Of a stretch of DNA of 52,554 bases, positions 1 to 52,554 are shown piece after piece. The notes beneath the pieces are model-generated. The model was not told the DNA's origin, did not search any database, and saw nothing but the letters and a program-made list of their open reading frames with translations. Origin of the DNA: Eubacterium sp. (GTDB lineage: Bacteria; Bacillota; Clostridia; Lachnospirales; Lachnospiraceae); assembly GCA_017619835.1 (NCBI GenBank), contig JAFZRN010000016.1, forward strand, positions 1 to 52,554. Direction: 5' to 3'. The translations under genes were made by a program, and so were the position numbers. Position 1 is the first letter of the stretch; the number at the start of each line of letters is the position of its first letter.

Positions 1-345
1 TGTATCTTCAATATCCATTTCAAATCTTAATATGCCACCATAATCCTCATACGGATATGCTGAACAATATTTCATCCTGTGAGACTGAGGTTGGTCCAAA
101 CCAAAATAAACATATTGAATTCCACTTCCGCCTTCTTCATCCGAAACCGGAATATTTATATATATCGTATCTCCTGCTGTTGCCGAATTTTTTCCTTCCG
201 GATAATCAATGGTTATATTGGTATAATCTATCACCGGAGGAGTTACATCTGCCGCCGCATTAACCACCCCTGCGCTCTTCGGCATAATTGCAAAAACCAT
301 CAATAATGCGATAGAAAATTCTATCAATTTTATCCTTATATTCAT
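1..345 (-). CDS. Secreted protein, N-terminal part only (cut by window edge)
   Basis: The reading frame starts at ATG 345 and stays open to base 1, giving 115 codons. A GGAGG ribosome binding site at 354-358 supports the start. The N-terminus (MNIRIKLIEF, then a hydrophobic stretch ending near VVNAAA) looks like a Sec signal peptide with an Ala-type cleavage site around residue 30. The following residues (VTPPVIDYTNITI, then SDEEGGSGIQYVYFG) resemble the beta-sandwich of bacterial Ig-like or surface-adhesin modules, in which a 'D..SGI..V' motif is common. The C-terminus and therefore the function lie outside the window. I recognise an exported protein but not a family. Confidence 0.75.
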   Translation of the reverse strand, partial: MNIRIKLIEFSIALLMVFAIMPKSAGVVNAAADVTPPVIDYTNITIDYPEGKNSATAGDTIYINIPVSDEEGGSGIQYVYFGLDQPQSHRMKYCSAYPYEDYGGILRFEMDIEDT

Positions 346-420
346 CTTTAATACCTCCACTGTTAACTATCAACAGATACCTACTTGCATTATATCAAGA
401 AGAACCGAATAATTGAAACA

Positions 421-459
421 AAAAAAAGAGCTTCCCGTCACATATAGGGAAACCCTTTT
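421..459 (-). terminator. Intrinsic terminator after the ABC-2 permease
   Basis: Read on the minus strand, an AAAAGGGTTTCCC arm pairs (with G-U wobbles) with GGGAAGCTCTTTT across a ten-base loop and is followed by seven Ts. It lies directly after the permease stop codon and separates that operon from the secreted-protein gene downstream. Confidence 0.7.
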
Positions 460-462
460 CGT

Positions 463-1260
463 TTACAGAGCCGATGATGATTCTTTCTCCAGCTTAATCA
501 CAACAATATAATAAGTAAGAATAAGAAGGAATATACTCATCAGCAGCGGTCCGACAACCAGTCCGAAATCACTGCCGCTTTCATAAACAAAAGTCAGCAT
601 ATATGTCGGAAGATATATTCCAACCGGAAGATAATTCATTATGTCCGGCACAAAGAGAACTGTTCCGAGAACAGATATCACTGCAACAACACTGCTCTTA
701 AAGTAAACCGATAGAAGCATCGTGAAGCAGAGGATGAAAAATAGATTCAGTCCATGGATCACTGCCAGAAAGAAAGCATTTCCAAAAGGCATGTTTCTCA
801 TCATAAATGTTTCGGCTGCCGCATAGTAGAATAAGTAACTTACAAAAACAGATGCCGCTGCAAGCGTACCGTAAACAAGACATTTACTTGTAACGATGGT
901 CCTCTTGGTGTAGCCCTGCTGAACCGGAAGAACCCATTTGCCATTCTTCCTTTCGTTCGGAAGTACAGCATGAGAAACCAGGATTATTATCAGCGAATAG
1001 AAGATACCGATATAATATGCAAATATCCCAAGGCTCTCTCTTACCATTCTCGGATAGAGAGTTCCCATCATATTTTCAAGCGAAACGATATCGATTCCGG
1101 GAAGCTCCACTTCAAGAAAGTCGGGCAGATCCGTAAACAGTGCGGTAAAAGCAAGGATCATCACTGCGATACCCAATCCGAGCACTACGAAGAGGATCAG
1201 CTTGCCGGTACGAAGAATCTCTTTTATATCCTTTTTTACAAGACACCTGAATTCACTCAT
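463..1260 (-). CDS. ABC-2 type transporter permease
   Basis: This 265-residue polytopic membrane protein has about six hydrophobic segments (first near residues 20-42, then around 80-100, 115-150, 165-190, 195-220 and 235-258). That fits the ABC-2 membrane subunit of an exporter. A GTG start at 1269 is possible, but the AGGAGG at 1271-1276 is ten bases from ATG 1260 and only one base from the GTG, so 1260 is chosen. The gene overlaps the end of the ATPase gene (stop at 1257), so the two subunits are translationally coupled. The exported substrate is not evident. The first cytoplasmic stretch (EFRCLVKKDIKEILRTGK) is typical of this permease class. Confidence 0.85.
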   Translation of the reverse strand: MSEFRCLVKKDIKEILRTGKLILFVVLGLGIAVMILAFTALFTDLPDFLEVELPGIDIVSLENMMGTLYPRMVRESLGIFAYYIGIFYSLIIILVSHAVLPNERKNGKWVLPVQQGYTKRTIVTSKCLVYGTLAAASVFVSYLFYYAAAETFMMRNMPFGNAFFLAVIHGLNLFFILCFTMLLSVYFKSSVVAVISVLGTVLFVPDIMNYLPVGIYLPTYMLTFVYESGSDFGLVVGPLLMSIFLLILTYYIVVIKLEKESSSAL

Positions 1261-2108
1261 CCCGAACACACCTCCTGAAAGATAGAATCAAGAGAATGCG
1301 CCGAACTGGTAATAGATGTTATCTCCTGCTTTTGTTCGGCAAGTCCCTGAAGTATGCTCTGCTGACTCGCCATCTTATCGTTTTCATCAAGTACGATCCT
1401 GATGGTAAGCGGGTCCATCACATACATAACAGGAGCATATTTATAAAGAGCATCCAGGTCCGGTTCTTCCTTAAAGCTTACAAGCAGCTCGGAGGTATTT
1501 TCTCTCTCAGCCGCAACATCGACTTCTCTTACGATAACACCACCATTTAAGAATCCGGCCTTGTCACAGATACTGTCCATATCTGCAAGTATATGAGTAG
1601 AAAGAATTATCGTCTTTCCTTTTTCCTTTAGCTTAAGAAGTATGTTCTTAACATCATTTCTTCCCGTCGGATCAAGCGCCGAAGTCGGTTCATCCAGAAG
1701 GATAACGTCGGGATCATTGACAAGCACTGCAGCGATTCCCATTCTCTGACGCATACCTCGGGACATGGTCTTTATCCTTACACCTTTAGGCAATCCGACT
1801 GTCTCAAGCAGCTCATCGCGACGCGCACTGTTTTCATCCTTAAGAAGAAAATCCAGATACTCATCACTGGTAAGATAATCATAAAAAGATGGAAGGTCCG
1901 GCAGATATCCGACCTTGGTCTTTCCACCGAAACTTACACTTCCCGCATCCGCACGAAGAAGACCGGACATGATATTCATGAGAGTGGTCTTGCCCGCTCC
2001 GTTTCTTCCTATCAGTCCGTATATACTGCCTTCTTCGGCTTCGAAGCTTACGCCTCGAAGCACTTCATTGAAGGAATATTTCTTTTTGATATCTTTTACT
2101 TTTACCAT
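1257..2108 (-). CDS. ABC transporter ATP-binding protein (ABC-2 exporter)
   Basis: A 283-residue nucleotide-binding domain. Walker A is GRNGAGKTT (residues 34-42), the signature is degenerate (MSRGMRQRM, 115-123, instead of LSGGQ), Walker B is DVILLDEP (134-141), and the switch histidine is in LSTHI near 172. The short C-terminal extension (about 205-283) is usual for CcmA/YhcG-type ATPases that pair with ABC-2 permeases. The start codon overlaps the stop of the upstream lipoprotein (TAATG, one shared base), and the permease follows with a short overlap. The lipoprotein, ATPase and permease therefore form one operon, and the lipoprotein may be an accessory of the exporter. The substrate is unknown. 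Confidence 0.92.
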   Translation of the reverse strand: MVKVKDIKKKYSFNEVLRGVSFEAEEGSIYGLIGRNGAGKTTLMNIMSGLLRADAGSVSFGGKTKVGYLPDLPSFYDYLTSDEYLDFLLKDENSARRDELLETVGLPKGVRIKTMSRGMRQRMGIAAVLVNDPDVILLDEPTSALDPTGRNDVKNILLKLKEKGKTIILSTHILADMDSICDKAGFLNGGVIVREVDVAAERENTSELLVSFKEEPDLDALYKYAPVMYVMDPLTIRIVLDENDKMASQQSILQGLAEQKQEITSITSSAHSLDSIFQEVCSG

Positions 2109-3898
2109 TACTCTTCAGCTTTTAATACTTCTATTATACGTTCTTCGCCTATAAAATCTGGAAAAAACGAATCTGTATTTTCTTTCTTCACCTCAAATCT
2201 AATCAGACTTCCGTCTTCAAGTACACAATCTGCAAATGTCTCATTATCACATCGAAATACTTTTAATTTCATTCCTGCGGGAATCGTTTTTTTCTCACCA
2301 ACATTGCCCGCCTCATCTACTTCTTTTGCAGTAATGTCTGTAATTGTAGAGATTTCCTTACAAGACATTTCTGAAACAGCATAATATTCTTCGAGTTCAT
2401 TAACCTGACCATCAGTTCCTATCTTAGCTGTCTTAATTCCACCAAAGACCTGAGCAAAATATAAAGTATCACAACAATAAAAATGATCCGGATTATAGAG
2501 ACAGCCATTTCGATATATATTTATATGCGATTCTAAATCACGATCCATATGGTAATCATTTAAGTGATCATTTACATTGAAACTGAATCCTCCACCAAAT
2601 ACATCGACATATGTAACTTCAGAACCGGAAATCTTATAGACCCCATAACTAATTATATCACTTGCTCCAGTTCTTTCAACATACATATAGTAATCATTAC
2701 CATTCTTTATAAACGTACTAACATTATTGGTATTAAATTCATCATACTTAAAAGAATATTTTTTATCATTTACATAAATGTTGATTCCCATGACATCATA
2801 ATAGTTTTCATTTTCATAATCGTAATCATTTTCCCAATATATATGATCAGATTTTCCGTCACCGTTAACATCTATATATGCCTCTGGGAGAGTAACAGCC
2901 CAGCTGTCGGTATCTGCTGTATACTTATCAGTAAATAGTTCGGGATTATCTAGATATGTTACTGTTATCTCATGTGCATTCATATCATAAGTCCCAAAAT
3001 TGTAAGGGTTAAAGAAAACTGTAATCCCATTAGGAATCATGACCCAGCAAAAATCATCCTCATTTTCTTTTATATATTCAGACACGATATAAGCAACATA
3101 GTCGTTATTCCTTAAGTCAGGATATTTCTTATTCAGCTTTTCATATATGGTCTCGATAAATTTATCTTCATCGGCAATCACACTCGATAGTTTGATCTCT
3201 TCACCTGTATTGGTATCCAGATTCACACCTTTAGAGCTGTAATATCCCTTAGTCTCGCCAATGACCGAATAATAGTTTTCTCTAAAACTGAATACCTGAT
3301 CATCAACTCTTGCCAGACAAATGTTTTTCTCATCCCTATACTCACTATCGTCACTTTTGTTCTTATTATCTATTAACTCGGAACAATCCGAATAAAACCT
3401 ATCTTTTGAATTCCCAGCACTTGTATTATATTTATCAATTGCTTCGGCAAGCTTGGGAAACGCTTTCTTGCCCTCATCATTTAATATCACTTTTTGATAC
3501 GAGTAATTAGCATACCTTTCTATATCTTCTTTTATTTCATGAGACTCCCAATAATCTTCAATACAGATATCAGCATCTTTAAGATGCTCAACCGGAGATA
3601 TCGGAGAAGCCTGAGAGATCTTGGGCCATATCGCTGCCCAGTCTATTTTCGCCGCCTCATTTTCATCCTCATTCTGTGCTTCAGATCCTTCTCCTTCATC
3701 CTTGGCTTCAGATGTTTCTTCTTGATCGGCACTTTCCGTAGCTTCCTCAGTTACGGTTACTTCAGTCGCCTCTTCCGTAGTAGCTTCTTCTGTTGGAACT
3801 TCGGCTTCCTTAACCTGACCGCATCCACTAAGTCCTGTAGCTGCGATCATTGCAGCCATTAATAAAGCAACTGTAGTTTTTCTTATTCTTTTTTTCAT
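2108..3898 (-). CDS. RsiV/DUF3298-like lipoprotein, paralog 1
   Basis: A 596-residue exported lipoprotein: basic N-terminus, hydrophobic core and an LSGC lipobox with the lipidated Cys at 26. A Glu/Thr-rich, low-complexity linker follows (about 30-90). The middle part (about 190-335) carries the pattern of the DUF3298/RsiV fold: a 'GVNLDTNTGEEIKLSSV' strand-turn and an 'FFNPYNFGTYDM' segment. Then comes one calcium-loop-like DVNGDGKSDH (about 342-351), and a C-terminal SH3-like stretch (LKVFRCDNETFADCVLEDG). It is one of three tandem paralogs. Its 35-bp leader upstream of the start is almost identical to that of paralog 2, and its stop overlaps the ABC ATPase start. RsiV in Bacillus binds lysozyme as an anti-sigma factor; no sigma factor is seen here, so that role is not claimed. 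Confidence 0.8.
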   Translation of the reverse strand: MKKRIRKTTVALLMAAMIAATGLSGCGQVKEAEVPTEEATTEEATEVTVTEEATESADQEETSEAKDEGEGSEAQNEDENEAAKIDWAAIWPKISQASPISPVEHLKDADICIEDYWESHEIKEDIERYANYSYQKVILNDEGKKAFPKLAEAIDKYNTSAGNSKDRFYSDCSELIDNKNKSDDSEYRDEKNICLARVDDQVFSFRENYYSVIGETKGYYSSKGVNLDTNTGEEIKLSSVIADEDKFIETIYEKLNKKYPDLRNNDYVAYIVSEYIKENEDDFCWVMIPNGITVFFNPYNFGTYDMNAHEITVTYLDNPELFTDKYTADTDSWAVTLPEAYIDVNGDGKSDHIYWENDYDYENENYYDVMGINIYVNDKKYSFKYDEFNTNNVSTFIKNGNDYYMYVERTGASDIISYGVYKISGSEVTYVDVFGGGFSFNVNDHLNDYHMDRDLESHINIYRNGCLYNPDHFYCCDTLYFAQVFGGIKTAKIGTDGQVNELEEYYAVSEMSCKEISTITDITAKEVDEAGNVGEKKTIPAGMKLKVFRCDNETFADCVLEDGSLIRFEVKKENTDSFFPDFIGEERIIEVLKAEE

Positions 3899-3959
3899 GT
3901 TTTTTCCCCTACCTTTTAACCTTCTGACATCATATTAAGTGACGTCTTAAATATATATA

Positions 3960-4030
3960 TCATTTAGCAATAATTGTCCCGTTTATTACTTCTTCTAACT
4001 CCTTTCCTACTATTTTACCGGGCCAATCTG
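3960..4030 (-). pseudogene. 3' remnant of a DUF3298-like lipoprotein gene
   Basis: A 23-codon piece, read on the minus strand from 4028, ends at TGA 3960-3962 and encodes DWPGKIVGKELEEVINGTII followed by Ala-Lys. The real C-terminus of paralog 3 (stop at 5976) reads DWPRKIDGKELEEVLDGTIF then Ala-Gly. About 55 of 63 bases match between 3968-4030 and the corresponding end of paralog 3. There is no start codon or upstream body, so this is the leftover tail of a lost gene copy. Confidence 0.8.
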
Positions 4031-4060
4031 CTTATTATACTCTCTATGTTATATCTGAAT
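4031..4060 (-). pseudogene. 5' remnant of the alcohol dehydrogenase gene
   Basis: On the minus strand the ribosome-binding region GGGTGTAAGAT is followed by ATTCAGATATAACAT. The intact alcohol dehydrogenase starts GGGGTGTAAG then ATGCAGACATTAACATATAT. The start codon is now ATT and the similarity ends after about 25-30 bases, where the lipoprotein tail begins. This is consistent with a deletion that fused the first codons of a second dehydrogenase copy to the last codons of a lipoprotein copy. The alignment is short, so confidence is moderate. Confidence 0.55.
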
Positions 4061-4115
4061 CTTACACCCTTTTTATATCTTATTAGCATATACAAAAAAT
4101 CAATTTGGCATCGCT

Positions 4116-4124
4116 ATTATATCA
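4116..4124 (-). promoter_or_regulatory. Extended -10 promoter for lipoprotein 1 and the ABC-2 pair
   Basis: The minus strand reads TGATATAAT, a TGn extended -10 with a perfect TATAAT. No good -35 is present: the position is occupied by the T-run of the preceding terminator. The corresponding site in the sister repeat (9005-9013) reads TGATACAAT. The transcript would cross the pseudogene scar as a roughly 210-nt leader before paralog 1. Confidence 0.65.
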
Positions 4125-4136
4125 TTAAGCCATACG

Positions 4137-4183
4137 AAAAAAGATGACAGATAAGATGAGATCATATCCCTCTCTGTCATCTC
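4137..4183 (-). terminator. Intrinsic terminator after lipoprotein paralog 2
   Basis: On the minus strand GATGACAG pairs with CTGTCATC, followed by TTTTTT. It sits just after the stop of paralog 2 at 4192. The same design recurs after thiZ (9023-9067). Confidence 0.75.
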
Positions 4184-4191
4184 CGTATTTA

Positions 4192-5922
4192 TCAATACTC
4201 TTCAGCTTCTAACACTTCCCAAAGACCTTTTCCATTTGTCATGTTGGGCCAATATGAATCCGAATCACTTTTCTCCATTTCTAGTCTAAACAGGCTTCCG
4301 TCTTCAAGAACACAGTCTGCAAATGTTTCATAATCGCTTCGGAATATTTTAAATATCACTCCTGATGGAAGGGTTTTTTCAGTTCCGACATTTTCTGCTT
4401 CATCTACCTCTTTTACATTAATATCTGTCTTGACAGTAATTTCCTTACTAGACTTTTCAGAAACAGTGAAATATTTATCGAGATTACTATACAGGCCGTC
4501 ATCCCCTATCTTAACTTTTTTTATTCCGTAAATGACTTGAACAAGAAATAGTGTGTGAGAAACATAAAAATGCTCTGGATCATAAATACAGCCTTTATAG
4601 ATTACTCCATCTTGTTCACCGACATATGTTACTTCTGAGCCGGATAGCTTATATACATATGTATAGACCATATCACTTGCTTGAGTCGTTTTTACATACA
4701 TATAGTAATCATTACAATTCTTTATGAACGTGCTGGCAATATCGTTACTATAATCATTATAATCAAAGGAATACTTTTTGTCATTTACATAAATGCTGAT
4801 TCCCGTAATATAAGAAGAATCTCCGCCGTCTTCATCTTCGTAGTCATCTTCCCAATAGATATGATCTGATTTTCCATCACCATTAACATCGATATAAGCC
4901 TCCTTTAGAGAGATAGCCCAATTTCCATTTTCAGCTGTATACTTATCAGTAAATAGTTCGGGATTATCAAGATAAGTTACTGATACCTCAAGTGGACCCA
5001 TTATTCTGGGTACAATGACACCCGGATTAAAGAAAATAGTAATTCCATAAGGCCGCATAACCCAGTATATATCTTCCTCATTTTCTCCCTTTATATAGTT
5101 TACCACTGAACTATCAGCATTGTCACTGTTCCCCCTTATGCCAGGATCCTGCTCATCCAGCTTTTCATATATAGTTTCGATAAGCTTATCCTCATCGGCA
5201 ATTACATCTGAAAATCTTATCATTTCTCCTGTATTAGGATCTAAATTTACACCTGAAGAAAAATATGTATCAATTGACTCGCCTTTGTAAGTGGAATAGA
5301 TTTCAACAAAGCTGAATACCTGATCATCGACCCTTGACAAAAGAACGTTTTTCTCACCGTTAAAAGTTTCATAATTATGCGATTTAATATACTTTTCTTT
5401 TCTCGCGTTGGTATGATTTTTCAAGAAAAACTTATTCTTTGATTCTCCCTTACCTAAATTATATTTATCAATTGTATCTGCAAGTTTTGGAAATGCCTTT
5501 CTGCTCGCATCATCTAAGATTATTTCCTGATATTTATAGGTAAGGAGAATATCCTCTCTATCATTTGAATTAACAAAATATCTATAATCTTCAATACAGA
5601 TATCAGCATCCTTAAGATGCTCAATTTCAGATGCCTGAGAAATATCAGGCCATATCGCTGCCCAGTCTATTTTCTCTGCCTCATTTTCATCATAATTCTG
5701 TGCTTCGGATTCTTCAGATTCCTCCTGAACTTCGGATGTTTCTTCCTGTTCGGAACTTTCTGTAGCTTCTTCAGTTACGGCTTCTTCTGTCACCTCTTCC
5801 TGAACAGTTTCTTCTGTTGGAATTTCGGTTTCCTCAACCTGTCCGCATCCTCCTAGTCCTGCAGCTATGATCATTGCAGCCATTATAAAAGCAACTGTAG
5901 ATCTTCTTATTCTGTTTTTCAT
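4192..5922 (-). CDS. RsiV/DUF3298-like lipoprotein, paralog 2
   Basis: A 576-residue lipoprotein with lipobox LGGC (Cys 26) and a Glu-rich linker (about 28-85). The mixed alpha/beta DUF3298-like middle includes GVNLDPNTGEMIRFSDV. It has one DVNGDGKSDH acidic loop near 345 and a C-terminal SH3-like segment (FKIFRSDYETFADCVLEDG). It shares its leader with paralog 1 and the N-terminal pattern RIRRSTVAFIMAAMI, so paralogs 1 and 2 are the closest pair at the 5' end. It lies 53 bases after paralog 3 and ends at a terminator, so it is probably the last gene of the dehydrogenase-lipoprotein operon. It is probably on the outer face of the membrane; the ligand is unknown. Confidence 0.8.
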   Translation of the reverse strand: MKNRIRRSTVAFIMAAMIIAAGLGGCGQVEETEIPTEETVQEEVTEEAVTEEATESSEQEETSEVQEESEESEAQNYDENEAEKIDWAAIWPDISQASEIEHLKDADICIEDYRYFVNSNDREDILLTYKYQEIILDDASRKAFPKLADTIDKYNLGKGESKNKFFLKNHTNARKEKYIKSHNYETFNGEKNVLLSRVDDQVFSFVEIYSTYKGESIDTYFSSGVNLDPNTGEMIRFSDVIADEDKLIETIYEKLDEQDPGIRGNSDNADSSVVNYIKGENEEDIYWVMRPYGITIFFNPGVIVPRIMGPLEVSVTYLDNPELFTDKYTAENGNWAISLKEAYIDVNGDGKSDHIYWEDDYEDEDGGDSSYITGISIYVNDKKYSFDYNDYSNDIASTFIKNCNDYYMYVKTTQASDMVYTYVYKLSGSEVTYVGEQDGVIYKGCIYDPEHFYVSHTLFLVQVIYGIKKVKIGDDGLYSNLDKYFTVSEKSSKEITVKTDINVKEVDEAENVGTEKTLPSGVIFKIFRSDYETFADCVLEDGSLFRLEMEKSDSDSYWPNMTNGKGLWEVLEAEEY

Positions 5923-5975
5923 GTTTTTCCCCTACCTTTTAACCTTCTGACATCATTAGATGTCTAATACTTCAC

Positions 5976-7715
5976 TTAACCTGCAAAAATTGTCCCGTCT
6001 AATACTTCTTCTAACTCCTTTCCATCAATTTTTCTGGGCCAATCTGATTTATCAACTTCTAACCTGAACAGACTGCCGTCCTCCAGCCTGCAATCCGCAA
6101 AGGTTTCGTCATCAGTTCTGAATACTTTGAACTTCTTTCCTACAGGAATTGTTTTCTCTTCGCCGACATTTCCTGCTTCATCTACATCTTTAACAGTAAG
6201 CTCGATCTTCGTGGTGAACTCCGGACTCACCTTTTCCGAAACATGATATAACTCATCCAACGCATGCGTTCTTCCGTCTTCACCTATCTCAAATGCTTTG
6301 ATACCACTGAAGGTGCTTAATAGATCAAGTCTGTAAGAAAGATAGAAGTGATTCGGATTATAGATTACTCCAATTCTATCGGTAAAAGAATTCGGCTCTG
6401 AATCATAATCATAGTCCATTTCGCTTGGCGAAACATTTCCAAAATACTCACCTATCTTTTTTGCCCCGTCAGCCGAAAGCTCATAAAAGTCTATCAGACG
6501 ATAATCATTTTCATGAACACCGATAACATACATGTAGTATTTGTCGTCATGCTTTATGATCAGGGAATCATTATCAAAACTGTTTTCCTCAAAAGTATAT
6601 TTGTTATCATTTATATAAATATTTGTAGCCGTAATCTCTGAATAGTTATAGTCCTCATGATATACGTAATCATTCTCCATATAAACATGATCGGACTTTC
6701 CGTCACCGTCAACATCGATCAAAGCTTCTTCTCTTGAGAGTACCCAGTCGCCGTTATCAGCCGTATATTTGTCGGAGAAAAGCTCGGGATCATCAAGATA
6801 TGTCAGCGTGATCGTCTGGGCGCCCAAAGCATAAGGTCCGAGACTGTAAGCATTGAAGAAAAGAGAGATTCCGTAAGGCATCATAGCCCAGCACATATCT
6901 TCTTTATACTCGCCCTTAATATACCTGTATACATTTTTATCCGCATCTTCGTAGTTTTCTCTCACTTCGGGATAATACTTATCCAGCTTCTCATAGATAG
7001 CCTCAATCAGCTTATCTTCATCTGTAATAACATCCGACAGCTTGATCTCTTCGCCAGTTTGGGTATCGATGTTCACACCAAAAGTTCCGGCATATCCATG
7101 AGCCCCGCCGGCGAAGGAATAATAGCTTTCAGTAAAGCTGAACACCTGATCATCGACTCTCGTCAGCTTGATCTTTTTTTCGTCGGTATATTCGTTGTTC
7201 TCCGAAACGAAGTAATCCGTGTTCTCAAACTGATACTTTGCCTCTTCAGCTAATTCCGCCATTGAATTTTCTTTAAAATCGTTGGCAGTTTCATTATATT
7301 TATCTATTGCTTCAGCAAGTTCTGGAAATGATTTCCTGCTCGCATCATCCATCATCACCTCATCATACGTGCAGGTGAGCAGTCTGGTCAGACCATCATC
7401 GGAATTAACATAGTGAGTATTTCTGCTTAACCAGATATCAGCATCCTTAAGATGAGCAACTGAAGTGTCCTGAGCGTCATCCACTGAGGAAGCATCTGCA
7501 TCAGCCTTGTCTCCGTCATCAGATCCGGCAGCATCATCCTGATCAGCTGCATCCTCTGCTTCCTCAACATCTGCATTATCTGCTGCCTCTTCCTGAACAG
7601 CTGCTTCGGTCGGAACCTCTGTTTCCTTAACTTGTCCGCATCCATTAAGTCCTGCTGCAGCGATCATGGCTGCAAACAAAATAGCAATTGATTTTTTCCT
7701 GATAGATTTTGTCAT
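5976..7715 (-). CDS. RsiV/DUF3298-like lipoprotein, paralog 3
   Basis: A 579-residue lipoprotein with lipobox LNGC (Cys 26) and an Ala/Asp/Glu-rich linker (about 30-85), unlike the Thr/Glu linkers of the other two. It gives the clearest DUF3298 match of the three: SYYSFAGGAHGYAG, then GVNIDTQTGEEIKLSDV, then NAYSLGPYALG, matching the 'PYA.G' core of the RsiV-type domain. DVDGDGKSDH (about 335) is a calcium-loop or FG-GAP-like turn. The C-terminus has the FKVFRTDDETFADCRLEDG segment. Its start has its own AAGGAGAG site. It lies 28 bases after the alcohol dehydrogenase, so they are probably co-transcribed. A degraded copy of its 3' end remains at 3960-4030. Confidence 0.82.
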   Translation of the reverse strand: MTKSIRKKSIAILFAAMIAAAGLNGCGQVKETEVPTEAAVQEEAADNADVEEAEDAADQDDAAGSDDGDKADADASSVDDAQDTSVAHLKDADIWLSRNTHYVNSDDGLTRLLTCTYDEVMMDDASRKSFPELAEAIDKYNETANDFKENSMAELAEEAKYQFENTDYFVSENNEYTDEKKIKLTRVDDQVFSFTESYYSFAGGAHGYAGTFGVNIDTQTGEEIKLSDVITDEDKLIEAIYEKLDKYYPEVRENYEDADKNVYRYIKGEYKEDMCWAMMPYGISLFFNAYSLGPYALGAQTITLTYLDDPELFSDKYTADNGDWVLSREEALIDVDGDGKSDHVYMENDYVYHEDYNYSEITATNIYINDNKYTFEENSFDNDSLIIKHDDKYYMYVIGVHENDYRLIDFYELSADGAKKIGEYFGNVSPSEMDYDYDSEPNSFTDRIGVIYNPNHFYLSYRLDLLSTFSGIKAFEIGEDGRTHALDELYHVSEKVSPEFTTKIELTVKDVDEAGNVGEEKTIPVGKKFKVFRTDDETFADCRLEDGSLFRLEVDKSDWPRKIDGKELEEVLDGTIFAG

Positions 7716-7743
7716 TTTTCTCTCCTTAACTTATCGGGAGGAA

Positions 7744-8949
7744 TCAGAATGACACAATCGTTTCCAAGACCTCTCGATCCACATGATATGGAACCCTTGC
7801 TATTCTTGCCGGTTCCGAAAGAATATCTTTTATTGAATTCTCAATTATTAAACTATACTCGAGCTCACTCATGCCGTTTAAGTCGCAGGTCATTCCGAGA
7901 AATGCTTTCAAATCCTCCATATCTCTGAAGCCCATTGCTCTGAAGAGTTCTCTTTTTTGCGCTTCATCCGCAAAGCTCATGAATCCGGGCTGGAATATAC
8001 CGCATGCGATACCGTGAGGGATTCTTGCTTCATAGGTCAGTCTGTAGCTTAATGCATGTGGAAGCGAAGTTCCCGCAATGGCGATAGCCCTGCCTGCAAT
8101 GTTTGAAGCTCTGAGCATATCCTCTAATATCTTAAGCTCGGTTGCTTCATCTGCGGCAGCTTTCTCCGGATCGGATTTTTCTCTTACATAATCGGAGATA
8201 TTGTTGGGATTATAATTCTTGTTATATCCCACCTTTCTCCTCCCGAGGATCACATCCTTACCTCTGCTCCAGAGCTTAAGTCCTTCCAGTGAGAGTGCTC
8301 TTGATTCCGGAGTAGCATGTGTATTGATGTAACTTTCGATCATGTGAGCCATCGCATCGATCGCGGTATTTCTGATCACCTCATATGGAGCATACATCAG
8401 ATATCTCGGATCAAGCAGCGAAAGCGAAGGAAATACTCTGTGGGGAAGACTTACCTTAGTCCTCAAGTCATCTCTTGAAAGTACCGATACACCGGTTGCC
8501 TCCGAACCTGTACCACAGGTAGTCGGTATACAGATCACCGGAAAACATATGGTCTGTCCGCTCACATCAAGCTCAGCTCTTCCGGTTTTCTTATCGGGCT
8601 TCCTATATAAAAAGTCCGAACCTTCACCGCTATAAAAAAGCAGCAGGGATATGGCCTTCGCCGCATCCATAGGTGAGCCACCGCCGATTCCGATCACAAA
8701 ATCGCAACCTCTGCTGATGCCTGCCTTTGCCGCTCTTTCAATTTCGAGAACCGGAGGATTTTCGCTAATCTCATCAAATACCATATACTCGGTGGCTGTC
8801 GCTTCGAGCACATTTTCAATGTCTCTCAATGCACCGTTTGCTTTTGCGGAATTTCTTCCTGTTACGATCAGTGCGCGTCTTCCGAGTCTTGCTATATCAG
8901 CCGCATGGTTCTCGACAGCATTTTGCTCTATATATGTTAATGTCTGCAT
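7744..8949 (-). CDS. Iron-containing alcohol dehydrogenase
   Basis: A 401-residue group III (iron-type) alcohol dehydrogenase, a soluble NAD(P)-dependent enzyme interconverting alcohols and aldehydes or ketones. The dinucleotide-binding GIGGGSPMD lies near residue 90 and TTCGTGSEATG near 145. The metal-binding region AIDAMAHMIES is near 196-203, with further histidines in LPHALSY and IPHGIACG (about 296-311). The length is normal for the family. AGGGG lies eight bases upstream of ATG 8949. It is the first gene of an operon with two DUF3298-like lipoproteins. The alcohol substrate cannot be read from the sequence. Confidence 0.92.
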   Translation of the reverse strand: MQTLTYIEQNAVENHAADIARLGRRALIVTGRNSAKANGALRDIENVLEATATEYMVFDEISENPPVLEIERAAKAGISRGCDFVIGIGGGSPMDAAKAISLLLFYSGEGSDFLYRKPDKKTGRAELDVSGQTICFPVICIPTTCGTGSEATGVSVLSRDDLRTKVSLPHRVFPSLSLLDPRYLMYAPYEVIRNTAIDAMAHMIESYINTHATPESRALSLEGLKLWSRGKDVILGRRKVGYNKNYNPNNISDYVREKSDPEKAAADEATELKILEDMLRASNIAGRAIAIAGTSLPHALSYRLTYEARIPHGIACGIFQPGFMSFADEAQKRELFRAMGFRDMEDLKAFLGMTCDLNGMSELEYSLIIENSIKDILSEPARIARVPYHVDREVLETIVSF

Positions 8950-9004
8950 CTTACACCCCTTTTATATCTTTTTGGCATACACAAAAAATCAATTTAACAT
9001 CGCT

Positions 9005-9013
9005 ATTGTATCA
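9005..9013 (-). promoter_or_regulatory. Extended -10 promoter for the dehydrogenase operon
   Basis: The minus strand reads TGATACAAT, about 55 bases before the start codon. As in the sister copy, the -35 position falls in the T-run of the upstream terminator. Confidence 0.6.
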
Positions 9014-9022
9014 TGAAACCAT

Positions 9023-9067
9023 ACGAAAAAAAAGATGACTTCCGAGACCATATCTCTTCTGTCATCT
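9023..9067 (-). terminator. Intrinsic terminator after thiZ
   Basis: On the minus strand GATGAC, an internal loop, GAGA, a TATGG loop, TCTC and GTCATC form a two-part hairpin followed by eight Ts. It begins a few bases after the thiZ stop. Confidence 0.8.
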
Positions 9068-9068
9068 C

Positions 9069-9809
9069 CTAATTCAGGAAGCTCATTATCTGCCTTTTAT
9101 ATTCGAGGAATTCATCTGTCAAAGTGAATTTCTGGCTTCGCGGCCGAGCCTCTTTTATGACGATCTCTTCGCTCAGTTCTGCCGGCTGTCCCTTCATTAT
9201 ATATATACGGTCGGAAAGCAGGATTGCTTCGTCGATATCATGAGTAATGAAGATCGTGGAAAGCTTTATCTCCTCCATGACCTTAAGGTACCACTCCTGT
9301 ACCGAGGTCCTTGTCAGAGTATCGAGCGCACTGAAGGGTTCATCGAGAAGTGCCACACTGTTACCACAAAGATAGGTTCTGAGAAGCGCAGCTCTCTGTC
9401 TCATTCCGCCCGAAAGCTGGGACGGATATTTGTCTTCTGTTCCATCCAGCCCGAACTGCGTAAAATGAGTTTCTGCCTCTGCTCTTGCCTGCTTCTTCGG
9501 CATTCCTTTAAGTATCAGCGGAAGAGCCACGTTATCGATCACGGTCTTATGCGGAAGAAGAAGATCCTTCTGAAGCATGTAGCTTAAGTTTCCCTTTTCT
9601 CCGGTGATATCCGCATTCTTCAGATATACCTTTCCCGAATCGGGAATCGTGAGTCCGGAAAGCACATTGAAGAGTGTTGTCTTACCGACTCCGCTCACAC
9701 CAAGAAGACTTACCAGCTCACCCTCATTAAGGGTGAGCGATATGTCTCCGAGAACTTGTTTATCCGTATACGATTTAGCTATGTGCTCCGCACGCAGAAT
9801 TTCGTTCAT
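9069..9809 (-). CDS. thiZ: Thiamine-precursor ABC transporter ATPase (ThiZ-like)
   Basis: A 246-residue ATPase of the nitrate/sulfonate/taurine (SsuB/TauB) class. Walker A is GVSGVGKTT (37-45), the Q-loop Gln is near 80, the signature is LSGGMRQR (132-139), Walker B is VALLDEP (152-158), and the H-loop is in FITHDIDEA. It starts two bases after the stop of the substrate-binding protein gene and is the last gene of an operon under a TPP riboswitch. The riboswitch and the THI5/NMT1-like binding protein assign this otherwise generic ATPase to uptake of a thiamine pyrimidine precursor. Confidence 0.88.
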   Translation of the reverse strand: MNEILRAEHIAKSYTDKQVLGDISLTLNEGELVSLLGVSGVGKTTLFNVLSGLTIPDSGKVYLKNADITGEKGNLSYMLQKDLLLPHKTVIDNVALPLILKGMPKKQARAEAETHFTQFGLDGTEDKYPSQLSGGMRQRAALLRTYLCGNSVALLDEPFSALDTLTRTSVQEWYLKVMEEIKLSTIFITHDIDEAILLSDRIYIMKGQPAELSEEIVIKEARPRSQKFTLTDEFLEYKRQIMSFLN

Positions 9810-9811
9810 AC

Positions 9812-10846
9812 TTACTCCGGTAAATAATCATTAGTAAATCCGTAACCTGCAGGGATTTCTTCAGAAAGTTCATTATCGCTTAGCCATTTGAAGAATGCAT
9901 CCCATCTTGTCTGATCGATGTAACCCCATCTTGCCACCTCTGCCTTATACTGAGGTGAAAGCCATTCCTGACTCTCCTTAACAAGTGCTTTATCCAGCTC
10001 GGGAACCTGCTCACACAGGATCTCTGCAGCTTTGTCCGGATCATTTACAGCAAACTCATAGCCCTTCTTAAGAGCTCCGAGAAATGCCTTCACAACGTCG
10101 GGATTCTCCTTAGCCCAATCAGAATTAGTGATAACAACCGGGCTGTAGTAATCAAACTCAGGAGTGATATCCTTGAAGTAGAAGATATTGGTGTCGAGAC
10201 CTGCCTGCTTGCATGATATACCTGCCCATGCATAGTAAACCCAGATTGCATCTATGTCCTGCTGAAGAGCAGCCGGCTCATTTTCAACATACTCGGGAAT
10301 GAGGTTGACCTTTGAAAAGTCTCCGCCATCTGCTTCGACTACATTCTGAAGCATTGCCTTCTCAACCGGAAGATCCCATGTTGCATAATTCTTTCCTTCG
10401 AGACCCTTCGGTGAATCGATACCATCCTCTTTTAAGGAAATGATTCCGGAAGTGTTATGCTGTATCAGAGCAGCAACTGCCTCAACGGGAATCTTTTCTT
10501 CAGAAGTAAATACAGGTGCGAGATAATCCTGGAAATCAACTCCGAACTGTGCCTGACCGGAAGCAACCATCGTTGTCGCACCATCTTCAGGCGGCTGAAC
10601 GATATTCACCTTAAGACCTGCCTCTTCAAAATATCCTTCACTCTGGGCAACATATAAACCGGTATGGTTTGTATTAGGTGTCCAGTCGAGAACAAAAGTG
10701 ATCTCGGTAAGTTCCTTGTTATCAGCTTTTGCTTCGCCTTCATTTGAAGACTGAGCCGAACCGCCACAGGCTGAAAGCCCAAGTGCCATAGCACCGGCAA
10801 GTGTAAGTGTTAATAATTTCTTTGTTACTGTTTTCATGTTTATCAT
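9812..10846 (-). CDS. thiY: Pyrimidine-precursor substrate-binding lipoprotein (ThiY/NMT1-like)
   Basis: This lipoprotein has an LSAC lipobox (Cys 27 from the chosen start). The mature part begins ITFVLDWTPNTNHTGLYVA, the hallmark of the THI5/NMT1-like family that binds hydroxymethyl- or formylaminopyrimidine. The helical C-terminal half is usual. ATG 10846 (MINMKTV) is four bases from an AGGAG and ATG 10837 is 13 bases away; both give the same mature protein. The frame extends further upstream to 10867 without ribosome-binding support. An inverted repeat separates the gene from the permease upstream. It delivers substrate to ThiX/ThiZ at the outer face of the membrane. Confidence 0.9.
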   Translation of the reverse strand: MINMKTVTKKLLTLTLAGAMALGLSACGGSAQSSNEGEAKADNKELTEITFVLDWTPNTNHTGLYVAQSEGYFEEAGLKVNIVQPPEDGATTMVASGQAQFGVDFQDYLAPVFTSEEKIPVEAVAALIQHNTSGIISLKEDGIDSPKGLEGKNYATWDLPVEKAMLQNVVEADGGDFSKVNLIPEYVENEPAALQQDIDAIWVYYAWAGISCKQAGLDTNIFYFKDITPEFDYYSPVVITNSDWAKENPDVVKAFLGALKKGYEFAVNDPDKAAEILCEQVPELDKALVKESQEWLSPQYKAEVARWGYIDQTRWDAFFKWLSDNELSEEIPAGYGFTNDYLPE

Positions 10847-10860
10847 TTCTCTCCTTTTTG

Positions 10861-10889
10861 GTGACAAACAGTTCAGATCTGTTTGTCAC
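10861..10889. repeat. GTGACAAACAG inverted repeat (hairpin) between thiX and thiY
   Basis: An 11-bp perfect inverted repeat, GTGACAAACAG and CTGTTTGTCAC, around a seven-base centre. It starts right after the thiX stop codon. A near-identical element follows the fumarase beta gene (46399-46427) and a related one lies at 38853-38887. There is no T-run, so it is not a standard terminator. It could stabilise or process the thi mRNA between membrane subunit and binding protein. Confidence 0.75.
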
Positions 10890-10891
10890 AT

Positions 10892-11665
10892 TTATTCTTC
10901 ATCCTGAGTATGTTCCCACGGCATCATCCTGTACTGCAGATATTTTACCAGCGCCATCAAGAGAAGGCTTATCGCAGATACAAAGAATATAACCGCAAAC
11001 ATCTTATCGTAGGATAAAGATTTTTTAACTCTTGTCATATATACGCCAAGGCCGCTGAAGCCGCCCAGCCATTCCGCGATTACCGCACCGACTATTGAGT
11101 AGGCAACCGCGATCTTAAGTCCCGAGAAGAATTCTCCGAGAGCACTCGGAAATTTTACGTGCCAGAATATCTGCCAGCGGCTTGCCTTCATTGAATCCAT
11201 AAGCTTTATCATGTCGGGGTCGACCGATTCAAAACCTTCAAGAAGTCCGACTGCCATCGGGAAGAAAGCAACCAGCACGACCAGGATAACCTTCGGTGTT
11301 ACTCCGTATGAAAACCAGAGTATCAGAAGCGGAGCGATTGCAACCGGCGGTATCGTCTGCGTGATGACCAGTATCGGATACAGCGCTTTTTTTGCAATCG
11401 GAAATGTATCCATTACCGCTGCGCATCCGAAGCCCAATAGCACTCCGATGGTAAGTCCCAGTACAGCCTCTATCAGAGTTATCCTCGCATGACTTATCAA
11501 AAGAGGAAAATCAAAGATAAAAGCTCTGACCACTTCAACCGGTGACGGAAGCATATATCCCGGAACCAGTTCAAAGGAACAGGCAACCTGCCATATAAGG
11601 ATCAGCACCGCTATAACAATAAACGGAATACGCCAATCTCCTTTTTTTCGTTTATCTTTTTTCAT
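10892..11665 (-). CDS. thiX: Thiamine-precursor ABC transporter permease (ThiX-like)
   Basis: A 257-residue BPD-type inner-membrane permease with about six transmembrane segments (first near 14-30). The cytoplasmic EAA loop near 165-190 reads MDSMKASRWQIFWHVKFPSA. This is the SsuC/TauC/ThiX family. The N-terminal MKKDKRKKGD is a positively charged cytoplasmic start. It lies between the YkoF-like gene and the binding protein in a riboswitch-controlled operon, which assigns it to thiamine-precursor import. Confidence 0.88.
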   Translation of the reverse strand: MKKDKRKKGDWRIPFIVIAVLILIWQVACSFELVPGYMLPSPVEVVRAFIFDFPLLISHARITLIEAVLGLTIGVLLGFGCAAVMDTFPIAKKALYPILVITQTIPPVAIAPLLILWFSYGVTPKVILVVLVAFFPMAVGLLEGFESVDPDMIKLMDSMKASRWQIFWHVKFPSALGEFFSGLKIAVAYSIVGAVIAEWLGGFSGLGVYMTRVKKSLSYDKMFAVIFFVSAISLLLMALVKYLQYRMMPWEHTQDEE

Positions 11666-11704
11666 TCAAATATTCCTATCAAATATCCTTTTCTCAGGAT
11701 GACC

Positions 11705-12028
11705 TTATGCAACAGAATGCTTTGCATAATCATTCTTATGATGCTTTGAAGTCTTACGTTCGATAGTAAGAACCTGACCCTCGGGTCTGAAATCAATCTT
11801 CACATAGCTGAGCACACTTGGTGCACCTGCTTCAACTGCAATAAGCTGACAATTCTTAACGATCTCCATCAGCTCCTCATAATCTCCCTCGATAGCTGTT
11901 TCACAGGGACCGACATAATAGTTAAGACCGGTACTTCTGATATAATCGATCACCGCATCAACTATTCTGATCAGCTCCTCATCATCTTTTGCCTTAGGTA
12001 AAACCTGGATTGCAACACTTGCGTTCAT
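11705..12028 (-). CDS. Thiamine-binding protein, MTH1187/YkoF family
   Basis: A 107-residue soluble ferredoxin-fold protein of the MTH1187/YkoF family (former DUF77). It begins MNASVAIQVLP and contains a conserved 'YYVGPCETAIEGDYEELM' segment. YkoF-type proteins bind thiamine or its pyrimidine. The frame can be extended to 12085, but that extension runs through the riboswitch terminator. ATG 12028 has AGGAGG at 12035-12040, so the shorter form is chosen. It is the first gene behind the TPP riboswitch. Its placement with thiXYZ is common in Firmicutes and supports a role in thiamine handling. Confidence 0.88.
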   Translation of the reverse strand: MNASVAIQVLPKAKDDEELIRIVDAVIDYIRSTGLNYYVGPCETAIEGDYEELMEIVKNCQLIAVEAGAPSVLSYVKIDFRPEGQVLTIERKTSKHHKNDYAKHSVA

Positions 12029-12062
12029 ACTTTTCCTCCTTCTTAAACCGGGATCTAACCTC

Positions 12063-12103
12063 AAAAAGATAAGGGCGTTCTTCAAAAGGAAGAACGCCCT
12101 TAG
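12063..12103 (-). terminator. Expression-platform terminator of the TPP riboswitch
   Basis: A 13-bp stem, TAAGGGCGTTCTT against AAGAACGCCCTTA, with a short loop and a TCTTTTT tail. It lies between the aptamer and the first gene. In this position it would stop transcription when TPP is bound. Confidence 0.88.
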
Positions 12104-12118
12104 TCATCATTTTTTTAG

Positions 12119-12238
12119 CTCCCTACGCCGGCATTATCCGGATCAGGTTCTGGGTTTCTCCCATAGGATTAACAGCAGCTGCTCACACTTTGTAAGCATA
12201 TCTGTTTCTCAGCCTGGTTCACCAAGCACTCCCGTTTA
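12119..12238 (-). promoter_or_regulatory. TPP (THI-box) riboswitch
   Basis: On the minus strand the aptamer has GGGAGTGC, then CTGAGA, then ACCTGATCCGGATAATGCC, then GGCGTAGGGA: the conserved THI-box core in the correct order. The segment between CTGAGA and ACCTGATC is long (over 50 bases) and contains its own CAGCTGCTG and GGGAGAAACCC elements, consistent with an extended P3 arm. It precedes the terminator and the thiamine-precursor uptake operon, so it should switch the operon off when thiamine pyrophosphate is abundant. Confidence 0.96.
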
Positions 12239-12256
12239 TTATTTAATTACCGGACG

Positions 12257-12285
12257 ATTATATTATCATTGCCGGCGATTGTCAA
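12257..12285 (-). promoter_or_regulatory. Strong sigma-A promoter of the thi operon
   Basis: TTGACA and TATAAT, both perfect consensus, are separated by 17 bases on the minus strand. The predicted start lies a few bases before the riboswitch aptamer. Confidence 0.9.
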
Positions 12286-12308
12286 GAATTTCGAAATCAT
12301 TTTCCTGA

Positions 12309-13427
12309 CTATTTTTTAATCTTTATCTTTTTAGCCTTGCTCCATGCTGAGAAATACTGCTCACCACGATTGTCTGTCATGTAAGTACGAATCCTTACAT
12401 AGTATGTCTTTTTCTTCTTAAGACCCATTAAGGTATAAGTCGACTGAAGGTAATCTGAATTCTCGATTGTTACAGTCTTCTTTTTCTTCTTAAAGTTCTT
12501 TGAAGTTGAATACTGAATCTGATATCCTGCTGCATCCCCCATTGACTTGATACCAAACTTTACATCCAGTAACTTGCCTTTTTTATTCTTAAGCTTTTTG
12601 ATGGTTGTGGTAGCAAGCGGAGAAGTAGTTGTCTTTATCGTATATGTTCCATAAGTATATGTGTCTTCATAATTTCTCGGACGTCTGCTTATGGTAATAT
12701 AATACGTTCCTGCCGGACAGAATACTTTCTCGGTATCTGTTTTTTCTGCAAAGCTGAAATCCTTCTTTACGGTATTGTTAGTATTGATGATTTCCATCTT
12801 AAGACCGTTTGTACGGTTTGTAAGATCAACGGTCAGCATTACATTACCTTTGATATCAACTTTATAAACATCCGACTCACTGTTGAGAGCAATATGTCCT
12901 GTATAAACACTTCCAAATGGAAGAGCTATAGGATTGGCCTGGCTGTCATGAGGATTCTGAAGATTATCAACAACCGTCTCATTTGAATCCTCATATGAGG
13001 TCGTAATGATATAATTTGAAGGATTATTATCATTTGCTTTTGTATCTACATACAGATAATAATCACCTGCAAGAAGATCAACAGTGAAAACTCCGCTGTC
13101 AGTACCACCGGAATTATCTCTAACACCAACATTTGCGAGTTCTTTTCCATCACAGTCTTTCAATGTAACTCCACCGTGATAGCCCCAGCTGTATCCGCTG
13201 CCCTCTTTAAATCCGATCTGAACTGTAAGTGTTCCGGATTTTTTGAGTGTAAATGTATACTTTGCGTTTACGCCGGTCTCTGTTGTAAGAGTTTCCGAAA
13301 ATGTACTATTAAGCGTAATTGGTTTGGTAAATGCAACTACATCCTCTGCATTTACGGTTTTCACCGGAATTAATAATGCCAAAAGAACTAGCACTGCTGT
13401 TACTGCACTTTTAACATACTTTTTCAT
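12309..13427 (-). CDS. Secreted protein with PPC-like repeats and an Fn3-like C-terminus
   Basis: A 372-residue exported protein. Residues 1-27 form a signal peptide ending near VNAED. Two beta-rich modules (about 35-145 and 160-270), with 'LAGDYYLYVDT' and 'PAGTYYITISR' strands, resemble bacterial pre-peptidase C-terminal (PPC) domains. The C-terminal 90 residues (GYQIQYSTSKNFKKKKKTVTI, then KKKTYYVRIRTY) form an Fn3-like domain typical of surface proteins in this family. The C-terminus is extremely Lys-rich (KAKKIKIKK), which suits binding to anionic wall polymers. It is the last gene after the amidase and AIM24 genes, 22 bases behind the latter. The binding target is unknown. Confidence 0.82.
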   Translation of the reverse strand: MKKYVKSAVTAVLVLLALLIPVKTVNAEDVVAFTKPITLNSTFSETLTTETGVNAKYTFTLKKSGTLTVQIGFKEGSGYSWGYHGGVTLKDCDGKELANVGVRDNSGGTDSGVFTVDLLAGDYYLYVDTKANDNNPSNYIITTSYEDSNETVVDNLQNPHDSQANPIALPFGSVYTGHIALNSESDVYKVDIKGNVMLTVDLTNRTNGLKMEIINTNNTVKKDFSFAEKTDTEKVFCPAGTYYITISRRPRNYEDTYTYGTYTIKTTTSPLATTTIKKLKNKKGKLLDVKFGIKSMGDAAGYQIQYSTSKNFKKKKKTVTIENSDYLQSTYTLMGLKKKKTYYVRIRTYMTDNRGEQYFSAWSKAKKIKIKK

Positions 13428-13449
13428 TTATTTACGACCTCCGAAAGAT

Positions 13450-14127
13450 TTAGTTACCTGTAACAATATAAGGCTGGATTGCTCCTGCAAGACTTGAAGC
13501 AGGCATTGTCTGAACCCAAACATGTCCCGGACCTGTTACAACAGTGTTGAAAAGTCCTTCGCCACCAAATGCGATATTCTTAAGACCCTTAACAGTCTGA
13601 ATATCCATCTGAACAGTCTCTGTCATAGCTGCAAGATGTCCTGTATCAAGAACGAGCTGCTGACCCGGCTGAAGCTCATACTCTACAACATGTCCGTCGA
13701 ACTCTGCAAATGCAACGCCCTGTCCGGAAACCTTCTGCATGATGAAACCTTCACCACCGAAGAAACCTGCGCCGAGCTTTTTCTTAAAATGAATAGAAAG
13801 CTCTACATTACCAACAGATGCAAGAAATGCTGACTTCTGGAAAACCATGCTGTTTCCGGGAGCGATCTCGAAAGCTCTGATTGATCCTGGGAAGCTTGAT
13901 GCACAAGCGATCATGCCTGCGCCGCCCTCAGCTGTGTAAATGTTCTGGAAAACAGACTCTCCTGAAACTGCACGGCTGAACATCTTTCCAAGTCCGCCAC
14001 CTGATGTCTGCATCTTCATGTTCGGTGTCATCCATGACATTCCACCGCCCTCAGTTACAACCTTCTCCCCTGCATCAAGATTGATGATAACAACAGGAAG
14101 TGTTCCACCTTCAATTGAATAATTCAT
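13450..14127 (-). CDS. AIM24/TIGR00266 family protein
   Basis: A 225-residue soluble beta-rich protein beginning MNYSIEGGTLPVVIINL and continuing with the 'EKVVTEGGGMSWM' and 'GGEGFIMQKVSGQGVAFAEF' Gly-rich strands that define the AIM24/TIGR00266 (bacterial YtrP/TerD-neighbour) family. The function in bacteria is not established; the family name comes from a yeast mitochondrial inner-membrane protein. GGGAGG precedes the start. It sits between the amidase and the PPC/Fn3-like secreted protein, within about 30 bases on each side, so it is probably in an operon with cell-wall functions. Confidence 0.85.
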   Translation of the reverse strand: MNYSIEGGTLPVVIINLDAGEKVVTEGGGMSWMTPNMKMQTSGGGLGKMFSRAVSGESVFQNIYTAEGGAGMIACASSFPGSIRAFEIAPGNSMVFQKSAFLASVGNVELSIHFKKKLGAGFFGGEGFIMQKVSGQGVAFAEFDGHVVEYELQPGQQLVLDTGHLAAMTETVQMDIQTVKGLKNIAFGGEGLFNTVVTGPGHVWVQTMPASSLAGAIQPYIVTGN

Positions 14128-14158
14128 ACACTAGTTACCTCCCTTAGTATATAGTTTT

Positions 14159-15226
14159 TTATTTATATCCGAAGTACTTATTGATTCCTTTGACCATTCC
14201 CGTGACCATCTTCTTCTGCATATCCGGATCGTTCAGAAGAACATCTTCAGTAGGATTACTCATGAAACCACATTCTATAAGTACTGTCGGTATAGTGCTC
14301 CAGTTAGTTCCGCTAAGATCATTTCTTACCACAATACCACGGTTAGCTATACCGGTTTCCTTGCAGTAATACTTTATAAGTTTCTTAGCAAGCTTCTTTG
14401 ATTCTTTTGCTTTATTCTTAATCGGATAAGGATTAGCTTCTGACGGATAGAGGACCGAAACACCTCTTAAGGAGCTGTCCGTCCAGCTGTCGGCATGAAT
14501 TCTGATACAGATATCCGAACCACTCTTGTTTCCCTTAATTGCACGCTCAACATTACTGATGTTGACATTATTCTTAGTCCTGCTCATCTCAACATCATAA
14601 CCCTGAGCAAGCAGTTCTTTTTTCAGCTTCTTTGCAACAGTAAGGGTAAATTTATATTCCGGAATCTTTGTCGAAACACCGGCGCATCCGCCCGAAACCT
14701 TGTACTTGGTCTGGGAGCTTCCCGGTCCGACAGGTTCCATTCCGAGATTGGCACTTGCCTGATGTCCCGGATCGATATAAACCTTCTTCTTACCCTTGAT
14801 TTTTATTTTCGCAGAGGTAACCGACTTAGTCAATACTTTTCCATCAACTGTTGCTGAAAATGTCGCCGTTACCTTTACCTTTCCGACCACCTTACCCTTA
14901 AGGACACCCTTCTTGGATATACTTGCATACTTCTTATTCGAAACCTTATATTCAACACTGACTCCCTCAGGAGCATTAGTGGTTATAGTCTTCTTCTTCG
15001 TAGCCTTAAGAGATTTCGGTACATTCGAAAGCTCAGGAACAAATGCATCCCAGACTTCCTTAGTTACCGTCCCCTCTTCCTTCTTAACTTCAGTCGTCTC
15101 AGTAGTCTCCGTTGTCGCCTCAGTACTACCCTCCGCAGCCCAGGCCTTACCACTCACGCTACTAATAACCAAAACAACCATCAAGGCAAGTATTGCCAAT
15201 TTCACAAATCTATCTCTCATATTCAT
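14159..15226 (-). CDS. N-acetylmuramoyl-L-alanine amidase (Amidase_3)
   Basis: A secreted zinc amidase that cleaves the bond between MurNAc and the stem peptide of peptidoglycan. A signal peptide (about 1-31) and a Thr/Glu linker precede a Lys-rich Ig/BIG2-like domain (about 65-145: KATKKKTITTNAPEG). The Amidase_3 catalytic domain follows (about 148-355). Visible zinc/catalytic residues are His155 (IDPGHQ), Glu190, His244 (RIHADS) and Glu318 (LIECGFMSN). ATG 15220 is an alternative start six bases in; both have AAGGA-type sites. It lies 33 bases after a class-A-like serine hydrolase gene. The pair suggests a wall-remodelling function. Confidence 0.92.
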   Translation of the reverse strand: MNMRDRFVKLAILALMVVLVISSVSGKAWAAEGSTEATTETTETTEVKKEEGTVTKEVWDAFVPELSNVPKSLKATKKKTITTNAPEGVSVEYKVSNKKYASISKKGVLKGKVVGKVKVTATFSATVDGKVLTKSVTSAKIKIKGKKKVYIDPGHQASANLGMEPVGPGSSQTKYKVSGGCAGVSTKIPEYKFTLTVAKKLKKELLAQGYDVEMSRTKNNVNISNVERAIKGNKSGSDICIRIHADSWTDSSLRGVSVLYPSEANPYPIKNKAKESKKLAKKLIKYYCKETGIANRGIVVRNDLSGTNWSTIPTVLIECGFMSNPTEDVLLNDPDMQKKMVTGMVKGINKYFGYK

Positions 15227-15248
15227 CCTTAATTCCTTTTCTTCTTTT

Positions 15249-15261
15249 GCAGCATCCGTTT
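15249..15261 (-). repeat. Tail fragment of the 107-nt structured repeat
   Basis: The minus strand reads AAACGGATGCTGC directly at the stop codon of the serine hydrolase gene. The last 13 bases of the 107-nt repeat are AAACGGACGCTGC. The match is 12 of 13 and is preceded by an AATTA similar to the full copies. With the full copy at 16145-16251 it flanks the hydrolase gene as a direct repeat. Confidence 0.55.
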
Positions 15262-16117
15262 AATTAAAATATTCATATACAATTTTAGAAATAGTTCTAA
15301 TTTCCGCCGTACTGCCGGGCGCATTCTTCGACATCACCACGATCACATAATCCGCCCCTTTCGAATAAACGATTGCCGCATCATTATCCGCAATAGCAGT
15401 CTCTCCGGTCTTATTCGCAACAGTCACTCCCTCCGGAACACCGGCCGGAATCTTGTTTCTCCTGGTCTGCGCCTTAAGAAGCTTGATCATCTGCTTCGAC
15501 TTCTTCTTACTGACCGCAGTCTTCCTGTACATCCTCTCAAGAGCATAACCCGTATCCTTAACACTGGTCACATTTGCCGGATCACTCAGTCCCATCTGAG
15601 AAACAAACTGCGTCTTCGTATATCCATTCTTTTTGCAGTAACTGTTAACCTTCTTTTTACCCGCATCAAATGTATTCTTTTTCGTGAGCGATGAAGTGAT
15701 CACATTCGTATCATAATTACTGCTTATGGTGATCATCCTCTTCATGCGGTTCTTGAAAGTATCATCCTCTTTAATCTTCTTCTTGGCAACCTCCTGATAG
15801 GCCTCCATCATAACATAAAGCTTAATGAGACTTGCCGAAGGCATCTTCTTATTATTGATAACCATGTACTCATTGGTATCAAGATTTTTCACATAAACCG
15901 ACCACGTCCCGGATTTCCCTTTTAATTCATTACTGACCTTCTTCCGAAGCGCCGTCAGCCCCTTCTTTCCATTCTCCGGACTAAACTTTTCTGCAGCACA
16001 AACACTCGCACAACCATACTCATTTACTACCGGCGAAAGAAAAACAGCAAAACAAAACAAGAGTAATACTACACTTGCTAACATCCTTTTGGATTTTTTA
16101 CATGTCTTGCCCATCAT
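15260..16117 (-). CDS. Class A beta-lactamase-like serine hydrolase, secreted
   Basis: A 285-residue exported protein (signal about 1-42) of the beta-lactamase2/PF13354 type. Active-site motifs are SLIK (Ser96, Lys99), SNYDTN (133-138) in the place of SDN, and KTGE (236-239). An omega-loop glutamate corresponding to Glu166 is not evident in the stretch QMGLSDPANVTSVKD, so deacylation, and hence true beta-lactamase activity, is doubtful. A D,D-peptidase or other wall-directed acyl-enzyme is as likely. Lys-rich surface patches recur (KKKSKQM). It lies between the PrsW-like gene and the amidase and is bracketed by the structured repeat and its tail fragment. Confidence 0.85.
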   Translation of the reverse strand: MMGKTCKKSKRMLASVVLLLFCFAVFLSPVVNEYGCASVCAAEKFSPENGKKGLTALRKKVSNELKGKSGTWSVYVKNLDTNEYMVINNKKMPSASLIKLYVMMEAYQEVAKKKIKEDDTFKNRMKRMITISSNYDTNVITSSLTKKNTFDAGKKKVNSYCKKNGYTKTQFVSQMGLSDPANVTSVKDTGYALERMYRKTAVSKKKSKQMIKLLKAQTRRNKIPAGVPEGVTVANKTGETAIADNDAAIVYSKGADYVIVVMSKNAPGSTAEIRTISKIVYEYFN

Positions 16118-16144
16118 AATATATTTAATTTCTCTCTCCCTTTC

Positions 16145-16251
16145 GCAGCGTCCGTTTCTAGTTCGGTAAGCGCGGGAGGGCGCAATCCTGTTTCACTTCG
16201 AGGGCCTTCTCCGGCACTCGAAGGGGAACATGGTTGCGGTATACCCGCTTC
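16145..16251 (-). repeat. 107-nt dispersed structured repeat, copy 1
   Basis: Aligned without gaps to 38741-38847 (plus), this copy differs at only 4 of 107 positions. The centre folds as a long hairpin: GCAACC, TGTT and TTCGAGTGCC on one arm, a GGAGAA loop, then GGCCCTCGAA, AACA and GGATTGC on the other. Sequence on toward the PrsW stop (16252-16310) repeats GAAGCGGG and CAGCTG motifs and resembles 38694-38740 more loosely. It lies directly after the prsW-like stop codon and in the same orientation as that gene. Confidence 0.88.
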
Positions 16252-16307
16252 GATATCAGCTGCGCCATTACAACCCGCTTCAATTCACAGCTGCTCTCTT
16301 CTCTCCC

Positions 16308-17366
16308 CTACAGCTGATGAAGAGATGCTCCGCACCCTCTGCAGAAAAACGCCTTAAAACTATTGACCTCCCCACAAACCGGACAACGGATCAGCATATC
16401 CCTATCCGGTTCCGGCATAACCGGCTGCTGCATCTGTGGCTCGGGCATGCCCTGATTCTGCTGTGGCATACCTTGCACAGGCATTCCCTGTGGCTGATAT
16501 GGTGACTGACCCATTGGCTGTCCACCTTGTGCACCCTGCGGCTGATAAGGTGAACCCTGATTCGGAGCAGTATATCCTCCGTATGTCGGAGCCTGATATC
16601 CACCATATGGCTGATAAGGATTAGCCGCAACCCAGTACTGTCTGTACTGCGGTGCCTCATACATTTTCTCATCCTCTTTTTTTGCCATGATAACTCGTCT
16701 GATCGTAAATACATCAGCAACGATTACGAATACAACAAATATGATAGAGAATATCACGCTTTGTGTCATGATACAGAAATCATAGAATGCATGCAGTGAA
16801 GATGCGATCACGAATCCTCTGATAAGATTCGCTCTGCAGCCTGCCCTGTCACCATATGACTTAAGATACTTTGCATTTCCATAATAGTAACCCATGAAGA
16901 TTGCACACATTGCATGTGCGGGAATGGCAAGAAGACCTCTGGAGATTCCTGTCCTAAGGACGAAGCCCGCATTTGCACGGAAAAGATACATGATATTTTC
17001 CGTAGCAGCAAAGCCCATGGAACCAAACAGACAATATACTATTCCATCGAACTTATAATTGAATTTCTTATTTCTCCAGGTACAAAGGTATGCGGCAAGG
17101 AACTTAAACCCTTCCTCTATGATACCTACTCCGAAAAATGCCGTCATTGCATGATATATAAGATATGTCCCGCCGAACGTAATATCAACCATTTTTCCGA
17201 CAAGAAGCTCACCGATGATCGTTGGAATAACAGATAGAACACCGAGAAAGAATATCTTCAACAGAAGTGATATCGGCTCCTTCTCATGCTTATCCTGAAA
17301 ATATATAAATATCATAAGGGCGATTGCAGGAATAACTGCAATCAAAACTATCACTAAATTACTCAA
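16308..17366 (-). CDS. PrsW-family intramembrane metalloprotease with C-terminal zinc ribbon
   Basis: A 352-residue polytopic membrane protein. The PrsW signatures are IIEEGFKFLAA (Glu84, Glu85), GFAATENIMY (Glu123, Asn124), AHAMCAIFMG (His151) and LHAFYDF (His192). After about residue 235 comes a cytoplasmic Pro/Gln/Gly/Tyr-rich linker (PYQPYGGYQ, QGMPVQGMPQ), then a four-cysteine zinc ribbon (CPVCG and CRGCG, about 328-346). The start is TTG 17366, six bases after AGGAG. PrsW proteins cleave membrane proteins such as anti-sigma factors; no obvious target is encoded next to it. It lies ten bases after the upstream membrane protein gene. Confidence 0.88.
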   Translation of the reverse strand: MSNLVIVLIAVIPAIALMIFIYFQDKHEKEPISLLLKIFFLGVLSVIPTIIGELLVGKMVDITFGGTYLIYHAMTAFFGVGIIEEGFKFLAAYLCTWRNKKFNYKFDGIVYCLFGSMGFAATENIMYLFRANAGFVLRTGISRGLLAIPAHAMCAIFMGYYYGNAKYLKSYGDRAGCRANLIRGFVIASSLHAFYDFCIMTQSVIFSIIFVVFVIVADVFTIRRVIMAKKEDEKMYEAPQYRQYWVAANPYQPYGGYQAPTYGGYTAPNQGSPYQPQGAQGGQPMGQSPYQPQGMPVQGMPQQNQGMPEPQMQQPVMPEPDRDMLIRCPVCGEVNSFKAFFCRGCGASLHQL

Positions 17367-17375
17367 TGTCTTCTC

Positions 17376-18881
17376 CTATTTCATTCCGAACTGTTTATTT
17401 TTCTTTCTTTTCGGAACAGTATTTTCAACCTTTACCTTTTTATATAATACACCGTGCTTATAAAGAGCTCTCGATGCAAGATCTCCGATCTTATTACTGA
17501 GCGGCCAGTTGGACTTTGCCCTGTACTTCGGAACATAGACCTTGATGTTGGTCCTGCCTTCCTCCTCCGCCGTAACTATCTGATCTATTATATCATTATC
17601 GATAGCAAGACATTTCTTATAATAAAGATTTCTACTGTTTGTTTCCTTAAATGTCCTCTTTGTCGTATTGATATTGAAGAAAGCAATGACAACCATAAGC
17701 GGAAGGATAACCTGAACCGGACGGACCTCTTTAAGTATCCTGAGAAGCATGATCATAAGATCAATGAACAGGAAGAATATAAATCCGTAAAGAACATCCG
17801 GACGCCTGATGCTTCCGACATAATGCTTTGTGGATACAAGCACGAGATAGATCAGTGTGATTCCACCGACAAGTGTGATAAATCCGATTTCTCTGAGGCT
17901 GTCTTTATAAGACTCCTTTTTCTTTTTGATCCCGATAATCGCGCATATGACAAATGCTATCAAAAGGATTCTGATATACTGAGCAAAATACTTATTCAGT
18001 TCGCCGCCGGTTTCGTAAAGAGACTTAAGCTGTTCGGCGATCATTCCGGGAGACATCTTAGTCTCTCCTAATTCCTCTGCTCTTCCGCCGTTGATCTCAA
18101 AGATATGGATTATCAGCCAGTAAACCAGGACTGCGATCCTGATGGTATTTCTTTTTAGTAACTCCTTAGTGGCACATTTCTCTTTAATACCTTTTATAAG
18201 ATCGATCAAAAATGTGCAGCCAACGAAGGAAGCCAGAATGATACTGGCATAAAGATTGGATGCTAAAGCAAAGTAAATGATAAGCAGAAAAACACCGCTC
18301 TTTATCGGTCGCCTCATCACATCCTTTTTAGTAGATTTTAACACATCGTTACGGCAAAGGTACATTACGATCGATGCATTTAAAAGATTCGGGATTATAT
18401 AATAGTAGAAACAGGTCAGATCAAGACCGTTAAACATGTACTCATTTGATTTCCTGTGACTTCTGAATATCCAGAAATGGAACAATAGGAAAAATGTAGT
18501 CACAGAAAGATTGGCAGCCATGGAAAGACCGTACTTATCTTCGATAAGCTTATAGAAAAAGTAGCTGTAGACAGCGATAGCGATTCCGACAACCAGCGCA
18601 TTCATTATCATGTTGGCACTGATAAAATCCTTATTGATCGGGTAGATAACAAAGCTTCCTATCTGTGCAACCAGCGGCATGAGAACCTCGGGAAGTATCC
18701 TGGTCGGATTCCATTCCTTCCATATGGGGTAAGCCTTTCTGGTATAGCAGATATATTTCCAGTCATCAGCATCATAAATGATAAGCGGATGTATCCTTGT
18801 ATAGAAAATGAACATGAAAAGAAATACTAACGCGAAGTAAGCCGCCAGGATTATTCGGTTTTTCTTTTCTGAAGTCTTCAT
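17376..18881 (-). CDS. Polytopic membrane protein, DUF6056 / GT-C-like
   Basis: A 501-residue integral membrane protein with about 11 hydrophobic segments. An N-terminal extracytoplasmic DADDWKYICY motif follows the first membrane segment, and a short basic C-terminus (VPKRKKNKQ) ends it. Acidic pairs after TM1 and this topology are typical of GT-C glycosyltransferases and of the DUF6056 family, which act on lipid-linked sugars in wall or surface glycan assembly. This is inference. The start is ATG 18881 with AAGGAG eight bases before. A longer frame to 18917 would run into the tRNA terminator. Its stop overlaps the binding site of the PrsW-like gene. Confidence 0.75.
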   Translation of the reverse strand: MKTSEKKNRIILAAYFALVFLFMFIFYTRIHPLIIYDADDWKYICYTRKAYPIWKEWNPTRILPEVLMPLVAQIGSFVIYPINKDFISANMIMNALVVGIAIAVYSYFFYKLIEDKYGLSMAANLSVTTFFLLFHFWIFRSHRKSNEYMFNGLDLTCFYYYIIPNLLNASIVMYLCRNDVLKSTKKDVMRRPIKSGVFLLIIYFALASNLYASIILASFVGCTFLIDLIKGIKEKCATKELLKRNTIRIAVLVYWLIIHIFEINGGRAEELGETKMSPGMIAEQLKSLYETGGELNKYFAQYIRILLIAFVICAIIGIKKKKESYKDSLREIGFITLVGGITLIYLVLVSTKHYVGSIRRPDVLYGFIFFLFIDLMIMLLRILKEVRPVQVILPLMVVIAFFNINTTKRTFKETNSRNLYYKKCLAIDNDIIDQIVTAEEEGRTNIKVYVPKYRAKSNWPLSNKIGDLASRALYKHGVLYKKVKVENTVPKRKKNKQFGMK

Positions 18882-18901
18882 ATAGAAATACTCCTTTTGT
18901 G

Positions 18902-18932
18902 AAAACCGGGAACCCACAGAGTGGATTCCCGG
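18902..18932 (-). terminator. Terminator after tRNA-Arg
   Basis: On the minus strand CCGGGAATCCAC and GTGGGTTCCCGG form a 12-bp stem with a three-base loop and a TTTT tail. It ends only about 20 bases before the start codon of the downstream membrane protein. Confidence 0.8.
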
Positions 18933-18962
18933 GGATGGGGTGCACCTAACGTACGCACCAAG

Positions 18963-19036
18963 CGTCCCCGAGGGGATTCGAACCTCCGACCTACCGCTTA
19001 GGAGGCGGTCGCTCTATCCGGCTGAGCTACGAGGAC
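18963..19036 (-). tRNA. tRNA-Arg (anticodon CCU)
   Basis: The 74-nt cloverleaf reads GTCCTCG (acceptor), GCTC...GAGC (D-arm), ACCGC-CTCCTAA-GCGGT (anticodon arm), AGGTC (variable), GGAGG-TTCGAAT-CCCCT (T-arm) and CGGGGAC, with discriminator G. The anticodon CCU reads AGG codons. The 3' CCA is not encoded. It follows serS on the same strand. Confidence 0.96.
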
Positions 19037-19040
19037 ATAT

Positions 19041-19069
19041 GTGCCGGTGATCTCACCGATAACCGGCAC
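19041..19069 (-). other. Hairpin between serS and tRNA-Arg
   Basis: GTGCCGGT and ACCGGCAC form an eight-base stem around a 13-base loop, five bases before the tRNA 5' end. No T-run follows. It could be a weak terminator for serS or a processing signal for a serS-tRNA transcript. Confidence 0.55.
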
Positions 19070-19082
19070 GTAGTATTTTACT

Positions 19083-20375
19083 TTATTTATCAGTACAGGT
19101 CAAGATTTCCTTGCCACCCATGTAAGGCTGAAGAACCTTAGGAATATTGATGGAACCGTCCTCATTAAGATTATTCTCAAGAAATGCTATAAGCATACGA
19201 GGAGGGGCCACAACTGTATTATTAAGTGTATGAGCGAGATACTTTCCGCCATCTTCTGCCTTAACTCTTATCTTAAGACGTCTGGCCTGAGCATCTCCTA
19301 AGTTAGAACAGCTTCCTACTTCAAAGTATTTCTGCTGTCTCGGTGACCATGCCTCAACGTCGATAGACTTAACCTTAAGGTCAGCCAGATCTCCTGAGCA
19401 GCATTCAAGAGTTCTTACAGGAATATCAAGGCTTCTGAAAAGCTCAACTGTATAGCTCCACATCTTGTTAAACCAGTCCATGGATTCTTCGGGCTTACAG
19501 ATAACTACCATCTCCTGTTTTTCAAACTGATGGATGCGGTAGATACCTCTCTCTTCTATTCCATGTGCTCCCTTTTCTTTTCTGAAACAGGGCGAATAAC
19601 TTGTAAATGTAAGCGGAAGCTTTTCTTCATCAACCATCTTGTTGATAAAACGTCCGATCATGGAATGCTCACTTGTACCGATGAGGTAAAGATCCTCTCC
19701 CTCGATCTTGTACATCATAGCTTCCATTTCCTCGAAGCTCATTACACCTGTAACCACATCACTTCTGATCATGTAAGGTGGGATTACATAGGTAAATCCC
19801 TTATCGATCATGAAGTCTCTTGCATATGCGATAACTGCAGAATGAAGTCTTGCAACATCACCAATAAGATAGTAGAAACCATTACCCGCAACATCTCTTG
19901 CACTATCAAGATCTATTCCGGAAAGCTTCTCGATTATATCAGTATGATAAGGCACTTCGAAATCGGGAACAACCGGCTCACCAAATCTCTCAACCTCAAC
20001 ATTTTCGCTGTCATCCTTGCCGATAGGAACGGAATCATCAATGATGTTGGGGATTCTCATCATTATAGATTTTACCTTTTCCTCAAGCACAGGCTCTTTA
20101 TCTTCAAGCTCCTTAAGAAGAGCTGCTGACTCGGCGACCTTTTTCTTAACCTCTTCAGCCTCTTCCTTTTTACCCTGAGCCATTAATGCTCCTATCTGTT
20201 TGGATATCTTGTTCTTTTCGTTCCTGATAGCATCAGCCTGAGCCTGAACCTCACGTCTCTCTTTATCAAGCTCGATAACCTCATCAACAAGAGGAAGCTT
20301 ATGCTCCTGGAACTTCTTTTTGATATTTTCCTTTACAATATCAGGATTCTCTCGAAGAAACTTAATGTCTATCAT
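19083..20375 (-). CDS. serS: Seryl-tRNA synthetase
   Basis: A 430-residue class II synthetase that charges tRNA-Ser. An N-terminal antiparallel coiled-coil arm (about 30-105, rich in Lys/Glu) binds the long variable arm. The catalytic core has TSEHSMIGRF (near 235), motif 2 CFRKEKGAHGIEERGIYRIH (about 262-283) and motif 3 NTVVAPPRMLIAFLEN (near 390). The length is normal. It is the last protein-coding gene of a parA-parB-DUF4446-serS run, 37 bases behind DUF4446. No T-box leader is visible in front of it. Confidence 0.97.
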   Translation of the reverse strand: MIDIKFLRENPDIVKENIKKKFQEHKLPLVDEVIELDKERREVQAQADAIRNEKNKISKQIGALMAQGKKEEAEEVKKKVAESAALLKELEDKEPVLEEKVKSIMMRIPNIIDDSVPIGKDDSENVEVERFGEPVVPDFEVPYHTDIIEKLSGIDLDSARDVAGNGFYYLIGDVARLHSAVIAYARDFMIDKGFTYVIPPYMIRSDVVTGVMSFEEMEAMMYKIEGEDLYLIGTSEHSMIGRFINKMVDEEKLPLTFTSYSPCFRKEKGAHGIEERGIYRIHQFEKQEMVVICKPEESMDWFNKMWSYTVELFRSLDIPVRTLECCSGDLADLKVKSIDVEAWSPRQQKYFEVGSCSNLGDAQARRLKIRVKAEDGGKYLAHTLNNTVVAPPRMLIAFLENNLNEDGSINIPKVLQPYMGGKEILTCTDK

Positions 20376-20412
20376 GTTATTCTCCTTTCGACATTATGTA
20401 AACCAACGTGGT

Positions 20413-20958
20413 TTAAATGTCATCGTCTTCTTCTATATTAACCATCTTCTGGATTTCTTCATCAATGGTTATTGCTTTTTGAATAGCTTCCTTTTCTTCC
20501 TTTGAAAGAGCTATATAAGACTCGCCCTTGATAATCTCCTTTGCATAGGAGAAGCAGCCTTCCTTTGAATGCATTGAACTTATAACAAATCCGGAGTTGT
20601 CCTGATTAAGAAGTGCAAGTGAATAGCTGAGTTCTCCGGCCATATTTTCAAATGCATCATACTTAACAAGTCCCATTCTGTTATAGCAGGAATCTAGGTG
20701 ACCCTTGAAGGTTCTGTGGTCCTTTGAAAAATGCTTCATTCTGGCCTTAACCTTATCCATTTCCTTAAAACGTCTGAGGATTATATGTTCAAGGTCTTTA
20801 GCCTTCTTACCACTGGTTAATGTATAATATTTTCTTGTTATTATCTGTAGTTGTCTGAATACAACGACAAATGCTGCAAAAAGTAATATTATAAGCAGCA
20901 GCATGATAATGATTATCACTTCAAGTCGTATTCCAAACACACTGGTCGACAAGATCAT
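20413..20958 (-). CDS. DUF4446 family membrane protein
   Basis: A 181-residue protein with one N-terminal transmembrane segment (about 12-35) and a cytoplasmic domain. The conserved region reads YNRMGLVKYDAFENMAGELS, followed by SYSLALLNQDNSGFVISSMHSKE, which is characteristic of DUF4446. The family is typically encoded beside parAB in Clostridia, as here (11 bases after parB). Its role is unknown; the constant linkage suggests origin or chromosome-partition biology, which is inference. Confidence 0.88.
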   Translation of the reverse strand: MILSTSVFGIRLEVIIIIMLLLIILLFAAFVVVFRQLQIITRKYYTLTSGKKAKDLEHIILRRFKEMDKVKARMKHFSKDHRTFKGHLDSCYNRMGLVKYDAFENMAGELSYSLALLNQDNSGFVISSMHSKEGCFSYAKEIIKGESYIALSKEEKEAIQKAITIDEEIQKMVNIEEDDDI

Positions 20959-20969
20959 CTGTTATCTCC

Positions 20970-21944
20970 TTATAAAGCCGCACCGGCTTTTATTATATGT
21001 ATTATTCTTTCAAGGTCATCGTTTGAGACATACTCTATCTCAAGCTTACCCTTTTTACCGTTTCCGGTTGATTTGATAGCAACCTTGGAACCGATAATGG
21101 TTTTAAGGTCTTCAGCCATACTGTTAAGTATTGCTTCTAGAGCCTCATCCTTCTTCTTTACTTTGATCTGTCCGTTATCATCTATCTCATTTCCACTAAG
21201 GATGTTGTTTACGCCTTTAACAAGCTGCTCAGTCTCACGAACGCTGAGTCCTTCATCAAATACGGAAAGAGCTGTCTCATACTGAACATTAGGATCTTCG
21301 ATGGCAAGCAAGGCTCTTGCATGACCGGTACTGATCATATCATCAACAAGCATCTGCTTAACCTTGTCGCAAAGCTTAAGAAGTCTGAGCGAGTTAGTTA
21401 CTGCTGTTCTGCTCTTTGAAACACGCTCGGCAACCTCATCCTGCTTAAGGTTATATACTTCTATAAGATTCTGATAAGCAAGTGCTTCTTCAACCGCATT
21501 AAGGTCAGATCTCTGAAGGTTTTCTATAAGAGCAACCTCCATGCTTTCCTTATCTGTATATTCACGAACAATGGCAGGAATCTCCTTAAGTCCGGCCATT
21601 CTGGCAGCACGCCATCTTCTCTCACCCGCAATAATCTGATAGCCCTTACCCTTCTTAGTAACAACTATAGGCTGAATTATACCATATTTCTTGATTGAAT
21701 CAGCAAGTTCTGCAAGAAGATCCTCGTTAAACTCTTTTCTGGGCTGACCTGTATTAGGCTCAATCTCAGAAAGCTTAAGCTTTGTTTCTGCGGGAACTTC
21801 CTTTATAACTTCCTTAATAACCGTCTTTGTCGGAACCTGCGCAGGCTTCTTAGCCGGTTTAGTGGATTTGGTTGTCGTCTTCTTGGCAGCCTTATCAGAA
21901 GAATCTACTCCTAATAAGGTATTATATCCTTTTCCTAAAGCCAT
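20970..21944 (-). CDS. parB: Chromosome partitioning protein ParB (Spo0J)
   Basis: A 324-residue ParB CTPase/DNA-binding protein. A Lys/Pro-rich N-terminus (KPAKKPAQVPTK) precedes the ParB nuclease-like CTP domain, with EPNTGQPRKEF and GERRWRAARMAGLKEIPAIV. The helix-turn-helix region has QDEVAERVSKSRTAVTNSLR, and a C-terminal dimerisation part follows. The frame can be extended to ATG 21974, but that part translates a parS site (Met-Phe-His-Val-Lys-His). GGGGAGG before ATG 21944 is the better start. It binds parS sites just upstream and around the origin and, with ParA, segregates the origin. Confidence 0.96.
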   Translation of the reverse strand: MALGKGYNTLLGVDSSDKAAKKTTTKSTKPAKKPAQVPTKTVIKEVIKEVPAETKLKLSEIEPNTGQPRKEFNEDLLAELADSIKKYGIIQPIVVTKKGKGYQIIAGERRWRAARMAGLKEIPAIVREYTDKESMEVALIENLQRSDLNAVEEALAYQNLIEVYNLKQDEVAERVSKSRTAVTNSLRLLKLCDKVKQMLVDDMISTGHARALLAIEDPNVQYETALSVFDEGLSVRETEQLVKGVNNILSGNEIDDNGQIKVKKKDEALEAILNSMAEDLKTIIGSKVAIKSTGNGKKGKLEIEYVSNDDLERIIHIIKAGAAL

Positions 21945-21957
21945 GATACCTCCCCAA

Positions 21958-21973
21958 TGTTTCACGTGAAACA
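21958..21973. promoter_or_regulatory. parS site (between parA and parB)
   Basis: The perfect 16-bp palindrome TGTTTCACGTGAAACA matches the parS consensus of Firmicutes. It sits in the parA-parB junction. Confidence 0.96.
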
Positions 21974-21977
21974 TCTA

Positions 21978-22754
21978 TTATTGAAATAACTTATTCTTAA
22001 TAACCTCATCAGCCAGACTCCTATAAGCCTCAGCACCGGTAGATCTGGGATCATACAGGTTAATAGGCAGGCCAAAGCTGGGAGCTTCAGCTAATCTGAC
22101 ATTTCTGGGAACAATAGTGTCATATATAATCTCATCAAGATTTTCTTTTACATTCTCAACAACTTCTCTGGATAGATTGTTTCTGGAATCGTACATTGTA
22201 AATACCACTCCCTCTATCTCAAGATTCTTGTTAAGTTTCTTCTTGATCATATCTATGGTATAGATAAGCTGCGTTAATCCCTCAAGAGCATAGAACTCGC
22301 ACTGGATTGGAACTATCACAGTATCAGCAGCAACAAGAGAATTAATTGTGAGCATACCAAGAGCAGGTGGACAATCAATAATGATAAAGTCGAAATTTTT
22401 TCTCACATTCTTAATAATGTTTCGAAGGACATACTGCGGTTTATCAATATCAATAAAATCTACCTCAACACCGGAAAGATACTGACTTGAGGGAACCAGG
22501 CTGAGATTCTCAAACACATCAAGAATAGTTGCTTCTCCCAGATTACAGTCCCCAACAAGAAGATCATATACAGATCTTTCATAGGAATCCTTCTCAACAC
22601 CGAGGCCACTGGTCATATTTCCCTGAGAATCCATATCTATAGCAAGAACCTTCTTTCCTTTCTCTGCGAGACAGGCAGCAAGGTTAATTGCGGTTGTAGT
22701 TTTTCCGACGCCACCCTTTTGGTTGGCAACAGCTATTATTCTACCCATAAACAT
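21978..22754 (-). CDS. parA: Chromosome partitioning ATPase ParA (Soj)
   Basis: A 258-residue deviant Walker ATPase: NQKGGVGKTTTAINLA (Walker A', residues 11-26), IDMDSQGN and FIIIDCPPALGM (Walker B). It positions origins together with ParB and influences DnaA in related species. ATG 22754 (MFMGRII) or ATG 22748 (MGRII) may be used; AAGGA is five bases before the first. It lies 33 bases before parB, with parS in between. An extended -10 promoter lies 50-60 bases upstream. Confidence 0.97.
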   Translation of the reverse strand: MFMGRIIAVANQKGGVGKTTTAINLAACLAEKGKKVLAIDMDSQGNMTSGLGVEKDSYERSVYDLLVGDCNLGEATILDVFENLSLVPSSQYLSGVEVDFIDIDKPQYVLRNIIKNVRKNFDFIIIDCPPALGMLTINSLVAADTVIVPIQCEFYALEGLTQLIYTIDMIKKKLNKNLEIEGVVFTMYDSRNNLSREVVENVKENLDEIIYDTIVPRNVRLAEAPSFGLPINLYDPRSTGAEAYRSLADEVIKNKLFQ

Positions 22755-22806
22755 ATATTTCCTTATAAATGTAGATAAACCACCTGAAATCGGTGATGTA
22801 TCACGA

Positions 22807-22815
22807 ATTATACCA
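22807..22815 (-). promoter_or_regulatory. Extended -10 promoter for parA
   Basis: TGGTATAAT on the minus strand, a TGn element with consensus TATAAT. The -35 is poor. It would drive parA, parB, DUF4446 and serS. Confidence 0.6.
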
Positions 22816-22866
22816 CTTTATTGTAATAATATCCATAAATTTTCTTAATAATACAGCGAAATATAA

Positions 22867-22882
22867 TGTTTCACGTGAAACA
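22867..22882. promoter_or_regulatory. parS site 2
   Basis: Perfect TGTTTCACGTGAAACA. Two decayed relatives lie between this and the next site: ATTCATGTGAAT at about 22890-22901 and GTTTCATGTTAAAC at about 22909-22922. Confidence 0.95.
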
Positions 22883-22928
22883 AAAAGGATTCATGTGAAT
22901 CATAAATAGTTTCATGTTAAACAAAAAA

Positions 22929-22944
22929 TGTTTCACGTGAAACA
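22929..22944. promoter_or_regulatory. parS site 3
   Basis: Perfect TGTTTCACGTGAAACA. Read on the minus strand it is followed at once by TTTTTTG, so its RNA hairpin with a U-run could also act as the terminator for argS. Confidence 0.95.
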
Positions 22945-22957
22945 TTTTACATAGAAT

Positions 22958-22973
22958 TGTTTCACGTGAAACA
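22958..22973. promoter_or_regulatory. parS site 4
   Basis: Perfect TGTTTCACGTGAAACA, 13 bases from site 3 and about 60 bases after the argS stop codon. Confidence 0.95.
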
Positions 22974-23031
22974 TTATAGACCTAAGTATTATCAAAAATA
23001 CATACAAATATCTAATAAACTATCAAATGAC

Positions 23032-24729
23032 TTACATACGTTCAACACAGCCGATTCCCAACAGATCAAGAGAATCCTTAAGTATACGACGAGTGATGCT
23101 TGTAACCATACATCTTGCATCTCTCACATTTTTCTCATCTACAGCGATTCTGTTCTCTGTATAGAATCTATTGAATGCCTGAGCAAGGTCTACAGCATAT
23201 CTTGCAACAACCGAAGGTTCATACCTTTCAGCTGCATCCTCGATAATATCAGGGAATCTGTCAATTTCCTTAAGAAGATCTACGGTGGCCGGATCTGTAA
23301 GGACTGAATAGTCGATTACGGCATCCTCGCTGAAATCAGTAACATTTCTCAGGATACTTGAACATCTAGCATATGTATACTGAACATATGGTCCCGTTTC
23401 TCCTTCAAAGCTTGTAATATGCTCCCATTTGAACGACACATCCTTGATTCTCTGATTATAGAGATCATTGAAGATTACTGAGCCTACACCAACGATCCTG
23501 CTGGCCTCATCCTTTTCTTCGGAAGAAAGATCCGGATTCTTCTCATCTATTATCTCTCTGATCTTTGAGATTGCCTCTTTAAGGATGTCTTCGGCATATA
23601 TTACATTACCGCCTCTTGTAGAAAGCTTTTCTCCGCCAAGACTTACAAGTCCGTAAGGGATATGAATAAGCGAATCCTTAGCCCATGTATTTCCAAGGAG
23701 TTCCATCACTTTAAATACCTGGGAGAAATGAAGCTTCTGCTCCTGACCCGTAACATAAAGGCATTTGGTGAAATCATAAGTTTTCTTTCTGTATTCTACG
23801 GCTGCGATATCCCTTGTAGCATAGATGGAGCTGCCGTCATTCTTAAGAATAAGGCATGGGGCCATGTCATATTCGGAAAGATCTACTATCTTTGCTCCCT
23901 CACTATCAGTAAGAAGTCCATGTTCAGTCAGCTCGCTTACAACATCCTCGGTCATATTTCTATAGAAGCTTTCACCCGTAAAGTGGTCAAAGTCCATACC
24001 CATAAGATCATATATACGTCTGAACTCTTCAAGGCTGATGTCTACAAACCACTCCCAGATCTTAAGAGCTTCTTCATCACCGATCTCCATCTTGTGGAAC
24101 CAGGCTCTTGCCTCGTCCTCTAATTCGGGATGTTCCTCAACCTCATCGTGGAAGAGGACATATATTCTCATCAGCTCTTCGATACCTTTTTCTTTAACGG
24201 CTTCTTCGGAACCCCATTTCTTGTAAGCAACGATAAGCTTTCCGAACTGTGTTCCCCAGTCACCGAGATGGTTGATCCTTTCAACCTTATATCCAAGCTT
24301 GGTAAATATCTTGTATAAAGAATTTCCTATAACAGTAGTTCTGAGATGTCCTACATGGAAGTTCTTAGCGATGTTAGGAGAGGAGTAGTCAATACATATT
24401 GTCTTTCCTGTTCCCTCATCAGATGAACCAAAGTCAGAAGACTTGCTTCTTTCTATAACCTGCTCTGCATAAGCATCCTTCTTTGTAAAGAAGTTGATGT
24501 ATGCGCCCATAACTTCAATATGATCTATGAAGTCCGGGCATACAATTGAATCCTTTATATCCGCAGCTATCTGCTGGGGAGCTTTATGAAGCTCCTTTGC
24601 AAGTCTGAAACATGGAAAAGCATAGTCGCCCATTTCCGGTTTCGGGGGCTGTTCAAGTATCTCTGTTATCTGCTCGGCATTAAGTACATCAATACTGTTA
24701 TCAAGTAACTGAATAATCTTATTCTTCAT
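23032..24729 (-). CDS. argS: Arginyl-tRNA synthetase
   Basis: A 565-residue class I synthetase that charges tRNA-Arg. The N-terminal Add-1 domain (about 1-105) is followed by the HIGH motif as NFHVGHLRTT (HVGH at 125-128), the KMSKS equivalent GGEKLSTRGGN (about 355-367), and the all-alpha DALR anticodon-binding domain at the C-terminus, ending LDLLGIGCVERM. It lies 22 bases after the coiled-coil protein gene and is last in the D,D-carboxypeptidase operon. No T-box motif (GGTGGNACC) is visible in the operon leader. Confidence 0.97.
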   Translation of the reverse strand: MKNKIIQLLDNSIDVLNAEQITEILEQPPKPEMGDYAFPCFRLAKELHKAPQQIAADIKDSIVCPDFIDHIEVMGAYINFFTKKDAYAEQVIERSKSSDFGSSDEGTGKTICIDYSSPNIAKNFHVGHLRTTVIGNSLYKIFTKLGYKVERINHLGDWGTQFGKLIVAYKKWGSEEAVKEKGIEELMRIYVLFHDEVEEHPELEDEARAWFHKMEIGDEEALKIWEWFVDISLEEFRRIYDLMGMDFDHFTGESFYRNMTEDVVSELTEHGLLTDSEGAKIVDLSEYDMAPCLILKNDGSSIYATRDIAAVEYRKKTYDFTKCLYVTGQEQKLHFSQVFKVMELLGNTWAKDSLIHIPYGLVSLGGEKLSTRGGNVIYAEDILKEAISKIREIIDEKNPDLSSEEKDEASRIVGVGSVIFNDLYNQRIKDVSFKWEHITSFEGETGPYVQYTYARCSSILRNVTDFSEDAVIDYSVLTDPATVDLLKEIDRFPDIIEDAAERYEPSVVARYAVDLAQAFNRFYTENRIAVDEKNVRDARCMVTSITRRILKDSLDLLGIGCVERM

Positions 24730-24751
24730 TTATATGTCTCCGTTAGTTTAT

Positions 24752-25258
24752 TTAATCAAGAAAGGCTTCAAGATCAATGAATTCTTCATCGTCATCGTCC
24801 TGATCTAAATCTACCTCAACAATATCGGTAGCGCGGGAGCCATCCTTGTTTACATACTCCATCTTTATATTTCCGGCAACTATCTTCTGGATCACCTTCT
24901 TGGCCTTTATAAGCCTGTTGATCCTTTTTGCCAGATTTCTGAGATATGCTGTTTCTTCTTCAATGCGCCGCTCATAATAATCCTGTGATTCTGTAAGAGT
25001 CTGGATTTCCTCTATAAGCTGCGTTTCTTTATCATTTTCGTTCTTCTTTTCGGGAATAGGACTGAAGATATTCTTTCTGAAGTCATTTCCCTGTGAATAC
25101 ACATTCTTTGTTCTAGTAAGCTCATCGAGTTTAATGTTCTGCTCAAAAAGCTTTGCCTTATATTCCTGGAGCTTAGCTTCATGCTGCGAAAAGAGTTTAT
25201 TAAAGTAGGTGAGTGTTTCATCATGTGCGTCAACAACAAATTTGAATTCAGGTAGCAT
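24752..25258 (-). CDS. Coiled-coil protein of unknown function
   Basis: A 168-residue cytoplasmic protein beginning MLPEFKFVVDAHDETLTYF. Two helical coiled-coil stretches (about 15-50 and 85-125; FSQHEAKLQEYKAKLFEQN, then ESQDYYERRIEEETAYLRN) precede an acidic C-terminus (DLDQDDDDEEFIDLEAFLD). GGGAGG six bases upstream supports ATG 25258; a longer frame to 25351 lies inside the carboxypeptidase gene. The preceding stop codon is one base away, so translation is coupled. I do not recognise the family. The position between a carboxypeptidase and argS gives no clear clue. Confidence 0.7.
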   Translation of the reverse strand: MLPEFKFVVDAHDETLTYFNKLFSQHEAKLQEYKAKLFEQNIKLDELTRTKNVYSQGNDFRKNIFSPIPEKKNENDKETQLIEEIQTLTESQDYYERRIEEETAYLRNLAKRINRLIKAKKVIQKIVAGNIKMEYVNKDGSRATDIVEVDLDQDDDDEEFIDLEAFLD

Positions 25259-25259
25259 A

Positions 25260-26759
25260 TCAGGACCTCCCATCTTTCGTTTGTTCTTGTTTACTTTGTT
25301 CTTCCTGCTTCTGCAGTTCTTTCTGCAACTCCTTATTTCTTCGTGCATCACGCTTATAAGGGTAATATCTGATATTACGTTTTGTTTCGCGCATCAGACT
25401 CCACTTATGGATCTTTATATATATAATAAGAAGTAACACGATTATTATGAGTATGATCAAAGTTTTGATCACAAGCCATATATAATAGGTAACTTTTGAT
25501 GTCGGTTCTTCCTCAACCACTTTTTTATTTTTCAACGCATCTGTAGAAGTAGCAGAGATAGTAGGAATATATGTGGTTATGTCGGTTTCTCCTATTACCT
25601 CGTCATTATATACAAACTCAATCCTTCCTGCAACTCCATCCCTGGGAACGGAATAAAAGTTGAGTCTTTTAAGTATCTGGTCATCCGCTATATAGGATCT
25701 TGTATAGAAAGAATAGTTCTGGTTTACATAATATTTGACAAGGTCATGATTGAGATCATTGTAAAAGTTATCCAAAATAAGGATATCTTCTCGATTTGTC
25801 TGGTTAATATCATAACCAAACATTGGTTTACATAACTTATAGTTCTTAAAACAGAACTCATCGAGCTTTATTGTATCCAGATAAGATTCTGTAGTAGGAT
25901 TACACTTTAATACTACTGTAACAAAACGTCTTCCGTCTCTTTCGGCAAAGGATATGAGAGTAGCAAGAGAGTTCTGGGTGAAGCCGGTCTTTCCTCCTGT
26001 ACAGTACTCATAATAATATTCGCCGTTCCCTTTATATATAAGACGGTTCTCCTGCCAGAGAGATCTTGCTTCATTCATATTGGTCTCGGGAATCTCATAG
26101 CTCTGTGATGATATAAGCTTCTTAAATTCAGGATACTGATAAGCAGCTCTTCCGATGAGAGCCATATCATAAGCACAGGTATAATGATCTTCACTGTGGA
26201 TACCGTTTGGATTAACAAAGTGCGATGCCTTGCATCCCAGCTTTCTTGCAGTTTCATTCATCATATCTGCAAAGGCTGACGTTGATCCCGCTATATATTC
26301 GGCAATTGCAAGAGCGCACTCATTACCGGAATTAAGCATCATACCGTAAAGTGCATCTCGAAGTGTAAGCTGCTCACCCTCGACAAGTCCGATATATGAG
26401 CTTTCTTTATCCACCTGATCCATGACTGCTTCGGATACTGTAATGGTATCGTTGACATTTCCATTCTCAACTGCAAGAAGACAGGTCAGAACCTTTGTAA
26501 TACTGGCCGGATATCTTTCTGTAAATGCAGCCTTTTCATATAGGATGTCTCCGGTATCGAGATCCATTACTATCGCAGACTCGGCATTTATCTCGGGAGC
26601 ATCGCTTGGAACAAAGTCGGCATCGGTTGCACTTGCGTTTCCGGGTATGTTGACAGCTCCGAGTGTTTCGGCGGCCTGACAGGTTCCGGAGGGCAGGAGA
26701 GTGCAGAGGATGATCGACACTATTAATATATATGTAATTATTCTTTTATTTATATTCAT
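25260..26759 (-). CDS. D-alanyl-D-alanine carboxypeptidase (PBP5/DacF family)
   Basis: A 499-residue low-molecular-weight penicillin-binding protein that trims the terminal D-Ala from peptidoglycan stems. Signal/anchor residues are about 5-30. The active-site motifs are SITK (in RYPASITKVL, about 85), SGN (in MLNSGNECA, about 143) and KTG (in TGGKTGFTQNS, about 257). A C-terminal beta domain follows. Unlike typical DacF it has a true C-terminal transmembrane helix (about 425-448) and then a basic/Gln-Lys-Glu-rich cytoplasmic tail of about 50 residues. The frame could start at TTG 26762, but ATG 26759 is adjacent. It heads an operon with the coiled-coil gene and argS. Confidence 0.93.
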   Translation of the reverse strand: MNINKRIITYILIVSIILCTLLPSGTCQAAETLGAVNIPGNASATDADFVPSDAPEINAESAIVMDLDTGDILYEKAAFTERYPASITKVLTCLLAVENGNVNDTITVSEAVMDQVDKESSYIGLVEGEQLTLRDALYGMMLNSGNECALAIAEYIAGSTSAFADMMNETARKLGCKASHFVNPNGIHSEDHYTCAYDMALIGRAAYQYPEFKKLISSQSYEIPETNMNEARSLWQENRLIYKGNGEYYYEYCTGGKTGFTQNSLATLISFAERDGRRFVTVVLKCNPTTESYLDTIKLDEFCFKNYKLCKPMFGYDINQTNREDILILDNFYNDLNHDLVKYYVNQNYSFYTRSYIADDQILKRLNFYSVPRDGVAGRIEFVYNDEVIGETDITTYIPTISATSTDALKNKKVVEEEPTSKVTYYIWLVIKTLIILIIIVLLLIIYIKIHKWSLMRETKRNIRYYPYKRDARRNKELQKELQKQEEQSKQEQTKDGRS

Positions 26760-26786
26760 CAATTATGAATCCTAATTAGTTTAATT

Positions 26787-26890
26787 TATTCACAGTAACC
26801 ACAAAACCATTCGGAATGTTCGTACTTCGTACTCTATTGTCTGCTTCGCAGTCACACCGATTACCTAATAATTCTGATCTACTGTGAATA
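26787..26890. repeat. Inverted-repeat-bounded structured element in the dac leader
   Basis: A perfect 11-bp inverted repeat, TATTCACAGTA (26787-26797) and TACTGTGAATA (26880-26890), bounds 82 bases. These hold three small hairpins in a row: CATTCGGAATG, GTACTTCGTAC and CTGCTTCGCAG. A third copy of TTCACAGTA lies at 26955-26963. On the minus strand it falls inside the predicted 5' leader of the carboxypeptidase-argS operon. Confidence 0.75.
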
Positions 26891-26911
26891 GTAATGCCCA
26901 TAGACCACATA

Positions 26912-26940
26912 ATTATCCTACTTTTTTGTAAAATACACAA
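26912..26940 (-). promoter_or_regulatory. Promoter of the carboxypeptidase-argS operon
   Basis: TTGTGT, 17 bases and GATAAT on the minus strand. It would give a leader of about 145 bases that contains the inverted-repeat element. Confidence 0.55.
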
Positions 26941-26970
26941 GTATTTTGTTGGTTTTCACAGTAACATACT

Positions 26971-26999
26971 TTGACATTCTGATGCCTAAGGGATATACT
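26971..26999 (+). promoter_or_regulatory. Promoter of trmB
   Basis: TTGACA (26971-26976), 17 bases, TATACT (26994-26999). It is followed by AAAAGGAG before ATG 27028, so the leader is short. Confidence 0.85.
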
Positions 27000-27027
27000 C
27001 TTTTAAGTTAGAAAAGGAGATACTTAT

Positions 27028-27711
27028 ATGAGACTTAGGAATATACCGGGATCACGTGAAGCTATAGCTGCCAGCCCATTTGTTGTACATGATGAAGAGA
27101 GCATGAAAGGAAAGTGGCATGAATTCTTCAAAAATGATAATCCTATACATATAGAAATCGGAATGGGCAAGGGCATATTTATCATGGAATGCGCCGAAAG
27201 AAATCCGGATATCAATTTTATCGGAATAGAGAAGTATTCGAGTGTTCTGCTCAGAGCTCTTGAAAAAAGAGAAGAGAAGAGTGATCTTACCAATCTTACT
27301 TTTATCAGAATGGATGCGGAATATATTGAGAACGTCTTTGATAGGAACGAAGTTGATAATATATATCTGAACTTTTCGGATCCCTGGCCAAAGGACAGGA
27401 ATGCTAAAAGAAGGCTTACCTCCTCGAGATTTCTGAAAAGGTATACTAATATAATGAAGGAAAGCGGAAGAGTAACTTTTAAAACAGATAATAATGACCT
27501 GTTTGATTTTTCGATCGAATCCGCCGAGGAATCCGGATGGGATATCCTCGCAATGACCAGAGATCTCCACAATTCCGAATATAATGAAGGTAACATCATG
27601 ACCGAGTATGAGAAGAAGTTCTCGGGACTTGGTCATAAGATTAATATGATGATCATAAGTTATTCAAGATCCAAACTTAATGAAAAGGAGGCTGTTAATG
27701 GAAAAGAATAA
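27028..27711 (+). CDS. trmB: tRNA (guanine-N7)-methyltransferase
   Basis: A 227-residue SAM-dependent enzyme that makes m7G46 in the tRNA variable loop. The SAM motif IEIGMGKGIF is near residues 45-54, followed by FIGIEKYSSVLLRA. The family signature is LNFSDPWPKDRNAKRRL (about 118-134), and the C-terminal catalytic part has TEYEKKFSGLGHKI. It has its own near-consensus promoter. With the small gene behind it, it is the only plus-strand unit left of the origin, i.e. against the direction of the fork there. Confidence 0.96.
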   Translation: MRLRNIPGSREAIAASPFVVHDEESMKGKWHEFFKNDNPIHIEIGMGKGIFIMECAERNPDINFIGIEKYSSVLLRALEKREEKSDLTNLTFIRMDAEYIENVFDRNEVDNIYLNFSDPWPKDRNAKRRLTSSRFLKRYTNIMKESGRVTFKTDNNDLFDFSIESAEESGWDILAMTRDLHNSEYNEGNIMTEYEKKFSGLGHKINMMIISYSRSKLNEKEAVNGKE

Positions 27712-27985
27712 CAAAAAAACTATTGCAATCATACTGGAACTTATACCACTCGTTTCACTTGCAATTTCCTTTGGGCTGATCTTTTCATCTATTGAATCTA
27801 TTGCTGTAAAGTGGATAATCAACGTAACCACATTTATTGCATTTCTTGGATTTATATTTTTCTTTATCGGACGCAAACTCGCTAAAGGAGATAAGGCAGT
27901 AAAGATCCTTGGGATTCTGGATATAATTGCACCGGTGATTGTGATTGCATTATATGTTGCAGCAATTTTTGCTTTCGGTCTGTAA
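27698..27985 (+). CDS. Small membrane protein
   Basis: A 95-residue hydrophobic protein with three predicted transmembrane segments (about 10-30, 36-58 and 70-93) and a short basic loop (GRKLAKGDKAVK). AAGGAGG lies before ATG 27698. The start lies inside the end of trmB (14-base overlap, different frame), so the two are translationally coupled. I do not recognise the family. A strong terminator follows at once. Confidence 0.72.
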   Translation: MEKNNKKTIAIILELIPLVSLAISFGLIFSSIESIAVKWIINVTTFIAFLGFIFFFIGRKLAKGDKAVKILGILDIIAPVIVIALYVAAIFAFGL

Positions 27986-27992
27986 GAAGCAG

Positions 27993-28035
27993 AAAAAAAG
28001 TTTCGACTCCTTCACTTTAGAGTCGAAACTTTTTT
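27993..28035. terminator. Bidirectional terminator between convergent genes
   Basis: AAAAAAGTTTCGACTC and GAGTCGAAACTTTTTT form a stem with a ten-base loop. The A-run and T-run serve both strands: the plus-strand trmB pair and the minus-strand HD-domain gene ending at 28037. Confidence 0.92.
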
Positions 28036-28036
28036 G

Positions 28037-28660
28037 TTATTTGTTTAATGGTTTCCATGGCTTAGGAGTTAAAAGAGTTGTTCTTCCGATATCAGGTAAA
28101 ACATCATAGATGGAGCATCCCATTCTTTTTTCGAAATCTTCCTTTATATCAAAAGCAACTTCCCAGCCTTTTATATATCCTTCCATGATACCGTAGCGAC
28201 GAGTCACATCTACAAAACGTTTTTCAAGAATTACAAAACCATAATCTACTGCAAGGGCATCGCAAAGCTGGATCAATCTGTCATAATCATCCGCTTCACA
28301 ATTCAGGATATAATTCTTAATTGCTTTTTCATGTTCAAAGGCCGGTTCATAATTAAACTCATCCTTCATTAACAGATAAGAATGTGTCATGCATATTCTG
28401 GCTGCCTCATCCCAACCCTTTTCCATGCAATACTTGTAGCCTTCATATACATGTGTGGGAATATCAACAATACCAACCCGACGACCTATATCATGCATCA
28501 AGCCTAAGATATAGGCTTTTTCTTCATCAAGTCCGTCTATTAAATGCGCAATGTTTTTCGCTGCAATTCCGACATTTTCAGAATGCTTTGTCCAGGGACC
28601 CGGATTCATTTCTCCTGCAATCTTCAATTCATTTAATGCTTCATCTATGGTCGGTAACAT
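28037..28660 (-). CDS. HD domain phosphohydrolase
   Basis: A 207-residue soluble protein with an HD metal site: the first His in WTKHSENVGIAAKN, then LGLMHDIGRRVG (about 58-69), with later His and Asp in MTHSYLLM and QLCDALAVDYG. The family hydrolyses phosphate esters of nucleotides or signalling molecules; the substrate is not evident. A TTG start at 28678 is possible, but GAGAGGAT sits properly before ATG 28660. It is the last gene of the kinase-aldolase operon, 44 bases after a lipoprotein gene, and ends at a bidirectional terminator. Confidence 0.85.
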   Translation of the reverse strand: MLPTIDEALNELKIAGEMNPGPWTKHSENVGIAAKNIAHLIDGLDEEKAYILGLMHDIGRRVGIVDIPTHVYEGYKYCMEKGWDEAARICMTHSYLLMKDEFNYEPAFEHEKAIKNYILNCEADDYDRLIQLCDALAVDYGFVILEKRFVDVTRRYGIMEGYIKGWEVAFDIKEDFEKRMGCSIYDVLPDIGRTTLLTPKPWKPLNK

Positions 28661-28704
28661 TTTTAATGATCCTCTCAACTTCCTGACAAAAAGTGCCTTT
28701 TCTT

Positions 28705-29298
28705 TTAATCTTGCAGGATATAGTCTCTTATATTAAATCTTTCTTCTGTTTCTTCTTCGTTTTCGGTTATTCCGGGAACATACTCAGTTACATATGTATC
28801 TCCTGAGATCGGATCGATATGATAACGAACCTCAGCTCCGGTATATGATCTGTATAAAACAACTATTGTATCTTCATCACTGGTTTCAAGTTCCCAGCCA
28901 ACCTGATATTCACCTTCTTTTACTATTCCCTCAAGATCAGGATTGGTTTTATAACAATAATTTTCAATTGCAGTAAGTGCTTCCTGGTCAGTGATCTTGT
29001 TTTCATCGTTCACTATTTCTTCACTTGGAGCTATGTCGGCTTCAGATTCAACCGGATCATCATTCTCAACCACATCCTCTGCAGTTACAACTTCTGTCAC
29101 ATCCTCGATTTTTTCTTCTGTTGTAGCTTCAGTTGTTTCCGCTTTCGTATCTTCTTCAGAATCAATCGTATTAGTTTCTCCTGAAAGTGCAGAATCAGAC
29201 GGACCTTCTGATCTTTCTTTTCCACAACCACTGAACATAGATAATGTCAGCGTCATTAATGCTACAATAACTCCTGTTTTCAAAACTGTTTTCTTCAT
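28705..29298 (-). CDS. Lipoprotein with acidic linker and PepSY-like C-terminus
   Basis: A 197-residue lipoprotein with lipobox FSGC (Cys 25). An acidic, Thr-rich low-complexity linker (about 30-100: TEATTEEKIEDVTEVVTAED) precedes a small C-terminal domain (about 105-175) with EALTAIENYCYK and VRYHIDPISGDTYVTEYVPG, the pattern of PepSY-like domains that occur singly in Lachnospiraceae lipoproteins. GGAGGAATTATT precedes the start. It lies in the middle of the kinase-aldolase operon; its partner is unknown. The linker style matches the lipoproteins at 2-8 kb, but the folded domain differs. Confidence 0.78.
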   Translation of the reverse strand: MKKTVLKTGVIVALMTLTLSMFSGCGKERSEGPSDSALSGETNTIDSEEDTKAETTEATTEEKIEDVTEVVTAEDVVENDDPVESEADIAPSEEIVNDENKITDQEALTAIENYCYKTNPDLEGIVKEGEYQVGWELETSDEDTIVVLYRSYTGAEVRYHIDPISGDTYVTEYVPGITENEEETEERFNIRDYILQD

Positions 29299-29322
29299 AA
29301 TAATTCCTCCGTTTATTATTTA

Positions 29323-29778
29323 TCATAGGGGTATGTATTCTTTAAAAGAATAAAACTCATTTTCAAGATCATATGTTTCGATATACGGAACCTTATCTTT
29401 ATATATCCATCGCTCAATATAAGTCGGTATAACCTCATATACTCTTTCATTTTCAAGGGACGAATATGTATCGTAAGAACCTTTATAACATTTTTCGAAG
29501 AGCTCGGAAAACTCGGCATTCTCCGAAGGATGTCCTAAGTTTTTGCAGATTCCTTCAACCTGAATATTATCAATACATAAAGCGACATGACTATTCGCAT
29601 TTATCTGCTGACACTTTCTCATCGTAATGTCAGTCTGAAAATAGAATTTTCCGTTCATCTGAATAACGCTCATCATTCGTGATGACACGGTTTCATTATC
29701 TGTAGTAGAGAGGACCATTGGTTTTCCCTCTCCGAATTCAGAGAAAAACTGTTTTACTTTTTCTGTAAATTCTTCCAT
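29323..29778 (-). CDS. Pyridoxamine 5'-phosphate oxidase-like flavoprotein
   Basis: A 151-residue split-barrel protein of the PNPOx-like family. The flavin-binding strands are GKPMVLSTTDNETVSSRMM and GKFYFQTDITMRKCQQI, followed by HVALCIDNIQVEG. Members bind FMN or F420 and reduce small substrates or serve as heme or pyridoxal enzymes; many are uncharacterised, as here. The C-terminus (YIERWIYKDKVPYIETYDLE) is usual for short clostridial members. It lies ten bases after the TraX-like gene. Confidence 0.85.
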   Translation of the reverse strand: MEEFTEKVKQFFSEFGEGKPMVLSTTDNETVSSRMMSVIQMNGKFYFQTDITMRKCQQINANSHVALCIDNIQVEGICKNLGHPSENAEFSELFEKCYKGSYDTYSSLENERVYEVIPTYIERWIYKDKVPYIETYDLENEFYSFKEYIPL

Positions 29779-29787
29779 ATCATTTCC

Positions 29788-30534
29788 TTACTTAAATACA
29801 AATATATTAATCAGATATGCTGCCAGAAAGTGAACCGGATAGAACACATAGAAAACCCATTTTGAAAATGTTGGGAAATGTCCCTTTTCACCGTTGTAGA
29901 AAAATGTGATCACAAGCATCGCAGCCATTTCAGCGATCAGATATCTGGCTGAACCTATTGAAAAATAAAACGAAAAGCCATTACATATAAATTGATGGAT
30001 CACCATAAGAATGAAAAAAGCAGCCAGCCTTTCTATCGGTTTCTCCCTAAGTATATACATAGTGAAGATTGCGACAGGTGCAAATACCATCCATTCAAAT
30101 GTCAGCAGATAAGTCACTGCTGTGATCAAAAGCATAACTATGATCCGAACCGCTAACTTCCATTTACTTTCCCATACAATAAGAACCATCAGTCCCGCAA
30201 AAAGACTGGCCATTACGTTCCAGTTAGTAAGCATTGTCCATACAGGTTCACCTGTAAACTCACAAAGATAATATGGAATCTGAGTAATCAGCGCAATTAC
30301 ACCTAACCTTATCGCATAATTCTTTCTTGACCTGGTATAAACAAAGCCCTCTGATATAAAAAAGAAGAATACCGGAGGTGCAAAGAATTGTCCGTAATAT
30401 ACAAAAAGGAAGATCGGACGTGGAAGAAACTTATAATGCTCTATTCCCGTAAAGGAGAGCATATGGCCGACACCCATCAGTATCAATGCCATATATTTCA
30501 GCATGTCTCTATTTATAACCTTAATGTTTTTCAT
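29788..30534 (-). CDS. TraX-family membrane protein
   Basis: A 248-residue polytopic membrane protein with about seven hydrophobic segments. TraX signatures include an early RDMLKYMALILMGVGHML, 'PIFLFVYYGQFFAPPVFFFF', and the C-terminal FFYNGEKGHFPTFSKWVFYV followed by FYPVHFLAAYLI. In conjugative plasmids TraX acetylates pilin; chromosomal homologues in Firmicutes are widespread and related to acyltransferase-3 membrane enzymes, so acyl transfer to a surface molecule is an inference. Its start overlaps the aldolase stop by four bases (ATGA), which is strong translational coupling. Confidence 0.88.
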   Translation of the reverse strand: MKNIKVINRDMLKYMALILMGVGHMLSFTGIEHYKFLPRPIFLFVYYGQFFAPPVFFFFISEGFVYTRSRKNYAIRLGVIALITQIPYYLCEFTGEPVWTMLTNWNVMASLFAGLMVLIVWESKWKLAVRIIVMLLITAVTYLLTFEWMVFAPVAIFTMYILREKPIERLAAFFILMVIHQFICNGFSFYFSIGSARYLIAEMAAMLVITFFYNGEKGHFPTFSKWVFYVFYPVHFLAAYLINIFVFK

Positions 30535-31400
30535 TCATCTATACCTGCGAAAACCTTCATCGCTCTCGTTATATCTTCCTTCATTGCTTCTCTTGCCGCC
30601 ATTGAGATGGAAGAGAAGAATATCGGTTCTCCTTCTTTTAAACCATTAAGATATTCTGCTGCTGAATTTCCGCCTGCTTTATCCATATATGTAAAGTAAT
30701 TGATCTTTCTGACTCCTGCTTCGATGCATTTTCTGAAGTCTTCAGCAGATACTCCGGAACCGCCATGCATTACAACAGGAAGATCACCGGTTTCTTTCCT
30801 TACATTTCTTACTACATCAAAATCAAGTCTCGGTTTCTTTAGATATATTCCGTGAGTTGTTCCGAATGAACAGGCAAGTGCATCAATTCCTGTTTCCTCA
30901 ACGAACTTTTTAGCAAGAAGAGGATCTGTATAAATCTTTGTTTCATCATCCTCGCCGCTTCCGTCTCCCGAACCGGATTCTCTTCTTCCCATGGAACCAA
31001 GCTCTGCTTCAACTGAGGCACCGGTCTTTCGAGCCATCTCAACTGCTTTGATCGTATTCGCGGTATTCTCTTCATATGAAAGAGTGGATCCGTCATACAT
31101 TATCCCTGTAAATCCGATATCAAGAGCCACCTGGAGATACTCGAGCGTCTCGCCGTGATCAAGATGTACGCATATGGGGACCGAAGATTTTTTAGCAGCT
31201 TCGACCATTACTGGTCCTATCAGTGAAAGCGGGATCCATGGTTCATGACACTGTGCAAACTGGAGTATTACGGGAAGCTTTAATTCTTCTGCAGCCTGGA
31301 TTATCGCTTCAAGTGATTCGAGATTCGGACAGTTAAATGCACCGACTGCTATCTTTCTTTCCTCGGCTTCTTTAAGTATATCTTTAAGTGTTACTAACAT
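30531..31400 (-). CDS. Class II fructose-bisphosphate aldolase family protein
   Basis: A 289-residue zinc aldolase (FbaA/GatY/KbaY/IolJ family). Zinc and phosphate motifs are VHLDHGETLE (His near 82-85), MYDGSTLSYEENT (near 104), EAELGSMG (near 133), FGTTHGIY (His near 180) and VVMHGGSG (His near 208). A DUF-like acidic insertion, SGSGDGSGEDDE, lies at about 142-153. It lies ten bases after a PfkB-type kinase, so the pair probably phosphorylates and then cleaves a ketose. The exact sugar (fructose, tagatose or an inositol-derived keto-acid) cannot be decided. Confidence 0.9.
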   Translation of the reverse strand: MLVTLKDILKEAEERKIAVGAFNCPNLESLEAIIQAAEELKLPVILQFAQCHEPWIPLSLIGPVMVEAAKKSSVPICVHLDHGETLEYLQVALDIGFTGIMYDGSTLSYEENTANTIKAVEMARKTGASVEAELGSMGRRESGSGDGSGEDDETKIYTDPLLAKKFVEETGIDALACSFGTTHGIYLKKPRLDFDVVRNVRKETGDLPVVMHGGSGVSAEDFRKCIEAGVRKINYFTYMDKAGGNSAAEYLNGLKEGEPIFFSSISMAAREAMKEDITRAMKVFAGIDE

Positions 31401-31410
31401 TTAAGTCACC

Positions 31411-32535
31411 TTAACCTTTCATTTTTTCCCAACCGGAATCTATCATAACCTTTAGCTCATCCAGAGTCCTGATTCCTCCGAGCGCATCATACGCAGTAAC
31501 ACACGAGGCTCCCTCGGCAGTCGCAAAATGCATACAATCCTCCGGACCATAACCCGAAAGGATAGCAGTGAGAAATGCCGCGATACTCGTATCACCCGCT
31601 CCGGTACCCGATATAACCTTGTCAACCATATAGCTCTTTTCAAAAATGGAAATGTCTTCCCACGCCCCAGTATCTAAGCCAATACTATCCGGCAATCTAC
31701 TTAATTCCTCTTTACCACGCGTGCTGAGATACATTCCCGGAACGCCACATTTGATAAGCACGATCTTCGCACCCATCTGCTTACATCTATCTGCGATCGG
31801 GATTATATCTTTTTCGATATCAAGTACTTCACAGAAATCTCCGACTCCTGCCTTCCTTCGGCTCTCATCGAATTTCTCCCTGTCGAGCATGAACATCAGC
31901 TCCTCAATACTCGGCACGAATATATCTGTATAAGGAAGAACTTTCTCAAGGATAATCTCCCAATTAATCCGTCCGGCATCAGAATCGGGATTTATTGCAG
32001 CCAGATCAAGAGAAGTAGCCGCACCGCATTCCTTTACGATTCGGAAAAGTCTTACCAGCTCATTTCCGTTATTCTCATACATTTTCTTCATAAGAGTGGG
32101 GTAGCCGAAGTGGAAAAGAGCAGTACCTTCAAGCATTTCACTGCTTATATCATCTGCCGAAAAAGTATCGTTGGCTCCGGGATTATGAAGAAATATCCTG
32201 TCGATTCCGGGAACCGCAAGAACAACAGAATAAGAAGTGCTTTCGCCATCTTTTCTTATAAGGCCGTCAGCACCACCGTAGCTGTCAACGATTGAATAAA
32301 CCATATCGCCGAAAGCATCATTTCCGATCTTTCCCAAGAGCGCGACGTCATTTCCCAGAAGCTTCATCGCAAGTCCGGTATTGGCAACGGATCCGCCTGT
32401 ATGAATATCCGCGTCCTTGACATTTACAAGACTTCCGGGGATCATGATATCCTGAATCTTATCCACTTCCCTGGAAACTATAGTCGGAGTAATATCAATG
32501 CAGATATGCCCTGCCGCTATGACTTTTTTCTTCAT
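31411..32535 (-). CDS. PfkB-family carbohydrate kinase
   Basis: A 374-residue ribokinase-like kinase. The N-terminal AAGHICIDITPT and the substrate-side HTGGSVANTGLAMKLLG (about 44-60) precede the catalytic GTGAGDTSIAAFL (about 316-328), with the general-base Asp in GAGD. It is longer than usual ribokinases because of an insertion around 230-250. GGGGG lies five bases before ATG 32533-32535; the longer frame to 32583 overlaps the promoter and is not used. It is the first gene of a six-gene operon (kinase, aldolase, TraX, PNPOx-like, lipoprotein, HD). Confidence 0.9.
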   Translation of the reverse strand: MKKKVIAAGHICIDITPTIVSREVDKIQDIMIPGSLVNVKDADIHTGGSVANTGLAMKLLGNDVALLGKIGNDAFGDMVYSIVDSYGGADGLIRKDGESTSYSVVLAVPGIDRIFLHNPGANDTFSADDISSEMLEGTALFHFGYPTLMKKMYENNGNELVRLFRIVKECGAATSLDLAAINPDSDAGRINWEIILEKVLPYTDIFVPSIEELMFMLDREKFDESRRKAGVGDFCEVLDIEKDIIPIADRCKQMGAKIVLIKCGVPGMYLSTRGKEELSRLPDSIGLDTGAWEDISIFEKSYMVDKVISGTGAGDTSIAAFLTAILSGYGPEDCMHFATAEGASCVTAYDALGGIRTLDELKVMIDSGWEKMKG

Positions 32536-32568
32536 GGTACACCCCCTTCCCCTGGAGATAATGACTTT

Positions 32569-32587
32569 TGACACTAATGTCATTATA
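32569..32587 (-). promoter_or_regulatory. Promoter and possible operator of the kinase-aldolase operon
   Basis: On the minus strand TGTTATAAT (extended -10; TATAAT at 32582-32587) overlaps the palindrome TGACATTAGTGTCA (32569-32582). The palindrome lies at the expected transcription start, where a repressor would block RNA polymerase. No regulator gene is adjacent. Confidence 0.55.
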
Positions 32588-32629
32588 ACAAAAATGAGTA
32601 AATAGGAACATTCCCTATTTACTCATTTT
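32588..32629 (-). terminator. Intrinsic terminator after jag
   Basis: AAAATGAGTAAATAGG pairs with CCTATTTACTCATTTT around a seven-base loop, followed by TTTTTGTT on the minus strand. It ends the rpmH-to-jag operon. Confidence 0.85.
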
Positions 32630-32650
32630 GATTTTTAATTTGTTATTTAA

Positions 32651-33526
32651 TTAGCGATTACCGTTTTTCTTCGGATAGATCACAACCTTACGATATGGCT
32701 CTTCGCCTTCTGACTTGGTTGTTACGAATCTGTCGTTCTGGAGAGTTGAGTGGATGATTCTTCTCTCATATGGATTCATCGGCTCAAGTGAGAATGATCT
32801 TCTTGATCTCTTAACCTTGAAAGCGATGTTCTTGGCAAGATTCTCAAGTGTCTCTCTACGTCTCTCACGATAATTCTCTGTATCAAGCTTTACTCTTATA
32901 TAAGTATCACACTTCTTGTTTACGAAGAGGCTGATAAGATACTGAAGTGAATCAAGTGTCTGTCCGCGCTTTCCGATGATAACTCCCATCTCGGGACCTT
33001 CAACATCGATGCTCATTGTTCTTGTCATCTTATCAAGAGCTACTTCAATACTTGCTTCAAGCTCCATAGCTGCGAAGAGCTTCTCAAGATATTGCTTTGT
33101 CTCATCGATGATAGAATCATCAATCTCTGCAGGCTGAAGATTCTCTTCTTCCTTCTTCTCTTCAAAGGCTTTCTCTTCCTGCTTTACATCTTCTGTAAAT
33201 TCAGGCTGATCATCCTTCTTATCATTCTTCTTTGTTTCTTCTTCCTTCTTAGGTGCCGGCTTTGAAGCAGGCTTCTTAGCTCCTGAAGACTTTCTTCCAT
33301 TTCTTGAAGGCTTCTTAGCTGTAGCAAGGATATCATCGATATCATCCTTAACTTCCTTCTTAGCCTTTGCCTTGATTACTGCGGGCTTTGATCCGATTCC
33401 GAGAAATCCTGATGTACCCTTACTAACTACTTCTATATCAAGCTCTGAGCTTGCGATTCCAAGTGTGGTTGCTGCCTCTATTATGGCATCTTCTACGGTC
33501 TTGCCGCTAAATTCTCTAAATTCCAT
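32651..33526 (-). CDS. jag: RNA-binding protein Jag/KhpB (SpoIIIJ-associated)
   Basis: A 291-residue RNA-binding protein. The Jag_N domain is at residues 1-55 (FREFSGKTVEDAIIEAA), a Lys/Glu-rich linker runs from about 60 to 130, a KH domain carries VIIGKRGQTLDSLQYL (GKRG near 183-186), and a C-terminal R3H domain carries RERRRETLENLAKN and MNPYERRIIHSTLQ. KhpB works with KhpA in small-RNA and cell-division control in Firmicutes. It follows yidC by six bases, the canonical position. Confidence 0.95.
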   Translation of the reverse strand: MEFREFSGKTVEDAIIEAATTLGIASSELDIEVVSKGTSGFLGIGSKPAVIKAKAKKEVKDDIDDILATAKKPSRNGRKSSGAKKPASKPAPKKEEETKKNDKKDDQPEFTEDVKQEEKAFEEKKEEENLQPAEIDDSIIDETKQYLEKLFAAMELEASIEVALDKMTRTMSIDVEGPEMGVIIGKRGQTLDSLQYLISLFVNKKCDTYIRVKLDTENYRERRRETLENLAKNIAFKVKRSRRSFSLEPMNPYERRIIHSTLQNDRFVTTKSEGEEPYRKVVIYPKKNGNR

Positions 33527-33532
33527 TCTTTC

Positions 33533-34879
33533 TTATACCCCCGAATCGTTGAAGCGCTTCACTGCATTTGCTCTGTCTGCAAGTGAACCCTTCCTAGGTT
33601 TCTTACTGTTGTCTGTTTCAAATGATTCCTCACCGGCAGATGATTCATCACTTTCTGTGGCGCTGTCGCCATCATAATTCTTAAGGTTCATATTACCGTA
33701 TTTGTTAAGAGTCATATTTTTAGATGCAGGGGATCTGTCTTCCTGAGGAGCCTGTCCCGTAGCTGCTTCCATGAAACGCTCTGAAAGAGTCTTCTTACCG
33801 CTGGCCTTTCTCTTTGCAACTTCCTTCTCAGCCTTAAGTCTCTGAGCCTCGACAATCTTCTCCATATCAACATGGTTATAATAGAAATTAGTACCAACTG
33901 TGATAAGGAAACTTAAAAGAGCAGAAGTTGCCCAATAGATACCAAGACCTGCAGGTGCACTTACTGTAACCGCAAATGACATGATAGGCATGAAGTACAT
34001 AGTTCTCTTCATTGACTTCATCTGAGCATCCTGCTGAGGATCACCTGTCTCACCCATAGGTGTAACAAGCATAGCAAGAAGCTGACATACAAATGAAGCG
34101 ATCGGTATGATCAAAGCCGGTGTAAGTCTGAGTCCCGGTGCCTCTGTCAGGTTGATTCCGAATATAAAATTGTTAACTCTGCTGATTGCTTCCTGATTAT
34201 TTGCGATAGCTGTTGCTACATCAGGATTAGCACTGAATGCCTGTGAAAGCTTTGCAAAAAGATCATCATTACATTTGAAAATGATGTCTATGATCTGCTC
34301 AAAAATCTTTTTACCTTCATCGGTTCCGAAATTAGTTGCAATATTAAACTCTGAAAGTTTTGATGCAATTCTTGTTATCTTATTATCAGCTATAAATGTA
34401 TTCAGTATTTCATATGCACCATTAGTCTTTGAGATAGCAGTAGCTATAGGCTCATAAAGTGCATGGATCTTCGGAACATATGATGGGATATTCTGGATAA
34501 CATTATAAAGTCCGATAAATATGGGGAACTGAAGAAGTGAAGTAAGACAACCCTGGGTCATCTTAATACCATATTTTTCCTGAAGCTCTTTTGTTTCTTT
34601 CTGCTGGGCAAGCATAGAGTCCTGATCTTTCTTACCCTTATACTTCTTTGTGATCTTATTAAACTCAGGACGAAGATACTGTTGAACCTTAGACGATTTT
34701 GTCTGTTTCAGATTGAATGGGAACAGAATTAATCTTGTTACTATAGTAAATATAACTATACTGAGAGCGATTGATTCAACACCCATTCCGTTAAATAAAA
34801 TATAGATAGCATTAAAAATCTTGCCCAGTAACCAGGTTACCGGACCCATGATAATGCCAGTGTTCTGTGTTAAGATCAT
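33533..34879 (-). CDS. yidC: Membrane protein insertase YidC/OxaA
   Basis: A 448-residue insertase. It lacks the large periplasmic domain, as in Gram-positives. About five transmembrane segments are visible, with the conserved SIVIFTIVTRLILFPFNLKQ and QGCLTSLLQFPIFIGLYNVI regions. An insertion of about 100 residues (about 130-235) separates two hydrophobic parts. The C-terminal cytoplasmic tail is long and charged (about 360-448). GAGGAG lies six bases before the start. It inserts membrane proteins alone or with SecYEG. It lies between yidD and jag. Confidence 0.95.
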   Translation of the reverse strand: MILTQNTGIIMGPVTWLLGKIFNAIYILFNGMGVESIALSIVIFTIVTRLILFPFNLKQTKSSKVQQYLRPEFNKITKKYKGKKDQDSMLAQQKETKELQEKYGIKMTQGCLTSLLQFPIFIGLYNVIQNIPSYVPKIHALYEPIATAISKTNGAYEILNTFIADNKITRIASKLSEFNIATNFGTDEGKKIFEQIIDIIFKCNDDLFAKLSQAFSANPDVATAIANNQEAISRVNNFIFGINLTEAPGLRLTPALIIPIASFVCQLLAMLVTPMGETGDPQQDAQMKSMKRTMYFMPIMSFAVTVSAPAGLGIYWATSALLSFLITVGTNFYYNHVDMEKIVEAQRLKAEKEVAKRKASGKKTLSERFMEAATGQAPQEDRSPASKNMTLNKYGNMNLKNYDGDSATESDESSAGEESFETDNSKKPRKGSLADRANAVKRFNDSGV

Positions 34880-34890
34880 TACGAACTCCT

Positions 34891-35103
34891 CTATGGAACC
34901 GGATCATATCCGCCCTTATTAAAAGGGTTACATCTCAGTATCCTCCATACCGAAAGCAGAGTACCCCTTACAAATCCATACTTTTCATAAGCCTGAATAG
35001 CATATTCAGAGCAGGTTGGATAGAATATACAGGTTCCATGTCCTTTTAAATTAGACAAATGTTTTCTGTAGAATTTGATAATAGCAATACAAATCTTTTT
35101 CAT
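34891..35103 (-). CDS. yidD: Membrane protein insertion efficiency factor YidD
   Basis: A 70-residue protein with an amphipathic N-terminal helix ([17 protein letters not shown]) and the family motif [19 protein letters not shown] with CRYPxCSxYA-type cysteines, then [20 protein letters not shown]. Normal length. It lies between rnpA and yidC as in most Firmicutes. Confidence 0.95.
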
Positions 35104-35128
35104 AACACATTATTAATAGGTAGAAACT

Positions 35129-35464
35129 CTACAAAGCTATCTTCGATATACGACATAAATGCAGGAAAGCGCTTTCTATTTCGTGAAAGTTCTTTCCCTT
35201 TGCCGTATTTCTTGCTACCACAACTATATCGTAGCCTGATTTTATACTTTCTTTATTAAGACGATAGCTTTCTCTTATGAGACGAGTTATCCTGTGTCTA
35301 ACAACACTATTACCGACCTTCTTACTTACAGAGATTCCAATTCTACTGTACATCCGGTCGTTTGGTCTGATGTACATCACAAGATATTTGTTAGCCGACG
35401 ATTCTCTGTGGTTATACACCTGGCTAAAATCTCTGTAATTCTTAAGTGAATTGATATTTTTCAT
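35129..35464 (-). CDS. rnpA: Ribonuclease P protein component
   Basis: A 111-residue basic protein subunit of RNase P, which matures tRNA 5' ends. The RNR motif is present as KVGNSVVRHRITRLIRESYR (about 48-67), preceded by RIGISVSKK. It lies eight bases after rpmH in the canonical origin-adjacent operon. Confidence 0.95.
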   Translation of the reverse strand: MKNINSLKNYRDFSQVYNHRESSANKYLVMYIRPNDRMYSRIGISVSKKVGNSVVRHRITRLIRESYRLNKESIKSGYDIVVVARNTAKGKNFHEIESAFLHLCRISKIAL

Positions 35465-35471
35465 AAATCAC

Positions 35472-35606
35472 TTACACTGTGAGAGCTTTTCTGCCCTTTG
35501 CACGTCTTGCTGAAAGAACCTTACGTCCGTTAGCTGTACTCATTCTCTTTCTGAAGCCGTGAACCTTAGACCTCTGTCTTTTCTTAGGCTGAAATGTCAT
35601 TTTCAT
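35472..35606 (-). CDS. rpmH: 50S ribosomal protein L34
   Basis: A 44-residue protein, [18 protein letters not shown] followed by [20 protein letters not shown] and RKALTV. It matches L34 along its full length and is the first gene of the leftward operon. A GGAAGTATACAG stretch precedes the start. Confidence 0.97.
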
Positions 35607-35659
35607 AACTGTATACTTCCTTTCTCATTATATTTTTGCTCTAAGGGCAAATCTACAAT

Positions 35660-35688
35660 ATTATATTTTTATAGGCCCTAAAAGTCAA
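35660..35688 (-). promoter_or_regulatory. Promoter of rpmH-rnpA-yidD-yidC-jag
   Basis: TTGACT (35683-35688), 17 bases and TATAAT (35660-35665) on the minus strand, about 50 bases before the rpmH start. Confidence 0.88.
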
Positions 35689-35914
35689 GTAAAATAAGCC
35701 TTTTCGGGCTATTACTTATTAACAAAAAAAATTTTCGTTAACATAAGTTTTCAACATTTTGTTAATATTTTGTTGATAACTTGCGTATTTTCTGTTCATT
35801 TCTGTGTGATAAATTTGAAATTTGACTTATTTATTGATTTTTTTAAAATGTTACAATTCACAATTTTCGGTCCGTAAATTTACATAATTTACTGTTTATG
35901 CGGGCTCTAAAAAC

Positions 35915-35943
35915 TTGTGAAAAACATCACTTTGTAGTAGAAT
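35915..35943 (+). promoter_or_regulatory. Promoter of dnaA
   Basis: TTGTGA (35915-35920), 17 bases, TAGAAT (35938-35943). The ribosome binding site TAGGAGAT follows before ATG 35979. Confidence 0.75.
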
Positions 35944-35978
35944 ATAGAAGTGTTATTTTGCCCTGTAGGAGATAAAAA

Positions 35979-37406
35979 ATGAAAGAACAGATTATTAATA
36001 ACTGGGATCAGATACTTAATATTCTAGAAACACATTATGACGTATCAAAAATAATAATCGAAACATGGATCAAGCCTCTTAATATATATGATATCAAGGA
36101 TAATACTATCTATTTTTATGTTGATGAGAAAAGAGGCAAGCACGGAGTAGATTATCTTCGCAATAAGGGATATGATATGTTCCTTCTTTCCTCGATAAGA
36201 GAGTTTTTTAATGACTCATCCATTGAACTTATCATCGACGAAAAATATAAATTTATTGTAAATGAGGACGAAGGCTCTGAAGAATCTATATCTATAGATA
36301 CTCCTTACAGCGCCGATTATTATGCTGCTCTTAAACGTAGTAATCTTGATCCTAATTATACATTTGAGAATTTCGTCATCGGCGAAAGTAACAGGCATGC
36401 CTATGCAACCTGTACTGCTGTTGCCGATCTTCCGAGCCAGGATGCACTTAATCCACTTTTCCTTTATGGAGGTTCCGGACTTGGTAAGACACATCTCATA
36501 CAGTCAATAGCACATTTTATACTTCAGCATAATCCATCTATGAATGTTCTCTATGCTTCATCGGAGAAATTCACTAACGATATCATTACGGCTATCCAGA
36601 ATAATAAGACTGAAGAGTTCCGCCAGAAATATCGTCAGGTAGATGTACTTATAATAGATGATATTCAGGAAATCATTGGTAAAGAGAGAACCCAGCAGGA
36701 ATTCTTCAACACATTTAACTTCTTATATGAAGAAAAGAAGCAGATAATTCTTTCATCCGATAGACCGCCAAAGGAAATGAAACACTTAGAGGAAAGACTT
36801 CGTTCACGTTTTGAATGGGGTGTTCCAATCGATATCCAGGCTCCTGATTATGAGACACGTGTAGCAATACTTCATAATAAAGCTGATAAGCTCGGACTTA
36901 ACGGACTTCCGGAATATGCTTTCAATTATATAGCTGAAAACCTGTATTCAAATGTTCGTCAGCTTGAAGGTGCTCTTAATATCATTAAGATGTATCTCAA
37001 AATCAACAATATCAACCTTTTCTATGATAACAAGAATGATGAGGAATATAAGCAGGAGATAATGGACACTATAAAGGACGCACTTAAAGACCTTATCTCG
37101 GAAGACTCCGATATGAGTGTAACTCCTGATAAGATATTATCAACAGTTTCTGAACATATGAGTGTTAGTATCAATGACATTAAGTCCACAAAAAGAAGTA
37201 AGGACATTGCAATCGCACGTCAGACTGTTATGTATCTATGCCGTAATATGACTGACAAGAGTCTTCAGTCTATAGGAGAAACAGTAGGCGGAAAGGATCA
37301 TGCCACTGTTTATAACGGTATTAAAAGAATAGAAGAAAAGATCAAGAAGGATTCAGCCTTTGAATCTTCCGTAAATGTCATCATAAACAAACTTAATCCA
37401 CAATAA
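35979..37406 (+). CDS. dnaA: Chromosomal replication initiator DnaA
   Basis: A 475-residue AAA+ initiator. Domain I (about 1-85, helicase-loading) includes ETWIKPLNIYDI. A short acidic linker (EDEGSEES) makes domain II. Domain III has Walker A GGSGLGKTHL (about 163-172), Walker B VLIIDDIQ (about 224-231) and the arginine-finger region ERLRSRFEWG. Domain IV has the DnaA-box-binding signature GGKDHATVYNGIKRIEEKI near the C-terminus. Slightly longer than Bacillus DnaA. It lies at the right end of oriC. Confidence 0.98.
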   Translation: MKEQIINNWDQILNILETHYDVSKIIIETWIKPLNIYDIKDNTIYFYVDEKRGKHGVDYLRNKGYDMFLLSSIREFFNDSSIELIIDEKYKFIVNEDEGSEESISIDTPYSADYYAALKRSNLDPNYTFENFVIGESNRHAYATCTAVADLPSQDALNPLFLYGGSGLGKTHLIQSIAHFILQHNPSMNVLYASSEKFTNDIITAIQNNKTEEFRQKYRQVDVLIIDDIQEIIGKERTQQEFFNTFNFLYEEKKQIILSSDRPPKEMKHLEERLRSRFEWGVPIDIQAPDYETRVAILHNKADKLGLNGLPEYAFNYIAENLYSNVRQLEGALNIIKMYLKINNINLFYDNKNDEEYKQEIMDTIKDALKDLISEDSDMSVTPDKILSTVSEHMSVSINDIKSTKRSKDIAIARQTVMYLCRNMTDKSLQSIGETVGGKDHATVYNGIKRIEEKIKKDSAFESSVNVIINKLNPQ

Positions 37407-37527
37407 TAAAAGTCATCCAACACATTTTCGGTAAAAAAATAAACACCGGAAAGTGACTGAAATAAATGCTTGAAAGCACATTTCAACAAATCAACAGCCC
37501 TTATTACTATTACTACTAATTAATCTA

Positions 37528-37533
37528 TATAAT
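37528..37533 (+). promoter_or_regulatory. Possible -10 element for dnaN
   Basis: TATAAT lies 38 bases before the dnaN start in the 164-base dnaA-dnaN gap. The matching -35 (TTACTA-like, about 37504) is weak. Confidence 0.4.
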
Positions 37534-37570
37534 AATTGTAAAAGGCGCGAGCATATGAAAGGACAAAATT

Positions 37571-38686
37571 ATGAGAATCAAATGTAAAAAGTCAAACCTT
37601 CAGGCAGGAATAAGTATTGTCTCAAAGGCAGTAGCTGCTAAGACAACAAAGCCAATCCTTGAATGTATACTTCTTGAGGCTAAGGGTGGAGAGCTTAAGC
37701 TTACTGCTAACAATCTTACTCTCGGAATCGAGACATTTATCGAATGTACTATCCTGGAAGAAGGAGTTATAGCACTTAATGCCAAGCTTTTCTCAGATAT
37801 TATAAGAAAGCTTCAGGATAGTGAGATAGATATAGAAACAAATTCTGATTATAAGACAACAATTGTTTGTGAGAAGTCACGCTTCAGTATTCCATGCTGG
37901 ACAGGTGAAGAATTTCCCGAGCTTACATCTGTTAATAAGGAAAAGAGTATTGTTATCTCACAGCTTGGTCTTAAGGATATTATAAGACAGACAATATTTT
38001 CTGTTTCGGATAATGAAAATTCAAAGCTTATGAGTGGTGAGCTTTTCGAAGTTAAGAATAATGAGCTTTCGGTTGTATCACTTGATGGTCACAGAATATC
38101 AATGAGAAAAGTAGGACTTAAGGGTGAGAATTCTGATGTAACAGCAGTTGTTCCCGGAAAGACTCTTCAGGAAGTTAGTAAGATCATAAGCGGAGATTCC
38201 GAGGAAGAGGTTACTCTTTATTTTGCAGACAGAAATCTCAGTTTTGAATTTGACAGAACAAGAGTTGTTTCAAGACTTATCGAAGGTGAATATTTCAAGA
38301 TAGCTCATATGCTTACAATGGATACTGATCTTATGATCAAGGCTAATAGAAATGAGCTCATCGGTTGTATAGACAGAGCATCTCTTCTTATCCAGGAAAC
38401 TGATAAGAAGCCGATCATCGTAAGTGTTAAGAATGATAATAATCTTTATATCAGACTTGATACCAATATAGGATCTCTTAATGAAGAGATGGAGATTGAA
38501 AAAGAAGGCGGCGAGATCATAATCGGATTTAATCCTTCATTTATAATGGATGCTCTCAGAGTTATTGATGATGATAAGGTGAATATTTATATGAAGGATT
38601 CAAAGAGTCCGTGTCTTATCAAGGATGCGGATGGTACCTTCACGTACATAATTCTTCCGATCAACATCAATCCTGACGCATATTAA
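37571..38686 (+). CDS. dnaN: DNA polymerase III beta subunit (sliding clamp)
   Basis: A 371-residue clamp with the three-domain beta fold. It begins MRIKCKKSNLQAGISIVSKA, contains ETNSDYKTTI in domain I and MSGELFEVKNNELSVVSLDG in domain II, and ends TFTYIILPININPDAY, close to the usual 'IMPxRI' terminus. It tethers polymerase III to DNA. It follows dnaA in the canonical order. After its stop comes an unusual 230-base gap with a structured repeat before the S4 gene. Confidence 0.97.
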   Translation: MRIKCKKSNLQAGISIVSKAVAAKTTKPILECILLEAKGGELKLTANNLTLGIETFIECTILEEGVIALNAKLFSDIIRKLQDSEIDIETNSDYKTTIVCEKSRFSIPCWTGEEFPELTSVNKEKSIVISQLGLKDIIRQTIFSVSDNENSKLMSGELFEVKNNELSVVSLDGHRISMRKVGLKGENSDVTAVVPGKTLQEVSKIISGDSEEEVTLYFADRNLSFEFDRTRVVSRLIEGEYFKIAHMLTMDTDLMIKANRNELIGCIDRASLLIQETDKKPIIVSVKNDNNLYIRLDTNIGSLNEEMEIEKEGGEIIIGFNPSFIMDALRVIDDDKVNIYMKDSKSPCLIKDADGTFTYIILPININPDAY

Positions 38687-38740
38687 GAGATAGAGTAGGG
38701 GCAGCTGGAAATTAAAGTTGTGTAAGAGCAGCTGTGAGTT

Positions 38741-38847
38741 GAAGCGGGTATACCGCAACCATGTTCCCCTTCGAGTGCCGGAGAAGGCACCCGAAGTGAA
38801 ACAGGATTGCGCCCTCCCGCGCTTACTGAATTAGAAACGGACGCTGC
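38741..38847 (+). repeat. 107-nt dispersed structured repeat, copy 2
   Basis: This copy matches 16145-16251 (minus strand) at 103 of 107 positions with no gaps. The central hairpin is TTCGAGTGCC, a GGAGAA loop and GGCACCCGAA, extended by TGTT/AACA and GCAACC/GGATTGC. The stretch before it (38694-38740) has TAGGGGCAGCTG and GAGCAGCTGTGA, resembling the region upstream of copy 1. It lies between dnaN and the S4-domain gene, in the orientation of dnaN. Confidence 0.88.
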
Positions 38848-38852
38848 AGATA

Positions 38853-38887
38853 ATGTGACAAAACATCTCTGAGAAGAATTGTCACAT
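38853..38887 (+). repeat. ATGTGACAA hairpin after the structured repeat
   Basis: ATGTGACAA and TTGTCACAT form a nine-base stem around a 17-base loop, five bases after the 107-nt repeat. The stem shares the GTGACA core with the hairpins at 10861-10889 and 46399-46427. Confidence 0.6.
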
Positions 38888-38916
38888 AATGAATCGTAAA
38901 TTGAGAGGATTTATAA

Positions 38917-39126
38917 ATGGATATATCAATCCGTGAGGGTGAAGAGTTTATAAAGTTAGGGCAGGCTATGAAGAAGGCCGGGCTGGTTGGATCCGGGCTG
39001 GATGCCAAGATAATTATTCAGGATGGTCTTGTTAAGGTTAATGGTGAGACCGATACGAGAAGAGGCAGAAAGCTTTTTCCGGGTGATAGCTTTGAGTACG
39101 ATGGTAAGGTAGTGAATATAAAATGA
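38917..39126 (+). CDS. yaaA: S4-domain RNA-binding protein (YaaA/RlbA type)
   Basis: A 69-residue protein. The S4 signature FIKLGQAMKKAGLVGSG, then IQDGLVKVNGETDTRRGRKL, fills almost the whole chain. It is the conserved small gene between dnaN and recF in Firmicutes, possibly a ribosome-associated factor. TTGAGAGGATT precedes the start. It ends eight bases before recF. Confidence 0.94.
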   Translation: MDISIREGEEFIKLGQAMKKAGLVGSGLDAKIIIQDGLVKVNGETDTRRGRKLFPGDSFEYDGKVVNIK

Positions 39127-39134
39127 GGTAGATC

Positions 39135-40211
39135 ATGTATATTGAGTCACTAGCCTTAAATAATTTCAGAAATTATAATAATTTAGATATTAATTTCAGT
39201 GATCATATAAATATTTTGTATGGTGATAATGCCCAGGGTAAGACTAATATTCTTGAAGCTATTTATCTTGCTGCGACGACGAAGTCGCACAGAGGTTCGA
39301 AGGATAAGGAGATTATCGGATTTGGGCAGGAAGAGTCACATATAAGGCTGAATCTTAAGAAGAAGGATGTTGGTCACAGGATCGATATGCATCTCAGAAA
39401 GAATCAGTCGAAGGGTGTGGCTATTGATTCTATTCCGATAAGGCGTTCTACCGAACTGTTCGGGCTGATCAATATTATCATGTTTTCACCCGAAGATCTT
39501 TCGGTTGTGAAGAATGGTCCCGGCGAGAGACGACGCTTCATGGATATGGAGATATGTCAGCTGAGCAGGATCTATTACAGCAATCTTCTAAAGTATAATA
39601 AGATCCTGGATCAGAGGAACAGCCTCTTAAAGAGAATGTATTTTGATAAATCGGCTGAGGATACGCTTGATGTGTGGGATGATCAGCTGGTTGAGACCGG
39701 AAACTCGATAATTAGTGAGCGAAGAAACTTTATAGAGATGATAAATGATATCATCCGCGACATTCATCAGAAGATAACTTCCGGTAAGGAAGATATTGAA
39801 ATAAAATATGAACCGAATATCGACGAGAAATCATTTGCAAAGGTATTAAAGAATAAGAGGCAGCTGGATATCAAAAATACCGTTACAATGACTGGTCCCC
39901 ACAGGGACGATTTCGGAATCTATATCAATGGAAATGACGTCAGAGTTTACGGTTCACAGGGACAGCAGCGTACCGCGGCGCTTTCGTTAAAGCTTGCGGA
40001 GATCGAGCTGGTTAAAAAGATAATAAATGATAATCCGATCCTGCTCCTGGATGATGTTATGTCGGAGTTGGATTCAAAGAGAAGGGATTCGCTTCTTGAA
40101 GGGATCGGAGATATACAGACCATCATAACCTGTACGGGCTATGATGACTTTATCCGTCAGAGAGTGGCGGTGGATAAGATATACAAAATTAGTGATGGAA
40201 GGATTGTATAA
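39135..40211 (+). CDS. recF: DNA repair protein RecF
   Basis: A 358-residue SMC-like ATPase that loads RecA at gaps. The N-terminus [19 protein letters not shown] leads into Walker [14 protein letters not shown] (about 30-42). The signature is [19 protein letters not shown] (about 270-288) and Walker B is [18 protein letters not shown] (about 300-317). The stop (40209-40211) is one base before the gyrB start. Confidence 0.97.
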
Positions 40212-40212
40212 A

Positions 40213-42195
40213 ATGAGCGAAGAGCAGACTAATATTACTGAATATGGTGCCGACCAGATACAGATCTTAGAGGGACTCGAAGCAGTACGTAAAAGACCGG
40301 GTATGTACATAGGCAGCACCTCTACGAGAGGTCTTCATCATCTTGTATATGAGATTGTTGATAATGCAGTTGATGAGGCTCTTGCAGGTTTTTGTTCTGA
40401 GATAGAGGTCTTTATCAATGAAGATAATTCCATAACTGTCATAGATAATGGACGTGGAATACCTGTTGGTATTCAGGCCAAGGCCGGACGTCCCGCTGTT
40501 GAGGTTGTATTTACAGTGCTCCATGCCGGAGGAAAGTTCGGCGGTGGCGGATACAAGGTTTCCGGCGGACTTCACGGTGTTGGTTCATCTGTTGTTAATG
40601 CTCTTTCCGACTGGCTCGAGGTTGAGGTTTCCCGTGAAGGAAAGGTTTATAAGCAGAGATATGAGCGTGGAAATATCTGTTATGATCTTAAGGTTATAGG
40701 TGAGAGTGAGAATACCGGAACAAAGGTTACATTTAAACCGGACGGGACGATATTTGATGATCTTATCTATGATTATAATACCTTAAGAGTCAGACTCCGT
40801 GAGACGGCATTTCTTACAAAGGGTCTTAAGATTTCAATCACCGACTTAAGAAAGCCTGTTCAGGAAGAGGGCGAAGACGATAAGGATTTCAAAGAGAGAT
40901 TCGATGAGTGGGAGCCTAAGACAGAGACCTTCCATTATGAGGGCGGTATTAAGGAATTCGTTCAGTATCTGAATAAGCATAAGACTCCTATATATAACAA
41001 CGTTATCTATTGTGAGGGAGAGAGAGACGGGATCTATGTAGAGGTTGCTCTCCAGCACAACAATTCATATAACGAAAATGTATACAGCTTTGTTAATAAC
41101 ATAGTTACTCCCGAAGGTGGTATGCATCTTACCGGTTTCAGAGCAGCTATCACAAAGGTCTTCAATGATTATGCGCGTAATACCAAGATGCTCAAGGAGA
41201 AGGATGATAATCTTTCCGGAGAGGATTTAAGAGAAGGTCTTACCGCGATCATCAGTGTCAAGATCGAGGATCCCCAGTTCGAAGGTCAGACTAAGCAGAA
41301 GCTTGGAAATGCGCCGGCCAGGACCGCAGTTGAATCGATCATGAATGAGCAGCTGGTTTATTTCCTCGAGCAGACACCATCGGTTGCAAGAACTATCGTT
41401 GATAAAGCCATCACTGCACAGCGAGCACGTATCGCTGCAAGAAAAGCAAGAGATGTTGCAAGAAAGAATAACCTGACTGAGGGTATGTCGCTTCCCGGAA
41501 AGCTTGCGGATTGTTCCGACAAGGATCCGAAGAACTGTGAGATCTACATAGTCGAGGGAGATTCCGCCGGCGGCTCCGCCAAGACGGCAAGAAACAGAGC
41601 TACCCAGGCTATACTTCCTCTGAGGGGTAAGATCCTCAATGTTGAGAAGGCACGTATCGATCACATCATGGAGAATAAAGAGATCCAGGCTATGATCACT
41701 GCTTTCGGAACAGGTATTCATGAGAACTTTGATATTGAGAAGCTTCGTTATGACAAGATCATAATCATGACGGATGCCGACGTGGACGGTGCTCATATAG
41801 CAACGCTCCTCCTTACATTCTTCTACAGATTTATGCCGGAGCTTATCCGTCAGGGTCATGTATATCTGGCTCAGCCGCCTCTTTACAGACTCGAGAAGAA
41901 TAAGAAATTCTGGTATGCATATAGTGATGATGAACTGTCTTCGATTATCGAAGAGGTCGGACGTGATCAGAACAATAAAGTTCAGCGTTACAAAGGTCTT
42001 GGTGAGATGGATGCAGATCAGCTCTGGGATACAACAATGGATCCCGAGAAGAGAATCCTTCTCAAGGTTGCCATCGACGGTGAAGACGAGACTGAGGTTG
42101 ATCTTACATTTAACGTTCTTATGGGTGATAATGTAGAGCCTCGTAAGAAGTTCATTGAAGAGAATGCAAAGTTTGTAAAGAATTTAGATATTTAA
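40213..42195 (+). CDS. gyrB: DNA gyrase subunit B
   Basis: A 660-residue ATPase subunit of gyrase. The GHKL ATPase has [22 protein letters not shown] and [15 protein letters not shown]. The TOPRIM domain has [10 protein letters not shown] (about 450) and [14 protein letters not shown], and the end reads [18 protein letters not shown]. The frame is open further upstream, but ATG 40213 has AAGGA nine bases before and gives the standard start of family members. Sequences between residues 205 and 240 ([20 protein letters not shown]) form the usual charged insert. It is co-transcribed with recF and gyrA. Confidence 0.98.
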
Positions 42196-42210
42196 TTATT
42201 TAGGAGAATA

Positions 42211-44814
42211 ATGATGTCGGACGACAACACATTTGACAAGATTCATGACGACGTGAAAGAAGTCGATCTTAAGAAAACGATGGAGAATTCCTACATAGAC
42301 TACGCTATGTCTGTTATAGCATCCCGTGCACTTCCGGATGTAAGAGACGGACTTAAGCCTGTTCAGAGAAGAATTCTCTTTTCGATGATAGAACTTAATA
42401 ACGGTCCCGATAAGCCGCACCGTAAATGTGCCCGTATCGTCGGTGATACGATGGGTAAATACCATCCTCACGGCGACAGCTCAATTTATGATGCACTGGT
42501 TAAGCTTGCTCAGCCATGGAATACAAGATATCCACTGGTTGACGGACACGGTAACTTCGGCTCCATGGATGGAGACGGCGCAGCTGCTATGCGTTATACA
42601 GAGGCACGTCTTACAAAGATTTCCATGGAAATGCTTGCGGACATCAATAAGGATACCGTTGATTTCATACCTAACTTTGACGAGACCGAGAAGGAACCGG
42701 TAGTTCTTCCTTCACGTTATCCGAACCTTCTCGTTAACGGTACAACCGGTATCGCAGTTGGTATGGCTACAAATATCCCGCCTCATAACTTAAGAGAAGT
42801 TATAGGTGCGGTTGTAAGAATGATCGATAACCGTATCGAAGATAAGACAACTTCTATCGAGGAGCTGATGGAGATCGTTCAGGGTCCCGACTTCCCGACA
42901 GGAGCAGAAATCCTCGGTAGAAGAGGAATAGAGGAAGCCTACAGGACCGGACGTGGTAAGATCAAGGTTAGAGCAATCTCCGAGATCGAGCCTATGGCCA
43001 AGGGTAAGCAGAGGATAGTTATCACCGAGATCCCTTACATGGTCAACAAAGCACTTCTTATCCAGAAGATCGCTGACCTTGTAAAGACAAAGAGAGTAGA
43101 TGGAATCACAGACTTAAGAGATGAGTCATCCCGTGAGGGAATGAGGATCGTCATTGAGCTCCGTCATGATGTAAATGCTAACCTTCTGCTGAATAATCTC
43201 TACAAGCATACACAGCTCGAGGACACATTTGGCGTAAACATGCTTGCACTTGTTGATAACCAGCCGAGAGTTCTTTCACTTCCAGATATGCTTAAGTATT
43301 ACATCCGTCATCAGGAGGATGTTGTTACAAGAAGAACCAAGTTCGAACTTGCTGCAGCTGAGAAGAGAGCTCATATCGTTGAAGGTCTGCTTATCGCAAT
43401 CGACAATATCGATGAAGTCATCAAGATGATAAGAGCAGCCGCAAATGTCAACGAAGCTAAAGAAAAGCTGATGGAGAGATTTGATCTCACAGATGCTCAG
43501 GCACAGGCGATCGTAGACATGCGTCTTCGTGCACTCACAGGTCTCGAAAGAGATAAGCTGGAGGCAGAATATAAAGAACTTCAGGAAAAGATAGCATATT
43601 TCAAGAGCATTCTTGCCGATGAGAAAATGCTTCTTTCCGTAATAAGAGATGAGATCCAGCTTATAGCTGATAAGTACGGTGATGACAGAAGAACGAGGAT
43701 CGGTCAGGCTGTGGATGATTTCACGGATGAGGATCTTATAGATGATGAGCCTGCTGTACTTACAATGACTCATTTCGGATATATTAAGAGAATGTCAGTG
43801 GATAATTTCCATGCTCAGAACAGGGGCGGAAAGGGAATCAGAGGAATCCAGACGATCGAAGACGACTTTATCGAAGATCTTCTGATGACGACGACTCTTA
43901 ACAGCATCATGTTCTTTACGAATAAGGGACGTGCATTCAAGCTGAAGACTTATCAGATCCCGGAGGCCGGAAGGACCGCGCGTGGAGTTGCGATGGTCAA
44001 TCTGCTCCAGCTCGAATCGGATGAGCATGTATCGGCAGTTGTTCCGATCAGGGATTTCACTGAGAATAAGTACTTCATCATGGTAACCAAGAAGGGTATC
44101 ATCAAGAAGACTCCTCAGATGGACTTCAAGAATATCCGTAAGACAGGTATCATCGGAATCAGTCTTAGAGATGACGATGAGCTGATTGAGGTTAAGACAA
44201 CTGACAATAAGCGAGACATTTTCATGGTAACCCGAAACGGAATGTGCATCCGCTTCAAGGATACCGATATAAGAAGCACCGGCCGTAACTCCATCGGAGT
44301 TATCGGTATGAATATAGATCAGGGTGACGAAGTTGTGGGTATGCAGATGAATACCCAGGGCAGCCAGCTGCTCATCGTTACCGAAAATGGTATGGGTAAA
44401 CGTACCAATATCGAGGACTTCCACGTACAGAGACGTGGCGGTAAGGGTCTTAAGTGCTACAAGATCACTGAGAAGACCGGAAATGTAGTCGGTGTAAAGG
44501 CAGTTAATTCAGATCATGAGATCATGCTCATCACCAACGAAGGAATAATCATCCAGCTGAGATGTGACGAGATATCAACCTACGGAAGAGTTACTTCGGG
44601 CGTTAAGCTCATCAACCTCAAGGAAGGCGTTGTGGTCGCACAGATCGCGAAGGTCCGTCAGACCGAGAAGGTGACCGCGGATGAAGGCGGTGAGGTTACA
44701 GATGAAGGTGCTGAAGTTGTTGATGAAGTATCGGAGAATGAAAGCACCGAAGAGGCAGTTGATGAAGTAACTGAAGAAATTGCCGAGAATACGGAAAACG
44801 AAGAAACCGAGTAA
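42211..44814 (+). CDS. gyrA: DNA gyrase subunit A
   Basis: An 867-residue cleavage subunit. The active tyrosine is Tyr129 in AAMRYTEARL. The quinolone region is YHPHGDSSIYD, with Ser and Asp at the Escherichia coli 83/87-equivalent positions, i.e. the susceptible pattern. The GyrA-box-like QNRGGKGIRG and QRRGGKGLK lie in the C-terminal beta-pinwheel. The last 47 residues are an acidic Val/Glu/Asp-rich tail (DEGAEVVDEVSENESTEEAV) beyond the pinwheel. ATG 42214 is an alternative start. It lies 15 bases after gyrB. Confidence 0.98.
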   Translation: MMSDDNTFDKIHDDVKEVDLKKTMENSYIDYAMSVIASRALPDVRDGLKPVQRRILFSMIELNNGPDKPHRKCARIVGDTMGKYHPHGDSSIYDALVKLAQPWNTRYPLVDGHGNFGSMDGDGAAAMRYTEARLTKISMEMLADINKDTVDFIPNFDETEKEPVVLPSRYPNLLVNGTTGIAVGMATNIPPHNLREVIGAVVRMIDNRIEDKTTSIEELMEIVQGPDFPTGAEILGRRGIEEAYRTGRGKIKVRAISEIEPMAKGKQRIVITEIPYMVNKALLIQKIADLVKTKRVDGITDLRDESSREGMRIVIELRHDVNANLLLNNLYKHTQLEDTFGVNMLALVDNQPRVLSLPDMLKYYIRHQEDVVTRRTKFELAAAEKRAHIVEGLLIAIDNIDEVIKMIRAAANVNEAKEKLMERFDLTDAQAQAIVDMRLRALTGLERDKLEAEYKELQEKIAYFKSILADEKMLLSVIRDEIQLIADKYGDDRRTRIGQAVDDFTDEDLIDDEPAVLTMTHFGYIKRMSVDNFHAQNRGGKGIRGIQTIEDDFIEDLLMTTTLNSIMFFTNKGRAFKLKTYQIPEAGRTARGVAMVNLLQLESDEHVSAVVPIRDFTENKYFIMVTKKGIIKKTPQMDFKNIRKTGIIGISLRDDDELIEVKTTDNKRDIFMVTRNGMCIRFKDTDIRSTGRNSIGVIGMNIDQGDEVVGMQMNTQGSQLLIVTENGMGKRTNIEDFHVQRRGGKGLKCYKITEKTGNVVGVKAVNSDHEIMLITNEGIIIQLRCDEISTYGRVTSGVKLINLKEGVVVAQIAKVRQTEKVTADEGGEVTDEGAEVVDEVSENESTEEAVDEVTEEIAENTENEETE

Positions 44815-44826
44815 AAGGAAGATAAT

Positions 44827-45015
44827 ATGGAAGACCTGAGAAACAATATCGACCAGCTCTCCAACACAGGAGCCGTAGAGAATATCCTGATTGCCATCAT
44901 TTACTGGTTGGCAGTCATAGTTGTGATACTTTTTGTCTTCTACATCGCAGTAAAGATCAATAACTTCAGATTATACAGAAGACATAAAAACGAAAGAGAA
45001 GATTTCCTGGGCTAA
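44827..45015 (+). CDS. Small single-pass membrane protein
   Basis: A 62-residue protein with one transmembrane segment (about 20-43: ILIAIIYWLAVIVVILFVF) and a basic cytoplasmic tail (FRLYRRHKNEREDF). GGAAGATAAT precedes the start. It lies 12 bases after gyrA, and its stop shares a base with the fumarase start (TAATG). The family is not recognised. The tight coupling on both sides suggests it is real. Confidence 0.65.
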   Translation: MEDLRNNIDQLSNTGAVENILIAIIYWLAVIVVILFVFYIAVKINNFRLYRRHKNEREDFLG

Positions 45016-45857
45016 TGAGAGAGATTGATGTAAAAACCATATCGGATGCGGTAAGAAATCTCTGCATCGACGCGAACCTTGTGCTTTCGCCCGAGATGCA
45101 GAGTAAGATTGCCGCGGCAAAAGAAACAGAAGAAAGTCCCCTTGCAAGGAGCATAATCGATCAGCTGATCGAAAATATGCAGATTGCAAAGGAGGACCGG
45201 ATTCCCATATGTCAGGATACGGGAATGGCTGTTTTTTTTGTAGAGCTCGGACAGGACGTTCATATAACCGGCGGTGATTTAAGTGCAGCCATCAATGATG
45301 GAGTAAAGCGCGGTTACACTGAGGGTTATCTCAGAAAGTCCGTTGTGGGCGATCCGCTTATAAGAGAGAATACAAAGGATAATACTCCGGCGATCATTCA
45401 TTATGATATCGTGCCGGGTGACGGTCTTAAGATAACTATTACTCCGAAGGGCTTCGGCAGCGAGAACATGAGTGTTCTGAAAATGCTTAAGCCGGCCGAC
45501 GGAGTCGAGGGTGTTAAAGAGGTCGTTATAGATGCAGCAAAGAATGCAGGCCCCAATGCCTGTCCTCCTTTTGTTATCGGAGTCGGAATCGGCGGAGATT
45601 TCGAGCTGGTTGCAAAGCTTGCAAAGAAAGCACTTACAAGAGAACCCGGAAGCAGGAACCCATTTCCACATATAGCTGCTCTTGAAGAGGAGCTTCTTGA
45701 AAAGATAAATTCGCTTGGCATAGGACCGGCCGGACTCGGAGGAAGCACCACCGCCCTTGCCGTAAATATCGAAACCTATCCGACACATATCGCAGGCCTT
45801 CCCGTGGCAGTAAACATGTGCTGCCATGTTGATAGACACAAGACTATAGAGATTTAA
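45015..45857 (+). CDS. Class I fumarate hydratase, alpha subunit
   Basis: A 280-residue subunit of the two-subunit, iron-sulfur (oxygen-sensitive) hydro-lyase that interconverts fumarate and malate. Cysteines that can bind the 4Fe-4S cluster are in RIPICQDTGMAV (about 63), AGPNACPPFVIGVG (about 183) and VNMCCHVDRHK (about 270). GGSTTALAVNIETYPTHIAG is also conserved. The L-tartrate dehydratase alpha subunit is related and cannot be excluded. It is followed two bases later by the beta subunit. Confidence 0.9.
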   Translation: MREIDVKTISDAVRNLCIDANLVLSPEMQSKIAAAKETEESPLARSIIDQLIENMQIAKEDRIPICQDTGMAVFFVELGQDVHITGGDLSAAINDGVKRGYTEGYLRKSVVGDPLIRENTKDNTPAIIHYDIVPGDGLKITITPKGFGSENMSVLKMLKPADGVEGVKEVVIDAAKNAGPNACPPFVIGVGIGGDFELVAKLAKKALTREPGSRNPFPHIAALEEELLEKINSLGIGPAGLGGSTTALAVNIETYPTHIAGLPVAVNMCCHVDRHKTIEI

Positions 45858-45859
45858 CC

Positions 45860-46402
45860 ATGGAAAAACATTTAACTATACCAACAGATAATGAAACGCT
45901 CCGCGAGCTTCGTGCGGGCGACATGCTCTACCTCTCGGGCACGATCTATACAGCCCGTGATGCAGCGCATAAGAGAATGTACGATACCTTAAATGAGGGA
46001 GGCGAGCTCCCTTATGATATAGACGGAAGCTTTGTATACTATCTCGGCCCGACGCCGGCTAGACCCGGTCAGGTGATTGGTTCCGCGGGACCGACAACCT
46101 CGAGCAGAATGGATAAATATACTCCGCTTCTTCTCGAAAAGGGACTGAAGGGGATGATCGGAAAAGGAAAGAGAAGTCCCGAGGTAGTCGAAGCCATCGT
46201 GAAAAACGGAGCAGTCTACTGTGCCGCTATCGGCGGACTCGGAGCTCTTCTTTCGAAGAGGATAATAAAGTCGGAGGTCATTGCATATGATGATCTCGGA
46301 ACCGAAGCCATAAGAAAGCTTACGGTAGAGGATCTGCCTGTGGTAGTCATCATAGATACCGAGGGAAACTACCTCTATGAAGACGTAATGAACAAAATGT
46401 GA
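45860..46402 (+). CDS. Class I fumarate hydratase, beta subunit
   Basis: A 180-residue C-terminal subunit with the swivelling domain. Conserved parts are LYLSGTIYTARDAAHKRM, GPTTSSRMDKYTPLLLEKG and MIGKGKRSPEVVEAI, and the tail IDTEGNYLYEDV. It forms the enzyme with the alpha subunit just upstream; L(+)-tartrate dehydratase is the alternative assignment. Its stop codon lies within an inverted-repeat hairpin (GTGACAAAC). Confidence 0.9.
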   Translation: MEKHLTIPTDNETLRELRAGDMLYLSGTIYTARDAAHKRMYDTLNEGGELPYDIDGSFVYYLGPTPARPGQVIGSAGPTTSSRMDKYTPLLLEKGLKGMIGKGKRSPEVVEAIVKNGAVYCAAIGGLGALLSKRIIKSEVIAYDDLGTEAIRKLTVEDLPVVVIIDTEGNYLYEDVMNKM

Positions 46403-46427
46403 CAAACAGTTCAGATCAGTTTGTCAC
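46399..46427. repeat. GTGACAAACAG inverted repeat after the fumarase beta gene
   Basis: GTGACAAAC and GTTTGTCAC form a nine-base stem. It agrees with the element after thiX (10861-10889) at all but one or two positions. The fumarase TGA is part of the repeat. A TTTT follows on the plus side, so weak termination is possible. Confidence 0.7.
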
Positions 46428-46454
46428 GTTTTGGGAATCATGAAAGGAACAAGT

Positions 46455-46994
46455 ATGAATAATCGGGGTAAGGTTAAAATATTACCGATAATTATATTGG
46501 TGATCATATTGCTTTTGCTGGGCGGGCTTGCTGCCTTCTTCATCTTTTTGACGCCGGGACACATTTCCCGTGATAAGGCAGTTGCAGCTTACTATACAGC
46601 GATAAGCAGTGAGGATAAGGATCTTTACAGGAACACCTGTTATACAAAGAAGTGGCAGGATAATTACGATAATACCGAGGCAAAGATCGGTATGGATGCT
46701 GCGATCGATGTAGCATATGAATTCCAGTCGGGTGCAACCTACGGCGATGTGGAGGTGACTGCACTTGAAAAGCTGGATAAGGAATATGCCGACAAAATGA
46801 ACGAGACCGTAAAGAGTATATATGGATTCGATCCCGGGGTGAAAGCCATTTCCAAAGTGAACTTTACAGTGAAGATTAATTTCGAGGGTGAGAAGGAAGA
46901 TTCCGGAACACTCACAAGGTACGTCTACAAGTCGGGCGGAAAGTGGTATTTCCTTGCCGAGCCGGATGTAATCGTGCTTCTCGATCTTGGCTGA
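46455..46994 (+). CDS. Membrane-anchored protein, NTF2/DUF4878-like
   Basis: A 179-residue protein with one N-terminal transmembrane helix (about 10-33: ILPIIILVIILLLLGGLAAF) and an extracytoplasmic domain (about 38-179). SRDKAVAAYYTAISSEDKDL and the closing GTLTRYVYKSGGKWYFLAEP have the pattern of NTF2-like/DUF4878 domains. AAAGGA lies before ATG 46455; a longer frame from 46431 has no good site. It sits between the fumarase genes and a two-component system and ends at a strong terminator. Function unknown. Confidence 0.75.
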   Translation: MNNRGKVKILPIIILVIILLLLGGLAAFFIFLTPGHISRDKAVAAYYTAISSEDKDLYRNTCYTKKWQDNYDNTEAKIGMDAAIDVAYEFQSGATYGDVEVTALEKLDKEYADKMNETVKSIYGFDPGVKAISKVNFTVKINFEGEKEDSGTLTRYVYKSGGKWYFLAEPDVIVLLDLG

Positions 46995-47007
46995 TATTGT
47001 GACAATT

Positions 47008-47042
47008 CTGTGAATGGGGTCAGACCCCCTTCACAGTTTTTT
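47008..47042 (+). terminator. Intrinsic terminator just upstream of the response regulator gene
   Basis: CTGTGAA, GGGGT, a CAG loop, ACCCC and TTCACAG form a 12-bp stem with one mismatch, followed by TTTTTT. It ends 18 bases before the response-regulator start, so it leaves no space for a promoter between terminator and gene. Confidence 0.85.
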
Positions 47043-47060
47043 CACATTTTGGAGGGATGA

Positions 47061-47741
47061 ATGAACAGGACGATTCTGATCATCGATGACGACAGGGCGC
47101 TGTCCGATATAATAAAGGACATGCTCGAGGATTATGACTATAATGTGGAGCAGGCATTTTCCGTGGACGAGGCATTTGGGGTGCTGACGGATAGGAAGTA
47201 TGACCTGATCCTTCTCGATATCAATCTCCCGGACGGGGACGGCTTCACGATCTGCGAGGAGCTGAGGCGCGTTTCCACCGTGCCGGTCATCTTCGCGAGC
47301 GCGAGGACCAGCGAGGATGACAGAGTGAGCGGCTTTGAAAAGGGCGGCGACGATTATCTGCCGAAGCCTTATTCGATGAAGGAGCTTCTTGCGCGGGTAA
47401 ATGCGCTGATAAGAAGAACATATGGTTTTAGTGAGAAGGAGGAAATGATTCGGTTCGGGGATGTTGTTGTAAATCTTTCCTCGAGGACGGTCACAAAAGC
47501 AGGAAAGCCGGTTTCGCTCTCGCTTAAGGAGTTTGATCTTCTGGCATATCTTTGTAAGAATATAAATACTGCGGTTGAGAAGGACCGTCTCATCTCCGAA
47601 GTGTGGGGCGCATTCAGCGAGGTTGATGCCTCGACACTTACGGTACATATCAGATGGCTGAGAGAAAAGCTGGAGGAGGACGCATCAAATCCGGAATATA
47701 TAAAGACGGTATTTAAAGTTGGATATATGCTTGAGGTTTGA
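47061..47741 (+). CDS. OmpR-family response regulator
   Basis: A 226-residue regulator. In the receiver domain the acidic pocket is Asp9-11, the phosphoacceptor is Asp53 in ILLDINLPDG, and Lys is in YLPKPYSMKEL. The C-terminal winged helix is at about 130-226 (LSLKEFDLLAYLCKN, then VDASTLTVHIRWLREKLE). The histidine kinase follows 20 bases later. Upstream, TTCACAGTTTT and TTCACATTTTG form an 11-bp-spaced direct repeat, a spacing OmpR-type proteins often bind, though it overlaps the terminator. Possible targets include the ABC genes at 50.4 kb. Confidence 0.93.
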   Translation: MNRTILIIDDDRALSDIIKDMLEDYDYNVEQAFSVDEAFGVLTDRKYDLILLDINLPDGDGFTICEELRRVSTVPVIFASARTSEDDRVSGFEKGGDDYLPKPYSMKELLARVNALIRRTYGFSEKEEMIRFGDVVVNLSSRTVTKAGKPVSLSLKEFDLLAYLCKNINTAVEKDRLISEVWGAFSEVDASTLTVHIRWLREKLEEDASNPEYIKTVFKVGYMLEV

Positions 47742-47761
47742 ACTCATTTTCGGGAGAATAT

Positions 47762-48949
47762 ATGAACAGTAGGAAGAAGATAATCTTATATGTTTGTTTT
47801 TTCGCTCTTGTCATGGCTGCTGTAGCGCTGTTCTTTCTCGGTGCGCTTCGAAAGGAGCAGGAGAAACGTGCCGAGCAGGAAAAGAATTTTACAGTCAGTG
47901 TAAATGAGATCAAACAGCTGATAAAGTCCGGAGACAGTGCGGGTGCCGAGTCGGCGCTTGACGAGCTGGCCGGAAAGACTCCCGCGGAGGACGTCGTAAA
48001 GAATGACACAGGAAAAAAGGAAACAGAAAAGAGAGTTCTTGCGATAGTAATTCCCGTTATAATCTGTATCATGGCCGTCGTCATTTTCATGATATTTATT
48101 TATTCAAGGATCGTTCATCCTTTTGAAGATATGACGGAATATGCCGAGTCGGTTGCCAAGGGCAATCTCGAAAAAACCCTCAAAATGGACAGGGAAAACT
48201 TTTTCGGAGATTTCACCTGGGCCTTCGATAATATGCGCCGCGAGATAATCAAGTCAAGGACTGCGGAGAAAAATGCCATCGAGAACAACAAGACTGTCAT
48301 AGCAACACTGTCGCATGACATCAAAACTCCGATAGCTTCGATCAGGGCGTATGCCGAAGCCTTTGAAGCAAACATGGACAGCTCTGCGGAGAAGCGTCAG
48401 AAGTACCTCGATACACTTATGCAGAAATGCGACGAGGTGACGAAGCTTACCAACGACCTTTTCCTGCATTCGATCTCGGAAATGAATAGGCTGGAGGTAA
48501 ATACCGAAAGCATTGATATAATAGAATTCCTAGATAAAAACGTGAGAAAGCTTTTCGTGGAAGATAGTGAGGTAGAGATCATCCTTCCCAAAGTAAGCGG
48601 GGAAGAAAAGAAGATCATGATCGAGGCTGACCCGAAGAGGCTTCTTCAGATATTCGAAAATCTGAAGAATAATGCGGATAAATATGCGAAAACGAAGGTA
48701 ACGATTCAGGTTGAAGATAACGCAAGAATACATTTTCGGGATTACGGGCCCGGAATTCCGGATGATGAGATACCGTTTATCACGAATAAGTTCTACCGCG
48801 GCAAAAATGTCGGCGATGAGACAGGCTCGGGTCTCGGACTTTATATAGTAAATGAATTGATGAATAAAATGGGCGGCACACTTAAGCTCTATAACAAAGA
48901 GCCGGGGCTTGATGCAGTGCTGGAATTTGATATCAGGGAGGAAGAGTAA
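47762..48949 (+). CDS. Sensor histidine kinase
   Basis: A 395-residue membrane kinase. Two transmembrane segments (about 7-27 and 94-115) enclose a short extracytoplasmic loop of about 65 residues rich in charged amino acids. A HAMP domain is followed by HisKA with the phosphoacceptor His in LSHDIKTPIAS (about 185). The HATPase has the N-box LKNNADKYAK, the G1 box DYGPGIPDD and the G2 box GSGLGLYIV. ATG 47762 has GGGAGA at good spacing; a TTG at 47738 is not needed. The small sensor loop fits the intramembrane-sensing or short-loop class that often works with ABC exporters. Confidence 0.93.
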   Translation: MNSRKKIILYVCFFALVMAAVALFFLGALRKEQEKRAEQEKNFTVSVNEIKQLIKSGDSAGAESALDELAGKTPAEDVVKNDTGKKETEKRVLAIVIPVIICIMAVVIFMIFIYSRIVHPFEDMTEYAESVAKGNLEKTLKMDRENFFGDFTWAFDNMRREIIKSRTAEKNAIENNKTVIATLSHDIKTPIASIRAYAEAFEANMDSSAEKRQKYLDTLMQKCDEVTKLTNDLFLHSISEMNRLEVNTESIDIIEFLDKNVRKLFVEDSEVEIILPKVSGEEKKIMIEADPKRLLQIFENLKNNADKYAKTKVTIQVEDNARIHFRDYGPGIPDDEIPFITNKFYRGKNVGDETGSGLGLYIVNELMNKMGGTLKLYNKEPGLDAVLEFDIREEE

Positions 48950-49525
48950 ATGTCGAAACAAAGCTGGAAAGCCGGAAATATGCTTTATCCGGTGCCTGCA
49001 GTGATGGTGAGCTGCAAAAGTAAAGAGGATACGGAAGCCAATATAATTACTTTGGCGTGGGTCGGAACGATCTGCTCGGACCCGGTCATGGTCAGCATAT
49101 CGGTGAGACCGGAAAGATACTCCCATGATATCATCGAGGAGAGCGGCGAGTTCGTTATCAATCTCGTAAATGAGAAGCTGACGAAAGCGTGTGACTGGTG
49201 CGGCGTGAGAAGCGGACGCGACCATGATAAGTTTAAGGAAATGAAGCTGAACACCTATGTTTCCGAATTCATGGAGACACCGGCTATTGACGAAAGTCCC
49301 GTAAATATGTACTGCAAGGTTAAGCAGATTGAGAGACTCGGCTCGCACGACATGTTTATCGCAGAGGTTGTGGGAGTGACAGTCGATGAGAAATATATGG
49401 ATGACAAGGGCAAGTTCGATCTTGCTTCAACCGGCCTCATGGCATATTCGCACGGCGAGTACTTTGCCCTTGGCAAGAAGCTCGGCAAGTTCGGCTTCTC
49501 AGTCATGAAAAAGAAAAAAAAGTAA
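48950..49525 (+). CDS. Flavin reductase family protein
   Basis: A 191-residue FMN-binding split-barrel protein. AVMVSCKSKEDTEANIITLAWVGT, then PVMVSISVRPERYSH and GEFVINLVNEKLTKACDWCG, are typical of the flavin-reductase-like/FlaRed family. Conserved Cys (CDWCG) residues suggest redox chemistry. The start abuts the kinase stop (TAAATG) with no gap, so it is in the same operon, an unusual companion for a two-component system. The C-terminus is a poly-Lys run (VMKKKKK). Confidence 0.87.
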   Translation: MSKQSWKAGNMLYPVPAVMVSCKSKEDTEANIITLAWVGTICSDPVMVSISVRPERYSHDIIEESGEFVINLVNEKLTKACDWCGVRSGRDHDKFKEMKLNTYVSEFMETPAIDESPVNMYCKVKQIERLGSHDMFIAEVVGVTVDEKYMDDKGKFDLASTGLMAYSHGEYFALGKKLGKFGFSVMKKKKK

Positions 49526-49537
49526 TAAAAACGATAA

Positions 49538-49550
49538 GGGGTCTGACCCC
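49538..49550. repeat. GGGGTCTGACCCC palindrome
   Basis: The sequence GGGGTCTGACCCC, five base pairs around a three-base loop, lies between the flavin reductase and surE genes. Its reverse complement forms the core of the terminator at 47015-47028. No T-run longer than three follows. Confidence 0.6.
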
Positions 49551-49565
49551 AATTTGGAGTGTATT

Positions 49566-50285
49566 ATGAGTAAAAAGCGTATTTTGATCACGAATGATGA
49601 CGGTGTTTTCGCTGAGGGACTTATCCGTCTTGTAAAGGCTTCGCAGGAATTTGGCGAGGTGTGGGTAGTTGCGCCTGATAAACAGAAAAGCGGAAAGTCA
49701 CACAGTATTATCTTAAGACGTCCCATCGAGGCATGGAAGGTGGACTTTCCCATCGAGGGCGTAACGGCTTATGCCTGTGACGGCAATCCGGCGGACTGCG
49801 TAAGGATCGGAGTCCTTAACATCATGCCCGAAAAACCGGACTTCGTTTTTGCGGGAATAAATGATGGTTATAATCTTGCGACGGACCTTCAGTATTCGGG
49901 AACTGCGGGAGCGGCATTTGAGGCTGCGTTCCAGGGAATCCAGGCCATCGCATTTTCGGAAGGGATCCACGGTGACCATGCCGTTACGAATAAATACTTA
50001 AGAGAGCTCATGATCGAGCTTATGGATAAGCCGCTTGATACGACCAGGATCTGGAACGTGAATTTCCCCGAGTGTCCATTAAAGCTCTGCAACGGAATCT
50101 TAAGAAACCGCATAGTTTCCCAGGATGTATTCTATAAGGATCACTATATCGAGACCAAAATCTCGGAAGACAGAAGCGCCTACAAGGTAGAGGGCGTCCA
50201 GAAATGTTCGGCTACGGAAGGCACTGATCTAAGAGCAATCCTCGACGGCTATGTATCTGTCGGAATCGCTACAAACATAACCTAG
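49566..50285 (+). CDS. surE: 5'/3'-nucleotidase SurE
   Basis: A 239-residue metal-dependent phosphatase of stationary phase and nucleotide salvage. Motifs: ITNDDGVFAEGL at the N-terminus (metal Asp pair), SGKSHSI (about 40-46), CDGNPADCVRIGV and GINDGYNLATDLQYSGTAGA (about 95-115). Slightly shorter than typical SurE. ATG 49566 has TTTGGAG six bases before; the frame's earlier start (49554) is not used. Confidence 0.94.
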   Translation: MSKKRILITNDDGVFAEGLIRLVKASQEFGEVWVVAPDKQKSGKSHSIILRRPIEAWKVDFPIEGVTAYACDGNPADCVRIGVLNIMPEKPDFVFAGINDGYNLATDLQYSGTAGAAFEAAFQGIQAIAFSEGIHGDHAVTNKYLRELMIELMDKPLDTTRIWNVNFPECPLKLCNGILRNRIVSQDVFYKDHYIETKISEDRSAYKVEGVQKCSATEGTDLRAILDGYVSVGIATNIT

Positions 50286-50318
50286 ATTGCCCAAACATAT
50301 AAAAACATAACAAAAACA

Positions 50319-50355
50319 CTTCTTAAGGACTTCTTAATATCCAACATGATATAAA
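50319..50355 (+). promoter_or_regulatory. Direct-repeat operator and extended -10 promoter of the ABC pair
   Basis: CTTCTTAA occurs at 50319-50326 and again at 50330-50337, exactly 11 bases apart, followed after 12 bases by TGATATAAA (-10 TATAAA at 50350-50355). No -35 hexamer is seen where the second repeat lies. This is the layout expected for activation by an OmpR-family regulator bound on one face of the helix. Confidence 0.55.
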
Positions 50356-50389
50356 GATACTGTAATCGAAAGTTTGCAGTATCTTTTTT
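50355..50389 (+). terminator. Terminator of surE, overlapping the downstream promoter
   Basis: AGATACTG and CAGTATCT form a stem with a 14-base loop, followed by TTTTTT. The start of the stem coincides with the -10 of the next promoter, so transcripts from that promoter would miss the 5' arm. Confidence 0.75.
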
Positions 50390-50405
50390 GGAAATGGAGA
50401 GGAAA

Positions 50406-51206
50406 ATGAAAAAAACAATCTTGTCTTGCGTGGACGTGCAGAAATCATTTGCGAATAACGGCGAGCAGCTGCATGTGCTGACTTCGGTAAATATGGATAT
50501 CTACGAAGGGGATTTCACGGTCATCATGGGTTCTTCCGGATCGGGAAAATCCACGCTTCTTTATGCCCTCAGCGGAATGGATAAGGCGACCGCCGGCCGT
50601 GTGATCTACACGGATAAAGACGGCGAAGAGACCGACATCACCCAGGTTAAGGAGAAGGCGCTTTCAAAGCTAAGGATCAACGACTTTGGCTTTGTCTTCC
50701 AACAGATGCATCTTGTAAGCAATCTTACCCTTATGGAAAATGTCACCGTCACCGGTTATCTTTACAAAGCAAGGTCCGCAGCCGAAACAAAAAAGAAAGC
50801 CTCGGAGCTTCTTGACAGGATGAACCTTAGTGATGTAAAGGACCATATTCCCTCCAGGGTATCAGGCGGCGAGCAGCAGAGATGCGCGATAGCAAGAGCC
50901 GTCATCAACGATCCCGAGATCCTTTTTGCGGATGAGCCGACAGGTGCTCTTAACAGAAAGAATACAAAGGATGTGCTCGACCTTCTTACCGAGCTTAACA
51001 GAAAGGGCCAGAGTATCGTTATGGTAACTCATGATATAAAGGCCGCCCTTCGCGGAAGCAGGATCCTCTATCTTGAGGACGGCGACATCGTGGGAGAGCT
51101 GGAGCTCAGCCCATATGGCGAAACAGATAAAAACGGCGAAATACTGCAGAGTGACAAGGCACGCGAGGCACAGATAAATGCGTGGCTCGAATCGATGGAC
51201 TGGTAG
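50406..51206 (+). CDS. ABC transporter ATP-binding protein (MacB/LolD/BceA type)
   Basis: A 266-residue ATPase. It begins MKKTILSCVDVQKSFANNGE. Walker A is GSSGSGKSTLL (about 42-52), the Q-loop is in FGFVFQQMHLV, the signature is VSGGEQQRCAIARAV (about 153-167), Walker B is ILFADEPTGALN and the H-loop is in VMVTHDIKAA. The family pairs with FtsX-like permeases for peptide or antibiotic export or mechanotransmission. ATG 50406 has GGAGAGG before it. The permease starts eight bases after its stop. It lies behind a two-component system, from which it is separated by a flavin reductase gene and surE. Confidence 0.93.
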   Translation: MKKTILSCVDVQKSFANNGEQLHVLTSVNMDIYEGDFTVIMGSSGSGKSTLLYALSGMDKATAGRVIYTDKDGEETDITQVKEKALSKLRINDFGFVFQQMHLVSNLTLMENVTVTGYLYKARSAAETKKKASELLDRMNLSDVKDHIPSRVSGGEQQRCAIARAVINDPEILFADEPTGALNRKNTKDVLDLLTELNRKGQSIVMVTHDIKAALRGSRILYLEDGDIVGELELSPYGETDKNGEILQSDKAREAQINAWLESMDW

Positions 51207-51214
51207 GTGAGCGT

Positions 51215-52554
51215 ATGGAAGAATTAACTTTGATCAAAGCCGGTATACGTAACCGCCGCGGCATCTTCTTCGGATTTGCTTTCCTTACCGCAATCATCGT
51301 TGTCTCGATAGTGACGGTCATCGGCGTAAAAAAGAATTATAATACAGCTCTTAAAGAAGCTTATGAAATATATGATAAGGGAGAGATATTCTCAACCTTC
51401 AGCCAACGCAAGTTTGAAGAAAGCGAAATGGAGAAAAAGCTTAAGGAAAGTGACCTTGTGGAAAGCATCGAAACCTATGATTTTGTCATGGGATACAGTA
51501 TCGAGTGTGCCGGAAATACAGATGAAAACGCACAGGTTATAATGAAGCCTACAGAGAATCTCTTATATTTTAACAGTGAGGAAAATGCTTTCCTTAAGGA
51601 AAATGAGATCCCCAGGCTTAAAAAGGGCGAGATAGTTATTCCCTATGGTTATAAGAATAAGATTGGTGCTGAAGCAGGCGAAACCATTAAGATCAATTTC
51701 TATGGTGGTGTCGGCGAGAAGACATTTACAATAAAAGGCTTTGTGCAGGAACCGTTTCTTGGCTCCAGCAATATCGGCTGGAAGATGATATTCATCAGTG
51801 AAGAGGATTTTGACGAGATATATCCGGTAGTTAAGAAGACTCTATTGGAGGATACGGAGTCTCCGGGCTTCTTCGGTTATGCGGTCTTCGTACATCCGTC
51901 TGAAATGGCTTATGAAAAATACGCTGCAAAGAACGGGATGTCCTCAGATAAATACTTAAGAGAACTTAACTTAAAGACCGGTTTCAGTGATATCTCTGCC
52001 AACAGCAGCATTACCAGGGAGACGTCACAAAGATATACATCCATATTTATAGTTATAATCATGGCTGTCATCGAAGGCGTTGCGATACTTCTTATGGTCA
52101 TCTACTTGATCGTGGCAGGGCACAACCTTTCGACGGAGCTCGAGATCGACTATGTTAATCTCGGAATCCTGAAGAGTCAGGGCTTTACGGATAGAAAGAT
52201 AAGAAAGATCTATACCCTGGAATATCTGATCGTTGAAGCAATCGGTATAATCGCAGGAATCATCATCGCGATTCCCGTGGAGAGGTGGCTGAGCAGTGTA
52301 TTCTTCCAGCTAACCTCGATCCTTCCGAAGAGAAATGTCCCGATAATCGAGGCACTTATCTTCGGTGCAGCTCTCTTTATTATGACAGCTGTTTATATAT
52401 ACATATTCACAGGCAGCATAAGAAGGACCACACCGGTCAAAGCAATAAGTAACGGCAGCAGTGATATATATTTCAGCAGCAGGCTGAATGCACCGATCAC
52501 CAAGAGATGCCTCGGGCTGACTCTCGGGCTTCGCCAGATCACTTCCCAGCCGAA
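51215..52554 (+). CDS. FtsX-like ABC permease, N-terminal part (cut by window edge)
   Basis: The frame from ATG 51215 stays open for 446 codons to the window end. It begins MEELTLIKAGIRNRRGIFFG with a first transmembrane segment (about 17-38). A large extracytoplasmic domain (about 40-285) contains GEIVIPYGYKNKIGAEAGE. Membrane segments follow near 286-310, 347-368 and 385-405, with the FtsX loop SQGFTDRKIRKIYTLEYLIV between the second and third segments. The ends AISNGSSDIYFSSRLNA and TLGLRQITSQP suggest a second FtsX unit, so the full protein is probably about 800 residues. GGTGAG precedes the start. Confidence 0.88.
   Translation, partial: MEELTLIKAGIRNRRGIFFGFAFLTAIIVVSIVTVIGVKKNYNTALKEAYEIYDKGEIFSTFSQRKFEESEMEKKLKESDLVESIETYDFVMGYSIECAGNTDENAQVIMKPTENLLYFNSEENAFLKENEIPRLKKGEIVIPYGYKNKIGAEAGETIKINFYGGVGEKTFTIKGFVQEPFLGSSNIGWKMIFISEEDFDEIYPVVKKTLLEDTESPGFFGYAVFVHPSEMAYEKYAAKNGMSSDKYLRELNLKTGFSDISANSSITRETSQRYTSIFIVIIMAVIEGVAILLMVIYLIVAGHNLSTELEIDYVNLGILKSQGFTDRKIRKIYTLEYLIVEAIGIIAGIIIAIPVERWLSSVFFQLTSILPKRNVPIIEALIFGAALFIMTAVYIYIFTGSIRRTTPVKAISNGSSDIYFSSRLNAPITKRCLGLTLGLRQITSQP

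Follow-up and report, generated by a model that had tools for sequence, protein, structure and literature searches.

Enterobacteria, pneumococci and Neisseria are well known to carry small stem-loop repeats dispersed through their genomes. REP sequences are palindromes of 20-40 bp that carry a GTAG tag and flank a RAYT gene, and the attC sites of integrons, to which the element described below can be likened, are long imperfect hairpins in tandem units that are conserved in structure rather than in sequence and that have constant R/L boxes and a linked integron integrase. ERIC (IRU, RU-1) is a palindromic repeat of transcribed intergenic regions and is given as 127 bp long. A 7-bp terminal inverted repeat, TA ends and a target-site duplication are listed for it (PMC2229807), and in Yersinia it has been argued to affect how the mRNA is processed, or how stable it is, where the upstream cistron ends (PMC2229807, PMC10969869). 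BOX elements are built from boxA-boxB(n)-boxC modules. In Streptococcus pneumoniae they are described as modular stem-loops with a variable number of modules that are over-represented between convergent genes; several copies are expressed, and one forms a composite RNA with T-box riboswitches (PMC3049150). REP/BIME sequences and CGTC-tagged palindromes are described as lying mostly downstream of coding regions, with many of them plausibly transcribed, and the CGTC super-family as being without a dedicated transposase (PMC3733652). For the Lachnospiraceae, no such repeat family was found among the best-ranked literature matches in open-licence papers.

The window studied here, a stretch of 52,554 nucleotides from a Eubacterium sp. 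of the Lachnospiraceae, had been predicted to hold a 107-nt repeat in two copies, and 16145-16251 and the reverse complement of 38741-38847 indeed align without gaps and with four differences. The repeat is real, but it is only the core of an element of ~120 nt and the predicted coordinates are too short: one arm of the outermost stem (16259-16263; 38728-38732) falls outside them, and a covariance model built from the 11 copies of this genome matches the window at 16143-16264 (minus strand) and 38727-38849 (plus strand). The count of two was too low as well, since the genome holds 11 near-full copies in addition to half-copies, by which chance is excluded. Both window copies lie 3' of a gene and on the strand of that gene, as predicted, and Pfam assigns these genes to a PrsW-family protease and to dnaN. 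The features are as follows.

16145..16263, minus strand: copy 1, from outermost stem to outermost stem, flanked by two minus-strand genes, one prsW-like and one of the beta-lactamase family (Pfam)
16274..16294, minus strand: additional 5' half unit immediately preceding copy 1, GCAGCTGTGAATTGAAGCGGG (pattern match at 16274-16292 with 0 mismatches)
16308..17366, minus strand: upstream gene of copy 1, a PrsW family intramembrane metalloprotease (PF13367)
37571..38686, plus strand: upstream gene of copy 2, dnaN (PF00712, PF02767, PF02768)
38701..38717, plus strand: further 5' half unit, degenerate, preceding copy 2, GCAGCTGGAAATTAAAG (recognized by eye, missed by the half-unit pattern)
38728..38847, plus strand: copy 2, between dnaN and yaaA
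38850..38890, plus strand: distinct inverted repeat, ATAATGTGACAA...TTGTCACATAAT, immediately following copy 2 (self-match of 1-41 with 41-1 at 78%)

A palindrome TGTGACAA...TTGTCACA follows directly 3' of two of the 11 copies of this genome, at window 38850-38890 and at the copy on contig C39 (L011), and the two are similar. Within window 34879-38849 the gene directions switch before 35979, followed by dnaN, so that this is probably the region of the replication origin; both window copies point away from it, and the directions of transcription and replication can therefore not be told apart there.

The genome of the window (G000; 2.75 Mb in 44 contigs) carries the 11 near-full copies at 10 loci, two of them in one spacer, and compared with copy 1, the remaining ten reach 82-93% identity within the aligned stretch; short half-copies adjoin some of them. 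The genome search that had been proposed along with the original prediction thus yielded more than the two copies, a number that would have spoken against a dispersed element. No conserved reading frame is present, as had been predicted: a 12-codon ATG..TGA frame is intact in only seven of the 11 copies (by eye), is broken in the remaining ones by indels that keep the pairing, and was not seen in the aligned copies of relatives, and a coding role was rejected. Rfam gave no match at gathering score at the element in the window, where only a tRNA elsewhere was reported, nor at 11 loci of relatives, and a permissive scan returned only matches far below the gathering scores. With neither an Rfam nor a coding match, the proposal of an undescribed interspersed RNA or mobile non-coding element is supported. 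An intrinsic terminator was also rejected; as stated in the original prediction, no T-run directly 3' of the hairpin was seen at the window copies, and terminator-like hairpins, where seen (L084, L104, L004; by eye), precede the element. Most of the assemblies are drafts, whose contigs are broken up by tandem repeats.

As a small stem-loop-forming intergenic repeat the element is like ERIC, with which its length and intergenic place agree, but its ends vary in sequence, no target-site duplication was found and it was seen in one orientation only in 23 copies. With BOX, going by its published description, it shares the modular stem-loop, although the modularity is of another kind; unlike BOX, every assignable copy is located between co-directional genes. 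It also lies downstream of coding regions, like REP/BIME and the CGTC-tagged palindromes, yet with ~120 nt and conserved internal loops it differs from REP. CGTC-tagged REPs have an unpaired CGTC tag at one end; the antisense strand of most 3' ends in this genome reads GCAGCGTCCG or similar, but several copies of relatives have GTACG at that position, and the length does not fit. Constant end boxes and a gene cassette between units, in which attC differs from the element, are lacking here. A RAYT/REP system was rejected as far as tested, as the single Y1_Tnp match of the genome (L118) has neither the element nor a model match in the surrounding 3.3 kb; no Y1 transposase match was obtained in the carriers G004, G006 and G015, two of which are incomplete genomes. 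The Y1 match itself, a 205-aa frame on the minus strand of G000 contig C2 (~75239-75565), is flanked by the palindromes GGGGTCTGACCCC and GGGGTCAGACCCC (by eye), which resemble the terminal inverted repeat motif GGGGWSAS of PMC3733652.

Read on the upstream gene's strand, the element is predicted to form one long imperfect hairpin. The central hairpin with its GGAGAA loop, as originally described, is the predicted fold of the gene-sense strand (z-scores of -3.3 to -4.8), and none of 200 shuffled sequences was as stable as either window copy on either strand. For the 11 copies of this genome RNAalifold predicted 34 pairs, ten of them with two-sided changes. In a 32-pair structure 97.7% of the 352 cells are paired, and two-sided changes that keep the pairing affect 10 of the 32 pairs and 23 cells, whereas shuffles average 4.3 pairs and 5.9 cells (none of 500 reached the observed values, in a procedure that ignores the relatedness of the copies); one-sided changes occur in two cells only. 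When the partner was slid by one to three columns, just 0-2 two-sided pairs were left. One of five covariation measures, further pair types, was not above the shuffles (168 of 500 as high). The covariance model and the test for compensatory changes that had been suggested with the prediction thus both came out positive.

The ends of the element are conserved as a stem and not as a sequence, since three of the five outermost pairs change on both sides among the copies of this genome, and across 17 sequences from five genomes these pairs hold in 17, 17, 17, 16 and 16 of 17. Other pairs are weaker across species (10 to 17 of 17, and 4 to 11 of 11 in a second alignment), partly reflecting poor alignment, and pairing is less well conserved in the middle and basal stems than at the ends. 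In the resulting architecture of ~113-122 nt, a terminal stem of 5-7 bp with conserved pairing and variable sequence is accompanied by unpaired boxes that are conserved. The middle stems vary, though most of their positions pair, and close to the apex lies an internal loop (UUCCCC / GUGAAAC) that is largely conserved; in most copies the loop that caps it contains GGA. Under a GGAAA-type loop, the apical stem of the G064 and G015 copies varies by paired changes. G-U pairs are rare (26 of 751 pairs in the predicted sense folds of 20 copies). The antisense strand of these 20 copies folds even better on average (-53.1 versus -47.1 kcal/mol for sense). The models match the antisense strand of the copies of this genome weakly, with ~30-36 versus 124-149 bits, as a near-palindrome would, and these matches were not counted.

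While a first blastn search of 60 relatives gave no match, covariance models identified 13 diverged members in four of the 60 other genomes of the genus. Model R1, built from the copies of the window's genome only, first found G004 and one G006 copy among the 61 genus genomes; R2 added two further copies in G006, one in G064 and one in G015, and a DNA search with the G064 copy revealed more copies in G064 and G015. The final model R3 yielded 24 full-model matches with E below 1e-8 in five of the 61 genomes, although 11 of these 24 members had themselves been used to build it. They comprise 11 matches in G000, five in G064, four in G015, three in G006 and one in G004, where the counts for G004 (58% complete) and G006 (73% complete) are minima. 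The members have in common the terminal stem, the boxes beside it and the apical internal loop, whereas the intervening stems differ, and in two matches each of G064 and G015 the 3' arm is replaced. The count excludes low-scoring matches in G083, G036 and G006:C12 (E 0.67-0.94), as well as a partial match of 35 nt at the end of a G064 contig (E 0.17).

Outside the genus, blastn, covariance and pattern searches yielded no convincing member. Blastn was negative in 24 genomes of the same order, and R1 found only the window's own genome among 397 genomes of the family, in a less sensitive scan in which eight candidates per genome were scored versus 58 in the genus. A pattern for the second type of core matched once in the 397 genomes, which equals the control, and the own-type core pattern retrieved five stretches in a wider contig search, namely the three G006 copies (an uncultured Lachnospiraceae assembly) and two from other phyla. 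The two stretches from other phyla and the single match of the second-type pattern (L108, L109, L207) were taken as chance matches, as they fold without such a hairpin and are spanned by long open frames. An origin from phages or plasmids is not supported, given that blastn against both gave no match and that three pattern scans of viral contigs returned 0, 0 and 9 matches, the nine lacking such a hairpin by eye.

The upstream gene is on the strand of the element in 23 of 23 assignable copies, the remaining copy (G064:C19) being located at a contig end, and the downstream open reading frame is on the same strand in 21 of 21, a count that leaves out the G064:C19 copy and two others at contig ends; one of these 21 frames has no Pfam or NCBIfam match. 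All assignable copies are therefore situated between co-directional genes. The first unit, with extra half units included, starts 1-54 nt past the stop codon (median 9.5) and within 1-17 nt in 18 of 22 junctions; the gap to the full copy is larger where half units intervene. At three of the four junctions beyond 17 nt (L084, L104, L004), a terminator-like hairpin is seen by eye at or after the stop codon. Short operon spacers explain part of this closeness. Core operon junctions are among the sites, namely dnaN-yaaA, def-fmt, infB-rbfA and glnA-amt. The downstream genes include the S4-domain yaaA, luxS, ribE, a Mur-ligase-like folC, a pyrimidine phosphorylase, a formyltransferase, a gyrB-like gene, a clp ATPase, a class II tRNA synthetase, yicC, an ammonium transporter, rbfA and an acylphosphatase, the last being the same-strand neighbour of the L104 copy. 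In G006 (L103, 1620-2000) a copy precedes a T-box-like leader (by eye) of a class II tRNA synthetase gene, at which Rfam gave no match at gathering score.

The glnA-amt locus could be compared between the close relatives G064 and G015, in which the coding DNA is identical at 575 of 596 positions and the element at 86 of 116. Five pairs of the apical and terminal stems differ on both sides and no pair there is lost (by eye); pairing in the basal stem is poorer in the G015 copy. Either very fast evolution under a pairing constraint or the replacement of copies by one another accounts for this divergence.

Taken together, we tentatively read the element as a new family of BOX/ERIC-like interspersed stem-loop repeats in operons of some species of one Lachnospiraceae genus, which is probably read as a strand-specific RNA at the 3' end of the upstream gene; the function is the part that we infer. 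Because the element lies between co-directional genes, it would be transcribed as part of a polycistronic mRNA. Both strands fold well, so that hairpin strength alone cannot explain the one-sided orientation, which suggests the action of a strand-specific reader (a ribosome, an RNase or an RNA-binding protein) or of an insertion process that is strand-specific. By analogy with ERIC-, REP- and BOX-type elements in transcripts, its most likely effect would be to determine how the mRNA is processed, or how stable it is, where the upstream gene ends, and putative machinery acting in trans may have spread it. We favour something that reads one strand of the folded molecule, and readers at the level of mRNA and of mobility both fit and are not mutually exclusive. 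The mRNA-level reader is put somewhat ahead because the copies are confined to co-directional junctions and because the pairing is kept at an orthologous locus, whereas the near-absence of G-U intermediates speaks for a mobility-level reader, that is, an enzyme that recognizes the fold in single-stranded DNA or RNA. It also argues against reading at the mRNA level that nearly all pair changes are two-sided, which is unusual for selection on RNA and better fits a DNA-level or copy-templated process, that the shuffles ignore relatedness and one covariation measure did not surpass them, that middle and basal pairing is weaker across species than pairing at the ends, and that the strand bias and the proximity to stop codons could stem from the mode of insertion and from short operon spacers without any function.

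That the element entered by insertion is indicated by the dnaN locus, which served to align one site across the genus. Fifty-three genomes of the genus had a dnaN match, and 30 loci were taken, the window's own and those of 29 relatives. The dnaN-yaaA spacer measures 230 nt in the window's genome versus a median of 13.5 nt (range -62 to 211) in 28 relatives, of which four values are negative due to overlaps or start-codon calls; in the 29th relative yaaA was not found. The C-terminus ILPININPDAY of dnaN is identical in the nearest relatives, whose spacer is without the element, and the genus scans gave no model match at this junction in relatives. The simplest reading is that the element was inserted after the native stop codon. 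Two relatives carry other hairpin-like inserts (by eye) in the same spacer, L142 in G071 and L166 in G036, in which the element is absent.

As a short, non-coding, multi-copy sequence at a site that is empty in relatives, the element resembles a miniature inverted-repeat transposable element (MITE). A purely selfish miniature element is possible, if on balance unlikely. It would move as folded single-stranded DNA or RNA without a role in the mRNA, its pairing would be kept by a mobilizing enzyme that reads the structure, its orientation would result from strand-specific insertion, and purifying selection would remove harmful insertions. The restriction of the copies to one lineage, a terminal stem that keeps pairing instead of sequence, the very few G-U pairs and the differing variants at the glnA-amt locus of close relatives are in line with such an element, as is the A-rich 3' flank, a candidate retroposon tail (A 0.50 versus 0.38 in control spacers, with a control of just 380 nt). 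However, the 11 copies of the window's genome show no target-site duplication (mean flank repeat of 1.73 nt versus 1.78 with shuffled flanks), and no mobilizer was found, the lone Y1 match being flanked by other palindromes. A terminal inverted repeat of constant sequence, which a MITE has in common with an insertion sequence, is likewise missing, as the outermost stem keeps its pairing while its sequence differs between copies, and no partner transposase was found.

The element is also modular. Extra 5' half units directly precede six of the 11 copies of this genome (one degenerate and recognized by eye only), and extra 3' halves follow two. The pattern of the 5' half, allowing up to two mismatches, gave 40 matches versus 10 for the reversed control; those away from full copies all have one or two mismatches, and three that were inspected by eye lack the rest of the element. 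Tandem units occur at the contig end of G064:C28, the end unit R is repeated beyond the 3' end in L140 and L138, and in G076 (L129) a single end-unit-like stretch of 23 nt (96%, E 9e-4) that lacks a hairpin follows a stop codon. Furthermore, four loci of G015 and G064 (L128, L132, L135, L138) share a run of short hairpins (~5 in L132, by eye) that is 87-100% alike and sits between the central hairpin and the last end unit or the contig end. The flanks of L003 and L006 on G000 contig C26 are AT-rich with AGCTAAC / TTAGCT motifs and ~68% alike over 203 nt, and are apparently another repeat module.

These tandem, repeated, solitary and extra end units would be expected of a recombination cassette, in which R (approximately RAAAACGKACGGNNCCTGG in two relatives) would be the site of attachment or cross-over and hairpins H would come and go between copies of R, so that R-H-R, R-H-R-H-R and solo R arise, much as in attC or dif-type modules. 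We consider this improbable, however, for the 5' end lacks the ACGKAC part in the window's genome, and R pairs with the next R while the core differs between the ends (GGTGCC/GGCACC in L136), which a simple crossover of direct repeats would not need. There is similarly little likelihood that the element is a structure-defined mobile non-coding element that homes to gene 3' ends in sense orientation only, perhaps the bacterial equivalent of a SINE, which would spread via a fold-recognized copy of RNA or single-stranded DNA, with the terminal stem kept by pairing, and be maintained strand-specifically at cistron ends. A riboswitch-like, cis-regulatory RNA of the downstream gene is very unlikely, given that the downstream genes have no common pathway, that the first units hug the upstream stop codon and that Rfam gave no match, even though conserved internal loops are flanked by variable stems and all assignable copies have a same-strand frame downstream.

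This family bears on two questions that are usually mixed, namely whether repeats are kept for mobility or for an RNA role at the end of a gene. It helps to tell them apart, because the pairing is conserved while the ends vary and because a single orientation was seen. As copies are located at core operon junctions, an effect on the mRNA, if true, would touch central functions of these bacteria.
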